From assembly GCA_016350165.1 (NCBI GenBank), contig CP066225.1, positions 1,240,001-1,304,000 on the forward strand: 64,000 bases of DNA, in the 5' to 3' direction. Both the position numbers and the translations under genes were made by a program. A model generated the notes under the pieces. That model did no database searches, was not told the origin of the DNA, and saw only the letters and a program-made list of their open reading frames with translations. The first letter of the stretch is position 1, and each line of letters opens with the position of its first letter. Positions 1 through 64,000 of the stretch are shown here, in pieces. This stretch comes from Planctomycetota bacterium (lineage in GTDB: Bacteria > Planctomycetota > Phycisphaerae > Phycisphaerales > Phycisphaeraceae).

Positions 1-634
1 TCTCCTCTATACTCATATCTTTGCCTACTATTTCACATCGTCAATAATCACTCATTCCATAATTTCACCTGAAGAACAACCTTATCTTTTCATATCCGAT
101 AAGAACCTATGAACACACAACACAACACACCTAACTCTTGATTAGACCCCAATAATCATGGGAATATCCCACCCCAGCCCATTACATAAACTCGCGACTA
201 TCTATACCACAACACACCATCACCCCATTCTTCTCAGCTTCATTCTTCCTCATCAATTATCGCGACTTCAATACATCTAAATCACGATCTTCATATTCAT
301 ACATACACATTTGTCAGCATGCTCAGGAACCTGCCTAACACATTGATATATCTGTAAGTATAAGACCCCAAACCCAATTGAAACCTATTTTAAACACGCT
401 AAACACGATCTAAAGACAAATCATTTTCTTTACCTTATATCTATTCACCCTGCCCCGACATTCACACACCCAACCCGCTAATTTTTTTCAATTTCGGTTG
501 CTTTAGCAAAAAAAAAGGCTTTAATCCTTCACCTACAAGAGACACTTAATCACAACCAAACAACATGAGCTATAGGAGCTATCTAATCACTTTAGCACTA
601 ATACAATGCACCCTTATTCAGCAGGAAAAGTGAA
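1..634. other. Intergenic, AT-rich, no gene seen
   Basis: No reading frame with plausible codon use or a ribosome site is visible on either strand. The stretch is C/A-rich on the + strand like the following 7 kb. It holds one degenerate member of the CTAA-N7-GATTAG palindrome family at 131-145. The last 40 bases probably carry the promoter and leader of the gene at 635. Confidence 0.5.
131..145. repeat. Degenerate copy of CTAAYCAWYGATTAG palindrome
   Basis: Reads CTAACTCTTGATTAG. The outer CTAA and TGATTAG match the four better copies at 6197, 7484, 32674 and 35444, but the centre is degraded. Kept as a weak member of the family; by itself it could be chance. Confidence 0.3.
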
Positions 635-1084
635 ATGCCAAAAAAACAAACGCTTCCCCCCACGCAGCTAGCCATGCTAGTTGTGGGAATTTCAACCGGG
701 CTTCTAGCCCTCCAAAACCTCGCCTACGCATCGTCATACAAATACTCGAAACAAAATGATAGAAAATTCAAATTTAAAACCCCACCCCCACCAATTGATT
801 CGCACAACCTCTTAAAACTCGCTCAGTGGACCAGTAAATTTTGCTGCTATAACCCTACAACAATCACAGCAAACATCACCAACGAAATGCTCCTCCAATG
901 TGTTCTATCAAACACACCACGCACCTCCACAACAGACTACTTCAATACAGACATAACACTGCAAATCATTGCAGCAAACCTCAGAACAGCAATTGCTTCG
1001 AACCTACCTCACCCTACGAACCTCGAGCCACTCATTGATCGGGCTTACACAAACCTTAGCAGTAAAGAAGATTCATTCTTCTAA
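635..1084 (+). CDS. Hypothetical secreted protein
   Basis: A 149-residue protein that I do not recognise. Residues 1-32 form a signal peptide: basic MPKK start, hydrophobic LAMLVVGISTGLLAL core and an AYA/S cleavage-like site. The mature part is polar with a proline run (TPPPPI) near residue 50 and a vicinal cysteine pair (FCCY) near residue 70, plus one more cysteine downstream, so a disulfide is possible. It is followed at once by a strong terminator and is therefore monocistronic. Codon use (C-ending, Asn/Thr-rich) fits the downstream genes, which supports it being real. No domain or function can be assigned; export across the inner membrane is the only inference. Confidence 0.6.
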   Translation: MPKKQTLPPTQLAMLVVGISTGLLALQNLAYASSYKYSKQNDRKFKFKTPPPPIDSHNLLKLAQWTSKFCCYNPTTITANITNEMLLQCVLSNTPRTSTTDYFNTDITLQIIAANLRTAIASNLPHPTNLEPLIDRAYTNLSSKEDSFF

Positions 1085-1169
1085 CCAGCAATACAGCACA
1101 GCACTAACACACTAAATTTACAGTAGACATTTTCTCTAAATCATTCTCTTAGTCATACTACCTGACTCA

Positions 1170-1196
1170 CAGCCTGGCACATGCCAGGCTGTTTTT
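1170..1196 (+). terminator. Rho-independent terminator
   Basis: Perfect 10-bp stem CAGCCTGGCA/TGCCAGGCTG with a 2-nt spacer, followed by five T. It lies 85 bp after the stop of the secreted protein gene at 635-1084. Confidence 0.9.
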
Positions 1197-1513
1197 CATT
1201 CCCTCCCATTTATCACCCCTATACACAACAAACACCTCACCTACCGCCATCAAATCTCAGCCATGCACCCCCTCTCGCCATTTTTTTTCAGCATCTCTCC
1301 AATCTATAAACCTCGCAAAAACAATAATTAACCTTATCCTGTATATACATTTATCGCTATCAGTATATATACATTGTATTGACGCGGGACACATCCCACA
1401 TTACGATGAACTCAGCCCTCACAAACACAGCATCCAATCAAACAACCGCTACGCACCCTTCCACAGGCAATCTGCCTGCAAAATCAGGCCAACACGCGAC
1501 AAAAGGAATCACA

Positions 1514-2287
1514 ATGCCAAACCAAACAAACAAAGCGTTCACTCTAATTGAACTTCTTGTTGTCATATCTATCATCGCTTTGCTCATCGGAATACTTCTG
1601 CCAGCACTCGGCGCTGCAAGACAAAGCGCACAATCAATCAAATGCGCCACGCAAATGCGGCAGTTCACCCAGGCAAATCACATGTACGCCAACGACAACG
1701 ATGACTCCATCGTCCCCGCACGTTCAGGCGGATCTAACATCGACGTCACTGATTACTGGGCACACGACCTCTACCCATACATCGGCCAAGGAGAACTCGA
1801 CCAATCCGGCGCAGCTATCGAACTCGACACCGCAGATGCCGACAACGTTTTTGTCTGCCCATCATCCATCAACGGCTACAAATTCTCCGACGACAACGAG
1901 CAAGAACCAAACATGGCCTCACCTTGGTACCGCTACACCTACAGCTTCAACCTCCTCGCACCTCACTGGTCACTCAAACGTGCTGGTATCGATGGCACAT
2001 GGGACTACATCGTCTCCGGCGGAGCAAAACTCACCAGCATCATGCGACCAACCGAAACAGCATTCCTTCTCGAAGGTAGTGGCTACTACATCAACACCGA
2101 CATGTACTGGCTCGGCGGCGCATACCCAACTCTCGCAACAGGCCTTGCTCCTCACAACAGCGACTCTGCAAACGTCCCTTACTACGATGGCCACACCGCT
2201 AACGTCAAGCCTCGCACCGAAGTACCTATGAACAGCGACGCCATCTTCTGGGGCGGATCAAACCAAACCAACACCTACAAAGACTAA
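1514..2287 (+). CDS. Prepilin-like protein with H-X9-DG-type C-terminus
   Basis: A 257-residue single-pass protein of the type II pseudopilin-like family that is greatly expanded in planctomycetes. The leader MPNQTNKA is followed by FTLIEL with the conserved Glu at +5 and a ~20-residue hydrophobic helix (VVISIIALLIGILLPAL), as needed for prepilin peptidase cleavage and methylation. The C-terminal part has a histidine followed ten residues later by YDGH, the 'H-X9-DG' processing-associated signature. I chose the ATG at 1514 because AAAGGAA lies 7 nt upstream and the leader then has normal length; the frame is open back to 1379 but those 45 residues look non-coding. Unlike the array at 24.8-30.9 kb it stands alone and ends in its own terminator. 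Cell-surface or secretion-linked role by family; exact function unknown. Confidence 0.9.
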   Translation: MPNQTNKAFTLIELLVVISIIALLIGILLPALGAARQSAQSIKCATQMRQFTQANHMYANDNDDSIVPARSGGSNIDVTDYWAHDLYPYIGQGELDQSGAAIELDTADADNVFVCPSSINGYKFSDDNEQEPNMASPWYRYTYSFNLLAPHWSLKRAGIDGTWDYIVSGGAKLTSIMRPTETAFLLEGSGYYINTDMYWLGGAYPTLATGLAPHNSDSANVPYYDGHTANVKPRTEVPMNSDAIFWGGSNQTNTYKD

Positions 2288-2395
2288 ACCTCCACAAAAC
2301 CAAAGCACAACGCATTTATCTCATATAAGACACAGTAAATCACACACCGATTTTGTACTACTCATCCCACTGACCTTTGAGTAGTCATGCATCGC

Positions 2396-2429
2396 GGCAC
2401 AGACAGCAAAACTGCCTCTGTGCCTTTTT
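2396..2429 (+). terminator. Rho-independent terminator
   Basis: Stem GGCACAGA/TCTGTGCC, loop containing CAGCAAAACTGCC which can extend the stem, then five T. It closes the prepilin-like gene at 1514-2287. Confidence 0.85.
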
Positions 2430-2509
2430 CTTTGTGCATAAATACCTATAAAACAGCATATTAACCACATTCCCCTGCCTTTTTGCCTTCACAAATTCAC
2501 GCAAAAAAC

Positions 2510-2551
2510 TTGAGCAACTATCCACGCCAAACCATTGCAGCAGTTGCTCAA
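2510..2551. repeat. Perfect 10-bp inverted repeat
   Basis: TTGAGCAACT at 2510-2519 and its exact complement AGTTGCTCAA at 2542-2551, separated by 22 bases. No T-run follows, so it is not a standard terminator. It lies 3 bp before the possible small reading frame at 2554 and could be an operator or an RNA hairpin. Confidence 0.6.
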
Positions 2552-2553
2552 CG

Positions 2554-2775
2554 ATGATACTTTCAGACCGCTGCCACGCAATTCATATCCGACGCCCAAC
2601 ACGGAGACATCATCATTTCACCACCATTCTCATGATCTCACTCACCTCTTTTCTTCTCACACCACTCTTACACGCAACCACCAAACAGGACATCCTCAAC
2701 CAATCCGTCGCTGGTACCCATGGGCGTCTCAACTACCGATACGTCGCAGCCCAAAAAACACATCGCCCATTTTAA
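2554..2775 (+). CDS. Possible small secreted protein
   Basis: A 73-codon frame whose later part has the strong C-ending codon bias of the neighbouring genes. An internal ATG at 2632 would begin MISLTSFLLTPLLHA, a short but convincing signal peptide, followed by about 32 polar residues. No recognised domain and no clear ribosome site at either start. It lies between a terminator and the leader of the first PEP-CTERM gene. It may be a genuine small exported peptide, or the remnant of a longer gene; I lean slightly against it. Confidence 0.28.
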   Translation: MILSDRCHAIHIRRPTRRHHHFTTILMISLTSFLLTPLLHATTKQDILNQSVAGTHGRLNYRYVAAQKTHRPF

Positions 2776-2815
2776 CATCACCACACCCAAAACTAATCCA
2801 CCACCTATACAGTAC

Positions 2816-2939
2816 CATTTTTTATTGCATATTCATCACGATGATTTACAATCCACATGGATCATATCAACGGGCAAAGCACTTCTGTATCTGCTCCCCT
2901 TAACAATATCAATCGCCTATGTTTCTTGGAGGGCAATCC
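2816..2939 (+). promoter_or_regulatory. Conserved leader of PEP-CTERM gene, copy A
   Basis: This stretch matches 5146-5268 almost base for base from CATTTTTTATTGCATAT to the start codon. Best conserved are TCAACGGGCAA, GCACTTCTGT-TCTGC and CAATATCAATCGCCTATG, ending in a GGAGGGC ribosome site. GGG-CAA-AGCA can pair with TGCT-CCCC around CTTCTGTATC; copy B keeps the pairing with changed bases. It is either a cis-acting RNA in the 5' UTR or a promoter/UTR carried along by duplication. It matches no riboswitch class I know; GGGCAAA recalls c-di-GMP-I but the second conserved strand is missing. Confidence 0.6.
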
Positions 2940-3719
2940 ATGTCACAACTACTTAAACGCGCTCAAAATATCGCCGCATCATCCGCGCTCGCAACTACAG
3001 CACTCACCATCGCACCCATCGACGTCGCATCCGCCAGCGTCGACCCCGGCTTCACACTCACTGAAACTAAAGCCATCATGGGTTCATCCGGCGGCAGCGC
3101 AACACATGAAACTTTCCCTTCCAACACAATGTCGCTCACATCCTTAACACCAAACACTGCATCAATCACAGCCAACACCACAATCTCACCTACGTACGAA
3201 CAATCCACTCAGCCAGCATTTTCATGGAATGGTAATTTCCACGGCACCATCAATGAGGGCGATCTACTCACGATGGATTTCAATTTCAACGTCATCACCA
3301 GCACCGCCAACGAAGCCGACACGCTCATCATCTACGTCGGAATCACTGATGCAAATCAATTTCCCATTTACTTGGATCCCAACAAAACACTCAGTACATC
3401 CGTCTCTCCAGATAGCTATATTTACGCTTCATCAGTTGAAACAATTGATGACAAAAAAATTCACAACTTCAAGATCGATACGCCCATCTCAAAAGCAATC
3501 ACAGCCTTAAACAATAACCCAGCAACCCAATGGGGGCCTGATCTTAAATGGTATGCAAGCTTCTACTTCACCTCCGGCATCGACAAACAATCACCCAACA
3601 TCACACTGGACATCCCCGTCAACGGCTTCCGCATTGGTATCAACGACATCCCCGAACCATCATCTATCCTACTATTAGGCTCCGCAGGCCTTCTACTCCT
3701 AAGACGCAAACACGCATAA
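2940..3719 (+). CDS. PEP-CTERM exported protein, copy A
   Basis: A 259-residue protein with an N-terminal signal peptide (MSQLLKRAQ... ending in ASASV near residue 34), a Ser/Thr/Asn-rich beta-type middle domain, and a C-terminal PEP-CTERM signal: IPEPSSILLLGSAGLLLLRRKHA. The PEP motif, hydrophobic helix and Arg/Lys tail direct sorting by an exosortase, known for surface and biofilm-matrix proteins. No exosortase gene is in the window. The ATG at 2940 is chosen because GGAGGG precedes it by 6 nt; an in-frame ATG 21 nt upstream would overlap that site. Paralogue of 5269-6081: both share ASAGFTL-like mature starts, W-G-x-G-x-EGD-L, and F-x-GIN-IPEP. The GT4 gene at 3785 follows after a terminator. 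Confidence 0.9.
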   Translation: MSQLLKRAQNIAASSALATTALTIAPIDVASASVDPGFTLTETKAIMGSSGGSATHETFPSNTMSLTSLTPNTASITANTTISPTYEQSTQPAFSWNGNFHGTINEGDLLTMDFNFNVITSTANEADTLIIYVGITDANQFPIYLDPNKTLSTSVSPDSYIYASSVETIDDKKIHNFKIDTPISKAITALNNNPATQWGPDLKWYASFYFTSGIDKQSPNITLDIPVNGFRIGINDIPEPSSILLLGSAGLLLLRRKHA

Positions 3720-3744
3720 ACCAAACCCAAAACAAAACACAAAA

Positions 3745-3771
3745 AGTCTACCACAACAGGTAGGCTTTTTT
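3745..3771 (+). terminator. Rho-independent terminator
   Basis: Stem AGTCTACC/GGTAGGCT (one G-T pair) with loop ACAACA and six T. It separates the PEP-CTERM gene from the GT4 gene, so the latter may be expressed by read-through or by its own promoter; the next start codon is only 13 bases further on. Confidence 0.85.
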
Positions 3772-3784
3772 ATAATCAATCATC

Positions 3785-5005
3785 ATGAGCAAACGAATCC
3801 TTCTCATACTACCCCAAACCAGTTTCGACTTCGCAAGCGGAGCCGCGCTCAGCGCTCGCATCCTCGCCGAAACACTCGCCAACAATCATTACCAAGTCAC
3901 CATCCTCTGCCCCACCGCCAACGAAAGCGACACTCAAAACGATCAGCATCAAAAAACGCTCGATCAATTCAACATCACACCAAACCAATATACCCTACAA
4001 AACCAGACCATTTACAACTTCAATCACAAGAACATCGAGCATCACATTCTCCACGCACAAGGCTCACCCACCACCTGGCTCGACAACAACCAAGCCGCCG
4101 ACACATTCGAACAACTCATTCAACAACAACTTCAATCATTCAACCCTCACCTCGTCTTCACCTACGGCGGCGCACACCGTTCCCACAACTGGATCAACCT
4201 CATCAAGCAATCAAACGCATCCCTCGCCTTGCTCATCTACAACTACGCCTACAGCAAAAGCCATCAATACCTCCACGCCGCCGACCTCGTCATCGTTCCC
4301 TCCCAGCACACCGCCAACTACTACCTCCAAACAACCAACACACACTGCGTCGCAATCCCAAGCCCCGTCTTCCCCGAGGTAAGCCTCGCCCCCGAACCAC
4401 GCGACCCCGTCTTCCTCACCATGATCAATCCCTCCATCGAAAAAGGGCTTCACTTCGCCACACAACTCGCTCATCAACTCGCCACCCAACGTCCCGACAT
4501 CCCCATGCTTTTCGTCGAAGGGCGTGGTTCAACAGGCCATCTCCTCGCCTCCGCCAAAGAAGCAAACATTGATCTCACCAAACATCCATCCATCATGATC
4601 GCTCAGCAAACCCACAACATCCGAGAAGTCTATCGCATCTCTCGCACCATCATCATGCCTTCAATCTTCAACGAATCCTATGGCCGAGTCGCCGCTGAAG
4701 CACTCATCAATTCAATCCCCATCATCGCATCCGACCGAGGCGCCCTCCCCGAAATCATCGCCGACAACGGGTTCGTTCTCCCCTTCCCTCCTCACATCAA
4801 CCTCAACCTCACCAAACCCGTCTCCCCAGAAGACGTCCAACCCTGGCTCGACCTCATCATCAAACTCACCGACGACCAAACTTTCTACACCCAAGCCGCC
4901 CAAAACGCCAAAGCCGCAACCCCTCGCTTCTCCAACCAAGCTTTCACCCAAAAGCTCCTCACCAGCATCAACCACCTCACAAACCAAACAACGCCTTCCA
5001 CCTAA
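3785..5005 (+). CDS. GT4-family glycosyltransferase, copy A
   Basis: A 406-residue cytosolic retaining glycosyltransferase of the GT-B fold. The N-terminal lobe starts RILLILPQTSFDFASGAA with the Gly-rich acceptor-side loop typical of GT4; the C-terminal lobe has the E-x7-E motif ESYGRVAAE followed by IIASDRGALPEI for nucleotide-sugar binding. It transfers a sugar from an NDP- or polyprenyl-type donor; the sugar cannot be told from sequence. It is a close paralogue, of identical length, of 6219-7439, and both sit directly after a PEP-CTERM gene. The link suggests glycosylation of the exported partner or synthesis of a glycan it binds; this is inference. The end of the gene (residues ~355-395, WLDLIIKLTDDQ-FYTQA) is nearly unchanged between copies. 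Confidence 0.9.
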   Translation: MSKRILLILPQTSFDFASGAALSARILAETLANNHYQVTILCPTANESDTQNDQHQKTLDQFNITPNQYTLQNQTIYNFNHKNIEHHILHAQGSPTTWLDNNQAADTFEQLIQQQLQSFNPHLVFTYGGAHRSHNWINLIKQSNASLALLIYNYAYSKSHQYLHAADLVIVPSQHTANYYLQTTNTHCVAIPSPVFPEVSLAPEPRDPVFLTMINPSIEKGLHFATQLAHQLATQRPDIPMLFVEGRGSTGHLLASAKEANIDLTKHPSIMIAQQTHNIREVYRISRTIIMPSIFNESYGRVAAEALINSIPIIASDRGALPEIIADNGFVLPFPPHINLNLTKPVSPEDVQPWLDLIIKLTDDQTFYTQAAQNAKAATPRFSNQAFTQKLLTSINHLTNQTTPST

Positions 5006-5145
5006 CCAACATTTAAATACTTCACATCTCCCCTACAGATTACCCTCTTCCTCATTCACACTAAATTCCTGCTCATTTGCCCGTAACAATCTTACCTATT
5101 CCAACATCACCCCAAACCCATACCAACACACATCGCAAACAACCT

Positions 5146-5268
5146 CATTTTTTATTGCATATCCATCACCATGACATAAAATTCACTTGGATCTTTTCAA
5201 CGGGCAAGCACTTCTGTTTCTGCACCCATATCAATATCAATCGCCTATGTTTTCCAGGAGGGCTATCT
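5146..5268 (+). promoter_or_regulatory. Conserved leader of PEP-CTERM gene, copy B
   Basis: Second copy of the leader at 2816-2939. From CATTTTTTATTGCATAT to the ATG it is 123 nt against 124 nt in copy A. It keeps TCAACGGGCAA, GCACTTCTGT, TCTGC, CAATATCAATCGCCTATG and AGGAGGGC. The putative stem is GGG-CAA-GCA...TGC-A-CCC, one pair shorter than in copy A but still able to form. The unit ends in a strong ribosome site 5 nt from the start codon. Confidence 0.6.
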
Positions 5269-6081
5269 ATGCCAACGACAACGCTCATAGAAAAAGCGAA
5301 ACAGCTTGTAAACAAAAAAACGATCGCAGCAACGGCTATCGCCATTACGCCACTCGCAACTGCCGCTCCAGACGCAAACGCTTCAGCTGGATTTACACTC
5401 GATGACGCTTTCTATACCGGAACATATTCCGGCGGCGAATTCTTTGATGATATCTATCGTGACTCAATGGATGCATCAGCTACCAACGACAACGCCATCG
5501 CATTCACATGCAACACTACACTTAATGAAGATTTCGATTCACCCATATATGTTTGGCGAGGCAAATACAACGGATCCGTATCAGAAGGCGATCAACTTGT
5601 TTTTGATTTAAGCTTCACAATAAAAGCGCCTAAAGACGCATCCGTAGGAACACCCAACTTCCAATTCCTGCTCTCTGATGCAGATGGGTTCTCCTCGGAA
5701 TCCGCAACAACGAATCCAGCGACAAGCCTTAACACCTATTTTAATATCGGCGTTTTCAATTGGTACCATTCTTTTGCCCACAACGAAACGACAACAGGCG
5801 ACATTACAACCCACACATACCACATTAAACAAAACAAAATTCTCACGAAAGATATCGAAGGTTTTGGTGACGACAACCCCGGACAATGGGATTCAGGCCT
5901 TATATGGCAACTAAAATTATCTCATAACTCAATTATGAGCTTCCTGCCAGACAAATACTACGAAATGTCCATCCAGCCCGAATCCTTCAAAGTTGGCATC
6001 AACGCCATCCCCGAACCCGCATCTATCTCACTATTAGGCATCGCAGGCCTCATCCTCACCACACACAGGCGCCGCAAATAA
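5269..6081 (+). CDS. PEP-CTERM exported protein, copy B
   Basis: A 270-residue paralogue of the protein at 2940-3719. Signal peptide up to about residue 40 (KTIAATAIAITPLATAA...ANASA), then a domain starting AGFTLDDAF, a middle W-RGKYNGSVSEGDQLVFDLSF block that matches copy A, and the PEP-CTERM tail IPEPASISLLGIAGLILTTHRRRK. The ATG at 5269 follows AGGAGGGC; the frame is open upstream to 5077 but that stretch is the conserved leader. The middle region has diverged strongly from copy A while the ends are kept, as expected of surface proteins under changing selection. Likely sorted by an exosortase encoded elsewhere. Ligand or structural role unknown. Confidence 0.9.
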   Translation: MPTTTLIEKAKQLVNKKTIAATAIAITPLATAAPDANASAGFTLDDAFYTGTYSGGEFFDDIYRDSMDASATNDNAIAFTCNTTLNEDFDSPIYVWRGKYNGSVSEGDQLVFDLSFTIKAPKDASVGTPNFQFLLSDADGFSSESATTNPATSLNTYFNIGVFNWYHSFAHNETTTGDITTHTYHIKQNKILTKDIEGFGDDNPGQWDSGLIWQLKLSHNSIMSFLPDKYYEMSIQPESFKVGINAIPEPASISLLGIAGLILTTHRRRK

Positions 6082-6105
6082 AACAACCAACAAACATAAA
6101 CTCAA

Positions 6106-6134
6106 ACCCATTGGCCAAAAACCAATGGGTTTTT
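6106..6134 (+). terminator. Rho-independent terminator
   Basis: Perfect 9-bp stem ACCCATTGG/CCAATGGGT, loop CCAAAAA, then five T. It follows the second PEP-CTERM gene exactly as the terminator at 3745 follows the first, but the sequences differ. Confidence 0.9.
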
Positions 6135-6196
6135 CATTCCCCACCTCCAATTCAACAGCTACAATAAACCACACAATTAACGAACAACCCAATTAC

Positions 6197-6211
6197 CTAA
6201 TCATCGATTAG
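6197..6211. repeat. CTAATCATCGATTAG palindrome
   Basis: 15-bp palindrome (CTAATCA/TGATTAG arms with one change at the centre), ending 7 bp before the start codon of the second GT4 gene. Other copies are at 7484, 32674 and 35444. Its position would let it act as an operator or as a hairpin over the ribosome-binding region. Confidence 0.6.
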
Positions 6212-6218
6212 ATAAAAC

Positions 6219-7439
6219 ATGAAACCACGCATCTTACTCCTGCTCCCACAATCACCCTTCGACAACGCAAGCGGTGCCGCTGTTTCATCACGCACCATCG
6301 CCGAAACACTCGCCGCCAACAATTTCACCGTCCAAACCCTCTGCCCAACCACCATCGAAAAACACAACCCCAAACACGATCACTACCAAGACCTCATCAA
6401 CCTCAAACTCAACCCCATCAACAAACAATACAACAATCAAACCATCTATCATTTCACACACAAAAACGTCGAACACACACTCCTAAAAACCAGCCTCTCC
6501 TCAAAAGATTGGCAAAACGATACTCACATCGCCGATACCTTCGAGCAGCTCCTCCACCAAACCCTAACCACCTTCAAACCTCACATCGTCATGACCTATG
6601 GCGGATCGCACCGTGGTCCCAATTGGCTAAACCTCATCAAACAATCACAAGCCGCACTCGTCCTCCTCATCCACAACCTAGCCTACAAAAGTGCAAACTA
6701 CTTCAACGCCGCCGACCTCATAATCGTCCCCTCTCAATTCACCGCCGACCACTACCACAACCTGCTAGGCTCAACCTGCACACCACTTCCAATACCCATC
6801 AACCCAACCACAATCATCCCCAACCAACCTCGCGACCCCATCTTCCTCACCATGATCAACCCCTCTCCCGAAAAAGGGCTTTTCTTCGCCATACACCTCG
6901 CCCACCATCTCGCCACAAAGCGCCCCGACATCCCCATACTCTTCGTCGAATCACGCGCCACCGCAGGCCACCTCCTCGCCGCAGCCAAACAACACAATAT
7001 CGACCTCACTCAACATGAATCCATCATGGTCACCCCACAAACAGACGACATCCGCGACATCTATCAAATCACACGCACCCTCATCATGCCTTCCATCATC
7101 CAGGAAACCGGAGGCCGCGTCGCCGCCGAAGCACTCATCAACGCCATTCCCACCATCACCTCCGACCGAGGCGCCCTCCCCGAAACCGTCTCAACCCACG
7201 GCTTCCCCCTCCCCCTCCCCAAAACCCTCAACATGCAAAACCTGGACGCCCCCATCACCCCCCAAGACACTAACCAATGGTTAGACCTGATCATCAAACT
7301 CACCGACGATCAAGCCTTCTACACGCAAGCCTCCCAAAACGCCAAAGCAGCCATCCCCCGCTTCTCTCCCGAAACCTTCACGCAAAAACTCCTTGCATGC
7401 CTCAATCCTCTCCTCATTCAAATAGCCAACCCCACCTAA
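6219..7439 (+). CDS. GT4-family glycosyltransferase, copy B
   Basis: A 406-residue paralogue of 3785-5005, aligned over its whole length. Starts RILLLLPQSPFDNASGAAVS; C-terminal lobe has E-x7-E as ETGGRVAAE and then TSDRGALPETV. Differences cluster in residues 45-75 and 205-220, acceptor-lobe loops, so acceptor choice may differ between copies while the donor site is kept (inference). The preceding 137 bp hold the terminator of the PEP-CTERM gene and a palindrome, and there is no good Shine-Dalgarno sequence (TAAAAC before ATG). The gene is very C-rich on the coding strand, like the whole 3-7.5 kb block. Confidence 0.9.
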   Translation: MKPRILLLLPQSPFDNASGAAVSSRTIAETLAANNFTVQTLCPTTIEKHNPKHDHYQDLINLKLNPINKQYNNQTIYHFTHKNVEHTLLKTSLSSKDWQNDTHIADTFEQLLHQTLTTFKPHIVMTYGGSHRGPNWLNLIKQSQAALVLLIHNLAYKSANYFNAADLIIVPSQFTADHYHNLLGSTCTPLPIPINPTTIIPNQPRDPIFLTMINPSPEKGLFFAIHLAHHLATKRPDIPILFVESRATAGHLLAAAKQHNIDLTQHESIMVTPQTDDIRDIYQITRTLIMPSIIQETGGRVAAEALINAIPTITSDRGALPETVSTHGFPLPLPKTLNMQNLDAPITPQDTNQWLDLIIKLTDDQAFYTQASQNAKAAIPRFSPETFTQKLLACLNPLLIQIANPT

Positions 7440-7483
7440 CCATCAAGTAGACTCACCCCACTTCGATTACCACAGCACGCCAT

Positions 7484-7498
7484 CTAACCATTGATTAG
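7484..7498. repeat. CTAACCATTGATTAG palindrome
   Basis: Member of the CTAAYCAWYGATTAG family, with one mismatch between the arms, 45 bp after the stop of the second GT4 gene. A second TCAATCAATCAC stretch follows. Together with 6197 it brackets that gene. Confidence 0.55.
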
Positions 7499-7733
7499 TC
7501 AATCAATCACTCCGTACATCCGCTCACCCCAAACATTACACCACCACACCATACCTTTCGCCGCAACTAAAACCTTCTCAACATCCCATCACCATCAAAC
7601 AAACAACCTCAAAACTATGTAAAATCAGCATATATCGCCCAAAAACTGCGATATCCCGCCCACCTGATGCATACACTGCTCCATGGGCAACCCAACAGAA
7701 TAAACAACCTAAATTTAGGTATAGGATAGACTT

Positions 7734-9245
7734 ATGTCGGAAAGTACAGGCCTCAAAGCCAAACTCAAAGTCGGGATGGAGATCCACGTCGAACTCGCCA
7801 CGCGCTCAAAAATGTGGACCGCCGCACCAAATGTCGCCCACCCAGACTTTTTTGACTCCGAACCCAACACTTTGCTCTCCCCAGTCGTCATCGGCATGCC
7901 CGGAACGCTGCCTGTGATGAACAAAGAGGCGGTTGAGATGTCGATCAAGGTCGGCATGGCGCTTGATTGCGAGATCGCGAAGAAGTGCAAATGGGACCGT
8001 AAGTCTTACTATTACCCTGACTTACCAAAAAACTATCAAATTTCACAATACGATCAGCCGCTCGTTGGCGAAGGTGAGATGGAAATCCCGCTGACCGACG
8101 ATCCGAACGGCCCAACCAAGACGATTCGCATCACGCGCGCACACCTTGAAGAAGATGCGGGCAAGTTGGCGCACGAAGGCCCGGGCGGCGCACCGATCGA
8201 TCACTCGATTGTTGACTTGAACCGTGCGGGGACACCGCTACTGGAAATCGTTACTGAGCCTGACTTTAGCTCTGCTGATGAGGCTGTGACATTTGGTCAA
8301 ATGCTGCGTGATATTTGCCGCCACTTGGGTGTGTCGGAAGGGATTATGCAGAAGGGTCACATGCGTTTTGAGCCGAACATCAACGTCGAAATTGAGAAAG
8401 ATGGCAAGGTTTACAAGACGCCGATCGTGGAAATCAAGAACCTGAATAGCTTTAGAGCGGTTCATGGTGCGATTACACATGAGTATGACCGTCAGATCGA
8501 AGAGTGGCTGGAAACAGGTGTTGTGATGGGCGCTCGTGCGAAGACAACTCGCGGGTGGGATGATGTGAAGGGTGTGACATTACTCCAGCGTACGAAAGAA
8601 GATGCGGATGAGTATCGTTACTTCCCAGATCCAGATTTGGTTGATCTGATCGTTGAAGATGAATGGCTGGCTGAGATTGGTAAGGGCGTGACTGAGTTGC
8701 CGCTGAAGAAATTGCAGCGATACATGGGCGAATACAAATTGAACGAGAAGGATGCTCGGGCGTTGGTCGATGAGCCTGCCACAACTCGTTACTACGAAAA
8801 GACTTTGGAACTCGGGATGGACCCGAAACGTGCAGCAACGATGTTGTTGAATTATGGCCTAAAACGTGCGAACGAAGCGGGTTGTAGAATCGATGAGATC
8901 GGCATCACGGCTGAGCAGGTTGCAGGCATTGAAGCACTGCTTAAAGACGACAAGATCGGCAGCTCGGCTGCGGATGAGTTGTTCGGCTACTGCTGCGAGA
9001 GCGATGACACGGCTGAGAAGCTTGCTGATAAGCATGGTCTGGTTCAGGTATCTGATACAGGTGCTTTGGAAGGCTTTGTGGATGAAGTACTTGCGAATGA
9101 TCGTAATGCGAAGATCGTTGCGGACATTGAAGGCGGCAAGGACGCGGCAGTGGGCGCTTTGATTGGTCAGATCATGAAGCTGTCAAAGGGCCAAGCGAAT
9201 CCAAAGATGATCCGTGAGATCATTATCAAAAAGGTTCGGGGCTAA
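7734..9245 (+). CDS. gatB: Asp/Glu-tRNA(Asn/Gln) amidotransferase subunit B
   Basis: A 503-residue GatB. It carries out the kinase/transamidation step that turns Glu-tRNA(Gln) and Asp-tRNA(Asn) into Gln- and Asn-tRNA, in the cytosolic GatCAB complex. Diagnostic blocks: MEIHVELATRSKMW near residue 17, YYYPDLPKNYQISQYD near residue 92, and a C-terminal YqeY-like domain ending ANPKMIREIIIKK. Length is normal. Start supported by AGGATAG 4-10 nt upstream. gatA and gatC are not adjacent. The coding strand is C-rich in the first ~170 bases and becomes clearly G-rich from about 8.2 kb, part of a strand-skew change discussed under findings. Confidence 0.97.
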   Translation: MSESTGLKAKLKVGMEIHVELATRSKMWTAAPNVAHPDFFDSEPNTLLSPVVIGMPGTLPVMNKEAVEMSIKVGMALDCEIAKKCKWDRKSYYYPDLPKNYQISQYDQPLVGEGEMEIPLTDDPNGPTKTIRITRAHLEEDAGKLAHEGPGGAPIDHSIVDLNRAGTPLLEIVTEPDFSSADEAVTFGQMLRDICRHLGVSEGIMQKGHMRFEPNINVEIEKDGKVYKTPIVEIKNLNSFRAVHGAITHEYDRQIEEWLETGVVMGARAKTTRGWDDVKGVTLLQRTKEDADEYRYFPDPDLVDLIVEDEWLAEIGKGVTELPLKKLQRYMGEYKLNEKDARALVDEPATTRYYEKTLELGMDPKRAATMLLNYGLKRANEAGCRIDEIGITAEQVAGIEALLKDDKIGSSAADELFGYCCESDDTAEKLADKHGLVQVSDTGALEGFVDEVLANDRNAKIVADIEGGKDAAVGALIGQIMKLSKGQANPKMIREIIIKKVRG

Positions 9246-9265
9246 TCAGCGGGGCGATAAGACCG

Positions 9266-9346
9266 GCGGCCTGTCAGGCCGCGGCTATTAGATGATTTTT
9301 ATATTTGGTATTTAAAGCGGATTCGCGCGCACGAATCCGCTTTTTT
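9266..9346 (+). terminator. Two hairpins ending gatB
   Basis: A GC-only hairpin GCGGCC/GGCCGC (9266-9282), then a strong Rho-independent terminator with stem AGCGGATTCG/CGAATCCGCT (9316-9341) and six T. The first hairpin has no T-run and may simply block 3' exonucleases. Confidence 0.85.
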
Positions 9347-9947
9347 AATGATTTTCCCGTAGTTGGAAATGGGTCAAAACGGCTTAAGAATGGTTAGAAA
9401 CGGGCAGAAACGTGCTGGTTTTGATGTGTTTTTGGTCGTTTTTGGTGTGAACTCTGCGGCGCAGAGGCGTGTTTGTGCGCGCGACTGGGTGATGAAAGTT
9501 TTTGGTATGTATTTTGCTCTCGGAAATTCGATTGTGAAGTTCGCGCATGAAAGTGACGCAACGCGGCATTAGGGGAAAGGTTTTTGATGGTGTTTGGTGA
9601 AGAGTTTTTTTGTTTTGATGTGGCAGGTGGTTTGTCTGATGGGCGCGATAATTAACAAAGCGTCTTTTGAGTCGCTGTTTCACACAAACGTGTCGTTGAC
9701 TAGCGAGTAATGGTTTCAAGTTGATGTGACACTAAAACGTATCGTCGTTGGTCATCATGTAAGAAAGAGATGGAGAAGGATGCAGAGTGAGTACGGCGAG
9801 CGTGGCCCCGGAACTCGCTGACTGATATTGAGTTGTAGAAATTGTGTTTATTGAATCGTGATGAGTTTACGTGTGCATAGAAATGAGTAAGAATAACGTG
9901 GCTGTTATTTACCTAATCTTTAAAAGTAAATTCAAATTGATCGGGCA
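9347..9947. other. Intergenic, G/T-rich, no gene seen
   Basis: No convincing gene. The + strand is G/T-rich. It contains one copy of a 22-bp repeat (9729-9750) whose partner lies after the KAP NTPase gene, and an imperfect GCGAG/CTCGC hairpin near 9800-9825. The promoter of the NTPase gene must lie in the last ~100 bases, which are AT-rich. Confidence 0.5.
9729..9750. repeat. Flanking direct repeat, left copy
   Basis: ACACTAAAACGTATCGTCGTTG; 18 of 22 positions match 11406-11427 on the same strand. The pair flanks the KAP NTPase gene with 1.66 kb between them. Confidence 0.5.
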
Positions 9948-11342
9948 ATGATGAGTGCAACTGATACTAATCAAGTGTTAGACGATAAAGAGATTCAGTT
10001 TATCGAGCCGACGAATCCTACGTTTGATGATGACAAGTTAAGCCGCGAACAGTGTGCGCATAATCTTACGGCTGTACTTGAAACGTACAAGGGGGAGGGG
10101 AAGACGGTTGCGATTTCCGGGCCTTGGGGATGCGGCAAGACTTTCTTTGTAAAGATGTGGCGGAATAAGCTGGAGAGTAAGGAATATAAAACTGTATTCT
10201 TTAATGCCTGGGCGAACGATCACTCTGAGAGTCCTTCAGTTGCATTTCTTGCGCATCTTACATCGCTGATTGATACTTCGACGGGGAATGAATCGAAGTT
10301 TGAGATCGCGAAGAAGAATCTGAAAGGTTCGTTTGTAAAACTAGCCAAGCAGGGTTTGGTTTATGGGGTCGGTAAAGGCGTGAATGTAGCAACACAAGGT
10401 TTAGTGGATGGACACAATCTTGTAAAAAAAGCGTCGGCGTTTGGCGGTAGCGTTTTAAAGCGACAAAAATCTGAGTATGAACAGCAGCTTGATCGCGACA
10501 TACGATTACATTTAGAACGATCTTCTGTGATTGAAGAATATAAGGCTTGTTTGGCAGCATATGTTGAGGCGGTTTCACCTGAGAAGCCGGTGTATTTCTT
10601 TATTGATGAACTGGATCGTTGCCGTCCTGATTTTGCAGTTGAGTTATTGGAGAGTATTAAGCATTACTTTGATGTGCCGAACTTATTTTTTGTTTTGTCG
10701 ATTGATGGGGAACAATTGGCGGAAGCAGTTAAAGGGCATTATGGGAGTGGGTTTGATGGCCAGAGATATTTGAGGCGGTTTGTTGATTTACGATATACAT
10801 TGAACACGTCGAACATAGGTACATTTTGCGATTCGCTCATAGATAAGAAGTATCCATTTGCTGCCAAAGCAAAAGGATATAGATTTTATGATATTTTAGG
10901 CAACCTCTCTCTTTCGTTACGAGACATTGATCAATTGTTTAGTCAATTAGACCTTGCTTCTCGATTAGCGGAATCATTGACTCACGAAAAAACTTCCGCA
11001 GCTTTAGGATTACTTGCATATATCTGCGCATTTGAAAAGCACGATCCTAATTTCATCCATTACTTCATGCATGACCGAAAAGCTATGCTGAATTTCTTCA
11101 ATAACATTTATTTAGGAAGAAGCTATGCACGTGACGAGCTCAGGGAAATAGAATGGAGAATTTCATGTAACACAAAATATGGTCATGAATACGAGAAGGA
11201 TCTTGAAAAACTAGCGAAACAAAATCAAGGCAACTCATATTTTGCTGCAGATAGGCTCGAATATTTCGGCTGGCAATCGCAATCTTCCAGCTGCACTGAG
11301 CAACTCCTTGAGTTATATCATTTTTCAGCTAAAACAAACTAG
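9948..11342 (+). CDS. KAP-family P-loop NTPase
   Basis: A 464-residue protein of the KAP (Kidins220/ARMS-PifA) branch of STAND-like P-loop NTPases. Walker A is GPWGCGKT at residues 58-65, followed by the FFNAW block; Walker B is YFFIDELDRCRPDFA near residues 214-228, the DELDRC signature being characteristic. The region between them (about 120-150) is Gly/Val-rich but not clearly a membrane insertion, which many KAP proteins have. The C-terminal ~170 residues are helical and unrecognised. It is isolated, AT-richer than gatB towards its 3' end, and flanked by direct repeats. Several KAP proteins act in phage exclusion (PifA), so a defence role is possible but unproved. ATG ATG at 9948/9951; ribosome site weak. 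Confidence 0.85.
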   Translation: MMSATDTNQVLDDKEIQFIEPTNPTFDDDKLSREQCAHNLTAVLETYKGEGKTVAISGPWGCGKTFFVKMWRNKLESKEYKTVFFNAWANDHSESPSVAFLAHLTSLIDTSTGNESKFEIAKKNLKGSFVKLAKQGLVYGVGKGVNVATQGLVDGHNLVKKASAFGGSVLKRQKSEYEQQLDRDIRLHLERSSVIEEYKACLAAYVEAVSPEKPVYFFIDELDRCRPDFAVELLESIKHYFDVPNLFFVLSIDGEQLAEAVKGHYGSGFDGQRYLRRFVDLRYTLNTSNIGTFCDSLIDKKYPFAAKAKGYRFYDILGNLSLSLRDIDQLFSQLDLASRLAESLTHEKTSAALGLLAYICAFEKHDPNFIHYFMHDRKAMLNFFNNIYLGRSYARDELREIEWRISCNTKYGHEYEKDLEKLAKQNQGNSYFAADRLEYFGWQSQSSSCTEQLLELYHFSAKTN

Positions 11343-11405
11343 TCTCTAAGTGAACTTACCTAGTAGCGTACTACGAGGCATCACAGTATCGACTGTTGAG
11401 TTATT

Positions 11406-11427
11406 ACACTCAAGCGTATCGTCGATC
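11406..11427. repeat. Flanking direct repeat, right copy
   Basis: ACACTCAAGCGTATCGTCGATC; partner of 9729-9750, in the same orientation, 64 bp after the stop of the KAP NTPase gene. Confidence 0.5.
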
Positions 11428-11525
11428 TTTTATGTTTATAGATAGCTAAGTAATAGTTGTGTTGTTTTCTATTAGGAAACACTCCACATCGGCTGTGCGT
11501 GTGAGGGATCATCTTAGTGGTTATA

Positions 11526-11558
11526 AAAAAACGCTCACGGTGGTGTGAGCGTTTTTTG
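11526..11558. terminator. Bidirectional terminator
   Basis: AAAAAACGCTCAC/GTGTGAGCGTTTTTT stem with A-run before and T-run after. It can end both the NTPase gene (+) and the RDD gene (-), which converge here. Confidence 0.9.
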
Positions 11559-11578
11559 TTTTGTTTTTAGTTTTAAAT

Positions 11579-13558
11579 CTAATGCTTGGTTAGATCATTG
11601 GGTTGATCGTCATCGTCGTGTGGTGGTGTTTTTGAAGGATCGTGTTCGTCTTCTTTGAGATGATGGGCTTTGTCTTTTTCCTTGGGCATAACGACGACGG
11701 TTTTGGCGAGGATGTCGCCGAGGCGTTGGCGGGTGTGGATGAAGACTGGGAAGAGAAGTGCGATTTGGATGAGCAATTCGATAATTTTTGAGATGCCACG
11801 TGTGAAGAGTTGCGTGCTGGAGGGCGTTTTACCATCCATTGTGGTGACGTGGATGCCGGTGAATATTTTGCCGAGGGTGCGGCCTTTGGTGATCATTTCG
11901 GTGATGGTGGTGTGCGCGAGGAAGACAGCGATGAGTGTGATGGAGGGGATCATTTTTGTGAAGGTGAGGTTGCCGTTGTTGGGCCATGTCTCGCTAAGAC
12001 CTGAGAATGAGAGGTCGAAGATGTACATGATGGGGAAGAATACGATGGCGAAGTCGATTGAGGCGGCGAGCATGCGACGTGGGAAATCGCAGAGTGTGAG
12101 GTTATCTGGGAGTTCAAGTTTGTTGTTGCGTGGATCACGAACGACGAGAAGGATGATCATGAGGATGGCGAGGCCGATGAGGATGATTGAGATGATGTTT
12201 TGTGTGACCATCTCGAGATAGCGTGGTTCGGTGGGCGTGAGGGTTTGGATGTTTGTTTCAGTCTTAGCGATGATTAGAGGTTGGCCTTGCAGGGTGAGTT
12301 GGGAGAGATCAAGCGCGATTTCCTGAGGCGCGGGTGTTGTGAAACCCCACATGCTTGTGACAGTTGTTGGTTTTGTCGGCTTGTGCTCGGGGCGAGCTGC
12401 GAGAAGAGCGAGGTTGTTGTTGTATGGAATGGCGGCCCATTGAGAGGTATTTGGGATAGCAAGATCGAGCATACCAACAGAGATGGCTTTGCTGTCACGA
12501 AGGATGGTGTAGTGTGTGACGAGATCGGGTTTGTCGGCGAGTTGTTGAGCGAGAATGATCTGGTTGTCTTGCGCGAAGAAAGCTGGTCGTGAGGCAGGTT
12601 TTGCGTTGTCGGGAAGAGGCGCGTTGACGGTTTTTGTTTCCCATGACTCGGTGGCTGGGTTGTATTGATCGACGCGGAATGTGTTTTGCTGGGTGTCTGG
12701 CTGGGTGATGAGTGTTGGGTAAAGTGCATCGGAGTTTTGCACGACAAGCCAGGCTGGTTTTGCGTGTGGGTAATTGGATGGTAGAGAAAGATGCTGCCAC
12801 CGACCTGCGATGAGAATGAAGAGACGATCAATACTGACTTTGTTTGCAGTCTCGTTTGGTTTTTCCGTTTTTTCCGGAGTTGTTGTATCAGTTACTGCGT
12901 TTGATTCTGAGGGCTCAGCATCTGGTGCTTCGGATGGTTCGATGAGTGGTGGATTGATTGATGTGAGTGGTTCTAACTGAGTATTAGAGGGAGCGAGATC
13001 ACGTTCTGCTTCGCTGGCTTGTTCGTAGGATTCGAAGCGTAATAGTGCGAAGGCACGTGAACGGCTTGCTGCGAGTGAGCGGAGGTCGGCTGAGTGGAAG
13101 ATGGGTGGTTGTGGTGATGGTTCGTATGAATAGAAGGCTTGGTTTGCGGGGAGGATGGGAGTGAGGGTTTGAAAGGCGAGCCCTTGATTGTTGGGGAGTT
13201 TGTAGGCGAGCCAAAGTCTGTCGGGGGCGGAGGCGAGGCCATCGGTGGCGAGTTGGCCGTTGAAAATTGTGGCGAGGGCGATGTCGCCTGCAGGTTGATT
13301 GATGTTGCGGTGATAGATGGCGAGAGCGTATTGGTCTTGAGGCTGAGCGGGTTTGCTGTCAGCTGATGAGGATTGGTTATTTGTGGCTGATGCGGTGGTG
13401 GGTGAGAGTGGCTGCTGATATGAGTAGATGTACCAGATGTTTTGATCGTCTGATACTGCAGAGAGGTTTTGTGCGGAGGATAGCGAAGGCAGCGCGAGGC
13501 TGAGAGTGAAGATGAGTAGCGAGACGAAGCTGAACATGATTGCTTTATTTGGTTTCAT
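11579..13558 (-). CDS. RDD-domain membrane protein with large exported N-terminal part
   Basis: 659 residues. Signal peptide at 1-29 (LLIFTLSLALPSLSSAQ), then ~420 residues of exported, Gln/Ser/Pro-rich sequence without a recognised fold, a transmembrane helix near 455-475 (IISIILIGLAILMIILLVV), and a C-terminal RDD domain: FPRRMLAASIDFAIVFF, then GRTLGKIFTGIHV and RQRLGDILAKTVVV with the conserved Arg/Asp pairs. RDD domains occur in membrane proteins of unknown or ion-transport function. The tail is acidic and His-rich (HDDDDQPND). The pairing of a large periplasmic sensor-like part with RDD is seen in planctomycetes; the function is unknown. It is monocistronic by its spacing. Confidence 0.85.
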   Translation of the reverse strand: MKPNKAIMFSFVSLLIFTLSLALPSLSSAQNLSAVSDDQNIWYIYSYQQPLSPTTASATNNQSSSADSKPAQPQDQYALAIYHRNINQPAGDIALATIFNGQLATDGLASAPDRLWLAYKLPNNQGLAFQTLTPILPANQAFYSYEPSPQPPIFHSADLRSLAASRSRAFALLRFESYEQASEAERDLAPSNTQLEPLTSINPPLIEPSEAPDAEPSESNAVTDTTTPEKTEKPNETANKVSIDRLFILIAGRWQHLSLPSNYPHAKPAWLVVQNSDALYPTLITQPDTQQNTFRVDQYNPATESWETKTVNAPLPDNAKPASRPAFFAQDNQIILAQQLADKPDLVTHYTILRDSKAISVGMLDLAIPNTSQWAAIPYNNNLALLAARPEHKPTKPTTVTSMWGFTTPAPQEIALDLSQLTLQGQPLIIAKTETNIQTLTPTEPRYLEMVTQNIISIILIGLAILMIILLVVRDPRNNKLELPDNLTLCDFPRRMLAASIDFAIVFFPIMYIFDLSFSGLSETWPNNGNLTFTKMIPSITLIAVFLAHTTITEMITKGRTLGKIFTGIHVTTMDGKTPSSTQLFTRGISKIIELLIQIALLFPVFIHTRQRLGDILAKTVVVMPKEKDKAHHLKEDEHDPSKTPPHDDDDQPNDLTKH

Positions 13559-13754
13559 ATTATGGATAAGGGTACGTGAATCGTGGTGAAGGGCAAATGT
13601 GAGGACGAAAAGTGTGTATGAATTATGAGTGAATATAAGTGTTTTCGGTAGTGCGGGGGATGTGGTGTGAGAAATTGATGTGAAAGGTGGATCGAGGCGG
13701 GTTGAGGGTGAGAGCTAATAAGACGTGATTGTGGTGGAATGATACAATTGGGGC

Positions 13755-14717
13755 ATGTTGAAATACAGGCTGACATTTGGGCCGATCATGATCGCAGTAC
13801 TGCTGGGATTAATTTGGCTGGATAATCAACTGGATCAGATTGTTATTGAAGGAACGATCTGGCAGGATTTGTTTTTGGGTAGGGATTATCTGCCTGCGGG
13901 TTTGGTGATGTGGGTGCTGTTTCTGGTGCTGATCACGCTAAGTGTTGGTGAGTTGGTGAAGATGTTTCGTGCGAAGGATGCGCGGGTGGATTTCTTTATG
14001 CTGTGGTTGAGCGGGATGATTGGCTGCACGCTGATGTATGTGATTCCGTATAAAATGCAGAGTGAAGCGACGATGGCGATTTATGCTTCGTTCATGGCGG
14101 GGCTTTTTATGCTGACATTGCTAAGGTTGGCGTTTAAAAAGACGACGAAGGGGGCATTGTTAATCGGCAGTATTACGATGTTTGGGTTTATTTATATCGG
14201 GGTGTTGCCGGGGTTTTATCTGGCGATTCGGAGATGGCATGAGGCGTGGGTGATTGCTGCAATTATTTTGATTATCAAGAGTTGCGATATCGGTGCCTTC
14301 TTTACGGGATGCTCGATTGGTAAGCATAAGATGATCCCGTGGCTAAGTCCGAAGAAGACGTGGGAAGGCTTGGCTGGGGGTGTGATCTTTGCTGGATTGG
14401 TGGCGATGGGACTGGTTGCACTGGGGAATGTAACGGAAGTGAATGGACGATGGGAGATTTTGGAAACTGGGCGTGAGTTTGTGCATCACGATTATCCACT
14501 GTGGTTCGGGTTTGTGGTAGGGATGATCTTTGGATTATTGGGTCAGGCGGGGGATCTGACGGCGAGCATGTTCAAGCGTGATGCTGAGATTAAGGACTCA
14601 GGAAGCGTGATTCCGGGGTTTGGGGGGCTGATTGATGTGCTGGACAGTCCTGTGCTGGTGGCTCCGTTTGCGTATTGGGTGCTGGTGATTGCAGAGGTGT
14701 TTACGAAGCCGATTTAG
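13755..14717 (+). CDS. cdsA: Phosphatidate cytidylyltransferase
   Basis: 320-residue polytopic membrane enzyme making CDP-diacylglycerol from CTP and phosphatidate. The family signature is near the C-terminus: AGDLTASMFKRD, then KDSGSVIPGFGGLIDVLDS, with the Asp residues that bind metal and CTP. About eight hydrophobic segments precede and surround it. Unlike many bacteria there is no uppS, dxr or rseP beside it. GGGGC just before ATG serves as ribosome site; start is the first in frame. The standard motif has PGHGG; here it is PGFGG, a tolerated variation elsewhere in the family as far as I recall. Confidence 0.95.
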   Translation: MLKYRLTFGPIMIAVLLGLIWLDNQLDQIVIEGTIWQDLFLGRDYLPAGLVMWVLFLVLITLSVGELVKMFRAKDARVDFFMLWLSGMIGCTLMYVIPYKMQSEATMAIYASFMAGLFMLTLLRLAFKKTTKGALLIGSITMFGFIYIGVLPGFYLAIRRWHEAWVIAAIILIIKSCDIGAFFTGCSIGKHKMIPWLSPKKTWEGLAGGVIFAGLVAMGLVALGNVTEVNGRWEILETGREFVHHDYPLWFGFVVGMIFGLLGQAGDLTASMFKRDAEIKDSGSVIPGFGGLIDVLDSPVLVAPFAYWVLVIAEVFTKPI

Positions 14718-14940
14718 AGCGTCATGTGGTCATGAAAGGAGAAGGAAGTACGAAAAAAGTGGCCAGCGAGGGCAAATAAGGGGCGTGAGGGGGTGAATTG
14801 GGGTAAAAAAGGTTGAATTGGGATGAAAAAAAGTTAATTATGGGCGGGAAGTGGACATGCAAGGCCCGTGATTGACGATATGATATAGTGTGGCTCAGGA
14901 GTACTGGGCCGGGCGTCTTAGCGCAACTAGGACGTCGTGT

Positions 14941-14980
14941 TTGTATACAGAGATTGATGTTTTGTATGCAGAGATTCATG
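14941..14980. repeat. Direct repeat upstream of infC
   Basis: TTGTATACAGAGATTGATG (14941-14959) and TTGTATGCAGAGATTCATG (14962-14980) differ at two of 19 positions and repeat every 21 bp, i.e. two DNA turns. They sit 29-68 bp before the infC start codon. Could be a tandem binding site or duplicated promoter element. Confidence 0.55.
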
Positions 14981-15008
14981 TATAGTCATTGTTACTGGAG
15001 ACTTTACC

Positions 15009-15629
15009 ATCGCTAGACGCTTTAAACCGCAGCCGAAAGACACGGGTAAAAGGTTACGTGTCAACGATCAGATTCGCATTTCACCGATTCGGCTGATTAG
15101 TGAAGACAATGAGCAATTAGGTGTCGTGCAGGTAGACGATGCGAAGCGTCGTGCACGTGATGCAGGCTTGGATTTGGTCGAGGTATCGCCGAACAGCGAG
15201 CCATCAGTTTGCCGTATCATGGACTACGGTAAATGGAAGTACGCCCAGAAGAAAAAAGAACAAAAGGCGAAGAGTCACGCGAAACAGAGTGAACTCAAAG
15301 GCGTCCGTCTGCGTCCAAAGATTGATTCACATGACCTTGATATCAAGTTGAACAAAGCACGTGGTTTCCTTGAAGAAGGAAATAAGGTTCAGTTTATGAT
15401 GCTGTTCCGTGGCCGCGAGGTTGCTCACAAGGATATTGGTTACGGCCATATGAATTCGATCGTCGAGAAGCTGAGCGATATTGCGAAGATTGAATCTCCA
15501 CCAATGCTGCAAGGCCGCCGCATGGGTATGGTGTTGGCACCAGACCGTAGCGGTAAGCAGAAATCTGCTGCGAAGAAGGAAGCTCCGAAAAAGGACGCAC
15601 CTGCACCGAAGCAGCCTGCTAAACAATAA
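15009..15629 (+). CDS. infC: Translation initiation factor IF-3 (AUC start)
   Basis: IF-3 binds the 30S subunit and checks start codons. The first ATG/GTG-type start in frame (15126) would remove the first ~39 residues, which include RRFKPQPKD and RVNDQIRISPIRLI, the usual start of the IF-3 N-domain. Reading upstream, an ATC at 15009 is 8 nt after GGAG and gives a normal 206-residue protein. AUU/AUC starts are known for infC and allow IF-3 to repress its own synthesis. The C-domain shows KGVRLRPKIDSHDLDIKL and the RGRE block. A Lys/Ala/Pro tail (about residues 188-206) extends the protein. rpmI and rplT, the usual neighbours, are absent; a terminator follows. Confidence 0.93.
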   Translation: MARRFKPQPKDTGKRLRVNDQIRISPIRLISEDNEQLGVVQVDDAKRRARDAGLDLVEVSPNSEPSVCRIMDYGKWKYAQKKKEQKAKSHAKQSELKGVRLRPKIDSHDLDIKLNKARGFLEEGNKVQFMMLFRGREVAHKDIGYGHMNSIVEKLSDIAKIESPPMLQGRRMGMVLAPDRSGKQKSAAKKEAPKKDAPAPKQPAKQ

Positions 15630-15668
15630 GTAGACTGGGGTGAATACCCTCCCCTATAAAATGAATAC

Positions 15669-15699
15669 AAATGAACCTCGCTTAACGGCGAGGTTTTTT
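15669..15699 (+). terminator. Terminator of infC, copy 1 of a duplicated unit
   Basis: Stem AACCTCGC/GCGAGGTT around a TTAACG-type loop with six T. The same 31 bases recur at 16351-16381 after the next gene. Confidence 0.9.
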
Positions 15700-15867
15700 A
15701 TTTGGATATATCGCAAATACGAAACACAAGCCAATCTAACTGCTTGTTTTTATCAACATTACTTTCTCGAAAATAAATAAAGCCATATATTGCAGTACGT
15801 TTAATTCATAAGTTTGCGCACGCGCTACTTATTTCAATGCATCACCATTCCTACCGAGGGTAATCAA

Positions 15868-16332
15868 ATGCCTAATAATGCTATCAAATTAACCGTCTTA
15901 CTCTGCGCTATCATTGTTTTCCTACAGACTGGCTGCGCTACGATTATGAGCGGAACATCACAGGAAGTTTTGATTTCAACAGAGCCAAGCGGCGCGACCG
16001 TGGTACTAAACGATATGACGATGGAAACGCCAGCGAAATTTACGCTTAAGCGCAGTGAGACTTATGTTGCTGAGATTTCCAAGCCAGGCTATCACACGAC
16101 GCAAGTTAAACTCGAAAAAAGTATGAATGGTTGGATCTTTGGCAACATCGTGTTCGGCGGCATCCCCGGTTTGGTTGTCGATTATATTTCAGGTGGAGCG
16201 AATAACATTTCACCAGGTGATGCACACATCAATCTTGTTTCCACCACAATTGACGAGCCAAGCATGATCATTTGGGATGCACAATCACTCAAAGAAGAAG
16301 CTAAGAAAACGAGCGCTTTGACTAAGGAATAA
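15868..16332 (+). CDS. PEGA-like lipoprotein
   Basis: 154 residues. Lipoprotein signal: hydrophobic LTVLLCAIIVFLQTGC with the lipidated Cys at residue 23. The mature part has VLISTEPSGATVVLNDMTMETPAKFTL, the PEGA-domain pattern (SxPxGAxVxINGxxxGxTPxxFxL), followed by YVAEISKPGYH. PEGA domains are small surface beta folds. After it comes a Gly-rich hydrophobic stretch (GWIFGNIVFGGIPGLVVDYISGGA) reminiscent of other small planctomycete and proteobacterial lipoproteins. ATG at 15868 is preceded by GAGGG; the upstream in-frame ATG at 15814 would spoil the signal. The gene is bracketed by two copies of one terminator. Confidence 0.8.
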   Translation: MPNNAIKLTVLLCAIIVFLQTGCATIMSGTSQEVLISTEPSGATVVLNDMTMETPAKFTLKRSETYVAEISKPGYHTTQVKLEKSMNGWIFGNIVFGGIPGLVVDYISGGANNISPGDAHINLVSTTIDEPSMIIWDAQSLKEEAKKTSALTKE

Positions 16333-16350
16333 AATTACACTGCTACTAAT

Positions 16351-16381
16351 AAATGAACCTCGCTTAACGGCGAGGTTTTTT
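16351..16381 (+). terminator. Terminator, copy 2 of a duplicated unit
   Basis: Identical over 31 bases to 15669-15699, starting AAATGAACCTCGC and ending in the T-run. Follows the PEGA-like lipoprotein gene. Confidence 0.9.
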
Positions 16382-16453
16382 TATTTAAAATTCTTGCTTA
16401 CTTGTGAAACACGCTTGTTTTACAGTGGTTCTGATTCGAGGCAGGATATGTGA

Positions 16454-17308
16454 TCACTTCATCGAACGTGGTGGATTGAGGACAAGGTATGGGTGGATAT
16501 TTTGGCGTGTCGTGAAGAAGAAATGAAGGATAAGTGTGAGGAAAGCACCGAGCCAAAGGCCTGCGATGACGTCGGAAACGTAGTGTGAAAGAGTGAAGAT
16601 GCGTGTGAAAGCGAGCGTAATGCCGAGAATACCCCAGAGGAGCCACTTGCTTGGGTACATAAGCCAGAGAACTGTGAAGACGGTGGCAGCTGCGGTGGCG
16701 TGACCTGAAGGGAAGGATGCGTTGTCGTAACCGGTGGTGAAAAGGTCTAAGCCGAAGTGACCTTTCTCAACGAGTTCGGAAGGACGGAAGCGGCCAAAGA
16801 TGATCTTGAGGATGTTGATGATAAGCCCTGACCATGCAATGGCGATAAGCAAGAAGAGTGCCCAAGGGACGAAATCACGGCGTTTATAGATAAGCCAAGT
16901 GATAAAGATGGTGGGAATGTAGACAAGCCACCCAAATTCTTCGTCGAGTTCAGCACTGTAGTAGGTGATGTAGATGAGCAGCGCAAAGGCGAGCCAAAAG
17001 AGGATGTTCTTTTTGATGGGGCCACGATCGAGGATGAGCGTGGCGAGGAGTGCGGTTATGAATGCAACGTAGTAAAACTTGGTATCAGCAAACTGCGTGA
17101 GGACATTGGCAACAGGTTTGACCGATTCGAGGCCATCGGCGAACCATGCGATGCGAACGTCGAGAAAAAAGTATGAAATCGGTATAAAAATAGCAGCGAG
17201 GATGCCTGTGATTGCGAGATCACGTCGAACGGCACGGATATGCCAACCACGGTCATGTAAGCCGTCGAGAGGTGGGGTTGTGGTGTGTTGCTGAGAAGAA
17301 TCGGCCAT
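16454..17308 (-). CDS. PAP2-family membrane phosphatase
   Basis: 284 residues, six hydrophobic helices, all three catalytic blocks of the PAP2/phosphatidic acid phosphatase superfamily: K-x6-RP as KIIFGRFRP, PSGH in FPSGHATAA, and SHY-x3-D in TRIFTLSHYVSDVIAG. The usual SR of block three is TR here. Substrates in the family are lipid phosphates: phosphatidate, undecaprenyl diphosphate or lipid A phosphate. I chose the ATG at 17308 because GGAGACGGTC lies directly upstream; the frame is open for 35 more codons without a ribosome site. Monocistronic. Confidence 0.9.
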   Translation of the reverse strand: MADSSQQHTTTPPLDGLHDRGWHIRAVRRDLAITGILAAIFIPISYFFLDVRIAWFADGLESVKPVANVLTQFADTKFYYVAFITALLATLILDRGPIKKNILFWLAFALLIYITYYSAELDEEFGWLVYIPTIFITWLIYKRRDFVPWALFLLIAIAWSGLIINILKIIFGRFRPSELVEKGHFGLDLFTTGYDNASFPSGHATAAATVFTVLWLMYPSKWLLWGILGITLAFTRIFTLSHYVSDVIAGLWLGAFLTLILHFFFTTRQNIHPYLVLNPPRSMK

Positions 17309-17594
17309 GACCGTCTCCAAATGAGGGTAAATGCACAACGTCAAAACAGGCAAGCTGTGTGTTTTATTGAGTTTACACGAGCTGGCATCGGTATGATAAC
17401 AGGTCGGAAGCAAAAATATCTTCGAAAGTTAGGTGAGTCGGGGTACAATTCACGCAGAGACTGAATTTCGGAGGCTAAGAGCGACAATCCTGGTCGCTAT
17501 GGTGCTATGCATTTTTGCACATGTTTGAGAATTTTAGTTTTGTGACTCAGACGCCGAAAGACGAGAGATTAACTTGAGAGCAGAGGGAAAGGTC

Positions 17595-18890
17595 ATGGAC
17601 TATCTAGCACGTCGTGCGGCTTATCTATCATTGATGCTGGCAGGTGGGGTTTTAATTGGCACAAGTGAAGCTCAGGCATCTCGGTATGTTTTGGGTGATG
17701 CATCCAGTATCGCGCCCGATCAGCCACGCGTATTGTTTGGCTTGTATGATGTTCCAGAAGGCGAAGAGCCTGATGACTCACATCTGGTTGGCCCGGTTCT
17801 TTACAACGTCGGTTTGCTTGACACAGGTGCAAACGGCATCCTGCTAGCAGCCAGTGCATTTGCAAATCTTGACGGCTCAACGACCAACGCAAACGATTAC
17901 AGCCCGTTTGAACAGGCGGTGAATCCAACAACTGGTGAACCTGTGATGTACGACGAACTGGGTGTTGCTGGCACTGAAGCTTTGGGTGTCCTAAAAAGCT
18001 ATACATTCGGATACAACGGGTATAACGATACGAATGTACACGTCATTGAAGATGTTCATGCGTTTGGTCGTAATAATCTGAACATCGGCTCGTATAGCGC
18101 GATCATTGGTATGCCTGCGATGATGGATAAGTACACATATGTCAACATGACCTCGCTGCGATCCAATGCTTTTGGTGGCGATATTGGCGACCTGGGTGAT
18201 TATGACTACATCAGTTCAACAATCACCAATACAAGGCAAGATGTTGTTGGGCCTGAGTATGATGTGAATCTTCGACTTGTCGATGTTCCGCCGACAGGTC
18301 AAAGGCATCCTGATGATCCAACGCCGACTTATGCACCATTGCCTGTGATTGATGATATTGTCACGACATTCGATGACGGTGAAGCATCGGGGACATTCCT
18401 TTTAGATACTGGCGCACAGACAAACATCATCTCGATGCAAATGGCTTTGGATATGGGTTTGAATATGGACCCTGATGATGAGAATACTGATATTCAAGAT
18501 TTTCTAACCGTAGGTGGTATCGGCGGCCAAGCTGAGATGCCTTTGGTTCAGATCGATGAATTGATCGTGCCGTTAGCGAATGGTGATGAAATGGTGTGGA
18601 CGAATGTTGTCGTTGGTGTGCTTGATATTGATGGTGCACCGTTCGATGCTGTTTTTGGGATGAATATGCTAACGAGCGGTTATTCATTTCTTGATCTGGT
18701 GAGCGGCACGAACACGCCTGAGCACGGCTTCTTTGATGGCTTCACGCTAGACTTTGCACAAGGTGATACGGAAGGCCTGCTTTCACTTGATTGGAATGAC
18801 AATCGTGTGATTCCCGAACCTGGCACGGCAGCACTGATTGGTGTTGGATTGTTCTTGGCTTACGCAAAACGTAGCCGCAAGAAGGCATGA
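17595..18890 (+). CDS. PEP-CTERM aspartic protease-like protein, two retropepsin-type lobes
   Basis: 431 residues. Signal peptide to about residue 28 (LSLMLAGGVLIGTSEAQA). Two catalytic-type triads: LLDTGANG with Asp76 and LLDTGAQTN with Asp271, each followed further on by the hydrophobic IIGMPAM / VFGMNML block that closes a retropepsin lobe. So the single chain can form a pepsin-like two-lobed active site. The C-terminus is a PEP-CTERM signal (VIPEPGTAALIGVGLF...KRSRKK). Predicted to be an exported protease held at the envelope until exosortase cleavage. Start at 17595 by GGGAAAGG 4 nt upstream; a TTG at 17574 is in frame. Lacks the conserved leader found before the other PEP-CTERM genes here. 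Confidence 0.85.
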   Translation: MDYLARRAAYLSLMLAGGVLIGTSEAQASRYVLGDASSIAPDQPRVLFGLYDVPEGEEPDDSHLVGPVLYNVGLLDTGANGILLAASAFANLDGSTTNANDYSPFEQAVNPTTGEPVMYDELGVAGTEALGVLKSYTFGYNGYNDTNVHVIEDVHAFGRNNLNIGSYSAIIGMPAMMDKYTYVNMTSLRSNAFGGDIGDLGDYDYISSTITNTRQDVVGPEYDVNLRLVDVPPTGQRHPDDPTPTYAPLPVIDDIVTTFDDGEASGTFLLDTGAQTNIISMQMALDMGLNMDPDDENTDIQDFLTVGGIGGQAEMPLVQIDELIVPLANGDEMVWTNVVVGVLDIDGAPFDAVFGMNMLTSGYSFLDLVSGTNTPEHGFFDGFTLDFAQGDTEGLLSLDWNDNRVIPEPGTAALIGVGLFLAYAKRSRKKA

Positions 18891-18916
18891 AATTGAACAC
18901 AACTAAACAGATATTC

Positions 18917-18943
18917 AAAGCCCACATGTTAGTGGGCTTTTTA
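18917..18943 (+). terminator. Rho-independent terminator
   Basis: Stem AAAGCCCAC/GTGGGCTTT, loop ATGTTA, five T. Ends the aspartic protease-like gene; it also lies just past the end of the convergent HD-GYP gene. Confidence 0.9.
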
Positions 18944-18951
18944 CATGCAGA

Positions 18952-20265
18952 TCAAAAACTATCGCGTTCATCAGGAACTGTATCTGCAACACGTTCGAAC
19001 TCTTTTTCATTTCGCATCAGTATCTTCACGATATTTGGATCAAACTGCGTTCCAGCCTGCTCTTTGATGTAGCCGATGGCCTGGCAATGTGATAAGGATT
19101 TTTTATATGGCCGCTCTGTTCGCAATGCATCATAAACATCTGCAACAGCGGCAATACGCGCGGGTAACGGGATATGCTCGCCAGCTAAACCAAATGGATA
19201 GCCACTACCATCCCAACGTTCGTGGTGAGCATATGCGATTTGTGAAGCAGTGATCAGGAATGGGTCATCGCCCCATTTACGTTTGATAGCCATGAGCGTG
19301 TCACCACCGATGCCCGGATGCAATTCGATTTCCCTGCGTTCTTCTCTTGTCAGTTTGCCCGGCTTGAGCAAAATTGCATCTGGCACAGCCACTTTTCCGA
19401 TGTCGTGCAGCGCGGCTGTTTCTGCAAAGATTTCGAGATCCAAACCGCAAACCTGTCCATTCTTATCCTGATAATCACGAGCAAGTATTTTGACGTAATG
19501 ACAAATCCGCTCAAGATGTTGGCCTGTCTGGTCATCACGAGATTCAGCAAGTTTTGCTAATCCAAAAATGACCGCATCACGTGAACGAATCAGTGCATTT
19601 GTACGCTCATGCACCTTATGTTCAAGACTGGAATTAATTGCGTCTAACTCATGTTCATACCGTGAGAAAATCAGTAGCGTAAAAAAAGCAGAAACACTGA
19701 TAATCGCAACTGTCACAACCATACCGATGTTTTTCATGCGGTCGGTGATTAAATCTACACGTGATTGCAGATATCGTTCATCTTGAAAAACAATCACCGC
19801 TGCTCGGAAAGTGGGTAGTGGACGAATGGCTATTACATAATTTGGATGCGGATAACTCATATCTTCTGAAGAAACATAACGGTCCGCTATCTCTTCAATT
19901 TCTTTAATTTGCCGTTGCGTCATGTTCTCTTCATCTAGGCCGATCAATTCACCACTATCCAGCGAATAGACAACCACGTACCCAACACCCGGAACATCCA
20001 TTCCTTCAATCAAATAATCAAGTGTCTCTCGTCCTTTCGTCCCCTCTGCAATACTTTCCATTCCCAATAACGTGATTGTCTTAGCTAATTCATCCGCTAG
20101 CTTATCTGAATTACGTTGAATGCGTTGCTGGATCACTTCTACGAACTGATCAGTCAGCCAATAGTCGAACAGAATGATTGCAGCCAATAAGCAAACCAAC
20201 TGCGTCAAAAGTATCGACGACAATAGTATGCTTCGCTGACTGAATCTTGTGTAAAGAAATCGCAT
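18952..20265 (-). CDS. HD-GYP domain protein with membrane sensor
   Basis: 437 residues. N-terminal helix (about 10-35, SILLSSILLTQLVCLLAAIILF), a ~150-residue extracytoplasmic region, a second helix near 180-200 (VVTVAIISVSAFFTLLIFS), a short coiled linker, then an HD-GYP domain: LHDIGKVAVPD for the HD pair and HHERWDGSGYPFGLAG for HHE/GYP. HD-GYP enzymes hydrolyse cyclic di-GMP; all metal-binding residues I can place are present, so an active phosphodiesterase is likely. c-di-GMP would fit the surface/biofilm content nearby. Start taken at the ATG 33 nt inside the longest frame (which would begin with TTG). Confidence 0.92.
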   Translation of the reverse strand: MRFLYTRFSQRSILLSSILLTQLVCLLAAIILFDYWLTDQFVEVIQQRIQRNSDKLADELAKTITLLGMESIAEGTKGRETLDYLIEGMDVPGVGYVVVYSLDSGELIGLDEENMTQRQIKEIEEIADRYVSSEDMSYPHPNYVIAIRPLPTFRAAVIVFQDERYLQSRVDLITDRMKNIGMVVTVAIISVSAFFTLLIFSRYEHELDAINSSLEHKVHERTNALIRSRDAVIFGLAKLAESRDDQTGQHLERICHYVKILARDYQDKNGQVCGLDLEIFAETAALHDIGKVAVPDAILLKPGKLTREERREIELHPGIGGDTLMAIKRKWGDDPFLITASQIAYAHHERWDGSGYPFGLAGEHIPLPARIAAVADVYDALRTERPYKKSLSHCQAIGYIKEQAGTQFDPNIVKILMRNEKEFERVADTVPDERDSF

Positions 20266-20441
20266 TCTAGTCTCACACCAATCGCAAGAAACCTGCAAAT
20301 TCTAGGCAAAGCCGTCTATTAAGTCCTCACTTCATGTTTATCTGGTGAGCCGATCATGCTGGTGGTATCATGCGTATGGATTATGTGAGTGTGCGGACTG
20401 TGTTATCGGATGATCCAACACATAAACAAAAAGGTAACGGA

Positions 20442-22769
20442 ATGAAGAAGGCTGTTATTACAGGCTGCAGCAGTACTTTCGTGTGCATGCTCAGCATACT
20501 CTCGGGTCAGGTATCAGCAGAACAGATCACGGTCGGATCCCCTGATCAAACTGCAACATATACAATTGATCTCGACAACATGCAGATCATGCATCAGGCT
20601 AAGGACGGCAAACAAACGGAGCTTTCATCACCCAATGCAACTTGGGGTAAATATCATTCATTAGCAACTAACATCCCCAACCAAAAAAAGTGGGTATATC
20701 AATCACCAGCAACAACTGTCACAGCAATTACAGATAATGACAATCTTAAAATCACATTCGCAAGCAACCCCACCGGCAACGATTCGATTGATATACCTTT
20801 CCCTATCATTACTGAGCAGTCAAATGACAAGGCGTGGACGCTACCCATTTTTGAAGGCATTTACGTTAACAAACATGCAACTCAATGGCGTGATAAACTC
20901 AGTAGAATTGAAGGCGAATCTCTCACTGAAAAACTAAGTATGCCCGCGATAGGCATTCTCGGTCAAAACGCCATGCGCATTGTGATCTTTGAAGATCAGT
21001 ACAGCAACTACATCGAAAGCTCACAAGATACGCAAGGCAACTTGCAGTTTTCAATCGCTCATCGTTTTAACCGCTTGCAGAAAAACAAGTCCTACTCAGT
21101 TCTATTTAAGATCCAAAACAATGATCTACTCGGCGTCGCAAAAGCTTACCGTCAATATGTGATTGAGACCGATCAGTTTGTTTCCCTATCAGATAAATTC
21201 GAGTACGCACCTCAAGGCAAACGCATGATCGGTGCGATTCAAGGTTATCTATGGGGCGACAAGCTTGTATATGGTGATGACCTGAACAGTAAACAATGCA
21301 AAGCATTCGCCAAACGCCTTATTGCGGCAAGTGAAAACAAGAAGGACTCAGCTGCAACATGGTGGTGGGGCAATATGACCGAGGAGCAGCAAAAACAGGT
21401 ACGCGAGGTTGCTGCTGAAGAATGGGTATCGATGTACACCAAAAACAATTTCAGCCTAATCATCGATCAATTCGCCCAAAATATCGAAGTGCAAAACACG
21501 CCAGTATTCCAGTCCTTCACCGACCCTAATGTAAAACTCAGCACTGAGACGCCAATCCATAAAGTTGTCGAAGCAAACATGGCTGTCTTCCAGCAAGCCT
21601 ACGGCAACCTGTTTACTAATTACAAGCAATGGGGCAGCGGCATCTCTACTCGCATGATCAATCAAATTAAAGCTGCAGGCATCAACAAAGCTCACCTCTC
21701 AACAGGCGGCCTCACGAGTACCAGTGTCAAACCTTGGGTCGCTGAAGCAGCAACCCAAGCAGGCTATCTGATGGGCCCTTATGATTCATACCACTCAGTG
21801 CATCGCCCAGATATGGTAAGCGACAATACATGGGAAACCGCACAATTTGATTGGGACGCATACAACGACGGTGCGATTATTCGTAAAAACGGCCAACCAA
21901 TTCACGGCTTTAAAAAAATTGGTCGCAAGTTGTCACCACTCATCGCGATGCCATACGTCAAGAAACGCGTCAACAAAGTCACCAGCGAAGTACCTTTCAC
22001 TTCATGGTTCGTAGACTGCGATGCCTTTGGCGAAGTATACGATGATTGGAATCCAAGACATGAAGCATCACAAGAAGATGGAGCTAATGCACGATTAGGC
22101 CGTATGCAGTGGCTTGCACAATCTAAGCACTTGGTTGTAGGCTCAGAAGGTGGTTCCGCATACGCATCGCCTGTGATCTCCTTTGCTCACGGTATGATGA
22201 GCCCTGTCATCGGCTGGGGTGATCCTCTCCATAAAGACAGATCCAGCAAGTATTACCTCGGCGCATGGTACCCAGAAAATGCGCCCGGTATCTTCTTTAA
22301 ACCTGTGCCGCTTCAAGAGAAGTATATTGATCTCTACTATAATCCAACCGTCCGCCTCCCACTCTATCAAGCAGCACTACACGATTCAGTCATCACGACT
22401 CATCACTGGGGTAACGGCACACTCAAATACAACAACACAGACAATACCACAATGCTCCTTGAGATCCTCTACAACGTACCACCAATGTTTCACTTCAGTC
22501 CAACTGCCTTCCGAAAACAGAAAAGCATCATTGCAAAGCACGCAGAGGTTTTCGATAAACTCCACACGCAAACATGGAACAAGCCACTTATTAGCTTTGA
22601 ATTCCTCTCAGACAATGAACTGCTTCAACAAACTCGTTTTGAAGGTGGCACAACCGTCATCGCAAACTTTGATTCAATAGCACACACAATCAATGACCTA
22701 ACAATCGAACCACGAAGCATCGCATACAAACTCACAAATCAAAGCGATTTTGTCACATACAAACCATAA
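20442..22769 (+). CDS. Secreted glycoside hydrolase-like protein (GH101/GH129-related)
   Basis: 775 residues with a signal peptide (MKKAVITGCSSTFVCMLSILSGQVSA). An N-terminal beta-rich part (to ~residue 240) precedes a TIM-barrel-like part with WFVDCDAFGEVYDDW (an Asp in a strand-end position, a good nucleophile candidate) and VVGSEGGSAYA (possible acid/base Glu). This arrangement recalls the glycosidases related to GH101/GH129 (endo-alpha-N-acetylgalactosaminidase type), but I cannot prove the family by eye. No CAZyme neighbours or transporters suggest a locus. ATG at 20442 follows AAGGTAACGG; 24 upstream in-frame codons look non-coding. Substrate unknown, probably a host or algal glycan. 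Confidence 0.7.
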   Translation: MKKAVITGCSSTFVCMLSILSGQVSAEQITVGSPDQTATYTIDLDNMQIMHQAKDGKQTELSSPNATWGKYHSLATNIPNQKKWVYQSPATTVTAITDNDNLKITFASNPTGNDSIDIPFPIITEQSNDKAWTLPIFEGIYVNKHATQWRDKLSRIEGESLTEKLSMPAIGILGQNAMRIVIFEDQYSNYIESSQDTQGNLQFSIAHRFNRLQKNKSYSVLFKIQNNDLLGVAKAYRQYVIETDQFVSLSDKFEYAPQGKRMIGAIQGYLWGDKLVYGDDLNSKQCKAFAKRLIAASENKKDSAATWWWGNMTEEQQKQVREVAAEEWVSMYTKNNFSLIIDQFAQNIEVQNTPVFQSFTDPNVKLSTETPIHKVVEANMAVFQQAYGNLFTNYKQWGSGISTRMINQIKAAGINKAHLSTGGLTSTSVKPWVAEAATQAGYLMGPYDSYHSVHRPDMVSDNTWETAQFDWDAYNDGAIIRKNGQPIHGFKKIGRKLSPLIAMPYVKKRVNKVTSEVPFTSWFVDCDAFGEVYDDWNPRHEASQEDGANARLGRMQWLAQSKHLVVGSEGGSAYASPVISFAHGMMSPVIGWGDPLHKDRSSKYYLGAWYPENAPGIFFKPVPLQEKYIDLYYNPTVRLPLYQAALHDSVITTHHWGNGTLKYNNTDNTTMLLEILYNVPPMFHFSPTAFRKQKSIIAKHAEVFDKLHTQTWNKPLISFEFLSDNELLQQTRFEGGTTVIANFDSIAHTINDLTIEPRSIAYKLTNQSDFVTYKP

Positions 22770-22788
22770 ATTCAAACAACATACAAAC

Positions 22789-22823
22789 AAAAAAGCGTTC
22801 GTTTCACAACGAACGCTTTTTTA
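22789..22823. terminator. Bidirectional terminator
   Basis: AAAAAAGCGTTCGT/ACGAACGCTTTTTT stem around a short TTCACA-type loop. It serves the hydrolase gene (+) and the GT-C gene (-), which converge. Confidence 0.9.
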
Positions 22824-22844
22824 ATAATCTCTTTTCGAACCTTA

Positions 22845-24656
22845 TCACTCTGTTTTTTCATGCTCTTTACGAACTTCCTCAGCTCGCGCTAACATATCAT
22901 TGGTCATGTTTCTCCCCATCACTAAAATATCTAAAGGTTTACCATTCGCAGAATAATTAATCGTTTGATCTTCAAACAGCTTCTTCAAAGGTAACTGTGT
23001 GTACTTATCAATCGTCTTGTCATAATTCTTCTTAGTAATAATCAAAATGCCCGCACCAGACTGATGTGCCCATTCTGATATTGCTGCTGAGTCCGAGCCA
23101 GTTTCTTTGACAACTTCACCTGCAGGCCGATTGATATAAAACACCAACGAAGGTTCTTCATACCCCGACATAATCACCGGCACATCAACCCCCTGCCCCA
23201 ATATCTCATGTATCCCCGCAGCAATCTGCTTCGATGGCTTCAAGTTCGCTTCAACCTGTGGCAATAAAACCATCGCTGAAGGTAACGTCAACAATGGAAA
23301 GATTAAAGATGTCAAAACAGCCGCAGCATACAAACGTTTTTTGCTGGTCCAATACGTGATTAGTAGCATCACAAGTATCGTCAGCACTGCTAAAACGATC
23401 GATAGTAAATAAATATATCCCACTTTACCTTGCTGCAATACCCATGGTGCTGCAATACCACCCAACACTGCCGCTCCAACGAAAATATTAAACAGCCACA
23501 CCCCTGTCATCAACCAACCATTCTCCTCATCAGGAGAATCACCCTTCACTCTCGCCACAATCGCTGCTGCAATCATAATCGCAAGTGCTGGGAAAATTGG
23601 TGCGACATAATGAGGTAATTTTGTCGCCACTAACGAGAACATAATGAGAGGAAACGCAATCCATCCCCATAAAATTGCTCTCGATTTACTTGTCCCAATA
23701 TGCCCTCTTATTAAGCCCGACAAACCCAATGGCGCAAACAACACCCAAGGCGACACACCAACAATAAGCACTGGTATATAAGCAGGAATCGTCAAGATAT
23801 ATCCAAGCAATCCTGATCCACCATGTGATTCCATCGCTGTCATCGAACGTCCAACGACATGCTTGCCAATCCCTTCTTCATAAAACTGCCCCCCAGTCAT
23901 TTCATTCGCTGGCAAACCCCACGCAACAAAGAAACCAGCTGCAATCAACGACACGACAACCAGTGCCAACCATTTCCGTTTACTTACTTTAATCGTTCCA
24001 CCACGCCCAAAGAATGCAGTACCAATCATCATCAATCCGGGCACTGCAAATCCAACCGGACCCTTCAGTAACCACGCAGATCCTAACGCCAACGTCAACA
24101 CCACATATTGCCACCATCTCGGCCTAAGCAATATCTCCACCACCATCCAGATCGACAACATCATCGCCGCATTCAATGCACCATCTGCCGTCGCAGCTGT
24201 AAACGATCCAATAACCAACGGCACAAGCATCGTCGGATAAATCACCATCGCCAACAAACCAGTCTTAGCGTTGAATAGACGTTTACCTATAAAGAACGTA
24301 AACAGTGCTGACAGCGAGATACCCAACACCGATGGCAACCTCACCGCAAGTTCCAAGCTCATCGGCCACACATAATTTCTCAACCACAATCCCACATCCA
24401 TCAACCAATACACACCCGCAGGCTTATGCAATCGGTAGTCCCCATTAAAATATGGCACAATCCAATCGCCCGTCTCATACATCTCCATAGCCGACCGCGC
24501 AAACCGTGGCTCATCACGATCCCACAACGTTGACGTATCCGCAAACAGCGCATACATCGCAACGATCGCCAAAAACACCAGCATCACGACCCACCAAGGC
24601 ACCCCCCCACTGCTGGCCTTATCTTTCAATTCAACTGATTGGACATCCTGATCCAA
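22845..24656 (-). CDS. GT-C membrane glycosyltransferase, ArnT/GT39-like
   Basis: 603 residues, about 12 hydrophobic helices. The first periplasmic loop has the catalytic-type block WDRDEPRFARSAMEMYETGDW and then NGDYRLHKPAGVYW, closely following the D-E-x-R-x-A...NG-x-x-x-x-KPP pattern of ArnT and related lipid-linked-sugar transferases. These enzymes move a sugar from a polyprenyl phosphate to lipid A, a protein or another glycan on the outer face of the inner membrane. It ends the prepilin-like cluster on the minus strand, 164 bp after the nearest prepilin-like gene. The start is a TTG; an imperfect operator-like repeat ATTTTGG/CCAAAAT lies at 24669-24692 upstream. Confidence 0.88.
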   Translation of the reverse strand: MDQDVQSVELKDKASSGGVPWWVVMLVFLAIVAMYALFADTSTLWDRDEPRFARSAMEMYETGDWIVPYFNGDYRLHKPAGVYWLMDVGLWLRNYVWPMSLELAVRLPSVLGISLSALFTFFIGKRLFNAKTGLLAMVIYPTMLVPLVIGSFTAATADGALNAAMMLSIWMVVEILLRPRWWQYVVLTLALGSAWLLKGPVGFAVPGLMMIGTAFFGRGGTIKVSKRKWLALVVVSLIAAGFFVAWGLPANEMTGGQFYEEGIGKHVVGRSMTAMESHGGSGLLGYILTIPAYIPVLIVGVSPWVLFAPLGLSGLIRGHIGTSKSRAILWGWIAFPLIMFSLVATKLPHYVAPIFPALAIMIAAAIVARVKGDSPDEENGWLMTGVWLFNIFVGAAVLGGIAAPWVLQQGKVGYIYLLSIVLAVLTILVMLLITYWTSKKRLYAAAVLTSLIFPLLTLPSAMVLLPQVEANLKPSKQIAAGIHEILGQGVDVPVIMSGYEEPSLVFYINRPAGEVVKETGSDSAAISEWAHQSGAGILIITKKNYDKTIDKYTQLPLKKLFEDQTINYSANGKPLDILVMGRNMTNDMLARAEEVRKEHEKTE

Positions 24657-24820
24657 GGGCTAACTCCATATTTTGGTTTTCCGTGCCAAAATCGTACCGC
24701 CCTACGCTCACTTATGCCAGCCAATAGCCCGCACAATGTCACAAATGGGGGTTAACGAGCACTCACACCATGAAGCTCACCCATAAACCAAATGCCAATT
24801 AAATATCAACAATTCTTACA

Positions 24821-25495
24821 CTATTGCCCAGTGTAAATCATATAACAATCAGTCCCCTCCTCCGTTTCGTTCACAAACAGATTATCAGCCTCATTCTTCT
24901 CCCATTTACTCAACTTCGTCTCAAGCACATGCCGCACCTCAAACGACACATGATTGTCCTGCCATACCACACTCCCCTTCCATTTCCCAGCCTCCGCCCC
25001 CTCATGTATCGACTGCACAAACTCATCATGATCCCTCCCAATATTTCGATCCGTCACAATCGGTGCCAACGTATTCAAATTCTCTCGCCACTCTCCCTTC
25101 CTCCCCTTCGCAGGAAACACAATCGAAGGCAAACTAAACGAATAATTCTTCGTCGTCACAACACCCTTCTCCCAATTCACCTTCGCCTCATCATACGTTG
25201 AAACAAGATAATGACTCTCAATCCAACCTCCCCTCAGCAACAACTCATATCGCCCCTCCACTGTCGCATCAAAAATCTTCCGCTTTGAATCAACGCCCGG
25301 ATATTGACCTCGATTGTCCTGAGCAAATTGAACAAGCGACTGATGAATCCCACGAACGCGCATGTTATTTGGGTTACTACGAGCTGGATGACGCACATGG
25401 CCAAGCATCGGCAAAAAGATCGCAAACATAAAAACCAAAAACACAAGCACAACAATCGCCTCAATAACCGAAAAGCCATACATTCTGATTTTCAT
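24821..25495 (-). CDS. Prepilin-like protein 1 of the array
   Basis: 224 residues. Leader MKIRMYG, then FSVIEA with Glu at +5 and a hydrophobic helix. The shared body of the six array proteins follows: RGIHQSLVQFAQDNRGQYPG, the T-NYSFSLPSI block, IVTDRNIGRD, and WKGSVVWQDNHVSFE, with the common C-terminus YTGQ. The WxDNHVxFE block stands where other planctomycete prepilin-like proteins have DGHV. The gene starts 14 nt after the previous stop with AGGAGCAT as ribosome site, a spacer repeated between the tandem copies. Single-pass inner-membrane or pseudopilus subunit by family; no secretion ATPase or peptidase gene is nearby. Confidence 0.88.
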   Translation of the reverse strand: MKIRMYGFSVIEAIVVLVFLVFMFAIFLPMLGHVRHPARSNPNNMRVRGIHQSLVQFAQDNRGQYPGVDSKRKIFDATVEGRYELLLRGGWIESHYLVSTYDEAKVNWEKGVVTTKNYSFSLPSIVFPAKGRKGEWRENLNTLAPIVTDRNIGRDHDEFVQSIHEGAEAGKWKGSVVWQDNHVSFEVRHVLETKLSKWEKNEADNLFVNETEEGTDCYMIYTGQ

Positions 25496-25509
25496 TTTTA
25501 TGCTCCTGT

Positions 25510-26193
25510 TTACTCACCCTCATAAACCCACAACGCATCACACTGCTCTTCCCCCTCACTCTCAGCTACAAATAAATTATCCGACTCATTCTCTAAATAT
25601 TTATCAAATTTTGTTTTCACAACATGCGTTGATTCAAAGCTCACATGATTATCATTCCAGGCCACGCTCCCTTTCCACTTGCCAGGTTCTGAGTTCTTAT
25701 GAATCGATTCAACTGCACCTAAACCATCTTCCCCAACATTTCGATCTCCCATCACAGCAGCCACTGAATTCAAATTCTCTCTCCACTCACACGCGCGCTT
25801 CGCTTTCTCATCACCCACCGTAATATCCAACATCGCATACGAGTAATTCTTTGAAGTTACCTCTCCAGTCGTCCACATCTCTTTTCTTTCAGCAGGACTG
25901 ATCGCGTAATCAGCTGTAAAAAATCCACCATCTAATAAAAAATAGAAACGCTCCTCAACTGTCGGTGCGACAATCTCTCGTTTCCCATTAAACCCCGGAT
26001 ACATACTGCGATTACTCTGAGCATACCACACTAATGACTGATGAATGCCTCTTACTTTGTAATTATTTTGACGTGATATTGAAACCGGATGCCTTGCTCC
26101 AAGCATTGGTAGTACCAGCACAATCATCATTGCCAAAACGACAACCACAACCGCCAATTCAATCAACGAAAAACCATTAATTCTCTTATTCAT
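25510..26193 (-). CDS. Prepilin-like protein 2 of the array
   Basis: 227 residues from the ATG at 26193. The frame is open 18 nt further, but the ribosome site GGGAGCAT lies in that stretch and aligns with those of the neighbouring copies, so the shorter start is preferred. Leader MNKRING, FSLIEL with Glu +5, long Val-rich helix. Shared blocks: RGIHQSLVWYAQSNRSMYPG, GGFFTADYAISPAE, TGEVTSKNYSYAMLDI, AVMGDRNVGED, WKGSVAWNDNHVSFE, and C-terminal VYEGE. Closest to the copies at 26910 and 29587 by these blocks. Acidic C-terminus (AESEGEEQ) as in its paralogues. Confidence 0.88.
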   Translation of the reverse strand: MNKRINGFSLIELAVVVVVLAMMIVLVLPMLGARHPVSISRQNNYKVRGIHQSLVWYAQSNRSMYPGFNGKREIVAPTVEERFYFLLDGGFFTADYAISPAERKEMWTTGEVTSKNYSYAMLDITVGDEKAKRACEWRENLNSVAAVMGDRNVGEDGLGAVESIHKNSEPGKWKGSVAWNDNHVSFESTHVVKTKFDKYLENESDNLFVAESEGEEQCDALWVYEGE

Positions 26194-26207
26194 TTTCATG
26201 CTCCCAT

Positions 26208-26894
26208 TCATTCACCTGAATAAATCAGTTTCGTATCAATATTGCTCTGATCATTCTCAAAATCCTCAACAAATAAATTATCGCTCTCGTTGGCTTCTGC
26301 CCTGCCGTACTTAGTGCGAATCATATGTGACTCCACAAAATCACCATGTCCATCCGAATAGAACACACTCCCAAACCATTTCCCAGGCTTCGACCTTTCA
26401 TAAATGGATTGCACCTGATCCTCAGCATTCTCGCCAATATTCCGATCACCCAATATCGGCGACTCATCATTCAAATCCTGTGCCCACCTCAATGCACGCA
26501 TCGCCTTTCGATCACCATTCGTAATATCAAGCATTGCAAAAGAATAATGATCCGTTGTCACTTCACCAGAAACCCATTCCTCTTTATCATCACGCGAACT
26601 AAGTGCATCAATCGGCTGCAAATAATCATCTTCAAAAAGCAATTGATATCGCTCTTCAACAGTCGGAGCAAAAATCTTTCGTTTAAAGCTAATCCCCGGG
26701 GACCACCCTCCATTACTTTCAGAGTACATGCTTAAAGCAAATGCAATTTGGTACATTCTCATATGGCTAGTCATACTCGACGGCGTCCTCCTTACAGCAA
26801 CGCACGTTGGCAACACCATCACGACAATCAAAATCAGCAACAAAATCACGACCACTAATTCAACAACCGTAAACCCCTTCATTCTCGTATTCAT
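26208..26894 (-). CDS. Prepilin-like protein 3 of the array
   Basis: 228 residues. Leader MNTRMKG, FTVVEL with Glu +5. More divergent than its neighbours: the RGIHQSL block reads YQIAFALSMYSESNGGWSPG, and the GGFFTADYA block reads DDYLQPIDALSSRDD, so it may bind a different partner. It keeps SGEVTTDHYSFAMLDI, ILGDRNIGEN, WFGSVFYSDGHGDFVE (here with the canonical DGH) and the final IYSGE. Ribosome site GGGAGCAT 8 nt before the start; 15-nt gap from the upstream gene. Confidence 0.88.
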   Translation of the reverse strand: MNTRMKGFTVVELVVVILLLILIVVMVLPTCVAVRRTPSSMTSHMRMYQIAFALSMYSESNGGWSPGISFKRKIFAPTVEERYQLLFEDDYLQPIDALSSRDDKEEWVSGEVTTDHYSFAMLDITNGDRKAMRALRWAQDLNDESPILGDRNIGENAEDQVQSIYERSKPGKWFGSVFYSDGHGDFVESHMIRTKYGRAEANESDNLFVEDFENDQSNIDTKLIYSGE

Positions 26895-26909
26895 TTTCCA
26901 TGCTCCCGT

Positions 26910-27599
26910 TCACTCACCCGAATAAATAAACATCGCATCACAATACTCATCTGAATTCTCAGTATCCTCAGAAAACAGATTATCCATCGCGTTCTTATAC
27001 GCCTCACCATACTGCGTGCTAATAACATGGGATTTCTCAAACACCACATGATTGTCGTTATAGACCACACTACCTCTCCACTGACCCGCATCTTCTTCAT
27101 CACCATAAAGAGACCGCACCTGATCTAAACTATTAACACCTAAATTCCGATCACCAATCACAGCAGCTTTGTCATTCAAATGTTCTTGCCATTCAACCGC
27201 ACGCTTCGCTCGCACCCCATCCTCTGTAATGTCCAGCATTGCATATGAATAATTGTCCGTCGTCACTTTCCCCGACGTCCAAATCGTCTTCACTTCTATA
27301 GGGCAAATAGCATAGTCAGCCGTAAAAAAGCCACCAGCAATCAACAATTTAAAACGCGCCTCAACCGTAGGCGACTCAAGCTCCCGCTTCGCATTCAATC
27401 CCGGATATTGACCACGATTATTCTGCGCATACATCACCAGACTTTGGTGAATCCCGCGCAACTGCGCCTTGCTTTGCGCTCTTCGAGTATTAATACGTGG
27501 CGGCGTCTGAATCGCAATTACAAACACGGCTAGCAACGCCATCACGATCACCAGCACCAACAGTTCAACAAGCGTGAACCCTTCGATATGTTTCTTCAT
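26910..27599 (-). CDS. Prepilin-like protein 4 of the array
   Basis: 229 residues. Leader MKKHIEG, FTLVEL with Glu +5, hydrophobic helix to about residue 30. Shared blocks: RGIHQSLVMYAQNNRGQYPG, GGFFTADYAICPIEVK, SGKVTTDNYSYAMLDI, AVIGDRNLGVN, WRGSVVYNDNHVVFE, final IYSGE. It is the first gene of the four-gene run, with GGGAAT before the ATG and a 346-bp upstream gap that should carry the promoter. Acidic region EDTENSDEYCD near the end contains one cysteine. Confidence 0.88.
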   Translation of the reverse strand: MKKHIEGFTLVELLVLVIVMALLAVFVIAIQTPPRINTRRAQSKAQLRGIHQSLVMYAQNNRGQYPGLNAKRELESPTVEARFKLLIAGGFFTADYAICPIEVKTIWTSGKVTTDNYSYAMLDITEDGVRAKRAVEWQEHLNDKAAVIGDRNLGVNSLDQVRSLYGDEEDAGQWRGSVVYNDNHVVFEKSHVISTQYGEAYKNAMDNLFSEDTENSDEYCDAMFIYSGE

Positions 27600-27945
27600 G
27601 ATATTCCCATTCGTCTACTGTTCACATTCATTCAAGCACACTATAACCAACACGCTAATTGACGAATAGACGTAACAATCGCGCTGCTATCAGTGGCTTT
27701 ACATTGTGTAGACAAACGGAAAAGTATCCGGGTGCATTCTCAATCTAAACGTAGCACAAACTCAAAAAGAATCCAAGCATCCAATCGATTTATAATTATC
27801 ATCCAAATCAATCGATCAATTACCAACGTGCTACATCCAAACAAAAACGCACTTAAAACAGGCAGGAACGCATCACATCCCATGATGCACTGATCAAATT
27901 ATAACTTACACACCAAAATATCAAAAGAAATTTTCAATCCCCAAA
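27600..27945. other. Intergenic between prepilin-like run and GT-C gene
   Basis: No gene seen on either strand. AT-rich, and the probable promoter region of the four-gene prepilin-like run reading leftwards. No strong terminator for the GT-C gene at 27946 is obvious. Confidence 0.45.
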
Positions 27946-29517
27946 TTATTTCAATTCATAACACATTAAAATCCCAAGCGTCGTCACATACCGTAACTTC
28001 AACTCACCACGTTCATCCAAATACTTCTTCACGCGCATCTCCATCGACTCACTCCCATCACGTGGCTCAAAATTCTCCACCAGCACCCAACCCCTACCAT
28101 CACCAAGCACCTCATCTAACAATCCGATCGTTCTATCATTCACCCCTCCCATACCACCACCATCATGCGTACCTTCATCCCAAACAATCTCAACACCCAA
28201 CTCATACAACCGCTCATAATATCTGAACGTCACCCCGGTCAGAGCATCCGCATAAAGTTTTTCACCTTCAACATAATGCTCAGCCAAATACACCGCCGCA
28301 TCATGCCCATCCAACCGATCCTCTCTCAACCAAACCTCTTCACCATGCGTCAAAACACTAGGCCACAACATCACTCCCATCACCCCACCCACAACAGCCC
28401 ACCTCATCGCCACATACTTATCCCCCATCAACCGCACAATCTCAACAAATCCCAATCCCAAAAACAGCACCATCATCGGTAGCAAAAACATCAACGCTCG
28501 ATCGTATGACGGATATATTTTCATCGCCGACAGCAGCCAAACCATCGGCAACATCCCCAACCACAAACAACTCTCCCATCGATACCGCCGCCATCCAACC
28601 CAAGCTCCTATCAACCAAACAAAACCAGCCACATACTTCAACCCCATCCCCATCGGATGTTCAAACGCATAAAAATAATTCTTAGGATACCAAAGCAAAT
28701 CCTTCACTCCCGTAATCACAACCGGTGCAAACCCATACTCCCAATAACTCCCAAGTTTCTCATCCCCACTTTGCGACGCTAAAAATCCCCTATAATGCAC
28801 AACCAAACTAAGCAACCACAACCCACCAAATCCCATCAATAACCCAACCTTCAGCTTACGTTTATTCACAAGATAGTTCACCAGCAGCACACCTCCCACA
28901 CCACCCAACACCATCACCTGCACATACGATAACCAACTCACCACAACACCCCACACTCCTAACTCAATCAAACACCTGTTCGACTCGTCATCCAAACACC
29001 GCCGCGCAAGCCACACTCCAACAAGCGTCGCAAGCACATCCATCGAATAATGCTTCATTTGCAGTGAAAAATATAGATGCCCGCCTCCCAGCACCGCCAA
29101 CATCAAAACAACCAACCCTGCAACTTTCCCAAACCTTTTTGCATACAAAAACATCAGCGGCGCAAACCCCAGCCCCAATACCGTCGGCATCAATCGCAAT
29201 CCCAAATCACCACCAACAATCATCGTCCCAAGCTTACACAAATACAAAAACCCAAGCGCCGATGACTGCCCATACCCCAACGGCTCATGCATCTCTCCCC
29301 ATCCTCTAAACAATATCTGTTGCCCAATCGCCGCTTCATCCAACCACAAACCTTCACGCATCCACAATCCCCACACTCGCGCCACCATCCAATACACCAT
29401 CGCCACGCCAATCACCCACCAATATACCCAGCCATAACTACGCCCCTTCCCTTCATCCAATCGTTCCACATCAACTAAAACTTCAGCCCCACGTTGTTCA
29501 TCTAACCCAGATTGCAT
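27946..29517 (-). CDS. GT-C membrane glycosyltransferase inside prepilin-like array
   Basis: 523 residues with 9-11 hydrophobic helices. After the first helix comes LWLDEAAIGQQIL, the Asp-Glu acidic pair in the first outer loop that marks GT-C fold enzymes of the GT39/GT83/DUF2723 type; then YFSLQMKHYSMDVLA, a block seen in many 'mannosyltransferase-like' bacterial proteins. A soluble C-terminal domain of ~130 residues follows the last helix. It lies 69 bp after the prepilin-like gene at 29587, in the same direction, and is probably co-transcribed with it. Sugar and acceptor unknown; modification of the adjacent prepilin-like proteins is a hypothesis only. Confidence 0.85.
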   Translation of the reverse strand: MQSGLDEQRGAEVLVDVERLDEGKGRSYGWVYWWVIGVAMVYWMVARVWGLWMREGLWLDEAAIGQQILFRGWGEMHEPLGYGQSSALGFLYLCKLGTMIVGGDLGLRLMPTVLGLGFAPLMFLYAKRFGKVAGLVVLMLAVLGGGHLYFSLQMKHYSMDVLATLVGVWLARRCLDDESNRCLIELGVWGVVVSWLSYVQVMVLGGVGGVLLVNYLVNKRKLKVGLLMGFGGLWLLSLVVHYRGFLASQSGDEKLGSYWEYGFAPVVITGVKDLLWYPKNYFYAFEHPMGMGLKYVAGFVWLIGAWVGWRRYRWESCLWLGMLPMVWLLSAMKIYPSYDRALMFLLPMMVLFLGLGFVEIVRLMGDKYVAMRWAVVGGVMGVMLWPSVLTHGEEVWLREDRLDGHDAAVYLAEHYVEGEKLYADALTGVTFRYYERLYELGVEIVWDEGTHDGGGMGGVNDRTIGLLDEVLGDGRGWVLVENFEPRDGSESMEMRVKKYLDERGELKLRYVTTLGILMCYELK

Positions 29518-29586
29518 ACCCCACCCCTTTCATCGTTAAACCCAAAAGTGACACACTACCTTACCAAATCAAAACCGATCAACCAA

Positions 29587-30282
29587 TCACTGTCCTTCAT
29601 AAATCATCCAAGCATCATCTTCACCCGCAGCCACAAACAAGTCATCCGCCTCATTCTCATCATAATACTCAAGCACCAACATACCACGTTCATCATACCT
29701 TCGTGACTTCATAAACTTCGTCTTCAACACATGCTCCTTTTCCATCGTCACATGATTATCATTCCACGCTACTTCCCATCCAAACTCACCATCTTTCCCA
29801 TGCAACGATTTCGCACCCTCCTCCTCATTCCCCGTATTACGATCTGAAATAGCTGGTGCCATCCGATTCATCATTTCTCGCCACTCATTAGCACGGCCAG
29901 CCCCCTTACTCACATCAATATCCGCCATCGCATATGAATAATTCTCTGAACTCACTTCCCCCGTCGTCCATATCGTCTTCACCTCAACAGGTGATATCGC
30001 ATAATCCGCTGCAAAAAAGCCTCCATCAAGCAACATATAAAACCGATCTTCAACCCGAGGCTTCACCGCCACTCCCTTCCTATTCATCCCCGGATACCAA
30101 CCCTTATTACTCTGCCCATACATAATTAACGACTGATGAATCCCTCGCATCATTGTATAACTTTGCACTGCCCGCGCACTCCTTGTCTCTTCACGCAACA
30201 TCGGAATGGCAATGCACAACAGCACAATCAACAGCACTAACACAACTGCTAAATCAATCAACGTAAACCCATGCCGTTTCAT
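29587..30282 (-). CDS. Prepilin-like protein 5 of the array (Asp at +5)
   Basis: 231 residues. Short leader MKRHG, then FTLIDL: the +5 residue is Asp instead of the Glu present in almost all prepilins. Shared blocks: RGIHQSLIMYGQSNKGWYPG, GGFFAADYAISPVEVK, TGEVSSENYSYAMADI, AISDRNTGNE, WEVAWNDNHVTMEKEHV, final IYEGQ. Near the C-terminus it has an insertion (KSRRYDERGMLVLEYYDENEAD) absent from the others. Its ATG directly abuts the TAA of the upstream copy; AGGGG lies 6 nt before it within that gene's end, so translation is probably coupled. Confidence 0.88.
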   Translation of the reverse strand: MKRHGFTLIDLAVVLVLLIVLLCIAIPMLREETRSARAVQSYTMMRGIHQSLIMYGQSNKGWYPGMNRKGVAVKPRVEDRFYMLLDGGFFAADYAISPVEVKTIWTTGEVSSENYSYAMADIDVSKGAGRANEWREMMNRMAPAISDRNTGNEEEGAKSLHGKDGEFGWEVAWNDNHVTMEKEHVLKTKFMKSRRYDERGMLVLEYYDENEADDLFVAAGEDDAWMIYEGQ

Positions 30283-30930
30283 TTACTGCCCCTCATAAAT
30301 CATCATCACATCCCTCTCTTCCTCACCATCTTCAAACATATTATCCGATCCATTCACTACATGCGTCTTCAATCGCTCCACATGCCCATCCATAAACGAC
30401 ACCCCGCCCAACCATAACCCAGGCTCCGACGTCACCTCAATCGATTGAACACCATAGTCCGCATCTTCACCAATATTACGATCCGACATCAACACCTCTT
30501 TTGCAGGCTCCTTCACATCACTAAAAACCTTCACCTTACTCTCAGCTTCCAACCTCCTCATCGCATACGAATAATTCGCACTACTCACTTCACCCTTCTT
30601 CCCCCAAGCAACCTTCCCCTCATCATAAGGCGAAATAAACGCATTCAAATCTACCCCCATATCCATCTTCATCAATATCTCTTGCCGCTCCTCAACCGTC
30701 GGCGCAACCATGACACCACCTTCACCATAACCCAGCAACCTTTCCCCATTGTCCAGCATATACGTATAATTCACCATACTTATTTGACGAAGATTCGACT
30801 GGCTCCTTAAAAACTTTGGTGCAGGATGACCGGTAGAAAGCAACGGCAAAAAAACCAGAACCAAAACAATACATATCACCACAAATACACCTACTTCAAC
30901 GACCGTTAACTTACGATTATAAAATGCCAT
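30283..30930 (-). CDS. Prepilin-like protein 6 of the array (degenerate cleavage site)
   Basis: 215 residues, the most divergent member. N-terminus MAFYNRKLTVVEVGVFVVIC: the Glu is in place but the residue before the cleavage position is Lys, not Gly or Ala, so the usual prepilin peptidase site is lost unless the start or site is shifted. The helix is followed by SNLRQISMVNYTYMLDNGERLLG in place of the RGIHQSL block. It keeps KGEVSSANYSYAM, LMSDRNIGED, WLGGVSFMDGHVERLKTHV (canonical DGHV) and final IYEGQ. First gene of the leftward transcription unit. Confidence 0.85.
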   Translation of the reverse strand: MAFYNRKLTVVEVGVFVVICIVLVLVFLPLLSTGHPAPKFLRSQSNLRQISMVNYTYMLDNGERLLGYGEGGVMVAPTVEERQEILMKMDMGVDLNAFISPYDEGKVAWGKKGEVSSANYSYAMRRLEAESKVKVFSDVKEPAKEVLMSDRNIGEDADYGVQSIEVTSEPGLWLGGVSFMDGHVERLKTHVVNGSDNMFEDGEEERDVMMIYEGQ

Positions 30931-31000
30931 GATGTGCCCTTAATAAGAAAATGATCAATCCCCCACATTCTAACAATCCCCTTCAAAAACAGATACAAAA

Positions 31001-31028
31001 AAAGCCCACACATTTCTGCATGGGCTTT
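31001..31028 (-). terminator. Terminator of ahcY
   Basis: Reading on the minus strand: stem AAAGCCCA/TGGGCTTT followed by seven T. It lies 50 bp after the ahcY stop codon. Confidence 0.85.
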
Positions 31029-31078
31029 CTATTTTTATACCAATTGAAAGTTATCAAACTTCCAAAGCTATCATCTAC

Positions 31079-32590
31079 TTAGTAGCGATAGTGTTCTGGC
31101 TTGTAAGGGCCATCGACTGGAATGTTCAGGTAATCTGCTTGTTCCTGTGTTAGCTTCGTTAGCTTCACACCCAGTTTATCCAAGTGTAAACGTGCAACCT
31201 TCTCATCAAGAAGCTTAGGCAACACATAAACCTTGTTTTCATACTTATCATTATTCTGAGCCAATTCTATCTGTGCGATAGACTGGTTCGTAAACGATGC
31301 ACTCATCACGAATGATGGGTGACCTGTCGCACAACCCAAGTTAAGCAAACGACCTTCAGCCAACACCAACACGCTGTGACCATCTTCAAATGTCCACATA
31401 TCGTACTGAGGCTTAATGTTCGTCTTGCTGACCTTGCCTTCTTCAAGCCACTTATCCATCTGTGCCATTTCGATCTCATTATCGAAGTGACCAATATTAC
31501 CGACGATCGCTTTGTCCTTCATCTTCGACATGTGATCAGCCGTAATGATGTTGAAGTTACCAGTTGTTGTCACATAGATGTCAGCTTCTGCAAGCGTGTC
31601 TTCCAGTGGTACAACTTCATAGCCTTCCATCGCAGCCTGCAAAGCGCAAATCGGATCGATTTCAGTGATGATCACGCGAGCGCCCTGACCCTTCAATGAC
31701 TGAGCACAGCCCTTACCAACATCACCGTAGCCGCAGACCACAGCAATCTTGCCGGACATCATCACATCTGTCGCACGGTTCAAACCGTCGATCAGTGAGT
31801 GACGACAACCATAAAGGTTATCAAACTTCGACTTCGTAACTGAGTCATTCACATTGATCGCTGGGAACAGCAACTCGCCCGCTTCTTCCATCTGATAAAG
31901 ACGGTGAACGCCTGTTGTTGTTTCTTCAGATACACCCTGCATCTGCTCAGCAACCGTATGCCAACGCTTCGGCGTCGCAGCATAAACCTGACCCAAAACG
32001 CGGAGCACTTCTTTGAACTCCGTATTATCAGTTGTATCAACTGATGGAACCGCGCCAGCCTTTTCAAACTCAACACCCTTGTGAATCAGCAGCGTTGCAT
32101 CGCCACCGTCATCAACGATCTGAGTCGGGCCGTTATCATTACCAAAATCTAGCGCACGTTCAGTACACTGCCAGTATTCCTGAAGCGTTTCATCCTTCCA
32201 GGCAAACACTGGTACACCCTGCGGATTCGCAATCGTGCCACCCTTACCCGCAACAATCGCTGCAGCTGCTTGGTCCTGCGTTGAGAAAATATTACACGAT
32301 ACCCAACGGATATCCGCGCCCAGTTCCTTCAGCGTCTCAATCAAAACAGCTGTCTGAACCGTCATATGCAATGAACCCATGATGCGCTGACCAGCCAACG
32401 GCTTCTGTGCACCATACTCTTCACGCAAAGCCATCAGGCCCGGCATTTCCTGCTCAGCCAAATCCAATTCCTTACGACCCCAGATCGCAAGTTCCTCTAA
32501 CTCCGCAATAGATGCGCCTGGCTTCAGCTTATACTCAAAACCGTCAATTGAGGTAATCTCAAGACCAGGGGTTGTTGTCAATGTCGTCAT
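31079..32590 (-). CDS. ahcY: Adenosylhomocysteinase
   Basis: 503 residues; hydrolyses S-adenosylhomocysteine to adenosine and homocysteine with tightly bound NAD, keeping cellular methylation running. Visible: [12 protein letters not shown] near residue 73, the [12 protein letters not shown] block, the NAD-binding [18 protein letters not shown], and the conserved C-terminus [10 protein letters not shown]. The length with the ~40-residue central insert is that of the long bacterial form. AGGAG is 8 nt from the ATG. It follows an ArsR-methyltransferase gene by 115 bp, and the gap holds a 15-bp palindrome. I looked for an SAH riboswitch there and do not see its conserved core. Confidence 0.97.
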
Positions 32591-32673
32591 AAGTTGATTC
32601 TCCTTGGTTGTTCAACTCGTGAATTTTTTATTTCTTAACCACTCAGCCAAAACTCTCGCTCAGCTAAGCTAAT

Positions 32674-32688
32674 CTAATCAATGATTAG
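32674..32688. repeat. CTAATCAATGATTAG palindrome
   Basis: Perfect 15-bp palindrome (arms CTAATCA/TGATTAG around one A) in the 115-bp gap between the ArsR-methyltransferase gene and ahcY, both reading leftwards. Best-preserved member of the family found also at 6197, 7484 and 35444. Could be an operator for ahcY. Confidence 0.65.
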
Positions 32689-32705
32689 TTACGTTTATAT
32701 TCCAA

Positions 32706-33698
32706 TCACACCGGCTTGCTCGCACTCGCAAGTACCAACGCCGGTCCCGTCGCATCCGCCTCCGGCGGCAACGCCGTCACCACCACACCACCAAAACCAG
32801 CACCTTCCAAAGCACTGATTAATTCCGCCTCACCAAACCCCGCATGATGCTGATCCAACTGCCGACGAAAATCATCACGATCATGTTGCAGCAGATCCAG
32901 TATCACCAGTTTCCCGCCAGCCCGAAGCACACGACACGCTTCCTTCAACGTCCCATCTATCTCCGGCAAATACGTCAGCACCAAAACCACCAACGCTGCG
33001 TCAACACTCCCATCCTCCAAAGGCAACCCATCAAGATCACCCTCAAGAATCGAAACGTTACTAAACGCAGCCGTCTGCTGTTTCGCTGCTTCAATCATCG
33101 CAGGCGAATTATCAATCCCATACACATGCTTAACTGTCCGCGCCAGTCTCGCCGTGATGTCACCAATCCCACAACCCAGATCCGCAATCTCATATTCCGC
33201 CGGGATCAATGCTTGAATCGCATCATGCGTAAACATCGAACCATATAGTTTATGCCGCGTCTCCCCCCATTCCGCTGCTGCACCCTCAAAAAACGATTGA
33301 ACCCCCGCACGACGCTGACGAAGCCTTTCCGTCAAGCGAATCTGATCCTGCTGCAACGTCGCCCAACCCTCCGTCTGCTCCTTCGCAAGCTTCCAAAGCT
33401 CCTGAGCAGAATCCGTCAGTTCCGCAGGAATCATGCGGTATAAATTCGTCGTCCCCGCCCTTCGTGACACTGTCCAATGATCTTCTGACAGAATCTTCAA
33501 GTGCCTTGAAACCGTGGATTGAGGCATTTGCAAAATGTCACATAACTCCGCAACCCCCAGTTCCTGACGTTCAAGCAATCTGAGCAAACGCAATCGCGTT
33601 TCATCAGAAAGCGTCGCCATTTGCCGCATCAACACCTCAGGTGTTGGCGAACTTGGAATTGATGATTTGTTGGAAGTCTCAGCCATGTTGCGGACCAT
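32706..33698 (-). CDS. ArsR-type regulator fused to SAM-dependent methyltransferase
   Basis: 330 residues. Residues ~15-100 form an ArsR winged helix: LSDETRLRLLRLLERQELGVAEL then the recognition helix MPQSTVSRHLKIL. No CxC metal site typical of ArsR/SmtB is seen. Residues ~160-325 are a class I methyltransferase: IADLGCGIGDITARL (SAM-binding motif I), GIDNSPAMIEAA (acidic strand 2), and VLVLTYLPEID near motif IV. Such fusions are often next to ahcY or metH and probably sense SAM or SAH directly, regulating the methyl cycle; here ahcY follows. Start ambiguous: ATG at 33698, or ATG four codons later. Confidence 0.92.
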   Translation of the reverse strand: MVRNMAETSNKSSIPSSPTPEVLMRQMATLSDETRLRLLRLLERQELGVAELCDILQMPQSTVSRHLKILSEDHWTVSRRAGTTNLYRMIPAELTDSAQELWKLAKEQTEGWATLQQDQIRLTERLRQRRAGVQSFFEGAAAEWGETRHKLYGSMFTHDAIQALIPAEYEIADLGCGIGDITARLARTVKHVYGIDNSPAMIEAAKQQTAAFSNVSILEGDLDGLPLEDGSVDAALVVLVLTYLPEIDGTLKEACRVLRAGGKLVILDLLQHDRDDFRRQLDQHHAGFGEAELISALEGAGFGGVVVTALPPEADATGPALVLASASKPV

Positions 33699-34202
33699 TC
33701 ATCCTTTCATCCGGATTTAATGATATTACATATCGTAAACCAGTCAAGCAACACATTAAAACTACTTACGTGAAAACCGGTAAGGTCCCAGAACAATGAT
33801 TCAGCAACCGCTTAGTTCTTGAATACACACATATTTTTTAGATCAATAAACAAATCTCAGCGTCTGTTATCATGTGCAGCGAAAGTGCGGATCGCCACGA
33901 CTGACAGAGCCAATCGCAGGTTGATGTCAGAATTGTCTATCCGTTTATTTTGCAAGAACTTAGGGTAATCCTTGAAGTCGCAAAAAATCTTTATATGCTG
34001 AGGGTATCCCCCCACGAACCAGCCCAAAGCGGCTCAAATGCCACGCCAACCGAATCCCCTGCAAAACCCAATCAAACCCCTGCCCTGCAAGTACTTGCGT
34101 TGCAATCTGATTGGCAGATCGGTTGAGAAAAGGCAGATTGGGAAGCAGTCCCCAGAATCGGCTCCATCGTGAGGTGAAATCAGTGATCCAGAGGTCGTCG
34201 TG
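33699..34202. other. Intergenic with candidate structured RNA region
   Basis: No convincing gene; an 83-codon frame on the minus strand (33960-34211) has no ribosome site and overlaps the next gene's start. At 34047-34125 nested pairings are possible: CAACCGA/TCGGTTG, CCAATC/GATTGG and GCAAG/CTTGC. A repeated GGCAGATYGG (34114-34140) offers an alternative partner. It may be a stable RNA or a leader of the lipoprotein gene at 34203. Confidence 0.4.
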
Positions 34203-35057
34203 ATGATTCACAAGTCAGTTTCCCCACATTTCAAAACATACACCGCAACACTCACTCTGATCGTATGTGCTTTATTGGCAACAGGTTGCCAAGTGGAAAC
34301 ACGTATCATCCGCAGCGGCTGGGACGATTTCGCCAAGGAAATGGGGGCAGAATCAACAACACAAATCTCCGGCGACATGACCAGCGCAATGCTCGCAAAT
34401 GCTGACCAGGTAACGAATTGGGGCATTATGCTCGACGCATTCGGCGGTCCCGATCGCGCCATTCGAGCAAACAATCTAATCACGCAACTTCGTGAGAAAA
34501 AAGGACTTAAAGATTTTTGGCTGAAGCGTACTAACGAGGTCGCTATGGTCATGTACGGCTCCTTCGAGGACCGCAAATCAACCGAAGCACGTGATGAACT
34601 CTACAAAATTCGCGAGCTAACTATTGATAATAAAAAACCTTACAGAATGGCGATGATGCAACCATTGGCCGGTGCATCAAAGATTTCGGACGATCCACTG
34701 GACGCCAGATCGTACATTGGTTTCTACACGATGCAGATCGGATTTTATGACCCGAATTTTGATGGGGACATGAGACAAGCGGCGGAGAATGCTGTTAAGG
34801 CACTGCGAGCGGATGGTGAGGATGCGTTTTATTATCACGGGCCGAAAAGATCACTGGTTTGTGTGGGATTGTTCACGCAGCAGGACATGTCGCAAAGGCA
34901 TTCCAGGCAAGGGTTTCAGGTTGAAGAGTATGGGCCACGGATTCGTGAGGTGCAGCAGAAGTATCCGAACAATCTGATGAATGGCGTGACGATGGTGACG
35001 AAATATAAGGGCAAAGATATTGGGTCGCAGCCAAGTTTCCTGGTGAGGATTTTCTAA
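34203..35057 (+). CDS. Hypothetical lipoprotein
   Basis: 284 residues. Signal peptide with lipobox LLATGC, lipidated Cys29. The mature protein has two alpha/beta blocks that may be SPOR-like: YIGFYTMQIGFYDPNF...AAENAVKALRADGEDAFYYHGPKRSLVCVGLF reads like the strand-helix-strand pattern of a SPOR repeat, which in other proteins binds denuded peptidoglycan. That match is by eye only. Start at ATG 34203, 8 nt after GAGG; a GTG directly upstream is also in frame. The + strand is C-richer in the first ~540 bases and G-richer afterwards. Monocistronic. Confidence 0.75.
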   Translation: MIHKSVSPHFKTYTATLTLIVCALLATGCQVETRIIRSGWDDFAKEMGAESTTQISGDMTSAMLANADQVTNWGIMLDAFGGPDRAIRANNLITQLREKKGLKDFWLKRTNEVAMVMYGSFEDRKSTEARDELYKIRELTIDNKKPYRMAMMQPLAGASKISDDPLDARSYIGFYTMQIGFYDPNFDGDMRQAAENAVKALRADGEDAFYYHGPKRSLVCVGLFTQQDMSQRHSRQGFQVEEYGPRIREVQQKYPNNLMNGVTMVTKYKGKDIGSQPSFLVRIF

Positions 35058-35443
35058 ACGAGTGCGGTGGGGAGCATGTTGATTTGTAATTTTAGCCTTT
35101 GATTTTGCGTGTTTGTGCGCGCACGAAATGAAACCGTTTTAAACACAGTTTTTTATATATCTATTCAATCAATAGAGTTGTATTAATTTGCGCGCACATT
35201 CGCAAATATGCAAAAACGTCGAGTTTTGAAGGATTTTTGTGAGTTTTGAGCAAGTTTCGTTGAGTTTTGAAGTACTTTCGAGCAGTTTTAAAGATGTTTG
35301 GTTTAGGGTGTTGTTGGTTTTGCTTCGTTTTTGTGTGCGCTGGGGCAAAGATGAGGGATGAGGCTTCGGTCGATCATGGATCGCCAGCTATGTTGAATTG
35401 TTTCACCACAGCGTATCGTTGAAAGAAAAAAAGAAGCGATCGC
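35058..35443. other. Intergenic with phased GAGTTTTGA repeats
   Basis: Lies between convergent genes and is G/T-rich with no gene. It holds copies of GAGTTTTGA at 35221, 35241 and 35262 and a degenerate one at 35280, about 20 bp apart. Two GCGCGCAC-containing motifs occur at 35114-35125 and 35190-35199. Confidence 0.5.
35221..35290. repeat. Phased imperfect repeats, GAGTTTTGA
   Basis: Three clear copies of GAGTTTTGA(A/G) start at 35221, 35241 and 35262, and a fourth reads GAGCAGTTTTA at 35280. The ~20-bp period keeps them on one face of the helix. Confidence 0.55.
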
Positions 35444-35458
35444 CTAATCGATGGTTAG
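35444..35458. repeat. CTAATCGATGGTTAG palindrome at end of GT-C gene
   Basis: Complement reads CTAACCATCGATTAG, matching the copies at 6197 and 7484. It overlaps the stop codon of the glycosyltransferase gene at 35455. Confidence 0.55.
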
Positions 35459-37041
35459 TTGGATGGCGGGGTTGGGTATTTGGGCGCTTTGTAGCGGGTA
35501 AAGAAAAAGTTAATCGTGGAGATACAAACCAAGAGATAGACGGGGATATACTCGGCTAAGAGGATGGGTGTGGGAACGGTGTAGCCAACGGATTTAATGT
35601 GGGTGACATAGGACCATGAAATAGTGAGTGTGAAGAGCCACGCGGCGAGGTTGAAATTGAAGGGGATGAAGGCGAGTAGCCAAAGGACGTACCATGGGTG
35701 AACGGTTGAGGAGAGGAGGAGTGCGGCGAAGACGTAGATCAGTGAGAGCTTCCAGAGATTAAAGCGGGCGAGCATGCCGATGATGATGATGACGAAGAGG
35801 ATACAGCCGATGGTTAGAATGGTTGGATTTTTGTAGCCTTCATAAATGTCGAGAATATAAGGATAAATTGAACCATTGCCTGCCCATTGATGGACAAAGA
35901 TATCGGAGGTTTTGAGAAGGCCGTCAATGGAACCCGAGAGGAAAAAGAATGGGATGAAGATGATAATGAGTATTTTTGTGGTGGAAAGAATGAGGGCGAA
36001 CATGCGTTTTTTTTCTTTGCGCAACCACCAGACCATGGGGAGAAAGATGGGAAGCATGATGGGTTTAACCGCGAGCGAGATGGCAAAGAGTTTGCCGGTG
36101 AGATAGATGCGTGTGTAGGATTTTTTGGTTGATTGATAGAGGATCATGGCACCGAGAAGTGGGAGGATGCCGAGTACATCTTGATGCCCTGAACCTGCAA
36201 TTTCGGAGATAGGGAGTGGATGCCAGGCGTAGAGGATGGCGTACCAGATGCGATGGTTTTGCTTGGGATGAAGGGTTGGATTGACGAATTTGAGTGGTGG
36301 TGAGTTTGTGTGTTTGGCGAGATATTTAAGCATGAGAATGATGATGCCAATGTCGAAGAGAACGAAGGCGAGACGGAAAGTTTTATCGCCTAGCGCATCC
36401 CATGTCTGAACTTTGAAGAATGAAATGAGTGCGAAGATGTATTGACTAACTGGAAGATAGATGGTTTGAAGTTTGGGGTGATTGATGCGATGGAGTACTT
36501 CGGGTGGTGAGGCGGATTGGTTGTCGGGTATGTCAGCGGGTGCTGTTTTATAGGGGTTTGTGCCTGAGGCGAAGGTTGCGCCGTCGTGGATGTATCGCCA
36601 AATGTCGTCGGAGAGTGTTGGTTGTGTTGCGAGTACGACGACGATGCGCGCGAGGATGGCGACGATGAGGATGAGCCAAAATGCTGTGCGCGTTGAAACG
36701 TACTTAGGGTCAAAGGATCGCCAATGGTAGACGGTGAGTGAAAGGAGGAGGAAGAGGATGGCGTAGGTGATCCAGTATGGCCAAAGGAGTGAGGCGTTGA
36801 TGTCGGTGGGTTGAGGGTGCGGCCATTGGAGGGAGAGGAGGATGAGAGCGGCAATGAAAAGGATAACGGCGCCGAGGGTGAGGGCGAGAAGGATGTAGCA
36901 TTTGAGTTGTTGTTTTGAGAGTGATTTGAGCACGTGCAAGAGTCCGATTGAGTCGTAAAGCTGAGGGTATTTTACTTGTATCGGGTTGTGGTAGGGGTAG
37001 GGAATAACGAGAGGTGGGGGGGAAGATGAAATGAGACGCAA
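35455..37041 (-). CDS. GT-C mannosyltransferase-like membrane protein
   Basis: 528 residues with 11-13 hydrophobic helices. The first large outer loop has LSDDIWRYIHDGATFASGTNPYKTAP, nearly the pattern SDD-x-WRY-x-WDG...G-NPY of the polyprenyl-phosphate-mannose dependent alpha-mannosyltransferases (MptA/MptB and related). A later HPWYVLWLLAF block is common to GT87/GT-C relatives. It probably extends a lipid- or wall-linked glycan on the outer face of the inner membrane. The first ~40 residues (SSPPPLVIPYPYHN...) look unlike a membrane protein start; a GTG near 36935 (VLKSLSKQQ) is a plausible true start. Convergent with the lipoprotein gene. Confidence 0.82.
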   Translation of the reverse strand: MRLISSSPPPLVIPYPYHNPIQVKYPQLYDSIGLLHVLKSLSKQQLKCYILLALTLGAVILFIAALILLSLQWPHPQPTDINASLLWPYWITYAILFLLLSLTVYHWRSFDPKYVSTRTAFWLILIVAILARIVVVLATQPTLSDDIWRYIHDGATFASGTNPYKTAPADIPDNQSASPPEVLHRINHPKLQTIYLPVSQYIFALISFFKVQTWDALGDKTFRLAFVLFDIGIIILMLKYLAKHTNSPPLKFVNPTLHPKQNHRIWYAILYAWHPLPISEIAGSGHQDVLGILPLLGAMILYQSTKKSYTRIYLTGKLFAISLAVKPIMLPIFLPMVWWLRKEKKRMFALILSTTKILIIIFIPFFFLSGSIDGLLKTSDIFVHQWAGNGSIYPYILDIYEGYKNPTILTIGCILFVIIIIGMLARFNLWKLSLIYVFAALLLSSTVHPWYVLWLLAFIPFNFNLAAWLFTLTISWSYVTHIKSVGYTVPTPILLAEYIPVYLLVCISTINFFFTRYKAPKYPTPPSN

Positions 37042-37157
37042 GCGAGGCGTGGGAAAGTGGTTGGGGAGGATTTAATGTGAGGGGGAGAAGTGTGAGGGGT
37101 GAGAGTTTCCGGCGATCGCGGATCGCCGGCTGTTGGAGTTGTAGAAAATTCGTTGGA

Positions 37158-37940
37158 TTAGAAGTCGAATTGGTTGTCGTGGGATTTTTGGAGGAGGGTG
37201 ATGAGGTTTTGGGTGAGGACTTGTTTGACGTCGGGCATAGAGGGGGTGTTGTTGGGGAGGAGTTTTGAGAGAGAGGTGACTCCACGATCGACGAGGCCAC
37301 AGGGGACGATGGTCTGGAAGTGGGTGAGGTCGGTGGTGACGTTGAGAGCGAGGCCGTGCATGGTGGTGTTTTTACGGATGCGAACGCCCATCGCACAGAC
37401 TTTTTCAGATGTTTCGATAGGTTCTGAAGATGGGGTTAATGGAGCTTGGGAGTAGGTGCTGATCCAGACGCCGGTGTTGCCGGGCTCGCGGTGTGCGGTG
37501 AGTTGATAGTGTGCGAGTGTGTCGATGATGGCTTGTTCGAGGAGCCGCATGTATTTGGAGAGATTGAGATTGAAGGGGGCGAGTTGGATGATGGGGTAGA
37601 CGACGAGCTGACCTGGGCCGTGATAAGTGATGTCGCCGCCTCGGTCGGTTTCAGCGGTTTCGATGCCTAGGGATGCGAGGAGTTCGGGGGAGGCTGTGAG
37701 GTTGGCTTGGGCGGATTGTTTGGGGGTAATGGTGATGACGGGGTTATGCTCGACAAGGTAGATAGTGTGAGGAGCAGTGGATTGAGATACGGCGAGATTG
37801 GTGGACTTTTGGAGGTCAAAAGCGGGTGCGTAAGATAGTTGCCCGAGATCCGTCACAAGGATGGTTTGGTCGGCGATGTGGTATTCTGAAGTTGAGTTAC
37901 GTTGTTGATCCATGTTGGGTATGATATCGTCGGACGCCAT
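37158..37940 (-). CDS. lipB: Octanoyltransferase
   Basis: 260 residues. LipB moves octanoyl from acyl carrier protein to lipoyl domains of 2-oxoacid dehydrogenases and GcvH. Diagnostic: DRGGDITYHGPGQLVVYPI, the catalytic Lys in KVCAMGVRI, HGLALNV, and the catalytic Cys in IVPCGL. The first ~25 residues before YHIADQTILV are non-conserved; the true start may be the ATG at 37913 (MDQQRN). lipA is not adjacent. The sequence just upstream is shared with the purB upstream region (see the repeat at 37945). Confidence 0.96.
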   Translation of the reverse strand: MASDDIIPNMDQQRNSTSEYHIADQTILVTDLGQLSYAPAFDLQKSTNLAVSQSTAPHTIYLVEHNPVITITPKQSAQANLTASPELLASLGIETAETDRGGDITYHGPGQLVVYPIIQLAPFNLNLSKYMRLLEQAIIDTLAHYQLTAHREPGNTGVWISTYSQAPLTPSSEPIETSEKVCAMGVRIRKNTTMHGLALNVTTDLTHFQTIVPCGLVDRGVTSLSKLLPNNTPSMPDVKQVLTQNLITLLQKSHDNQFDF

Positions 37941-37944
37941 CAAA

Positions 37945-38023
37945 GTGTTTTGCGAAATTATTTTCTCGTTGACCAGTAAGTCGTTGCGTTTGAATAGTAT
38001 ACATACGCTAAGCTGCTGCTGAT
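37945..38023. repeat. Upstream repeat shared with purB, lipB copy
   Basis: Ungapped match to 40838-40882 at 35 of 45 positions (TTTTGCG, GTTGAC, AGT, GTCGTTGCGT), followed after a variable part by CTGCTGCTGAT against CTGCTGCCGAT. It lies between lipB (-) and lpxA (+), immediately before the lipB start. Confidence 0.6.
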
Positions 38024-38080
38024 CATTAATTTTTGATCCGGAAGATATTCATGCAAAATGCAATATTGTGAGGATTAACA

Positions 38081-38872
38081 TTGAGCAAGATCCATCCAAG
38101 TGCAAGTATTGATTCAACGGTTGAGATAGCGGGGGACGTAGAGATTGGGCCGGGGTGTATATTTGAGGGTGATATCCGGATTGGTAAGGGGTGTACGTTC
38201 AAGGCGAATGTGTATATGAAGGGGCCTTTGGTGATCGGTGAGGGGAATGTGTTTTATCCGAACTGTTACATTGGGTATGAGCCGCAGGATAAGAAATTTG
38301 ATCCGGAGACGAAGGGTGCGGGTACGCTGATTGGGAAGAACAATATTTTCCGTGAAGGTGTGAGTATTCATCGAGCGACGGGCGAGGCGCCAACGACGAT
38401 TGGTGAAGAGAATTACCTGATGGTGAACTCACATGTGGGTCATGATTCGGTGATGGGGAATGAGAATGTGCTGGTGAATGGATCGCTGGTTGCGGGGCAT
38501 GTTGAGATTGCGAATAAGGTGATCATGGGTGGTAACAGTGCAGTACATCAGGGAGTACGTGTTGGTGATATGGCGATGATTTCGGGAGGTGTTGCGATCG
38601 CACAGGATTTGACGCCGTTTAGTGTGTCGCATTATTTGAAGACGGTTGGATCGTTGAATGTGATTGGTTTACGACGTGGCGGATATCGTGAACATATTAA
38701 GCCGTTACAGAAATCGTTTGATATTTTGTATAAGCAGAATTTGCCGAACAAGAAAGCGGCGGCAATGATTTTGGATGAATTTGGTGATGATGAGATGTGT
38801 GTGAAGTTTGCGGAGTTTGTGTTGGGAACGAAGCGCGGGATTTTGAAGTATGACGTGTTGGAGCGTACGTAA
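38081..38872 (+). CDS. lpxA: Acyl-ACP--UDP-N-acetylglucosamine O-acyltransferase
   Basis: 263 residues, normal LpxA length. First step of lipid A synthesis: 3-O-acylation of UDP-GlcNAc in the cytosol. N-terminal left-handed beta helix with hexapeptide repeats (VEIAGDVEIGPGC, IRIGKGC...), the catalytic His in NSHVGHD (about residue 121), and the helical C-terminal part with LRRGGYREHIKPLQ. It shows that this organism makes lipid A despite its planctomycete features. Starts with TTG, 8 nt after GAGG; no other start fits the conserved N-terminus KIHPSASID. lpxB, lpxC and lpxD are not adjacent. Confidence 0.95.
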   Translation: MSKIHPSASIDSTVEIAGDVEIGPGCIFEGDIRIGKGCTFKANVYMKGPLVIGEGNVFYPNCYIGYEPQDKKFDPETKGAGTLIGKNNIFREGVSIHRATGEAPTTIGEENYLMVNSHVGHDSVMGNENVLVNGSLVAGHVEIANKVIMGGNSAVHQGVRVGDMAMISGGVAIAQDLTPFSVSHYLKTVGSLNVIGLRRGGYREHIKPLQKSFDILYKQNLPNKKAAAMILDEFGDDEMCVKFAEFVLGTKRGILKYDVLERT

Positions 38873-38951
38873 AGAAAATTGGTTATTGAATAAATAGTTA
38901 ACACAGATCATACGGACTATGTTGTTTCTAATTCGTTTAGTAGCGGATTAG

Positions 38952-39178
38952 ATCTATATCATCGCGAGGGCAAAGTCGATAAAAATACTGACAAGAATTG
39001 CGGTAAGGTTTTTTGGGGCGTGGGTTATTGCATTGCTTGTGTTTGTTATTGGAATATCTATCTCTGAAAGCATTTATTCGGATAATTTAATGGGTGCCAT
39101 TGCTGTGCTGGGCATAGCAACAGTCACTGGGATTATTGGCAGTTTGTGGGCTGTTTTGAGTTCTCTAATCAAGACATA
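38952..39178 (+). pseudogene. Small two-helix membrane reading frame without a standard start
   Basis: Reading in the frame that ends TAA at 39176, the codons encode VRFFGAWVIALLVFVIGIS, a polar turn SESIYSDN, then LMGAIAVLGIATVTGIIGS and LWAVLSSLIKT: two convincing membrane helices. The frame is open from a stop at 38949, but no ATG, GTG or TTG precedes the first helix; an ATA at 38979 nine nt after GAGGG is the only well-placed start. It is either a gene with a very rare start codon or the 3' end of a decayed gene. Not recognised. Confidence 0.4.
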
Positions 39179-39184
39179 AAAAAA

Positions 39185-39210
39185 CAAGGTCGTAGTTGCC
39201 TACGACCTTG
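39185..39210 (-). terminator. Terminator, minus strand
   Basis: Perfect 11-bp stem CAAGGTCGTAG/CTACGACCTTG with loop of four. T-run (seven T) only when read on the minus strand, so it most likely ends the purB transcript about 150 bp past its stop. Confidence 0.8.
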
Positions 39211-39363
39211 CGTTCCCTGCAGTACTCTGAAGTCATTTGCATCACACATGCGACTCGTTTTGGAGAGCACTGGCTCGCCGATTATAACACGTGAATCGAA
39301 AACATGCTGTTCGATTTTATTGCGTGTTTGGGAGTTGCTGTGTGGGTGTGTGACTTTTTATTG

Positions 39364-40821
39364 TTAGACCTTGAGGTCTGGGGTGTAATTGAGGGCTTCT
39401 GAGAAGCGGGTGCGGATTGGGGTGATGACGTTTTGAATAAATTGATCGACTTGTTGAGGGGCGCGGCCGACGAATTTTGATGGGTCGAGGACGGCGTTGA
39501 GGTCGATGCCTTTGAACATGTCTTCATTTTCGAGACGTTCGAGCAGGTCGTTTTGTGCGCCTTCAGCTTTGACTTTTTGGGCGGCAGCTTGTGAGTGCTC
39601 GCGGATGACTTCGTGAACGTCTTGGCGGTCAGCGCCTTTTTGAACGGCTGCCATCATGATGTTTTCTGAGGCCATGAATGGGAGTTCGGCGGCGAGGTTT
39701 GCTTCGACGGTCTTGTCGTAAACGACGATGCCTGAGGCAACGTTGATGAGAATGTCGAGGGTGCCATCGAGGGCGAGGAATGGTTCGGGGAGTGTGAGGC
39801 GACGGCATGAGGAGTCGTCGAGGGTACGCTCAAACCACTGTTCGGCTGAGGTGGTGTATGCGGTCTGGGTCATGCCGATGACGAAACGGGAGAGGCCACA
39901 GATGCGCTCGGAACGCATTGGGTTACGCTTGTAGGCCATGGCGGATGAGCCGATCTGGTTCTTTTCAAATGGTTCCTCAAGTTCCTTGCGGTTGGCGAGC
40001 AAACGCATGTCGGTCGCGAATTTCTGTGCTGCGGCTGCGACGGTGGCGAGTGATGCGAGGACGGTTGCATCGACGATGCGTGGGTAGGTTTGGCCTGTAA
40101 CGGCGAAGCGTTTTTCCGGGTCCCAGCCCATTTTTTCTGTGACGAGGCGGTCGAGTTGATCGACTTTGTCGTGAGCTTCTTGTGTTGGTTTTTCACCGCC
40201 AAAGAGAGCGAGGAAGGATGCTTGTGTGCCGGTGGTACCTTTGACGCCACGGAATTTGAGTGAGTCAATGCGGTGCTCGATTTCTTCGAGTGCGATGACG
40301 AGTTCCTGCATCCAGAGGGTTGCGCGTTTGCCGACGGTTGTGGGTTGTGCGGGTTGATAGTGGGTGAAGCCGAGGGTTGGCATGTCGCGGTATTTGGCAG
40401 CGAACTCGGCGAGTTTGTCGAGTGCGATTGCGATTTTGTTTGCGATGAGTTTGAGTGCGTCACGAAGTTGAATGAGTTCAGCGTTGCAGCCTACGAACTG
40501 GGAGGTTGCGCCGAGGTGGATGATCGCTTTAGCGTTGGGAGCGACTTCGCCGAGGGTATGAACGTGGGCCATGACGTCGTGGCGGAGTTTCTTTTCGTAT
40601 GAAGCTGCGGTGTCGTAGTCGATTGGCTGATCGATCGCGGCTTTGAGTTCAGTGATCTGCTGATCGGTAATGTCGAGGCCTAGCTCTTTTTCGGACTCAG
40701 CGAGTGCGAGCCAAAGCTTGCGCCATGTGGTGAATTTACGCTTGGGTGACCAGATTTCCTGCATCTGTGGGGATGCATTTCTGGTGGCGAGCGGGGAAAC
40801 GTAAGTCGTATCGTTCTGCAT
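39364..40821 (-). CDS. purB: Adenylosuccinate lyase
   Basis: 485 residues; cleaves SAICAR and adenylosuccinate in purine synthesis. Signature [16 protein letters not shown] (family SSxMPxKxNxxxxE) with Ala in place of the usual Pro; [14 protein letters not shown] and [15 protein letters not shown] supply substrate-binding residues. Length and the pattern [18 protein letters not shown] at the N-terminus match the long bacterial/eukaryotic-type PurB rather than the B. subtilis type. Monocistronic, with a shared upstream repeat. Confidence 0.96.
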
Positions 40822-41309
40822 TGTGTGTCTCGTTAGTGCGTTTTGCGGAATAAGTTCCGTGTTGACAAGTGTGTCGTTGCGTGAAAATTACTTCTCACAC
40901 AAACCTGCTGCCGATAGCCCGGCATGTTTTATTTACGCGATCTTGATCGCAAACTGCGGTATCGGTTGCGAAACTGCTGTTGTTTTGACCCAATTGACGA
41001 TAAGGTCCATTGGAATTTTACCGCTTGGGGGGTTGGATGTGTGGGAGTTTGCATGGTGAGAAGGCGGGTTGTGTTGACCAAGCAGGTATGACTCGTCATA
41101 TTACATGGACAGGCGATAGAGTGCGAAAAAGGGGATGTTAAAACAGGGGGTTTTTGAGGTAAATATGTGTTGTATGGGCTGAAATGGCCTGAAATGGGTG
41201 GCGTTGAAGTAAGTTCTGGGTTGAGAGCGATTTCACGAACAAGATTTGTGAAAAAGCCGTAAAATAGGGGTCGGAACGGTCTTCAATTAACGGAAGAATA
41301 GCGAAAAAC
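40822..41309. other. Intergenic between purB and ECF sigma gene
   Basis: Divergent promoter region without a gene. It contains the repeat at 40838-40915 next to purB and then ~390 bases of mixed sequence that should carry the promoter of the sigma/anti-sigma operon. I see no clear extra structure. Confidence 0.45.
40838..40915. repeat. Upstream repeat shared with lipB, purB copy
   Basis: Partner of 37945-38023: GCGTTTTGCGGAATAAG, GTTGACAAGTGTGTCGTTGC, and CTGCTGCCGAT in the same order and nearly the same spacing. Both copies lie directly upstream of a minus-strand housekeeping gene with a divergent + gene further on. Confidence 0.6.
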
Positions 41310-41972
41310 ATGACGCAGGTCGGAGAGCGAGAGCTTCTCTCGCAGATAAAAAAGGGCAATCAGGCGGCGTTGGGGTCGCTGCTGAAGAGTCAACAGACAA
41401 GACTCTTCAATATATGCCTGCGCATGGTTGGGAATCGGGATGATGCGTCAGAGGTGACGCAAGAGACATTTCTGAAGGTTATTTCGAATATTGGGAAATA
41501 TCGTGGTGAAGCGAAGCTATCGACGTGGATGACGCGGATTGCGATCAATCAGTCGATTAGTTTTTTGCGTAAACAGCAATATCGTCGGACGGTGAGTCTG
41601 GATCAGCCTGCAGGTGGGTCTGTAGGGGTTAGTGACGATCAGGCGACGGCATTGAGATCACAAATTGCAGATGGGCGGGAACCTGGGCCTGATCTGAGCG
41701 TCGAAAAGAAAGAGATGCTCGGAAAGTTGCAAGATGCGATGGGTGATCTCGATGAGGAATTCCGAGCGATATTGATCCTGCGTGATATTGAGCAGATGGA
41801 ATACAAGCAGATCGCGGATGTTCTCCATTTACCTCAGGGAACAGTGAAAAGTCGATTATTCAGGGCGAGGCTTGCGTTGCGAGAAGCGATGCAGCGCCGA
41901 TGTTCTGAGGAAAGCAGCACGAGCGGCGCGATAAGCGGCGGCGTGAAGCAAGGCGAGGTGCATCATGACTGA
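41310..41972 (+). CDS. ECF-type RNA polymerase sigma factor
   Basis: 220 residues. Region 2: CLRMVGNRDDASEVTQETFLKV (core binding) and STWMTRIAINQSISFLRKQQ (-10 recognition). Region 4: FRAILILRDIEQMEYKQIADVL and GTVKSRLFRARLALRE (-35 recognition helix). A linker of ~45 residues between them is longer than usual. The gene overlaps the following anti-sigma-like gene by 8 bp, the standard arrangement for co-regulated pairs. It starts at ATG 41310; ribosome site weak (GGAAGAA, about 13 nt away). Target genes cannot be told from here. Confidence 0.93.
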   Translation: MTQVGERELLSQIKKGNQAALGSLLKSQQTRLFNICLRMVGNRDDASEVTQETFLKVISNIGKYRGEAKLSTWMTRIAINQSISFLRKQQYRRTVSLDQPAGGSVGVSDDQATALRSQIADGREPGPDLSVEKKEMLGKLQDAMGDLDEEFRAILILRDIEQMEYKQIADVLHLPQGTVKSRLFRARLALREAMQRRCSEESSTSGAISGGVKQGEVHHD

Positions 41973-43596
41973 TCGATATGATCAGGACAAAATGCTGGGG
42001 TACATTGAAGATACCCTGAGTGATGCGGAACGAGTTTCGTTTGAAGCGGAACTGGCGAAGGATGATGCATTGCGCAAGTTGGTTGAGGGGATCATGGAGG
42101 ATATGGGGTTATTGGGCGAGTTGCCTGTTGAGAAGCCGGGCATTGATCTGGTTGAAGAGGTGATGCAGCAGCAGGAAAGAAATATGCTGTTGGGTGAGCC
42201 TGATCAACCGTTGAGTATGGATCGTGATGATCGCGGTGTTGTGGGACGGATTCGTTTTACGAAAGTTCTGAGCTACACGGCTGCGGCAGCTATTTTGATT
42301 TTATGTGGCGGGGTGATGGTTGCAACGCTGTTTGATAAAGGTTTGCTGAGCGACTTGGCGAACGAAGCGAAGACATTGACGGTGGCGCAGGACAGCGTGG
42401 AAAATGAAACACTCGCGATGGCAGACATGGCGATTGAGGGTGCTGCGGTTGCGAAAGGTTCGAGAAAATCGCTTGCAGCGAATGGTTATCAGTCTGCACA
42501 TGCGATACAAGCTGAAGCAGAAGCGAAAGCTGATGAGCTGACAAAAGAGCGTGATCGTTATATTGCTGAGAATGCCCGCTTGCAGAAGCAGGTTCAGGCT
42601 TTGGCAATGAAGAGCAAATCGAATGACTTGCAAAAAACATTCCGTAGCGATCAAGGCGAGAAAACGGATCAACCTGCGTTGATGGCAATGGCTCAACCGA
42701 AAGCAACAACAAGGCCAATTAGGAGTAGCGGACAACGCCGCAGTTCTGGGCTGAGTGCTACTGGTGCTAATCAACAGTTAGGCGCTGCTGCTAGTGAAAG
42801 ATCGCAAACTGCGAAAGATGCGGTTCGCCCATTGGTGATCGTGCCGACGCAGCGTGTTGTGGCGTTGAATGTTGATACGGACAGTATGTATGCGACTGAG
42901 CAGCAGGTGCTCAGGTGGGCATCGGCGAATGATGTTGATGTTTATAAAACAACTGTGAAACCTGAGCGAGCGGTGACAAGTGCTCAGATATCGAACTACA
43001 TTGATCCACGCAAAGGCAATATGGCGTTAGACCAAGAGCGTAGTGAAAGCTCTTCAGCGTTGGCTGAGATGCCTATGTTCCGCAAGAATGTGAATGAGAA
43101 CCAGAAGCCAACACTAGCGGATCGTGCACGCAGCTTTGCACAAACGAGTGAAGCACCCCAAAAGTCATCAGAACCTGTTAAGTCTGAAGACGCAGCAGTA
43201 TTCATGGCTGGAGCGACACTATCTAACAGCAAGTTAGAAGAGCAACCTACAAATCAAAAAGAGATTGTTATTGAGATTAGAGCGGATCAATTGAGCGAAT
43301 TGGTCAGAACGCTTAAGGTTAGACGCAATCAGGGGATTAAGGTTGTTTCGAAGCCTATAACTACGGCTGAAGCGAAGGATATTAATTCGCAAATACAGAG
43401 CCAATTGCCTTTGAATTTCATATGGATTGATGAAAATCCGACACCTCAGATTAATGATGAGAATTGGGGTGAAGTGATGTTCCAGAATATGCCGCTGGTG
43501 AAGAGTCGTCCGGTATTACGTGTTCAGCCTACAAGTCAGATTCACTTGCCAATCACGATCACTGAAGAAGTGGAAGTGATAGAGAGCAAGGAATAG
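41965..43596 (+). CDS. Probable anti-sigma factor, single-pass membrane protein
   Basis: 543 residues. The N-terminal ~55 residues (MLGYIEDTLSDAERVSFEAELAKDDALRKL) look like an anti-sigma cytosolic domain; no HxxxCxxC zinc motif. A membrane helix lies near 98-117 (YTAAAAILILCGGVMVATLF). Outside is a Gln/Ala/Ser-rich region with a coiled coil near residues 170-210 (EAEAKADELTKERDRYIAENARLQKQ) and a C-terminal domain from ~420 with IVIEIRADQLSELVRTLKV. The last domain resembles the DUF4349/regulatory part of some planctomycete anti-sigma proteins in outline only. Overlaps the sigma gene; likely senses an envelope signal. Confidence 0.75.
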   Translation: MTDRYDQDKMLGYIEDTLSDAERVSFEAELAKDDALRKLVEGIMEDMGLLGELPVEKPGIDLVEEVMQQQERNMLLGEPDQPLSMDRDDRGVVGRIRFTKVLSYTAAAAILILCGGVMVATLFDKGLLSDLANEAKTLTVAQDSVENETLAMADMAIEGAAVAKGSRKSLAANGYQSAHAIQAEAEAKADELTKERDRYIAENARLQKQVQALAMKSKSNDLQKTFRSDQGEKTDQPALMAMAQPKATTRPIRSSGQRRSSGLSATGANQQLGAAASERSQTAKDAVRPLVIVPTQRVVALNVDTDSMYATEQQVLRWASANDVDVYKTTVKPERAVTSAQISNYIDPRKGNMALDQERSESSSALAEMPMFRKNVNENQKPTLADRARSFAQTSEAPQKSSEPVKSEDAAVFMAGATLSNSKLEEQPTNQKEIVIEIRADQLSELVRTLKVRRNQGIKVVSKPITTAEAKDINSQIQSQLPLNFIWIDENPTPQINDENWGEVMFQNMPLVKSRPVLRVQPTSQIHLPITITEEVEVIESKE

Positions 43597-43608
43597 ACCC
43601 CTACCCTT

Positions 43609-46158
43609 TTATTTGAATGTTGATGTGAGAATCTCGCCTTGAGGTGTGATTTGAAGATGTACCATGCCATCACGTGCAGTGATGAAGCGTTGGATGTTGT
43701 GCTGTTGAAGAAGATTCAGCCAAGGGTCTTGCTGCAGTGCTTTATAGCCTGCGGATTGCAGGACAATCTGAGGGGAAGTCATTTGAATGAATTGCGGTGA
43801 TTCCGTAATGAAGCTGCCGTGATGCGGGAGGTCGGTAATGTCGACGTCTAGGTTTTGAGTTGAGGCTTGGAGCATTTGAATTGCTTCGGATTGAATATCG
43901 CCTGACAGGAGCAATGATCGACCTGCAAAGTCAATGCGTAAAACAATGGAAGTATCGTTGTCTGCTTTGGGATGGTAATTAATAGGCGGCCAAAGTATTG
44001 CATAGTTAAATGATTCGGTCTGCCGAGTCATATGCATTGGATTATCTAGCGATAAGGGCTGAATGACATGGCCGATACTATTGAGTTCCTCAACGAGATA
44101 TTTAGTAGAACGATTAAGGTTTAATGTTTGTTCATGCTTTGCTTTTTGAATCAATTGAGGTGGCGCGTAAATTTTTGAAATGTTGATTTGCTGAGCTAAA
44201 TCTATAACGCCTGAGAAATGATCGAGGTCTGAATGCGACACAACCATTGCATCGATTTTCTTTATGTCTAACTGACGAATAGCTGGGATGATCGATTTAT
44301 CTGCGACGTCAAGATAAGCTTGTGAACCGCAATCAAACATGATTACTTGATTTTGGTGTTTTAAAAGATAACACGACCCATTACTGACGGCGAACATATA
44401 TAGGTGAAGATTATTGTCGGTTTTTGCGCTAGTTTTACCGAGAATTGTAGCAGTTGAAGGGCCAATGATTAGCCAACATCCAAGAGTAATGATAACGATG
44501 ACGGCTGGAATGCTTTTGATTTTGAGTTTGCCCGTCATAAAAAGAAGTATGGATAGGCTGGTAATTGCGACCCATATGATTGATGGTTTGTGCGAAAGTT
44601 GGATATGCGAGACGGGAAGATCGTGCGTCCAAAGTATGATATCTTCCAAGAACATGACGATTAATTTCAGAAGTATTGCGAGACAGATTGAGATTGATGG
44701 AAAGATGTAGAAAAAGACTATTTTAAGAAAGCCGATTGCTAATAGAATGGTTAAAAATGGAATTGCGATAATTGAGAGTAAGATTGCAACGGGACTTATC
44801 AGTTCAAAATGCCACGCAACAATTGGTAGTGCTGTCGTAAAAGCAATGATACTAACTGCAAGATAGTCGGCGGTTCTTTTAATGATTATTTGTGCGAGTT
44901 TAGACTTCGTTGATCCCACAGCGTGATTTGGTAGATAGATTCGATTGGATAACTTCGTTGTAAAAATCAGCAGCGTTGCAACGATTGCGAATGACAATTG
45001 AAAGCCGGGAGAGAAAAGATCAGAGGGGTTGTAGGCGAGAGAGAAAATTACAGCGATAGCCCATGCGTTAATTGCACGAATTGGTCGACCTGTGATTTGA
45101 GCAAAGCAAAAACATGTAGCCATGATTGCAGCTCGCACGATTGGCACGCGTAAAGGTAAGATGAATAGATAACACGCGAGAATTATGAGTATAAATATTG
45201 CAACGTGTTTAGGATGTTTGAAAAGGAATAGGCCGATTAACCATGCAAATCCTAATAAAATTGCTAAATGAGCACCACTGATTGAGAGAATATGAGAGAG
45301 GCCGACACGGCGGAATTGTTCGGTTAAGTGAGGATCGGTGTCGCGCCAATCACCGAGTAAGAGAGGCTTGAGAATGCCGAGGATATTTTGGTCATTCTTA
45401 TCAAAACCTGATTCTAACCCACGCATAGACGCTTGAGCTGCACTGTTACGCCATTTTTGCCACAGGTCTACAGATAGTGTTGGATTGTTCGCAATTAACT
45501 CCCAATTCCCGCGTGATTCGACATTTAATGTACCTGCGATATCGCGATTTTCGAGTGCTTCTTTGTAATTAAATTCGCCGGGATTGGAAGGTGGTTGAAA
45601 ACTGCGTAACCAACCAATGATTGATATTTCTGCACCAAAAACGAGACGTGGATCACTTTGTGCGATGCGGACTAAAACTTTGCCTGAAGTGGGCTGCTGT
45701 TTTTGATTAACAAGAATGTGGTTTATTTGAAGTAAGAAAGAAGTTCCGGGCTGTTTGTATGTGAATTGCTTGAACGCACCTTTAGCGGGCTGTGTGACAC
45801 GGGGTTGACTTACGATTCGACCTTGCAAGGTGGCGAGCTGAGATTGAGGTGAGATGTATTGTGTGGTGTGATTGCTGGGCAAATGGTTTGAATAGAGAAG
45901 TGACCAGATGGCTGCAATGCAAATGATAACACTGAGCATGACATAACCGGTGCTGCGGTACATATTATTGAGGTATTGGTATGTGGTAGCGACGGTTGCA
46001 GCGATGCAGAGGAGTAGCCAAGTGAAAAGCGATGTGATTGGTTGGGAGAAAATGATGCCTAGAATGATTGAGAGAGCAACGCATACAACGGGTGTAAGAA
46101 AGCGTGGCTTGGGCTTTGGAGTTTCGGGTTCGTATGGAAATTCATCATAAATAGACAC
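43609..46158 (-). CDS. comEC: ComEC/Rec2-type DNA uptake protein
   Basis: 849 residues with the three-part architecture of full-length ComEC: N-terminal membrane segments and soluble OB-like DUF4131 region (to ~residue 220), the polytopic 'Competence' domain with LSHILSISGAHLAILLGF (residues ~285-305), and a C-terminal metallo-beta-lactamase domain with MVVSHSDLDHFSGV (HxDxDH) and LPHHGS. It forms the channel for single-stranded DNA in natural transformation and the MBL domain may degrade the other strand. No other competence genes are close. The zinc-binding residues look intact, so it is probably active. Confidence 0.95.
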   Translation of the reverse strand: MSIYDEFPYEPETPKPKPRFLTPVVCVALSIILGIIFSQPITSLFTWLLLCIAATVATTYQYLNNMYRSTGYVMLSVIICIAAIWSLLYSNHLPSNHTTQYISPQSQLATLQGRIVSQPRVTQPAKGAFKQFTYKQPGTSFLLQINHILVNQKQQPTSGKVLVRIAQSDPRLVFGAEISIIGWLRSFQPPSNPGEFNYKEALENRDIAGTLNVESRGNWELIANNPTLSVDLWQKWRNSAAQASMRGLESGFDKNDQNILGILKPLLLGDWRDTDPHLTEQFRRVGLSHILSISGAHLAILLGFAWLIGLFLFKHPKHVAIFILIILACYLFILPLRVPIVRAAIMATCFCFAQITGRPIRAINAWAIAVIFSLAYNPSDLFSPGFQLSFAIVATLLIFTTKLSNRIYLPNHAVGSTKSKLAQIIIKRTADYLAVSIIAFTTALPIVAWHFELISPVAILLSIIAIPFLTILLAIGFLKIVFFYIFPSISICLAILLKLIVMFLEDIILWTHDLPVSHIQLSHKPSIIWVAITSLSILLFMTGKLKIKSIPAVIVIITLGCWLIIGPSTATILGKTSAKTDNNLHLYMFAVSNGSCYLLKHQNQVIMFDCGSQAYLDVADKSIIPAIRQLDIKKIDAMVVSHSDLDHFSGVIDLAQQINISKIYAPPQLIQKAKHEQTLNLNRSTKYLVEELNSIGHVIQPLSLDNPMHMTRQTESFNYAILWPPINYHPKADNDTSIVLRIDFAGRSLLLSGDIQSEAIQMLQASTQNLDVDITDLPHHGSFITESPQFIQMTSPQIVLQSAGYKALQQDPWLNLLQQHNIQRFITARDGMVHLQITPQGEILTSTFK

Positions 46159-46213
46159 AGCAATAGTTTAATTCATTAAGAAGTATTGCGGACTATGTAA
46201 TAGAGAAAAGATG

Positions 46214-48523
46214 CTAATTTATTGATTCGTCACTAACGATTAAGTTTGCGATACCTTCTGGGATTACAGGCATCACATTGCGCTGTTTTTTTGTGTTGTC
46301 GTCGTTGGCTGAGAAGCGGACTGATCGTTCGATGGTGAGAAGCAGGTTGCACCATAGTTTTCTTGCGTCGTCGATTTCGTAGCCATTGATGCCCCAGTGC
46401 CTGACGCCGAGCGCGCCGAGGGTCATGTCTTCGTGTGAAAAGATGATGGCTGGCCTGTCTTGATAGTAGATAGCGGCAAGGCGTGGCTTGTCACGCAAAT
46501 TCATGTTGGCCATGCTAAAGTGGCGGTATACGGAGTGCGTCATGTTGAAGCCGTTGTTGATGGTGCCGTTGATAATTGGGCTGGATTCAGGCAAACGCAT
46601 GATGGGTAACTGAAGGTATAGCGAGAGTTGATCTTGAGCTTGGATTGAGAAGTCACCTCTTCCACCGATTGTTTCGACGAGCATGGTGCCGCCGGCTTCG
46701 ATGAATTTTTTGATTGAAGCGAGTTCATCGGAAGCAAATGTTACGGCATTGCTGCCTGAGAGATGAACAAGTGCGTTGGGGATTTCTTCGATTTGATTGA
46801 GTTTTTTGTTTGCGCGGACAACGTTGATATCAGCTCGATTGTGCATGATGCTGCCAATGGCGTGGAGCCACATAGGTTCCTGGCCCCAATTGCCTTTATA
46901 GCTTGCACGTATAACCATTACTTCGCGAGTTGAATCACCTCGCTTGCGAGGGACCAGTGGTGTGGAGAAGCGATTTTCTAAACGCCCACGATCGGTGACC
47001 ATGGCGTAAAGATTAAGCATGAGTAAATCAGGTTTGTATGAAGTGCTAGTTTGGCCACGCTGAAGCATGAGCCCCCAGTCATGAGGCAGCAGGATTGCGA
47101 TGTCGCGAACACCGTTAGTGAGGACTTTGATTTTGTGTTTCTTTGGCATTTTCACCAAATGCAATAGACTGCGCATTGGGTGAGTACTGTCCATGTCATA
47201 CCATTTTGCACGTGGGAACATTTTGTGAAGTTCATCACGCATGGAAATCAGGAAGTCTCTGTTGTTGGATTCAGGATTGACAACGAGCATGCCGCCGACT
47301 TGGAGATAGACCTGCAGGTTCTTGAATTCGTCTTCGGTAAGCTTCACTTCTTCACGAGCGCTGATCCATGCGATGGGTGCGTTAAGCCAATAGTATGGAT
47401 CTGAAGCAATGTTGACGACTTGCCAATTCTGCTCCTGCTCTCGTCTGGAACTGAGTCTTCTTGTAAGAAGATTGATGTCGTTGGGTCGGTTATTCCACTC
47501 CATGGTGTCGATTTGGATTTTGTTCATCCAAACAGGCACACGGCCACGTGAAAGAAAAAGTAAAGCGAAGGATGTGTTAACAACAGTACCGCCGTTAAGT
47601 GAGCCACCGTTGTTTACAGCGCCGATACTGCTCGTGCGTTTAAGGATGTGCTCGGCCCCTGCTTCGAACCAATCACGCCCGCCGAACATTTTGATACCAC
47701 AGGCCATGGCGACTCGTTCGACACTGTAGAGGTCGTACATTTTACTACCACCGACAAGGCCGCTTTTGTTTCGTGCTTTAACATCGAGCCAAGTAATGCC
47801 ACGCAGGATTGCGTCTCGCAGTTCCTCATCAACAACATCGTTATTCTTATGCAAACGTTCTTGTGCGACGAGGAGAGAAGTCAGACCCGCTGCGGTCATA
47901 GATTCGGTGGAGGAGCCAGTTGCATTGTATGGCCATCCGCCATCTCTATTCTGAGTGCTTTCAAAATGGTTGATGACGTTTTGCCACATGTTTGGTGCAG
48001 GAGTACCGCCACGTTTTGAATATTCCCAAAGGCCTAAAATGCCATACTGTGTGTTGGAGTGATCAAAGCCATTACGCCCTTTGTGGTAACCGAATCGCCC
48101 CGCGTTTTGAATGCCGATTAATGCGTTAGCATCATGTGTGAGTTTGCCTGCATATGCTCCGGGCATGGCAGCAAGACAGTGAGCACGGAGTGAGAGGGAG
48201 TAGGTTCGGTCCATATCGACGTTAAGCAGATAATCAAGAGCACGCTCTAAGCGAGGGTCTTGCGGGCTGATGCCGCTGGTAAGGAGAGCGTATGTAACGA
48301 TTGCGGTTTCACCACCGGGGTATTCGCCGCTGTGACGACCTTCCCATGTTCCTTTGTCGTTTTGCTGCTTAAAGAGAAATTCCTGAATCTGAGCGATCGC
48401 TTGTTGAACCTGCTCGTCAGAAATAGCTGCATTTACGTGGGTTGAGATAAGAAAGGATGAAACCAAGAAGACGGCCACCATACTAAAGAGGCGCGTTCTT
48501 ATTTGGATGAACAACTCAAACAT
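46214..48523 (-). CDS. DUF4159 protein with terpene-cyclase-like repeats
   Basis: 769 residues from the ATG at 48523. Signal peptide (MVAVFLVSSFLISTHVNA within the first 35). Residues ~40-330 contain alpha-toroid repeats like the prenyltransferase/squalene cyclase fold: NDKGTWEGRHSGEYPGGETAIVTYALL, FGYHKGRNGFDHSNTQYGILGLWE, and NRDGGWPYNATGSSTESMTAAGLTSLL, without the DxDD motif of active cyclases. The C-terminal half is DUF4159, with LLLHL-type strands and GGTMLVETIGGRGDF. This pairing is widespread in planctomycetes, often near MoxR/BatA-like loci, none of which are here. Function unknown; possibly a secreted scaffold. Start uncertain: the ATG at 48481 (MVAVFLVSS) is also possible. Confidence 0.82.
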   Translation of the reverse strand: MFELFIQIRTRLFSMVAVFLVSSFLISTHVNAAISDEQVQQAIAQIQEFLFKQQNDKGTWEGRHSGEYPGGETAIVTYALLTSGISPQDPRLERALDYLLNVDMDRTYSLSLRAHCLAAMPGAYAGKLTHDANALIGIQNAGRFGYHKGRNGFDHSNTQYGILGLWEYSKRGGTPAPNMWQNVINHFESTQNRDGGWPYNATGSSTESMTAAGLTSLLVAQERLHKNNDVVDEELRDAILRGITWLDVKARNKSGLVGGSKMYDLYSVERVAMACGIKMFGGRDWFEAGAEHILKRTSSIGAVNNGGSLNGGTVVNTSFALLFLSRGRVPVWMNKIQIDTMEWNNRPNDINLLTRRLSSRREQEQNWQVVNIASDPYYWLNAPIAWISAREEVKLTEDEFKNLQVYLQVGGMLVVNPESNNRDFLISMRDELHKMFPRAKWYDMDSTHPMRSLLHLVKMPKKHKIKVLTNGVRDIAILLPHDWGLMLQRGQTSTSYKPDLLMLNLYAMVTDRGRLENRFSTPLVPRKRGDSTREVMVIRASYKGNWGQEPMWLHAIGSIMHNRADINVVRANKKLNQIEEIPNALVHLSGSNAVTFASDELASIKKFIEAGGTMLVETIGGRGDFSIQAQDQLSLYLQLPIMRLPESSPIINGTINNGFNMTHSVYRHFSMANMNLRDKPRLAAIYYQDRPAIIFSHEDMTLGALGVRHWGINGYEIDDARKLWCNLLLTIERSVRFSANDDNTKKQRNVMPVIPEGIANLIVSDESIN

Positions 48524-48688
48524 AAGCCACTCACTCGGAAGGCACGTATATCGACGTGCAGTGATACTGAATTCTTTCGCTGTATGCACTCATGGGGATA
48601 CTGGACCATCGTTCTTGCGAACGAACACATGAGGATACCTAAGTACTATCGTACTGACGTAGTGCTCGAGAAGGAATTGCAACATAAA

Positions 48689-48716
48689 AAAAATCCGCAT
48701 GATTATGCGGATTTTT
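48689..48716 (-). terminator. Terminator of the kinase gene
   Basis: Stem AAAAATCCGCAT/ATGCGGATTTTT with GATT loop; on the minus strand eight T follow. It lies 19 bp past the kinase stop and so isolates the kinase from the DUF4159 gene downstream. Confidence 0.9.
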
Positions 48717-48734
48717 GTCGTTCAGTTTGTTTAT

Positions 48735-49670
48735 TCAGCTCGCGTCACGCTGTCTCGCATCGTTGGATTGCGAATCTGTGTCGCCGAGATCAATATCCAT
48801 TGCGGTATCATCCATGTCTGGCTCTTTAGCAGCAGCTTGTGGATTATCGCGGCGTGCGATTTGTGCTGCGGCAATGTCCATGCGGTCAATGATTTGCTGC
48901 ATTGTGGTTGGACGGTTTTTTGGATGACGCTCGACACAATCCATCACGAGACTTGAAAGCGCTGGCGGGACGTCTTCATTGAGCTCCATCGGAGGCACAC
49001 AACGGTCATCGGTACGAAGATCGACACCTGCTTTGCCCTTAGGAATCATGGTTGGAACGTGGCGTTTTGTGATAAGCCAATACATGGTTGCGCCAAGGTT
49101 GAACACGTCAGTTTGCGGCGTGATATTGCGACGCATGACTTGTTCAGGTGCGATGTAGTCTGGAGTACCCTGAATACGTTCTTTAACGGCCCCATTTTGA
49201 CAGCTTTGGCCGAAGTCGATGACTTTGACCTGGCCGGAGGTGGTGACCATAACGTTATTGGGTTTCATATCTGCGTGCACGATATTTTCGGTGTGCATGA
49301 CGCCGAGTCCAGTGGCGACATGCTTGCAGATATGCAAAAGTTCGAGAAGGCCTGAAGGCTCGTATTGCTCGAGCGTCTGCCCATCGACCATTTCCATCAA
49401 GACATACACTTCGCTTGTGCGAAGGAAGGAGCGCTGACGATATAGTTTGAGACTCTTGCGCAAAATGGGGTTATTAAAACGTGAAGCGACTTCGTGCTCA
49501 GAGACCGCTTGGTCAATGAACCGCTGATCGCTAGAACTTGATCTAACGACACGCTTTAGCGCAAAAATCTGGCGGCTTTTCTTGTCACGCACAGCATAGA
49601 TGGTACTACGGGCGCCATGCCCGAGTGTTGCGATGACTTCGAAGCCGAGAATTTCATGAAACTCAGCCAT
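48735..49670 (-). CDS. Serine/threonine protein kinase
   Basis: 311 residues, a compact Hanks-type kinase domain nearly filling the protein. Gly-rich loop LGHGARSTIYAV, ATP-binding Lys in FALKRVVR, catalytic HADMKPNNVMV, metal-binding DFGQS, activation segment GTPDYIAPEQV. The HRD Arg is replaced by Ala (HAD), a class of kinases not regulated by activation-loop phosphorylation. Lacks a transmembrane helix or sensor domain; the last ~45 residues are acidic. ATG at 49670 (MAEFHEILGF) is preferred over an upstream in-frame ATG because the domain begins there. Monocistronic. Confidence 0.93.
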   Translation of the reverse strand: MAEFHEILGFEVIATLGHGARSTIYAVRDKKSRQIFALKRVVRSSSSDQRFIDQAVSEHEVASRFNNPILRKSLKLYRQRSFLRTSEVYVLMEMVDGQTLEQYEPSGLLELLHICKHVATGLGVMHTENIVHADMKPNNVMVTTSGQVKVIDFGQSCQNGAVKERIQGTPDYIAPEQVMRRNITPQTDVFNLGATMYWLITKRHVPTMIPKGKAGVDLRTDDRCVPPMELNEDVPPALSSLVMDCVERHPKNRPTTMQQIIDRMDIAAAQIARRDNPQAAAKEPDMDDTAMDIDLGDTDSQSNDARQRDAS

Positions 49671-50277
49671 AAGCAGGCAGTGTGGGCTCACAATCGGTGA
49701 AAAACATCGAAAATGAGAGCACAAATTCCTAACAACTTGCTAACGGAATGATAATGGTATAACGAATACACAACAATAGCGATGTTTCGCCTGTAGCACA
49801 ACATCACTCAATTGGAGGATCGTCTCATAACGGTCATAACTTGACCAATAATGCGAATTTAGCCATGAATAACATGCGAAAAACTCGACATAGAGCTGAT
49901 ACCTGCCATTGACCTTGCAAAAGGTCTAATTCACACACGGTATTACCCAATCTAGATTGCCATCATGACTATATCTGGTCACGAGACAAATTTCCTGCTC
50001 TTACCCATGTCCCCTTCCCTACTGACACAGGACATGACACATTGTAAACAAATCCGGCAACAACTCCGAACGAATTCACATATCTGTGGAAAATAATTTG
50101 GGCAATTCAGACAGAAAACGAGCTATCTGTAATGAAAGGACGAATCCCACTCCCAACTGATGGCAACACCGGCGTAAATCTATCAGTTATGACTAATTGT
50201 AAAACAAAATCGCTGCAACTTCGATACGAATTATCAGCATTCTCCGATAATTCCATTCTCAACAATGCGCAAAAGAA
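49671..50277. other. Intergenic, no gene seen
   Basis: About 600 bases of mixed composition between two minus-strand genes, with no plausible gene on either strand. The right end holds the terminator of the amidase-like gene; the left end should contain the kinase promoter. Confidence 0.45.
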
Positions 50278-50298
50278 AACCTCGCATCATACGAGGTT
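50278..50298 (-). terminator. Terminator of amidase-like gene
   Basis: Stem AACCTCG/CGAGGTT with a 7-nt loop; on the minus strand followed by TTTTC. Confidence 0.75.
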
Positions 50299-50325
50299 GA
50301 TAATTCTTCATTAATTGACTGCGAT

Positions 50326-51000
50326 TCACTCAGTTGAAGCTTGCGTGTTAATACGAAGCAGTTGCTGACGGAAGCGGGCTTCCTGGAAGCGAGGTGTGAT
50401 ACCTTGACGACCGCTGCCAACTTGGACATAAACTTCAGTCGCAGGAATCGAATACCGTTCTTGAAGCTGCTTAACGAGCCAAACGAGCTCATCCATCTGC
50501 TTACCAGTCATTGATTTACGATCGAGATCGCCAACGACTGCGATTCCGATGCCGTTGTTATTGAACCAACGAATTCTTTGCAGTTCTGCATCATCCTCTG
50601 CAGCGAGTTCATCAAGAAAAGCTCCTGATTCCTGACGCTGCCAGCGGTAACCGATTTCAATGAGACCATCCTGCTTTTCGGTACCATTATTGATGACGAA
50701 GTGATGAGCCAAGCCATCCTTACCCACGCTTGCATGAATATTGTTGAGTGAGTCAGCGGAACCATATGACATGCCGGTATCGTGAATGACAATTGATTGC
50801 CACCCATGATCAGCTTGACTAGCAAAAAGGCGTTCTTCAGGCTGCACATCAATTTCAGCAGACATAAGGGTGAGGCCGCTGAGTGGAGCGGAAGGTTTTG
50901 GCTCCAGCAACAGCAATAACCCACTGATCAAGGTCATTCCAATGATCAGAGAGGTCAAAACGGTCAGAGTTCTTTTGTCAGGTACGATCAACCTGATCAC
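50326..51000 (-). CDS. Peptidoglycan amidase/PGRP-like membrane-anchored protein
   Basis: 224 residues with an N-terminal helix (VLTSLIIGMTLISGLLLLLE) that anchors it to the membrane or acts as a signal. The rest follows the Amidase_2/PGRP layout: WQSIVIHDTG (first zinc His), LAHHFVINNG (HHF block), GIGIAVVGDLDRKSMTGKQMDELVWLVKQL and RYSIP. The last zinc ligand normally found in an H-x-D...T-x-CPG segment is not evident: the chain reads VYVQVGSGRQGITPRF. It may thus bind rather than cleave peptidoglycan, or use another ligand. Monocistronic. Confidence 0.8.
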   Translation of the reverse strand: MIRLIVPDKRTLTVLTSLIIGMTLISGLLLLLEPKPSAPLSGLTLMSAEIDVQPEERLFASQADHGWQSIVIHDTGMSYGSADSLNNIHASVGKDGLAHHFVINNGTEKQDGLIEIGYRWQRQESGAFLDELAAEDDAELQRIRWFNNNGIGIAVVGDLDRKSMTGKQMDELVWLVKQLQERYSIPATEVYVQVGSGRQGITPRFQEARFRQQLLRINTQASTE

Positions 51001-51288
51001 CCCAGTTTGCGAGAGTTAAAAGTTACATATCACAGCAATCTGTAATCGACCATGATGATTTATCGGCCAATTAAAGGAGTGACTTTGATAAAACTAAACA
51101 AGGACTGATAAAAAACTGTGAATCAGGGCTGACCAACACATCTTATCACGACTTGAGATATGTCTTTCTCTTGCGAACTCGGAGCTAGCCGAGGCTGCAT
51201 CCGCCTCCCAAGTATTCATCCCTGAACAAATTTTGGTTACATCCTTGTGTTCGAAGCAATTGCTTCAAATCATTGCCACATGCTCAGA

Positions 51289-51522
51289 TCAATTTGATTC
51301 GTCTAATGGTGCAAGTCTTTGACGAAGATTACGTTCAAATTTACCCGGTTGAGTTGGGTCTTGCTGTTCGTAACCTCCTGTATCCTTGCCTCTTAGCTGC
51401 GAATAGCGTTGATACGGAGAACGTGTTGCAGTCTTTGGAAATAATGGATCCCGGCAACCTCCCAATATGAGACTGAAGACCGCAACAACACAAATACCAA
51501 AGCTCACAAATCGTTTGAGCAT
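51289..51522 (-). CDS. Small lipoprotein
   Basis: 77 residues. Lipobox LILGGC with the modified Cys at residue 23, after a short basic start (MLKRF). The mature 55 residues are CRDPLFPKTATRSPYQRYSQLRG...PTQPGKFERNLRQRLAPLDESN. A small lipoprotein of this layout (C-x-x-PLF, RSP-x-x-RY, closing RLxP) seems to be common in Phycisphaerae; that is from memory. No function known. It lies alone, 288 bp upstream of the amidase-like gene in the same direction. Confidence 0.75.
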   Translation of the reverse strand: MLKRFVSFGICVVAVFSLILGGCRDPLFPKTATRSPYQRYSQLRGKDTGGYEQQDPTQPGKFERNLRQRLAPLDESN

Positions 51523-51942
51523 GAATTGATTTTATCGTTATTCGTCGACCCTAACAAGCTGTTTTAGCTATCCACATCGTATTGAAAATACTCAATTTAC
51601 AAACACTTAGGCGAAACATCTTATTGGAATTTCTACATCCGTTTTTTACCCCTTGTTATCTGGTCCCAGAAAAAGATGAAGGTCCGAAAACAATCAAAGC
51701 CCGAGACAAAGGCGATAATCTGGAAATGATTTCATCATAAATCACTGTTTATTAAGACCAAGATTAAAGAAGCCATTATTGAAAGACGAAATCCGGAATA
51801 TCAGGCATACCCCCTATGCGAATAGGGTTACCAGAAATTTCATCACGCTAATACAGGAGCTGATGAAGACGGGGCAGAGATTTACTCTTTTCACCAATAT
51901 GTCAACGAGCTATCACCTCAGACATATACCCCGGAGGTCGTG
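51523..51942. other. Intergenic, divergent promoter region
   Basis: 420 bases between the lipoprotein gene (-) and the chemoreceptor gene (+), with no gene seen. The last bases carry a strong CCGGAGG ribosome site for the chemoreceptor. Confidence 0.45.
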
Positions 51943-53976
51943 ATGAAATTCAAATCCATCCGCAATCGTATTTTATTCTGGTCTGGTATTTCACTTGTGA
52001 CTGCACTAGTGGTTCTGACCTACATCAGCACAAGTAGTATCAGCAAACAAGCACACGAAGCAGCTCGCCAGCAAGCAATGAGCAACGCTAATCAAATTGC
52101 TGGCACAATTCGAGCTGAAATTGAAGTCGGACTCGATGCTGCACGTACTTTAGCACACTCTTTTCAAGCAAAAAAAGATGCGAGCTATCCAGTTGCGATC
52201 GATCGAAAACAAGCAAACAGCATGATGAGACAGATATTGCAAAACAACAACTCATTCCTAGGCGTCTGGACTTGCTGGGAACCTGACGCATTTGATAGTT
52301 GTGATTCTGATCATGTGTCTATTGACATTAATCACGATCAATCTGGCCGATTTATACCATATTGGTATCGAAGTAATGGTGCGATTAATGCCGAGCCGCT
52401 CGCTAATTACGATGTACCTGGTGATGGTGACTATTATCTGGTGCCTAAAAATCGTGGTAAGGAAACTATTGTCGAGCCATACTTCTATAAAATCAATGGT
52501 GTCGATACTCTGATCACCACACTATCAGTACCTATACAAAATGGCACTGGGTTTCATGGCGTAAGTGGTATTGATGTTTCTCTTGCATTTCTACAATCTC
52601 TTGCTGATGAATGTGAAAGTTTTGATGGTCATGGCATTGTCACCATCATTAGTAATGGCGGCATCGTTGCGGCATCATCTAAAAACGCAAAAGCTGCGAC
52701 AAAACCTGCTGATGAATTGCTAACACATTTCTCCGAAGTACAAAGCAGTCTTCTTAAAAATAAGATTAAAGACAAGTGGAGCGAAGATGCTTTAACAATC
52801 TATACACCCATAAAAATTGGGTATACCGAACAACCTTGGTTTATTGCAATTACCGTACCAAAAGCGATTATCAATGCACCAGCTAAAGCAGCAATGTGGC
52901 AGCAAATTTTAATTGCTACAGTTTGCACACTCGCAGCTCTAATCATCCTTGGAATTATTGCGACAAAAACAGCGAAGCCAGTCCAGAATGTTGTTGATAA
53001 TCTAAATGATATCTCGCAAGGCGAAGGCGATCTTACACGTCGCTTGAATGTTAACAGTGAAGATGAATTGGGTAAGTTGGCAACCGCATTCAATATATTT
53101 GTAGAAAAAATACACGACACAATTCTTGAAGTCGCAATTTCAACTGGCGATGTAGCAAGTGCTGCAACACAAATTGCTGCTTCAAACGAAGAGATTTCTG
53201 CAGGTATGGGGGAGCAATCCACACAAATCTCCGAGATATCCTCTGCTGTCGAAGAATTGTCATCATCGGTGAATGAAGTTGCCCAAAAGAGTATTCATGC
53301 AACAGCGATGGCTGACCAATCAAGAGAAATCGCGCAGACAGGTGGCGAAATAGTCAACACGACTATTGAAGGCATGAACACGATAAGCCAAACAGTTGAT
53401 TCTGGTGCTGAATCTGTCAGCCAACTGGGCAAGCGTGGTGAACAAATCGGCGAAATCATTGATGTAATTAACGATATAGCTGACCAAACAAATTTACTTG
53501 CTTTGAATGCTGCGATTGAAGCTGCGAGAGCAGGTGAACATGGGCGTGGCTTTGCAGTTGTTGCAGATGAAGTCCGTAAACTTGCAGACAGAACGACACA
53601 AGCAACTGATGAAATATCTGATTCTATTAGCGCGATACAAACTGAAACAACGCAAGCAGTAGAACGTATGTCTGCAAGCACAGAACAAGTAGAAAGTGGC
53701 GTTGATTCAGCAAAGCAAGCTGGCCAAAGCTTAAATAGTATCGTTTCGAATGTGCAGGAAGTGGCCAGCACTATTCAAGATATCGCTGCGGCAGCGGAAC
53801 AGCAATCCAGTGCATCAACACAAATTTCCGCGAACATCCAATCTATTGCTGCAGTCACTTCGCAAACACGTGAGGGCACAGCACAAGCAGCGCAAGCTGC
53901 AGGACAATTATCTGAAAAAACTGAACAACTTCAGCAGCTAGTTGGGCAATTCAAATTAAATGAACAAGCTGCGTAA
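51943..53976 (+). CDS. Methyl-accepting chemotaxis protein with Cache sensor
   Basis: 677 residues. Helix near 8-30, then a ~280-residue extracytoplasmic dCache-type domain ([41 protein letters not shown]...GVSGIDVSL, the common ligand-pocket pattern), second helix near 315-335, HAMP region, and a long signalling coiled coil with the hairpin tip [47 protein letters not shown]. It controls CheA kinase in response to small molecules, likely amino or organic acids by domain type. ATG at 51943 is 5 nt after GGAGG. No che genes are adjacent. Followed after 44 bp by a porin-like gene, and a decayed copy of its 3' end lies at 55175-55400. Confidence 0.95.
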
Positions 53977-54020
53977 TGTCACTAACCTTATATTAGAAAA
54001 TAGATTCAGGAATCAATAAC

Positions 54021-54962
54021 ATGTTTACTCAATATATCAAACGTATCACGACAACCTTAGCGATTACAACTTTTATATGTTCTTCAACGCAGTTATTGGC
54101 AAGTGAAGGAGAGCCTGCTGTTGAAGAGGTTTTACCAAACTTTCAAAAAGAAGTTGATAAGATCATAAATAACGGCAAACTTTCACTTTTTGGCGGCATA
54201 GATGTAACAACTGCCTATTATTCTCGCGGCCAAAAATATGAAGATCGCGGTGTAATCATTCAGCCATGGGTAGGTGTGAATGTTAATATTTTCAATGAAC
54301 CAGAAACTAATGATTTCGTAAAAAGTCTTGATGTTTACGGTCTTTGGTGGGGTAGTATTCATGGCAATCGCACTGATGCGTCAAATTCGCCAGAATCATT
54401 TTATGAATCTGACTATATTTTTGGCGTCACAGCAGGTTTAGATGGCGGCTTCACATTCAATTCAGAATATTGGTATGAAACATCGCCTAATGGAGGTTGG
54501 GATGAAATTCACGATCTGTTCTTGAAACTATCGTATGATGATGCTGAATTTTGGAAATCTGCTGGTTTTGAGTATCCGGGATTCAGTGGTTTACAGCCTT
54601 TCTTTAAGACATGTATTCGCCTGAACAACGAAGCACCGGGCAGTGAAGAGCATGGCTACTTCTGGCTCGGTATCAACCCAACATTCGATTTACTCCAAAG
54701 CGAAACTATTCCAGTAACCTTCAGCACGCCAGTTACTGTTGGTTTTGGTGACGGTGATTTTTATGGTAAAGGTTCTGGCAATGATGATTTTGGTTACATC
54801 GACACCGGGATTAGAGCATCAGCTCCACTTGATTTCATTAGTGATGAATTTGGTAACTGGTCAGGTTATGTCGGCTTCCACCTGCAATATATTGGTGAAG
54901 ACGCGAGAACAAATCGAACATGGATGCCGATTGGTTGCTTCGGTTTATCTTTCTCATACTAA
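54021..54962 (+). CDS. Porin-like outer-membrane protein, copy 1
   Basis: 313 residues. Signal peptide to about residue 28 (TTFICSSTQLLAS), then an outer-membrane beta-barrel pattern of alternating residues: LFGGIDVTTAYYSRGQKYEDRGVIIQPWVGV near the start, resembling the TorF-type putative porin family (YFYSDYRFRG-like), and a terminal SFSY aromatic end typical of Bam substrates. Many Trp/Tyr, few Lys. Paralogue of 55467-56402, both 311-313 residues and near-identical in the SLDVYG-WWGSIH block and SETIPVTFSTP. It follows the chemoreceptor gene by 44 bp and may be co-transcribed. Solute unknown. Confidence 0.85.
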   Translation: MFTQYIKRITTTLAITTFICSSTQLLASEGEPAVEEVLPNFQKEVDKIINNGKLSLFGGIDVTTAYYSRGQKYEDRGVIIQPWVGVNVNIFNEPETNDFVKSLDVYGLWWGSIHGNRTDASNSPESFYESDYIFGVTAGLDGGFTFNSEYWYETSPNGGWDEIHDLFLKLSYDDAEFWKSAGFEYPGFSGLQPFFKTCIRLNNEAPGSEEHGYFWLGINPTFDLLQSETIPVTFSTPVTVGFGDGDFYGKGSGNDDFGYIDTGIRASAPLDFISDEFGNWSGYVGFHLQYIGEDARTNRTWMPIGCFGLSFSY

Positions 54963-55012
54963 ACACTGACAACGATATAAATGTAATCAACCAAATATTC
55001 GTTATGTAGTTA

Positions 55013-55049
55013 AGCAGCCCTTTCAGTTTTGGAGGGCTGCTGTTTTTTT
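55013..55049 (+). terminator. Rho-independent terminator
   Basis: Perfect stem AGCAGCCCT/AGGGCTGCT followed by G and seven T. It ends the first porin-like gene. Confidence 0.9.
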
Positions 55050-55174
55050 ATCAAATCTTGCTGTTTTATTTAAGCATCTACCACAACGTGTAAAACATAT
55101 CTTGATCACCACTTCGAATGTTGTTCATGAACTCACAATTATTCCAAGGAAAATCAAAAAACACTGCAAATAAA

Positions 55175-55400
55175 GACAGTTTAAATATGAATGACTAATA
55201 AAATTTGCTTAAAAAGAGCAGTTTGTCGCTGCAATGAAACAACAGTCTAGTGCATTTGAATAATTTTCTGTTAACATCCAATAAATCGCATCAATCACGT
55301 CCTAAACCCTTGGGGTTTCAGCATCAACCGCTCATGCGGGTGGAAAACAATCTAAGAAAATTTAAGCAGCATTGACTGTTCTATTTCAAAACAGTTTCAG
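55175..55400 (+). pseudogene. Decayed 3' end of a chemoreceptor gene
   Basis: Translating from 55224: VAAMKQQSSAFE*FSVNIQ*IASITS, against [25 protein letters not shown] in the intact chemoreceptor at 53788-53860. Nucleotide similarity is plain from GCTGCAATGAAACAACAGTC on. Upstream, DSLNMND may match QSLNSIVSN after a shift. Several stops interrupt the frame, so it is dead. It precedes the second porin-like gene as the intact receptor precedes the first, and the last ~20 bases before both porin ATGs are also alike (GATTYAGGAATCA). Confidence 0.75.
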
Positions 55401-55466
55401 TGGACAGATATGTTGCAGACGCCGTGTCTATCTAATCATTAGATGTATTGATTTAGGAATCATACC

Positions 55467-56402
55467 ATGTTGAACAACATCCTCACAAAAATGACTGTCG
55501 CTACTTTTGCGGCTGGCATCATCGCAACCCCTCAACTTTTTGCGGTCGACGCAGACTCATCTGCTGAAGAAGCATTACCTGAAATCGAACAAGCTGCAAA
55601 AGACAAAGTTAACGGTGGCAAGATTACTTTGTTTGGTGGTATTGACGCCAAGAGCGCTTACTACAGCAAAGGTCTGAAAACCGAAGATGAAGGCGCCATC
55701 ATCCAGCCATGGATTGGCTTAAATATCAACATCTTCGATAAACCAGAAACTAGTGACTTCGTGAAAAGTCTTGATGTTTACGGTATCTGGTGGGGCAGTA
55801 TCCATAGCAATCGCACCGATGCTCAGCAATCTCCTGAATCATTCTACGAATCTGATTATGGCCTAGGTGTTACAGCTGGCCTACAAGCTAACTTCACTGT
55901 GAATGCAGAATACTGGTTTAACAGTGCTCCAAACGGCGGCTGGGATGAAAGCCACGACCTCAACTTTAAGATCAGTTACGATGACGCTGATATTTGGGAT
56001 TCTGCAGGTATTGAGTTCCCAGGTTTTGCTGGTCTCCAACCATACTTCAAAACAACTCGCCGCCTGAAGAGTGAAGCACCTAACGGCAAAGAATTCACGT
56101 ACTTCTGGGTCGGCATCAACCCAACCTTTGATTTCCTTCAAAGTGAAACTATCCCTGTCACTTTCAGCACTCCACTGACCATTGGTTTCGGTGACGGCGA
56201 CTATTACTCGAAAGACACCGGTAATGATTTTGGCTACGTCGATGTAGGTATACGTGCAACCATGCCATTGGACTTCATCAGCGAAGAACTCGGCAACTGG
56301 TCTGCATATGCTGGCTTCAACGTCCAATATATTGGCGACGCAGCTCGTGCTGATGACACATGGGTACCAATCGGTAGCTTCGGCCTGTCTTTCTCTTACT
56401 AA
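55467..56402 (+). CDS. Porin-like outer-membrane protein, copy 2
   Basis: 311 residues, paralogue of 54021-54962. Signal peptide ending near residue 26 (TFAAGIIATPQLFAVDA). Conserved blocks: GGIDAKSAYYSKGLKTEDEGAIIQPWIGL, SLDVYGIWWGSIHSNRTDA, and C-terminal IGSFGLSFSY. Differences cluster in charged loop positions. Codon use is more C-ending and biased than in copy 1, as for a well-expressed gene. Its upstream ~500 bp hold the decayed chemoreceptor remnant, so it now probably has its own promoter. Confidence 0.85.
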   Translation: MLNNILTKMTVATFAAGIIATPQLFAVDADSSAEEALPEIEQAAKDKVNGGKITLFGGIDAKSAYYSKGLKTEDEGAIIQPWIGLNINIFDKPETSDFVKSLDVYGIWWGSIHSNRTDAQQSPESFYESDYGLGVTAGLQANFTVNAEYWFNSAPNGGWDESHDLNFKISYDDADIWDSAGIEFPGFAGLQPYFKTTRRLKSEAPNGKEFTYFWVGINPTFDFLQSETIPVTFSTPLTIGFGDGDYYSKDTGNDFGYVDVGIRATMPLDFISEELGNWSAYAGFNVQYIGDAARADDTWVPIGSFGLSFSY

Positions 56403-56422
56403 GAGAATAGATACCCAGAATC

Positions 56423-56495
56423 GCTTCGAATTTTCTCGAAGTGTCAACAATACACAAAACAGCAGCCTCAAGAGTTTTTGGGGCTGTTTTTTTAT
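56423..56495 (+). terminator. Hairpin and terminator after second porin-like gene
   Basis: A small hairpin CTTCGA/TCGAAG (56424-56441) is followed by an ACAGC-AGCC/GGGGCTGT stem (56459-56487) and seven T. The second is the terminator. Confidence 0.75.
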
Positions 56496-56675
56496 GTTCA
56501 GCACTCCCGCCCCCTATCAATGTAGAGCAACATCCACGAAACGGGTATCATGCTCCAATATCAGCACATTCGGCCTCCGTTTGTGCTTCCATGGCATCCT
56601 CACTCTATTTGGCTTGCCATGACGATGTACGCAATATTCTAAAAATCCATTGTTGATCAGACAGGATGTAGCATT

Positions 56676-58553
56676 ATGCCCACTAAGTGGACCACAACAT
56701 TGATCCCAACCTCGCGTCAGGACCCTTCTGATGCTGAAGTTCCTTCCCACAAACTCATGATTCGTGCCGGTTTCTTGCGCCGTCTTGGCTCTGGCTCGTA
56801 CGATTATCTTCCGCTTGGTGTCCGAACACTTCACAAAGCGATGGAAATTGTTCGCCGTGAGATGAATGCAATCGGCGCTGCTGAGGTTTTTCTACCTTCA
56901 CTTCAGCCAATTGAACTCTGGGAAAAAACGGGTCGTCGTGAAGCTTATGGTAACAACTTGTTTGTAGTAAAAGACCGCCATGGTCGTGAGCAAGCTCTTG
57001 GTCCGACTCATGAAGAAGTCATCACCGAACTCGCATCAGCTTACCTGACTTCATATAAAGATCTGCCTAAAACGCTGTATCAGATCCAAACCAAATTCCG
57101 AGATGAATTCCGTCCACGTTTCGGCGTCCTTCGTTCACGTGAATTCCAGATGAAAGATTCATACTCCTTCCACATTACAATGGATGGTGAAGGCGGTCTC
57201 AACGAAGCTTACGATAAACACTATGCTGCTTACTGCAAAATTTTCGAATCTTGTGGCCTGCCCTACATGCCAGTCGAGGCTGAAGCCGGTCCAATCGGCG
57301 GTAATGCTTCACATGAATTCATGGCTCCATCACCAACCGGTGAGGACATCATCCTGAAGTCAGATAAAGGCAACTACGCTGCGAACGTTGAAAAAGCTGA
57401 AATCGGCACACGTACTTCAAACCTGTCTGCTGAATCAACTGCAGCATTGGAAACAATCAACACGCCAAACTGCCCTGGTATTACTGATGTCGTAAACCTA
57501 CTTGGCATCACAGATGCTGACATGCTCAAAACACTTGTCTTTGAAGCTTCACTTAAAACCGAGGAAGCTGTTGAAGCAGAACAGCAATATGAAGCCCAGT
57601 ACACACCTTCACCTCGTGAATTCGTACCTGAACGTTTCTTTGTAATCGCTGTTGTACGTGGCGATCATGAAGTCAACGAAGCTAAACTTCTTCAAGCTGT
57701 ACAGACACAAATCAATCCACGCATTGAAACTGTCGCACTAATTGAGGAACACGAAGCACAACGCCGTGAGTTTGCGATTGGTTATGTCGGCCCACAACGT
57801 GCGGTCAACTCACCTCTCACTCGCCTCATTGTCGACTTCGATGCTGCTCAACCAAACACAAGTGAGTCAGGCTGGGTTACTGGTGCCAACAAGAAAGATT
57901 ATCACGTCAAGCACTTCAATTGGCAGCGTGATATCATTTCGAAATTGGGCTCTGAACATGCCGTCGTTACTGCAGACATCCGTAATGCACGTGCTAGCGA
58001 CCCATCACCAAAAAATGATGGTGGAGTACTTGAAGAAACTCGTGGTATTGAGCTCGGGCACATCTTTAAACTCGGCACTAAATACTCTGAAGCACTCGGC
58101 GCGACTGTTCTTGATGATAAGAATAAGCATATCCCAATGCTGATGGGTTGTTACGGCATCGGTGTCAATCGTATTCTTGCAGCTGCAATCGAATGCAACC
58201 AAGGGCACGATGAAAACGGCATTATTTGGCCTGCAGCTATCGCTCCATTCCAAGTCGTAATCACACCGATCAAATATGCAGGTGATGCCGCTGAAGCAGT
58301 TGATAAACTTGCAGCAGAACTCGAAACTCAAGGCATTGATGTGCTTATCGACGACCGTAAAGAACGACCGGGCGTCAAGTTTAAAGATGCTGACCTCATC
58401 GGCATTCCTGTCCGTGTCGTTATCGGCGATAGGGGACTTGCAAACGGTGAGGTAGAAATCAAGCTTCGAGACGGTTCTAATGGACCAAAGGGTGAAAACA
58501 TCAAGCTTGAAACAGCAATCGAAACGATTGCGGAGAAACTCAAGTCACTCTAA
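56676..58553 (+). CDS. proS: Prolyl-tRNA synthetase
   Basis: 625 residues, bacterial-type class II ProRS. Motif 1 region around GSGSYDYLPLGVR, motif 2 QTKFRDEFRPRFGVLRSREFQMKDSYS, ALGPTHEEV block, and motif 3 MGCYGIGVNRILAAAIE. Between motifs 2 and 3 is the ~180-residue insertion (editing) domain, with the stretch FFVIAVVRGDHEVNE. C-terminal anticodon-binding domain has DVLIDDRKERPGVKFKDADLIGIP. Ligates proline to tRNA(Pro) in the cytosol. Length slightly above the usual ~570. Monocistronic with its own terminator. Confidence 0.97.
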   Translation: MPTKWTTTLIPTSRQDPSDAEVPSHKLMIRAGFLRRLGSGSYDYLPLGVRTLHKAMEIVRREMNAIGAAEVFLPSLQPIELWEKTGRREAYGNNLFVVKDRHGREQALGPTHEEVITELASAYLTSYKDLPKTLYQIQTKFRDEFRPRFGVLRSREFQMKDSYSFHITMDGEGGLNEAYDKHYAAYCKIFESCGLPYMPVEAEAGPIGGNASHEFMAPSPTGEDIILKSDKGNYAANVEKAEIGTRTSNLSAESTAALETINTPNCPGITDVVNLLGITDADMLKTLVFEASLKTEEAVEAEQQYEAQYTPSPREFVPERFFVIAVVRGDHEVNEAKLLQAVQTQINPRIETVALIEEHEAQRREFAIGYVGPQRAVNSPLTRLIVDFDAAQPNTSESGWVTGANKKDYHVKHFNWQRDIISKLGSEHAVVTADIRNARASDPSPKNDGGVLEETRGIELGHIFKLGTKYSEALGATVLDDKNKHIPMLMGCYGIGVNRILAAAIECNQGHDENGIIWPAAIAPFQVVITPIKYAGDAAEAVDKLAAELETQGIDVLIDDRKERPGVKFKDADLIGIPVRVVIGDRGLANGEVEIKLRDGSNGPKGENIKLETAIETIAEKLKSL

Positions 58554-58578
58554 GAAAAGCCAAATCATATAAAACAAC

Positions 58579-58602
58579 AACCCCGCAATACGCGGGGTTT
58601 TC
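58579..58602 (+). terminator. Terminator of proS
   Basis: Perfect stem AACCCCGC/GCGGGGTT with a 5-nt AATAC loop, then TTC and TTTT. Confidence 0.9.
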
Positions 58603-58629
58603 TTTTGCTTACAACTATCATAAAAACAC

Positions 58630-59403
58630 TTAAACCATCACGCCATTCATGAGATAAACTTTTTCTATTTCACCACCGCTAACCACCGCTGCTGTTATTG
58701 TCCAAATATACCCAACAATCAAACTAATCACTGCCAAGAAAGACATTGGTTTTGATGTTGATACGGTCATCGACGCACCGCTTAAATTGAAGATCATTAA
58801 CAATAAACATAAAGCAATACCAGCTAATACAACCCATTTCACACGCTTAACATGCCACATCATGCGTGATAAATCCAAATTCTTTGCAATTCGTTCGCCA
58901 AACATACAAAACGTATACAATAAAACTGCATCAATAAACAGTATTAAGCCAAACAGTAAACCTCCACCATGCTCATTACCATTAAACAACTGTATTAATC
59001 CAGATATTCCCATAAAAACAACTGCAACAATCGAGCTACTCTTCGCCCACTGTCCGTACCGTAACATATCATCATCAGCAAAATTTATTGGCCGTGTTTT
59101 AGTTGCAATAGCTATCGCATTCAACAGTACAATGATCTTGATCGGGATCATAATATTCAACGTACCTATATTGCAACCACAGACCCAAAGTATCGCCGAC
59201 GCGGTCACAAAACCTCTCGCATTATGTAAACCTCTTACCCATTGCAAATCCTCTCGTGCGTTTTTAACACGCATAATCGAATCAAAAATTGACTCGCCAC
59301 ATTCTGGGCAATCACCATCAATTTTCAACCCACGTAAATTGTATTCGCACGAAAAACATTTCGCATCACGACCAATCGCATCTTCTTCATGATCTTGATT
59401 CAA
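58630..59403 (-). CDS. Zinc-ribbon membrane protein, paralogue 1
   Basis: 257 residues. N-terminal zinc ribbon CFSCEYNLRGLKIDGDCPECG (Cys-x2-Cys...Cys-x2-Cys), then five or six hydrophobic helices. The ribbon is shared with the two upstream genes and is frequent in planctomycetes. The start is TTG, 7 nt after GGGAG, in the same relation as the ATG of the next gene, which supports it. Function unknown; a membrane protein with a cytosolic zinc ribbon. Last gene of the three-gene leftward unit. Confidence 0.8.
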   Translation of the reverse strand: MNQDHEEDAIGRDAKCFSCEYNLRGLKIDGDCPECGESIFDSIMRVKNAREDLQWVRGLHNARGFVTASAILWVCGCNIGTLNIMIPIKIIVLLNAIAIATKTRPINFADDDMLRYGQWAKSSSIVAVVFMGISGLIQLFNGNEHGGGLLFGLILFIDAVLLYTFCMFGERIAKNLDLSRMMWHVKRVKWVVLAGIALCLLLMIFNLSGASMTVSTSKPMSFLAVISLIVGYIWTITAAVVSGGEIEKVYLMNGVMV

Positions 59404-59452
59404 CTAGAAACTCCCGGCTAAATTGGGCTCTACCTAACTATGCAAGTACCTA

Positions 59453-60475
59453 TCATTTAATTCGCCATACACGATTATCTAATACAACAGGCTTCAATTT
59501 TTCTCTAAGACTATAAATCAACATGCCATACCCTAAAAGAAATGTACTACCAATGACAATCATCAGAATATCAAATCTAAAAACGATTTCAGAAACTGTT
59601 AGTATCCAATACACTTCACTAAAAACACCAATAAGATAACTTATTATCCCAATAATAAGATATCCAACGAGTAATTTCATAATATTACAAATGATCTTGT
59701 GCGTTCTCTTAACATGCATTGGTTCGGGAAGATGAATTTGCCCAGAAACACTACCCAAAACTTTAACTAACCAAATTGGCCCTAAAATAAAACTAAAACT
59801 CAAAACTCCTGACAACCATTCAGCATCATCTTGAACATCCATAACTGAGAACGGCAATCGTAAAAACGAAATAATCGAACATCCACCAATCTGAAATACA
59901 ATCAACAAAAACGCTGCCCACATCAACCAAACTGTCAAACGTTGCCTAAATTCCTCCTTTTTATACCTATTGCGCACCCCCAATAGCCACACGCTCTTAA
60001 TAATAAATCCACAACCTATCAAGGATAATCCGAAAAATAGCAATTCCACCAACCAACCTAGCCACTTGAATATTAGATGATTTGTAAATTCATAAAACGG
60101 AATGACTAGAAGCAAACCAAACCAACAAATCATCGCAATCAAACCACACCCTGTTCCCTCATAGATTTTTTTTGCCCAACCAAAATCTCTGATCGTGTCT
60201 CCATATTCATGGCTAAAAGAAACAACGACTCCACACTCAGGGCATTCATCACTCGTTTTAAGGCTTGTTAAATTGTAATGGCAATTAACACATGTAACCC
60301 CACTATCTACACAATCTTGTTGATTCTCGATTTGTTTCTCATGTGCAATTGATTCATTAACACTTTCACCACACCCAGAGCAACATGCATCCTCTCGCAA
60401 ACCGTTCAAATTATATCCACACTTCCAGCAATTCACGTCCAGATCAACAACATTACCCTTCAAGTCTTGACTCAT
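59453..60475 (-). CDS. Zinc-ribbon membrane protein, paralogue 2 (two ribbons)
   Basis: 340 residues from the ATG at 60475, which is 7 nt after GGGAG. Two zinc ribbons in tandem: CWKCGYNLNGLREDACCSGCG and CVNCHYNLTSLKTSDECPECG, both near the N-terminus, then about seven hydrophobic helices. It overlaps the upstream gene's end by 23 bp, so translation is likely coupled. The internal duplication of the ribbon is not seen in the other two. Not recognised functionally. Confidence 0.8.
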   Translation of the reverse strand: MSQDLKGNVVDLDVNCWKCGYNLNGLREDACCSGCGESVNESIAHEKQIENQQDCVDSGVTCVNCHYNLTSLKTSDECPECGVVVSFSHEYGDTIRDFGWAKKIYEGTGCGLIAMICWFGLLLVIPFYEFTNHLIFKWLGWLVELLFFGLSLIGCGFIIKSVWLLGVRNRYKKEEFRQRLTVWLMWAAFLLIVFQIGGCSIISFLRLPFSVMDVQDDAEWLSGVLSFSFILGPIWLVKVLGSVSGQIHLPEPMHVKRTHKIICNIMKLLVGYLIIGIISYLIGVFSEVYWILTVSEIVFRFDILMIVIGSTFLLGYGMLIYSLREKLKPVVLDNRVWRIK

Positions 60476-61310
60476 CAGTACGCTCCCGGCTTTGCAACTG
60501 TGCACCCAAACTCACAATCATCATCCCACAAAACCGTATCGTTCGCCACCACATCCATATCAATATCAAAGCAACCAACCCCAAAAGAACAGGAGCATAC
60601 AACCAATTATAGTGATTAAAGAATGTGTAAAGAAAATTGCCAAGATTCGCAAAACCAGCTACTACTAAAATCCCAACAATCGCCCCAATCCATTCCCATC
60701 CAATACGCTTGCAGCCTTTGATTAGATGTTCATCAGGAATACGTTCTGCAAGAACACGTACATATCGCCATGCTAAAAGCACACCTACCACAAATATGCC
60801 ATGTACGACGATAAAGAAGCTATCAAAATAATGAAATTGATTGAATAGGTCATGGCGTTTATAAAGCAACATCCATCCCACACTCAACGTCAGTGCAATA
60901 AACCCCATCGCGCTCAACCCAAGCAATCCTTGAGATGCATATCGAATATTCCGGTCTTTCATCGGCTCTTCACGATCCCCTTCTTTCTGCATCAAATGAA
61001 AGAAACCTATCACGCCAATGACAACACCCATATACAGAAGTGGAAATGACAATATTACACCCAACTTCAATAATCTCGCCCCACGCTCCAAAGCCATCAA
61101 CCAAGCTGGCGATGCATCTTTCAACCGATCCTTCCGCATCGTCACACGGATTGGCATCCCACACTCCGGACACCCCTGCACTACATGCAAAGTTCGTAAA
61201 TTATAACCACAATTCAAGCATTCCAGATCACCACACACAACCCCATTCTCCACCACAGCTTCTATTTCACCTTCAATATTATCTACTCTTTCAATCACCA
61301 TATCACACAT
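60453..61310 (-). CDS. Zinc-ribbon membrane protein, paralogue 3
   Basis: 285 residues. After an acidic N-terminus comes a zinc ribbon CLNCGYNLRTLHVVQGCPECG, then VTMRKDRLKDASP and six to seven hydrophobic helices. First gene of the unit; paralogous to the two downstream. The three differ mainly in the membrane part. Zinc binding and membrane location are safe; role unknown. Other start codons within the first 10 residues are possible (MVIERV). Confidence 0.8.
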   Translation of the reverse strand: MCDMVIERVDNIEGEIEAVVENGVVCGDLECLNCGYNLRTLHVVQGCPECGMPIRVTMRKDRLKDASPAWLMALERGARLLKLGVILSFPLLYMGVVIGVIGFFHLMQKEGDREEPMKDRNIRYASQGLLGLSAMGFIALTLSVGWMLLYKRHDLFNQFHYFDSFFIVVHGIFVVGVLLAWRYVRVLAERIPDEHLIKGCKRIGWEWIGAIVGILVVAGFANLGNFLYTFFNHYNWLYAPVLLGLVALILIWMWWRTIRFCGMMIVSLGAQLQSRERTDESRLEG

Positions 61311-61476
61311 CTTCTATTCCTTTCACCCATTTGTCACCCAAAACTGCCATCCCATCTTTCTCCGTTCTCTATAAACTAGGCGCTGTCAAATTACGTATGT
61401 TTCATACCCCAGATGATAAAATTACAAAATCGCTATAAACTACGCATATAAATAACACAAGCCGCAAGAATGCATC

Positions 61477-62784
61477 ATGAACCGACACAATCCATCTAAA
61501 CCTTCTGCCACTCCAGAGCATGCAGCCACGACCATCGTCAAAACTCTACAGGACGCTGGCCATATCGCATACTTCGCCGGCGGCTGTGTTCGTGATGCAC
61601 TACTCAAACGTCAACCTAAAGATTACGACGTTGCCACCGATGCCAAACCTGAAATCGTACGCAAACTCTTCCCACGCTCTCGCTACGTTGGCGAATCCTT
61701 CGGCGTCGTTCTTGTTTACATCCACAAACAACCCATCGAGGTTGCCACATTCCGTAAAGAATGGGGCTACACCGATGGCCGCCGACCTTCTGAAGTTGCA
61801 TTCACCGATGCTGAGCACGATGCACAGCGTCGCGATTTCACCATCAACGGCCTCTTCTCTGATCCACTCAAACTTAATGAAAACAATCAACCAACCGTCA
61901 TCGACTATGTAGGCGGCATCGAAGATCTCAAACTTCAACACATCCGTGCTATCGGCGTTCCTCAAGAACGCTTCGACGAAGACTATTTACGCATGCTTCG
62001 TGCAATTCGTTTCACAGCTCGTCTTGATTTTAAACTCGATCCTGCCACCGCTACCGCAATCAAAAACAATGCTCCCAAACTAGGTGACATCTCACGCGAG
62101 CGCATCGGCCAAGAGCTTTTGCTCATGTTCACCGGTACACGCCCTGCACTCGCAGCAGAACTCGCACAACAACTCGAACTTGATGGCCCTATTCTCACCG
62201 AGGAAAACCACCCTACTTCTCTCGCAACACTCAAGCAACTTCGACCAAACCCACCCTATCCTGTTGCTCTCGCAGCTTGGTTAATTGACCGCAACACACC
62301 GACACATGCGGCTGAAACACACATCACTTTCGATGCAATCATTCACCTTTTCGATACACAAAATCTCCAACCCATACTTAACCGTTGGCGTAATGCCCTA
62401 TGCCTCTCCAACGAAGATCGTGAAGCACTCAAAGCTATCATCCTCAACCTCAAACAAATAAACGCATGGACGTCACTTTCAATCGCTCAACGCAAACGTA
62501 TGCTTGCTTCCCAATATTGGAATTACACAAATCTGCTTGCCCATGCAGTCCACACTGGACCATTCATGGACAACCTCGACACGAATGCTGAGCAACTTCA
62601 CAACGACCCCATCGGCCTCAATCCTGATCCACTCGTCACAGGTGATGATCTCGTCAAACTCGGCTTTAAACCAAGCCCTGCCTTCAAAGTTATCCTCAAC
62701 AAAGCCTACGATGCTCAACTCGAAGGCCTGATCACCACACGCGAAAACGCACTCCAACTCCTTCGCTCACTCTCACACACTTGA
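61477..62784 (+). CDS. Class II tRNA nucleotidyltransferase / poly(A) polymerase
   Basis: 435 residues. Head domain with GGCVRDALLKRQPKDYDVATDAKPE (the RxDxD-like catalytic Asp pair in DYDVATD) and RRDFTINGLFSDP, which is shared by CCA-adding enzymes and bacterial PcnB. Neck region LRAIRFTARLDF and RERIGQELLLMF. It adds nucleotides to RNA 3' ends in the cytosol; whether CCA to tRNA or A tails cannot be told by eye. No second such gene is in the window. Length fits either. ATG taken at first start; ribosome site poor. Confidence 0.92.
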   Translation: MNRHNPSKPSATPEHAATTIVKTLQDAGHIAYFAGGCVRDALLKRQPKDYDVATDAKPEIVRKLFPRSRYVGESFGVVLVYIHKQPIEVATFRKEWGYTDGRRPSEVAFTDAEHDAQRRDFTINGLFSDPLKLNENNQPTVIDYVGGIEDLKLQHIRAIGVPQERFDEDYLRMLRAIRFTARLDFKLDPATATAIKNNAPKLGDISRERIGQELLLMFTGTRPALAAELAQQLELDGPILTEENHPTSLATLKQLRPNPPYPVALAAWLIDRNTPTHAAETHITFDAIIHLFDTQNLQPILNRWRNALCLSNEDREALKAIILNLKQINAWTSLSIAQRKRMLASQYWNYTNLLAHAVHTGPFMDNLDTNAEQLHNDPIGLNPDPLVTGDDLVKLGFKPSPAFKVILNKAYDAQLEGLITTRENALQLLRSLSHT

Positions 62785-63103
62785 TCGCTTATAATCTATC
62801 TCACAACCCCCGCAGCACTGCACACCGCTTCCCCCTCCCATCGCTGCATCTGAAAACATGACCGTATCGATTCGCACGCACACACAGCAGCACCACCTTC
62901 CTGCCTAAGCTTGAATCGCTACTCGTACTATCCACGCGATATCCACCCCCTGCCCCAGCATGGACATTCATATCGCTCATTAACCCACAAATAACGCTTT
63001 CTCATTACATTCGCCGATACCCTCGCATGTCAATATCAACATTCGCGACAAGCGCACATGCGAATTGAGAGTAAAGCTGAATACTCGGTACAATCTGAAC
63101 CTC
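62785..63103. other. Intergenic, no gene seen
   Basis: About 320 bases without a gene or clear terminator. C/A-rich on the + strand like the flanking genes. Confidence 0.45.
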
Positions 63104-63730
63104 ATGGAAGAACTCATTAACCAACTCGCCACGCAAGCTCCTTACCTGATCATCGTCGGGGTCATCCTCCTTTCAGGCTTTGGTGCACCCATACCCGAAG
63201 ACCTCCCGATCATGCTCGGTGGCTTCCTCTGTGGCAAAAACGACCCCGCAGCATCGGCATACGTCATGCTCCCCGTACTCTTCATCTCCATCGTTGGAGC
63301 CGACGGCATCGTCTTCTGGCTTGGACGCAAATACGGTCACCACGTCCCAAAACTCCCCCTACTACGACGTTATCTCACTGAAAAACGACTTCAGAAAACC
63401 GAAGCATCACTCAACAAACATGGCGGCAAATTCATCTTCGTCGCTCGTTTTCTCCCCGGCATGAGAGCACCAGCCTTCTTTACCGCTGGCATCTTCAAGC
63501 TACCCTACTGGAAATTTCTCTTCTTTGACGGCACTGCCGCCCTGCTCTCCGTACCCATTTTCTTCTTCCTCGCGTTCTTCCTCGCTGACCACTTCGAGAA
63601 AGCAAAAGCATGGGCCGCTGAATTCCAAATTTTCGCCATCATTGCCGTTGTCGGAGGCATTGCTCTCTTTATTATTATCAAGATCGGCTTCAAAAAACTA
63701 TTATCCCGATCAGGGGTGTATGAATCCTGA
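63104..63730 (+). CDS. DedA-family membrane protein
   Basis: 208 residues. PIPEDLPIMLGGFLC near residue 30 and FVARFLPGMRAPAFFTAG near residue 118 are the DedA/VTT blocks, with the conserved Arg pair, plus four to five helices including reentrant loops. DedA proteins act as undecaprenyl-phosphate or phospholipid flippases in the inner membrane. Start at ATG 63104; a TTG 39 nt upstream is also in frame but MEELINQLA is the better beginning. No Shine-Dalgarno sequence. Confidence 0.9.
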   Translation: MEELINQLATQAPYLIIVGVILLSGFGAPIPEDLPIMLGGFLCGKNDPAASAYVMLPVLFISIVGADGIVFWLGRKYGHHVPKLPLLRRYLTEKRLQKTEASLNKHGGKFIFVARFLPGMRAPAFFTAGIFKLPYWKFLFFDGTAALLSVPIFFFLAFFLADHFEKAKAWAAEFQIFAIIAVVGGIALFIIIKIGFKKLLSRSGVYES

Positions 63731-64000
63731 TACACATTTTTTATCTTATTGGACGATCTATAAACTAGAACGCAAACACTCCTCAGTTATTTAGCGCTCT
63801 TAGTGGATCATTACAATACCCCTTGCAACCATCCTTCAAAGGTCATACCCTTATAAAATGATGGTTACTTGATAACATAGAGTCATGGCCGACTGTTATT
63901 AGCTAACTTTCTTCATAGCAATCTCTTGCGCGAACCCCCACGCTTCGGGATTCGCTCATACAATCACAAAGATCGCACCTAGATATGACGACAGAAAACA
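63731..64000. other. End of window, no gene seen
   Basis: No reading frame or hairpin stands out in these last 270 bases. Confidence 0.4.

Follow-up and report, generated by a model that had tools for sequence, protein, structure and literature searches.

A duplicated pair of PEP-CTERM protein and GT4 glycosyltransferase genes in a deep-sea planctomycete, with counterparts in other Phycisphaerales

Does a glycosyltransferase gene that twice follows a PEP-CTERM gene belong functionally to that neighbor? The question is raised by a locus of Poriferisphaera heterotrophicis ZRK32, a deep-sea planctomycete, within an analyzed stretch of 64,000 nucleotides (the window). Two units lie head to tail (2818-5005 and 5148-7439). 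In each, a conserved leader is followed by a PEP-CTERM gene, then by a hairpin terminator and finally by a GT4 gene of 406 residues, which confirms the two successive units proposed in a preliminary description. The extent given there, 2816-7439, contains both units, but unit-to-unit similarity begins further upstream, near 2766, and the units are closely preceded by a gene remnant. Between the units, identity is 86% for the leaders, 58% for the GT4 proteins and 29% for the PEP-CTERM proteins, and the reading frames of both genes are intact in both copies.

2940-3719, forward strand: PEP-CTERM protein 1, 259 aa, ending IPEPSSILLLGSAGLLLLRRKHA; TIGR02595 21.4 bits (cut-off 16)
5269-6081, forward strand: PEP-CTERM protein 2, 270 aa, ending IPEPASISLLGIAGLILTTHRRRK; TIGR02595 20.7 bits (cut-off 16)

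Both PEP-CTERM proteins carry the C-terminal PEP motif, transmembrane stretch and basic tail that TIGR02595 describes, and both exceeded the cut-off in a genome-scale Pfam search, the second only with its neighbors in the frame. Their alignment (score 225, best shuffle 2) retains the ends and diverges in the middle, as previously described. By eye, the N-termini display a positive n-region, a hydrophobic stretch and Ala-X-Ala sites, as in a possible signal peptide. The two proteins share a distinctive N-terminal signature that is carried by none of the roughly 148 other PEP-CTERM motif genes of the genome, which holds about 150 in total and 27 tandem PEP-CTERM clusters. The body of protein 2 was predicted with modest confidence to form a beta-sandwich (AlphaFold mean pLDDT 63.5), and the model bears a weak resemblance to lectins and carbohydrate-binding modules, the TM-scores being low. 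Serine and threonine make up 24.6% and 19.5% of the mature proteins. Exosortases are present in the genome, with three PF09721 matches over the cut-off, of which one passes TIGR02602 and none a named exosortase class.

3785-5005, forward strand: GT4 glycosyltransferase 1, 406 aa; EX7E motif in PSIFNESYGRVAAEA; PF00534 58.2 bits (cut-off 26.4)
6219-7439, forward strand: GT4 glycosyltransferase 2, 406 aa; EX7E motif in PSIIQETGGRVAAEA; PF00534 46.6 bits; the slower-evolving copy

The glycosyltransferases align end to end, again as anticipated (score 1190, best of 200 shuffles -3). Their assignment to GT4 is based on the Glycos_transf_1 domain, the EX7E motif and a predicted GT-B fold, the latter with an AlphaFold mean pLDDT of only 66. 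For the second copy, the best PDB matches of this predicted fold were glycogen synthases and GT4 enzymes; Foldseek placed GT4s acting on polysaccharides or small molecules higher than those that modify proteins, with GtfA at rank 25. Within the GT4 family (PF00534/PF13439), with which they share both domains, the motif and the fold, the two enzymes fall into a subfamily of their own, distinguished by an N-terminal SGAA motif and about 26-58% identity among the members found. This subfamily has no curated name, and no solved structure is closely related to the GT4 profile. Other affiliations were rejected: PADLOC returned no defense system match, PF20706 ("GT4-conflict") matched copy 1 at 28.6 bits, more weakly than PF00534, and copy 2 below the cut-off, and no match was found in phages, a distant GT4 on a Thiodictyon plasmid being the one related find. 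Both members of unit 1 appear to have evolved faster than those of unit 2, as seen from the GT4 tree branch lengths (0.54 vs 0.15) and the profile scores of the partner N-termini (19.1 vs 26.7 bits).

2818-2939, forward strand: leader 1, 86% identical to leader 2; by-eye candidate promoter TTGCAT (2825-2830), 16 nt, TACAAT (2847-2852)
within 2818-2939, forward strand: leader 1; candidate 5' UTR of about 80 nt, Shine-Dalgarno GGAGGG
5148-5268, forward strand: leader 2, 86% identical to leader 1; TTGCAT (5155-5160), TAAAAT (5177-5182), Shine-Dalgarno GGAGGG
3741-3770, forward strand: terminator hairpin 1; 12-bp stem, U tract; -14.8 kcal/mol, z -9.1
6104-6132, forward strand: terminator hairpin 2; 11-bp stem, U tract; -15.3 kcal/mol, z -6.7

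The leaders share 103 of 120 aligned bases (2818-2939 against 5148-5268), in comparison to 53% identity at GT4 synonymous sites between the copies (pS 0.47), indicating that the leaders are under constraint. Such identity, far above that of synonymous sites, could also reflect a structured regulatory RNA or riboswitch controlling both units. We regard this as very improbable: an Rfam search of the leader gave no match, even at E 5, folding of the leaders does not exceed that of shuffled sequences (z -0.5 and +1.3), the predicted folds differ between the two copies, and the constraint is accounted for by a promoter and a ribosome site. The leader is likewise rejected as an element controlling PEP-CTERM genes in general, since it was absent near all 30 other PEP-CTERM loci tested, and a genome-wide search found it at these two places only. 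The Shine-Dalgarno GGAGGG precedes both PEP-CTERM genes. GT4 gene 1 has no Shine-Dalgarno and carries TATAAT 8 nt before its ATG. Both hairpins are much more stable than mononucleotide shuffles, to which their z-scores refer.

2632-2775, forward strand: remnant of an esterase-like PEP-CTERM gene, a 47-codon 5' stub; 5' edge of the module
7572-7733, forward strand: resumption of DNA similarity to P. corsica KS4 ahead of gatB, marking the 3' limit of the replaced segment

The sister species P. corsica KS4 carries an intact PEP-CTERM esterase-like gene at the place of the module, of which it shows no convincing trace. The remnant matches residues 2-48 of the KS4 protein (tblastn of 2620-2757, 68.75% identity, E 2e-12), and the 3' edge was placed by local alignment of 7440-7740 with the KS4 locus (L088). 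The PEP-CTERM and GT4 pair probably replaced the esterase gene at this locus and was tandemly duplicated.

We searched 400 Phycisphaerales genomes for the GT4 subfamily, which was found in only 12, and inspected 17 loci including the two of the window. A PEP-CTERM neighbor was present at 5 of the 17 (one was not assessable): the two loci of the window, DLM2.Bin74 (G113), and two further genomes, G283 and G275. The expectation that GT4 homologues usually stand beside a PEP-CTERM gene was thus not borne out; most of the subfamily members found do not, which is literally the outcome named beforehand as counting against the pair, and means that the chemistry of the enzyme requires no such neighbor. 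Nor is pairing a clade trait, as the paired state showed no clustering on the GT4 tree, where it required 4 changes against a mean of 4.5 for shuffled labels, and 196 of 500 shuffles gave a number at least that low. A first scan of genome contigs for relatives gave no match, and a profile scan recovered DLM2.Bin74, a weak match in Chloroflexi and nothing else.

The pairs that do occur elsewhere resemble the window to different degrees. DLM2.Bin74 reproduces its part order, codirectional and including the terminator (PEP-type gene 1309-1977, hairpin with z -3.5, GT4 at 2132-3352 of locus L119). The arrangement is also reproduced in G283 (terminator z -5.2) with a different PEP-CTERM gene, whose product lacks the N-terminal signature in the profile search; in G275 the two genes lie head to head. 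The distinctive N-terminus is common to the partners of the window, DLM2.Bin74 and G275: when 4,418 reading-frame segments were ranked with a profile built from the window's two N-termini alone, the partners from G275 and G113 came third and fourth, both with E 2.5e-5, and the following match had an E of 0.24. The middles no longer align across the three or four known pairs, and serine plus threonine reach only 12-18% in the partners from other genomes.

Could the adjacency be an accident that tandem duplication then copied? With about 150 PEP-CTERM genes in the genome, a GT4 gene will sometimes lie beside one by chance, tandem PEP-CTERM clusters are common, and GT4 and PEP-CTERM genes come within 1.5 kb of each other 3 times against 1.8 expected, which also disposes of a genome-wide habit of pairing. 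Three of the 14 assessable loci outside the window are paired, marginally above a background of 7% (our estimate, P about 0.07). Accidental adjacency would not, however, yield homologous partners in three genera, and the G113 and G275 partners are related to those of the window by a signature absent from the other PEP-CTERM genes here. We therefore consider chance unlikely and the pair a conserved association: the GT4 gene is conserved beside a homologous partner in three lineages, in other families as well as here, and such a partner is absent at most GT4 relatives. The preliminary interpretation is supported in part, its copied, diversifying pair being real, with two diverged units and such counterparts.

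That distant relatives carry the pair suggests that the enzyme works with, and perhaps on, the neighboring protein; a putative glycosylation of the partner by the adjoining GT4 is plausible. We tentatively favor, with a confidence a little short of even, a model in which each unit is a functional pair, one member being an exported beta-sandwich protein sorted by an exosortase and the other a cytosolic GT4 that modifies it. High expression of the PEP-CTERM gene would come from the conserved leader before it together with a strong ribosome site, the hairpin would stop most transcripts, and the GT4 would be made in smaller amounts through read-through or a promoter close to its start. The GT4 may then add sugar to serine or threonine of its neighbor before Sec export, guided by the distinctive N-terminus, after which the protein, freed by an exosortase, would enter the envelope or the matrix. 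The pairs in DLM2.Bin74 and G275 with their N-terminal profile match, the arrangement in G283, the retained motif and fold, the serine and threonine content here, the apparent joint acceleration in unit 1 and the exosortases point toward this model; the many unpaired relatives, the signature-less G283 partner, the lower serine and threonine content elsewhere, the missing solved relative and the Foldseek ranking point away from it.

An alternative is a GT4 that builds a surface or capsular glycan, which a lectin-like, unglycosylated PEP-CTERM protein binds or anchors at the cell surface in one matrix function. In Zoogloea and Aquincola, PEP-CTERM proteins keep exopolysaccharide attached to the cells (PMC9850573, PMC12188702), the partner model has its weak likeness to lectins and carbohydrate-binding modules, and frequent absence of a PEP-CTERM gene is expected of a glycan-building enzyme. 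On the other hand, polysaccharide-assembly genes were not recognized in the immediate flanks, a lone GT4 recurrently paired with a single exported protein would be unusual in a polysaccharide locus, and the conserved part of the partner is the N-terminus, which, if a signal peptide, is cleaved and is no binding site. We see this as a real possibility, held at roughly one chance in three.

Returning to glycosylation of the partner, the units might even represent a protein-glycosylation pair of a kind not yet described in exosortase bacteria, with the N-terminal export region serving a second role as a tag by which the protein's own GT4 recognizes it, and with the copies becoming two private substrate-enzyme couples; we offer this as a speculative and rather doubtful extension. 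PEP-CTERM glycosylation has been suspected since the discovery of these proteins (PMC1569441; repeated in PMC7783341 and PMC12188702), and in the literature surveyed no enzyme is assigned to any given PEP-CTERM protein. A small, self-contained pair recurring across Phycisphaerales brings the question within reach of a direct test using two genes, and its duplication here provides a built-in test of substrate specificity through partner swapping.

Among known systems, the locus shares with the PEP-CTERM/exosortase (EpsH) system (Haft 2006, PMC1569441) the PEP motif, hydrophobic stretch, basic tail and export-like N-terminus, as well as exosortases and many PEP-CTERM genes in one genome. As in Aquincola pepA-prsT (PMC9850573), a terminator separates the PEP-CTERM gene from the downstream gene, whereas inspection of the unit leaders by eye revealed no sigma-54/PrsR-type upstream site. 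The window GT4 also differs from the XrtA-system glycosyltransferase (TIGR03088), falling below the equivalog cut-off (13.4 bits vs 409.05), and we found no description of a PEP-CTERM protein paired with one dedicated GT4 in the literature surveyed. The units are not members of the serine-rich repeat glycoprotein system with GtfA/GtfB (PMC5578698), having neither serine-rich repeats nor an adjoining GtfB partner; what they would share with it is a way of working, in which a neighboring cytosolic glycosyltransferase modifies an exported surface protein before export.

The two PEP-CTERM + GT4 units reported in the preliminary description were both present in the window, which covers positions 1240001-1304000 of a single contig and has a G+C content of 46.3% in a Poriferisphaera heterotrophicis ZRK32 genome of 5,234,020 bp and 46.28% G+C (CP066225; PMC10945688). 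The features of the locus and of its counterpart in the sister species P. corsica KS4 are as follows.

Features of the duplicated module and its KS4 counterpart
2632-2775, forward strand: stub of an esterase-like PEP-CTERM gene, 47 codons, 68.75% identical to the KS4 gene product where the two align (E 2e-12)
2940 (unit 1) and 5269 (unit 2), forward strand: PEP-CTERM gene starts, each preceded by GGAGGG
3785-5005, forward strand: GT4 gene of unit 1
6219-7439, forward strand: GT4 gene of unit 2
11490-12950 of the KS4 stretch L088: intact esterase-like PEP-CTERM gene, in the same place as the ZRK32 module

The two GT4 proteins align over their full length at 58% identity, and the two PEP-CTERM proteins share 29%; both similarities are well over those of shuffled sequences. 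Because the leaders retain 86% identity over 120 aligned bases, against just 53% at GT4 synonymous sites (pS 0.47, dS 0.74, dN 0.33), the comparison indicates that the leader is maintained by selective constraint. A genome-wide search recovered no further leader copies elsewhere in ZRK32, and none lay near any of 30 other PEP-CTERM loci tested in that genome. A strong hairpin with a U tract lies 3' of each PEP-CTERM gene (z -9.1 in unit 1 and -6.7 in unit 2), 14 and 86 bases, respectively, upstream of the GT4 start. The GT4 starts show no clear Shine-Dalgarno sequence; by eye, TATAAT lies 8 bases 5' of the unit 1 GT4 start and TATACT 6 bases 5' of that in genome G283, a proximity that would suit leaderless transcripts.

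The KS4 counterpart site is flanked by a DUF1559 pseudopilin gene and by gatB (92% identical), and contains the intact esterase-like gene and no GT4. In ZRK32, the esterase gene is truncated where the duplicated module starts, nothing of its remainder is left at the locus, only distant paralogues (best 29% identical) were recovered elsewhere in the genome, and KS4-like DNA picks up again near 7572. On the simplest interpretation, a ~4.8 kb segment took the place of the greater part of the esterase gene in the lineage of ZRK32. An ancestor with both module and esterase gene could conceivably have given the same arrangement through two separate deletions, although no convincing trace of the module is seen in KS4. 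Within 1379-9245, the genes from the pseudopilin through the unit 2 GT4 are strongly C-rich on the coding strand (skew -0.3 to -0.57), as is the KS4 esterase gene (-0.44), while gatB has the same orientation but is rich in G (+0.15).

The GT4 subfamily is rare, occurring in 3/248 genomes of the class, 3/392 of the phylum, 12/400 of the order and 8/163 of the family of Phycisphaerales DLM2.Bin74 (G113), with no above-threshold match in KS4. Flanking genes were read at all 17 loci found, among which that of G829 runs into a contig edge. The pair recurs in G113, with parts ordered as in the window units, hairpin included; in G283, where a terminator is also present; and in G275, where the pair is divergently arranged. 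Counting the two window units, a PEP-CTERM neighbour is thus present at five of the 17 loci. In G848, another gene intervenes between the GT4 and a PEP-CTERM gene ~1.2 kb away; in G816 the neighbour is a divergent pseudopilin, and the remaining loci have unrelated neighbours. In G1043, the gene upstream of the GT4 (the GT4 itself being at 5674-6867 of stretch L143, in GT4 orientation) is divergent and encodes an exported Kelch-type protein with a dockerin-like DLSGNGNVDFADILAVIGAWGSC tail, another exported protein beside a GT4, but with a different C-terminal signal. The G592 relative (stretch L137) may lie in a prophage remnant, since the preceding gene resembles a phage large terminase.

Paired members were not grouped on the GT4 tree (4 label changes versus a shuffled mean of 4.5), which indicates that the subfamily also functions without this partner. 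Within ZRK32, proximity to a PEP-CTERM gene is not overrepresented among the 25 GT4 genes: 3 lie within 1.5 kb of one (1.8 expected), two of them at the window locus.

Chance neighbourhood nonetheless does not account for the pair, since a homologous partner stands beside a homologous GT4 in three lineages. The window partners resemble those of G113 and G275 at the N-terminus (xxLLxRAxxLVxxxxxATALAIAPLAxAAxASA). The search set comprised 4,418 reading-frame segments from the GT4 flanks and the surroundings of all 150 ZRK32 PEP-CTERM places. In it, a profile based on the two window N-termini alone retrieved the G275 and G113 partners (E 2.5e-5 each; next segment 0.24), and the reverse profile, from G113 and G275, retrieved the window pair (E 1.2e-6 and 3e-4). 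The signature was absent from all other PEP-CTERM proteins of ZRK32 at these 150 places and from the G283 partner. Outside this putative N-terminal export region the partner has diverged nearly past recognition, which makes the region unusual as the conserved part; a recognition role is our guess.

Both exported proteins exceed the TIGR02595 cut-off. The PEP-CTERM motif occurs at about 150 places in ZRK32, far above the 65 proteins reported in Verrucomicrobium spinosum (PMC1569441); around four fifths exceed the Pfam cut-off, and the motif genes include 27 tandem clusters, each of two to six genes. Of the three exosortases in the genome, one exceeds the cut-off of the general TIGR02602 model, but no exosortase could be assigned to a named class. 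Pfam places the window glycosyltransferases in GT4; they contain the EX7E motif and have a predicted GT-B fold. AlphaFold models were of modest confidence (mean pLDDT 63.5 for the PEP-CTERM protein and 66.3 for GT4), with a predicted beta-sandwich for the PEP-CTERM body whose closest solved structures match weakly.

Collectively, the pair is real, duplicated and conserved, and the interpretation first proposed is partly supported. Beyond the established unit anatomy, constrained leader, conserved pair and intact catalytic motif, we infer that the GT4 would glycosylate the neighbouring PEP-CTERM protein prior to export. In the leading alternative, the GT4 contributes to synthesis of a glycan which the exported protein binds. 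Glycosylation of PEP-CTERM proteins has long been suspected (PMC1569441, PMC7783341, PMC12188702), with no enzyme assigned to it in the literature consulted, and the pair offers a small testable case.

Follow-up and report, generated by a model that had tools for sequence, protein, structure and literature searches.

A conserved leader shared by two neighbouring PEP-CTERM genes of a marine planctomycete: a putative duplicated promoter and 5' untranslated region

Introduction

Based on our comparisons, we propose that the leader preceding two neighbouring PEP-CTERM genes is a duplicated promoter and 5' untranslated region (5' UTR), kept by selection for the common control of two gene cassettes; we put the probability of this reading at roughly 0.6. 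It looks as though two adjacent surface-protein genes of a marine bacterium share a control region, consisting of a promoter and the start of the message rather than of a new riboswitch family. The promoter, the transcription start, the common regulation and the selection that keeps the copies alike are all putative. The leader pair marks a control region that is short and open to testing, in a strain that is in culture and has strand-specific RNA-seq reported as deposited (PRJNA768630, PRJNA694614; PMC10945688); the pair does not speak for a new class of RNA.

Results

Two consecutive cassettes, each with its leader

The window, by which we mean the whole 64,000-nucleotide stretch that was analysed (positions 1,240,001 to 1,304,000 of CP066225.1), lies on a single contig of 5,234,020 bases. 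Two consecutive cassettes each run from leader to PEP-CTERM gene to GT4 glycosyltransferase gene, and the leader occupies the same position in both. The features are as follows, in window coordinates.

2605..2757, + strand: remaining 5' end of a gene found whole in the congener G001 (64% identity by tblastn across 53 positions, E 6e-13)
2816..2939, + strand: leader copy 1, putative promoter and 5' UTR (104-105/122 aligned bases identical to copy 2)
2825..2852, + strand: -35/-10-like pair TTGCAT-N16-TACAAT, copy 1 (inspection and regular expression)
2872..2899, + strand: drawn hairpin GGG/CCC + GCA/TGC, copy 1 (consensus fold, without covariation)
2928..2933, + strand: ribosome-binding site GGAGGG, copy 1 (sequence)
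2940..3719, + strand: PEP-CTERM gene 1 (TIGR02595 above cut-off; PF07589 19.8 bits, slightly below cut-off)
3785..5005, + strand: GT4 glycosyltransferase gene 1 (PF00534, E 9.8e-16)
5146..5268, + strand: leader copy 2 (blastn E 9.6e-31 against copy 1)
5155..5182, + strand: -35/-10-like pair TTGCAT-N16-TAAAAT, copy 2 (inspection and regular expression)
5202..5227, + strand: drawn hairpin GGG/CCC + GCA/TGC, copy 2 (consensus fold; minimum-energy fold differs)
5257..5262, + strand: ribosome-binding site GGAGGG, copy 2 (sequence)
5269..6081, + strand: PEP-CTERM gene 2 (TIGR02595 above cut-off)
6219..7439, + strand: GT4 glycosyltransferase gene 2 (PF00534, E 3.5e-12)

Of additional note, a terminator-like hairpin lies 3' of each PEP-CTERM gene; the scan assigns both to the minus strand and counts 5 such hairpins in all, close to the mean of 3.3 for shuffled sequence.

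The leader is more alike than the genes that follow it

One aligner gives 105 identical bases out of 122 aligned between 2816-2939 and 5146-5268, and a MAFFT-style alignment gives 104 identical columns out of 125, 3 of which are gaps (104/122 aligned bases). The preliminary description had reported that the copies match up to the start codon at these coordinates, and this is borne out; the conserved cores that it quoted are likewise present in both. Because the first aligner is permissive, giving also 77/102 for the 120 bases upstream (with 36 gap columns) and 55/61 for the region between PEP-CTERM and GT4 genes (with 80 gap columns), we trust only its low-gap leader figure. When copy 2 was compared by blastn with its own whole genome, copy 1 was found at 84% identity and the next match had an E of 1.06. 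In a 60-column identity scan, segments in the leader score 0.72-0.85 and those upstream of 2768 score 0.32-0.52, and within the PEP-CTERM gene the values quickly drop to 0.42-0.50; such high identity is not unique to the leader, with conserved GT4 stretches at 0.80-0.87 and the PEP-CTERM tail at 0.77. The similarity begins just 5' of the TTGCAT-N16-TANAAT pair and stops at the start codon, the promoter half (34/40 columns identical) and the UTR half (70/85 columns) being similarly conserved.

The genes have diverged further. The GT4 proteins share 233 of 405 residues and their genes 80 of 121 four-fold degenerate sites; for the PEP-CTERM pair the figures are 73 of 251 residues (29%) and 20 of 40 sites. 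Leader identity exceeds that of the four-fold sites in both cases (Fisher p 0.0003 against GT4 and 1.4e-5 against PEP-CTERM), so that the leader is indeed better conserved than the coding sequences behind it. A very recent duplication, with equal divergence in the GT4 genes, had been named as an explanation that would remove the need for function; the GT4 four-fold sites (80/121) fall short of the leader (105/122), and we reject an equal-age duplication as the cause of the likeness, since leader identity exceeds the silent sites of both GT4 and PEP-CTERM genes. We also reject the leader as a coding sequence or leader peptide: single-base indels shift the frames of the copies relative to each other, and the overlapping open frames differ. 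Because the leader is conserved above the silent sites of both genes and is bounded by a promoter-like pair and a start codon, the sequence supports a cis-regulatory role, as was originally suggested.

Folding of the leader

The preliminary description went further and proposed a structured, riboswitch-like RNA; for this we find no support. The 5' UTR folds with z-scores of -0.28 (copy 1) and +1.19 (copy 2), 73/200 and 178/200 shuffles being at least as stable, and the full leaders, promoter part included, show no advantage over shuffles either (z +0.60 and +1.75). Taken by themselves, the hairpin pieces are mildly favourable, with z-scores of -1.19 and -0.74 (22/200 and 48/200 shuffles as stable). 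None of the 14 pairs in the consensus fold of these two sequences is changed on both sides. When a start-codon helix is added, 33 of 34 cells pair in the resulting 17-pair drawing, as against 37-50% of cells when the partner is slid out of the drawn register, the structure having been derived from the same two sequences; again, 0/17 pairs change on both sides. This one longer helix has 8 bp in copy 1, where it buries the start codon; in copy 2 one of its pairs is broken and another is a G-U. The hairpin formed by GGG/CCC and GCA/TGC can be drawn in both copies as claimed, but the minimum-energy fold of copy 2 is a different one. That all six of its pairs are unchanged is unremarkable at 86% identity, with about one chance in six by our own estimate. 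Rfam gives 0 matches at gathering score over the whole window and, for 2700-5400 at E up to 10, six weak unrelated matches that do not include c-di-GMP-I, in agreement with the preliminary description, which could name no matching riboswitch class and had considered c-di-GMP-I but found its second strand lacking.

Search for further copies

The check suggested at the outset was a covariance model together with compensatory changes. In 121 genomes the model finds only its own two copies below E 0.1, with one further match at E 0.70, and no pair is changed on both sides. With blastn against 201 genomes, we recovered the own copies and, in 8/200 relatives, fragments of 17-43 bases (E 7e-4 to 0.095), with no further leader; in those eight fragment loci, a loose search for the cores found nothing arranged like the leader. 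Three of the loci (L022, L025 and L028) have a variant of ACGGGCAA with one mismatch within or close to the blastn match, and the other cores do not follow; in L022, the one locus of the eight that was read, the match sits within a 499-codon frame on the opposite strand. A 21-base pattern scan of genome and viral contig collections, which may lack close relatives of the window's genome, gave 0 matches. Further copies in related genomes, the absence of which was to count against a functional RNA, were thus found neither by blastn (201 genomes), nor by the covariance model (121 genomes), nor by the pattern scan. Among the papers listed on PEP-CTERM upstream regions, motifs, promoters, riboswitches and CsrA, none was seen to name this leader.

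Other PEP-CTERM genes of the same genome

The window's genome has at least 150 TIGR02595 matches above cut-off, an unusually large PEP-CTERM set. TIGR02595 scoring covered 150 of 256 first-look candidates, and 2 of the 150 matches listed are the window genes. The upstream regions of 109 of the other 148 were compared singly with the leaders, and the 39 others were covered by whole-genome blastn and the model only. The highest-scoring comparison, that of L128 with copy 1, reaches 35, just above the maximum of 34 in 545 first-order resampled controls; the next scores are 30 and 29, and the 99th percentile of the controls is 29. We read the L128 match as chance because it is AT-rich, gapped and limited to the promoter half, and because copy 2 aligns elsewhere in L128. 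With filters off, the covariance model finds nothing below E 1.1 in 84 loci, 80 of which are PEP-CTERM upstream regions. The idea that the leader is a motif common to this genome's PEP-CTERM genes is set aside, on judgement rather than by a formal test: among the 109 compared regions only L128, read as chance, scores above the control maximum. In an all-against-all blastn of 111 upstream regions, 17 pairs stand at E 1e-3; the two leaders rank second with 132 bits, the top pair has 845 bits with similarity over most of the region, and three of the 17 pairs are the PEP-CTERM ends of preceding genes.

Other upstream regions carry sequences of their own. Another leader (L097 1380-1455 and L081 1358-1435) lies upstream of a third PEP-CTERM gene and of its counterpart in the congener G001. 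It has a helix with one compensatory pair of 16 (CUCGC/GCGAG versus CUCUC/GAGAG) and the core UUCGCCUGUG; one of its two copies folds better than shuffles (z -2.69) and the other does not (z -0.17). A pattern scan for it in the genome contig collection gave 4 matches, taken as chance from their downstream frames. Its model, run on 151 genomes, has matches with E no higher than 1 in 19 of them, two being strong (the source pair) and the next at E 0.001; no PEP-CTERM gene was recognised downstream in the 8 loci inspected. L097 and L081 resemble the two leaders of the window no more than chance would give, with 7-58% of controls scoring as high. Elsewhere, L177 shows by eye, at about 205-320 and 5' of a PEP-CTERM gene, a purine-rich stretch followed, ahead of the start codon, by a terminator-like hairpin, with no Rfam match, and the PEP-CTERM upstream regions L116 (94-152) and L163 (25-82) have a 60-base purine-rich stretch in common (77%, E 5e-5).

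Origin of the locus

In the congener G001, a 537-codon frame (L211 7337-8950) lies between a pilin-like gene and gatB; it has alpha/beta hydrolase matches and, judged by eye, a PEP-type C-terminal tail. The window retains the 5' stump of that gene at 2605-2757, and homology to G001 resumes at 7573; therefore, the cassettes stand in the place of the hydrolase gene, in a comparison of two genomes that carries no polarity. GT4 matches with E no higher than 1e-60 occur in 12/400 genomes of the order, the own genome included. When frames were checked at 12 loci of 11 other genomes, three of these loci with shorter flanks, a PEP-CTERM-like tail was found only in G026, where the gene is divergent from GT4, and in G005, where it lies 5' of GT4 on the same strand. 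The G005 protein was not detected with a model of the window's PEP-CTERM pair, and neither upstream region has the leader, the resemblance being within chance (12-90% of controls as high). Among the genomes searched, the PEP-CTERM-GT4 cassettes are specific to the window's genome. A PEP-CTERM gene adjoining a related GT4 gene is seen twice here (2940-7439) and in two other genera (G026 and G005; L062/L066 and L063/L067), a hint that the surface protein may have a glycosyltransferase dedicated to it.

Discussion

We suggest a plausible history for the two cassettes. A PEP-CTERM-GT4 cassette, including its promoter and 5' UTR, would have been duplicated in tandem; the proteins would have diverged widely afterwards, and selection would have held the control region, thereby leaving both cassettes under the same control. 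A promoter of the housekeeping type would occupy about 2816-2855, followed at 2856-2939 by an untranslated leader with the ribosome-binding site at its end. In favour of a shared promoter and UTR are the excess over silent sites, the boundaries, the same position in each cassette, the lack of a structural signal, and the restriction of the cassettes to this genome among those searched. Against it, a stricter consensus promoter scan listed neither -35/-10-like pair, and its count was below the shuffled mean. Conservation is also as high in the UTR half as in the promoter half, beyond what a plain promoter needs, which leaves room for a trans-acting regulator.

Such a regulator could be a small RNA or an RNA-binding protein such as CsrA that covers both PEP-CTERM ribosome-binding sites, the conservation then marking a binding site and not a fold; we consider this unlikely. 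The UTR is highly kept, including an unbroken 21-base block immediately 5' of the ribosome-binding site, and the window's genome has two CsrA homologues above cut-off. GGA, the CsrA motif, occurs twice in each UTR, once within the ribosome-binding site; by our own estimate, however, one additional GGA per UTR is about what chance gives. A doubtful extension of the same idea is a lineage-specific 5' UTR through which both surface proteins would be switched together after transcription, the 21-base block and the ribosome-binding site being the target of a small RNA or of CsrA. If true, it would be RNA-level control of PEP-CTERM genes outside Proteobacteria, of which we know no example; none is among the papers listed on PEP-CTERM genes with promoters, riboswitches, the Phycisphaerae, 5' UTRs or CsrA, although papers that print a prime sign in 5' UTR may have been missed.

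Gene conversion between the tandem cassettes could also keep the copies alike without function, and their adjacency would favour it. The 17-18 mismatches and 3 gap columns argue against a recent event, and the conserved tract is bounded by the promoter-like pair and the start codon, limits that conversion need not respect; we regard this explanation as quite improbable. Least credible to us is the structured RNA, whether riboswitch or thermosensor, that was first proposed. Both copies allow a hairpin of 6 pairs and, over the ribosome-binding site, a GCCU/GGGC pairing, the drawn register pairs better than slid ones (in a structure derived from the same sequences), and the hairpin pieces alone have negative z-scores; set against this, the UTR z-scores straddle zero, no pair has changed on both sides, the start-codon helix is weaker in copy 2, Rfam has no match, and beyond the two copies the model, in 121 genomes, has just the one match at E 0.70.

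The arrangement recalls some known systems. With a c-di-GMP-I riboswitch the leader shares its position in a 5' UTR and nothing else shown; it differs in that the leader region (2700-5400) has no such match in Rfam up to E 10. Haft et al. (2006; PMC1569441) describe a sigma-54/PrsR cis-regulatory site upstream of proteobacterial PEP-CTERM genes and call the control of such genes outside Proteobacteria open. As here, conserved non-coding sequence 5' of several PEP-CTERM genes of one genome is taken there as a sign of common control; unlike here, where 2 genes share the leader, 99/167 genes share that site (PMC1569441). The marks of a sigma-54/PrsR regulon are not seen: the plus strand of 2740-2942 and 5070-5271 has no GG-N10-GC, the spacing of a sigma-54 promoter (-24 GG/-12 GC), and the PrsR-like proteins of the window's genome fall under the family cut-off (TIGR02915, 6 matches, none above it, the best at 378.1 versus 502.6 bits). 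Another parallel is found in tandem paralogues that share an ordinary promoter and 5' UTR; in common with these are a duplicated control region ending at the start codon, a -35/-10-like pair and a ribosome-binding site. The leader differs in being 85-86% identical although the PEP-CTERM proteins are 29% identical; the similarity is bounded by the promoter-like pair and the start codon and stands above the coding divergence, as a shared promoter and 5' UTR would have it.
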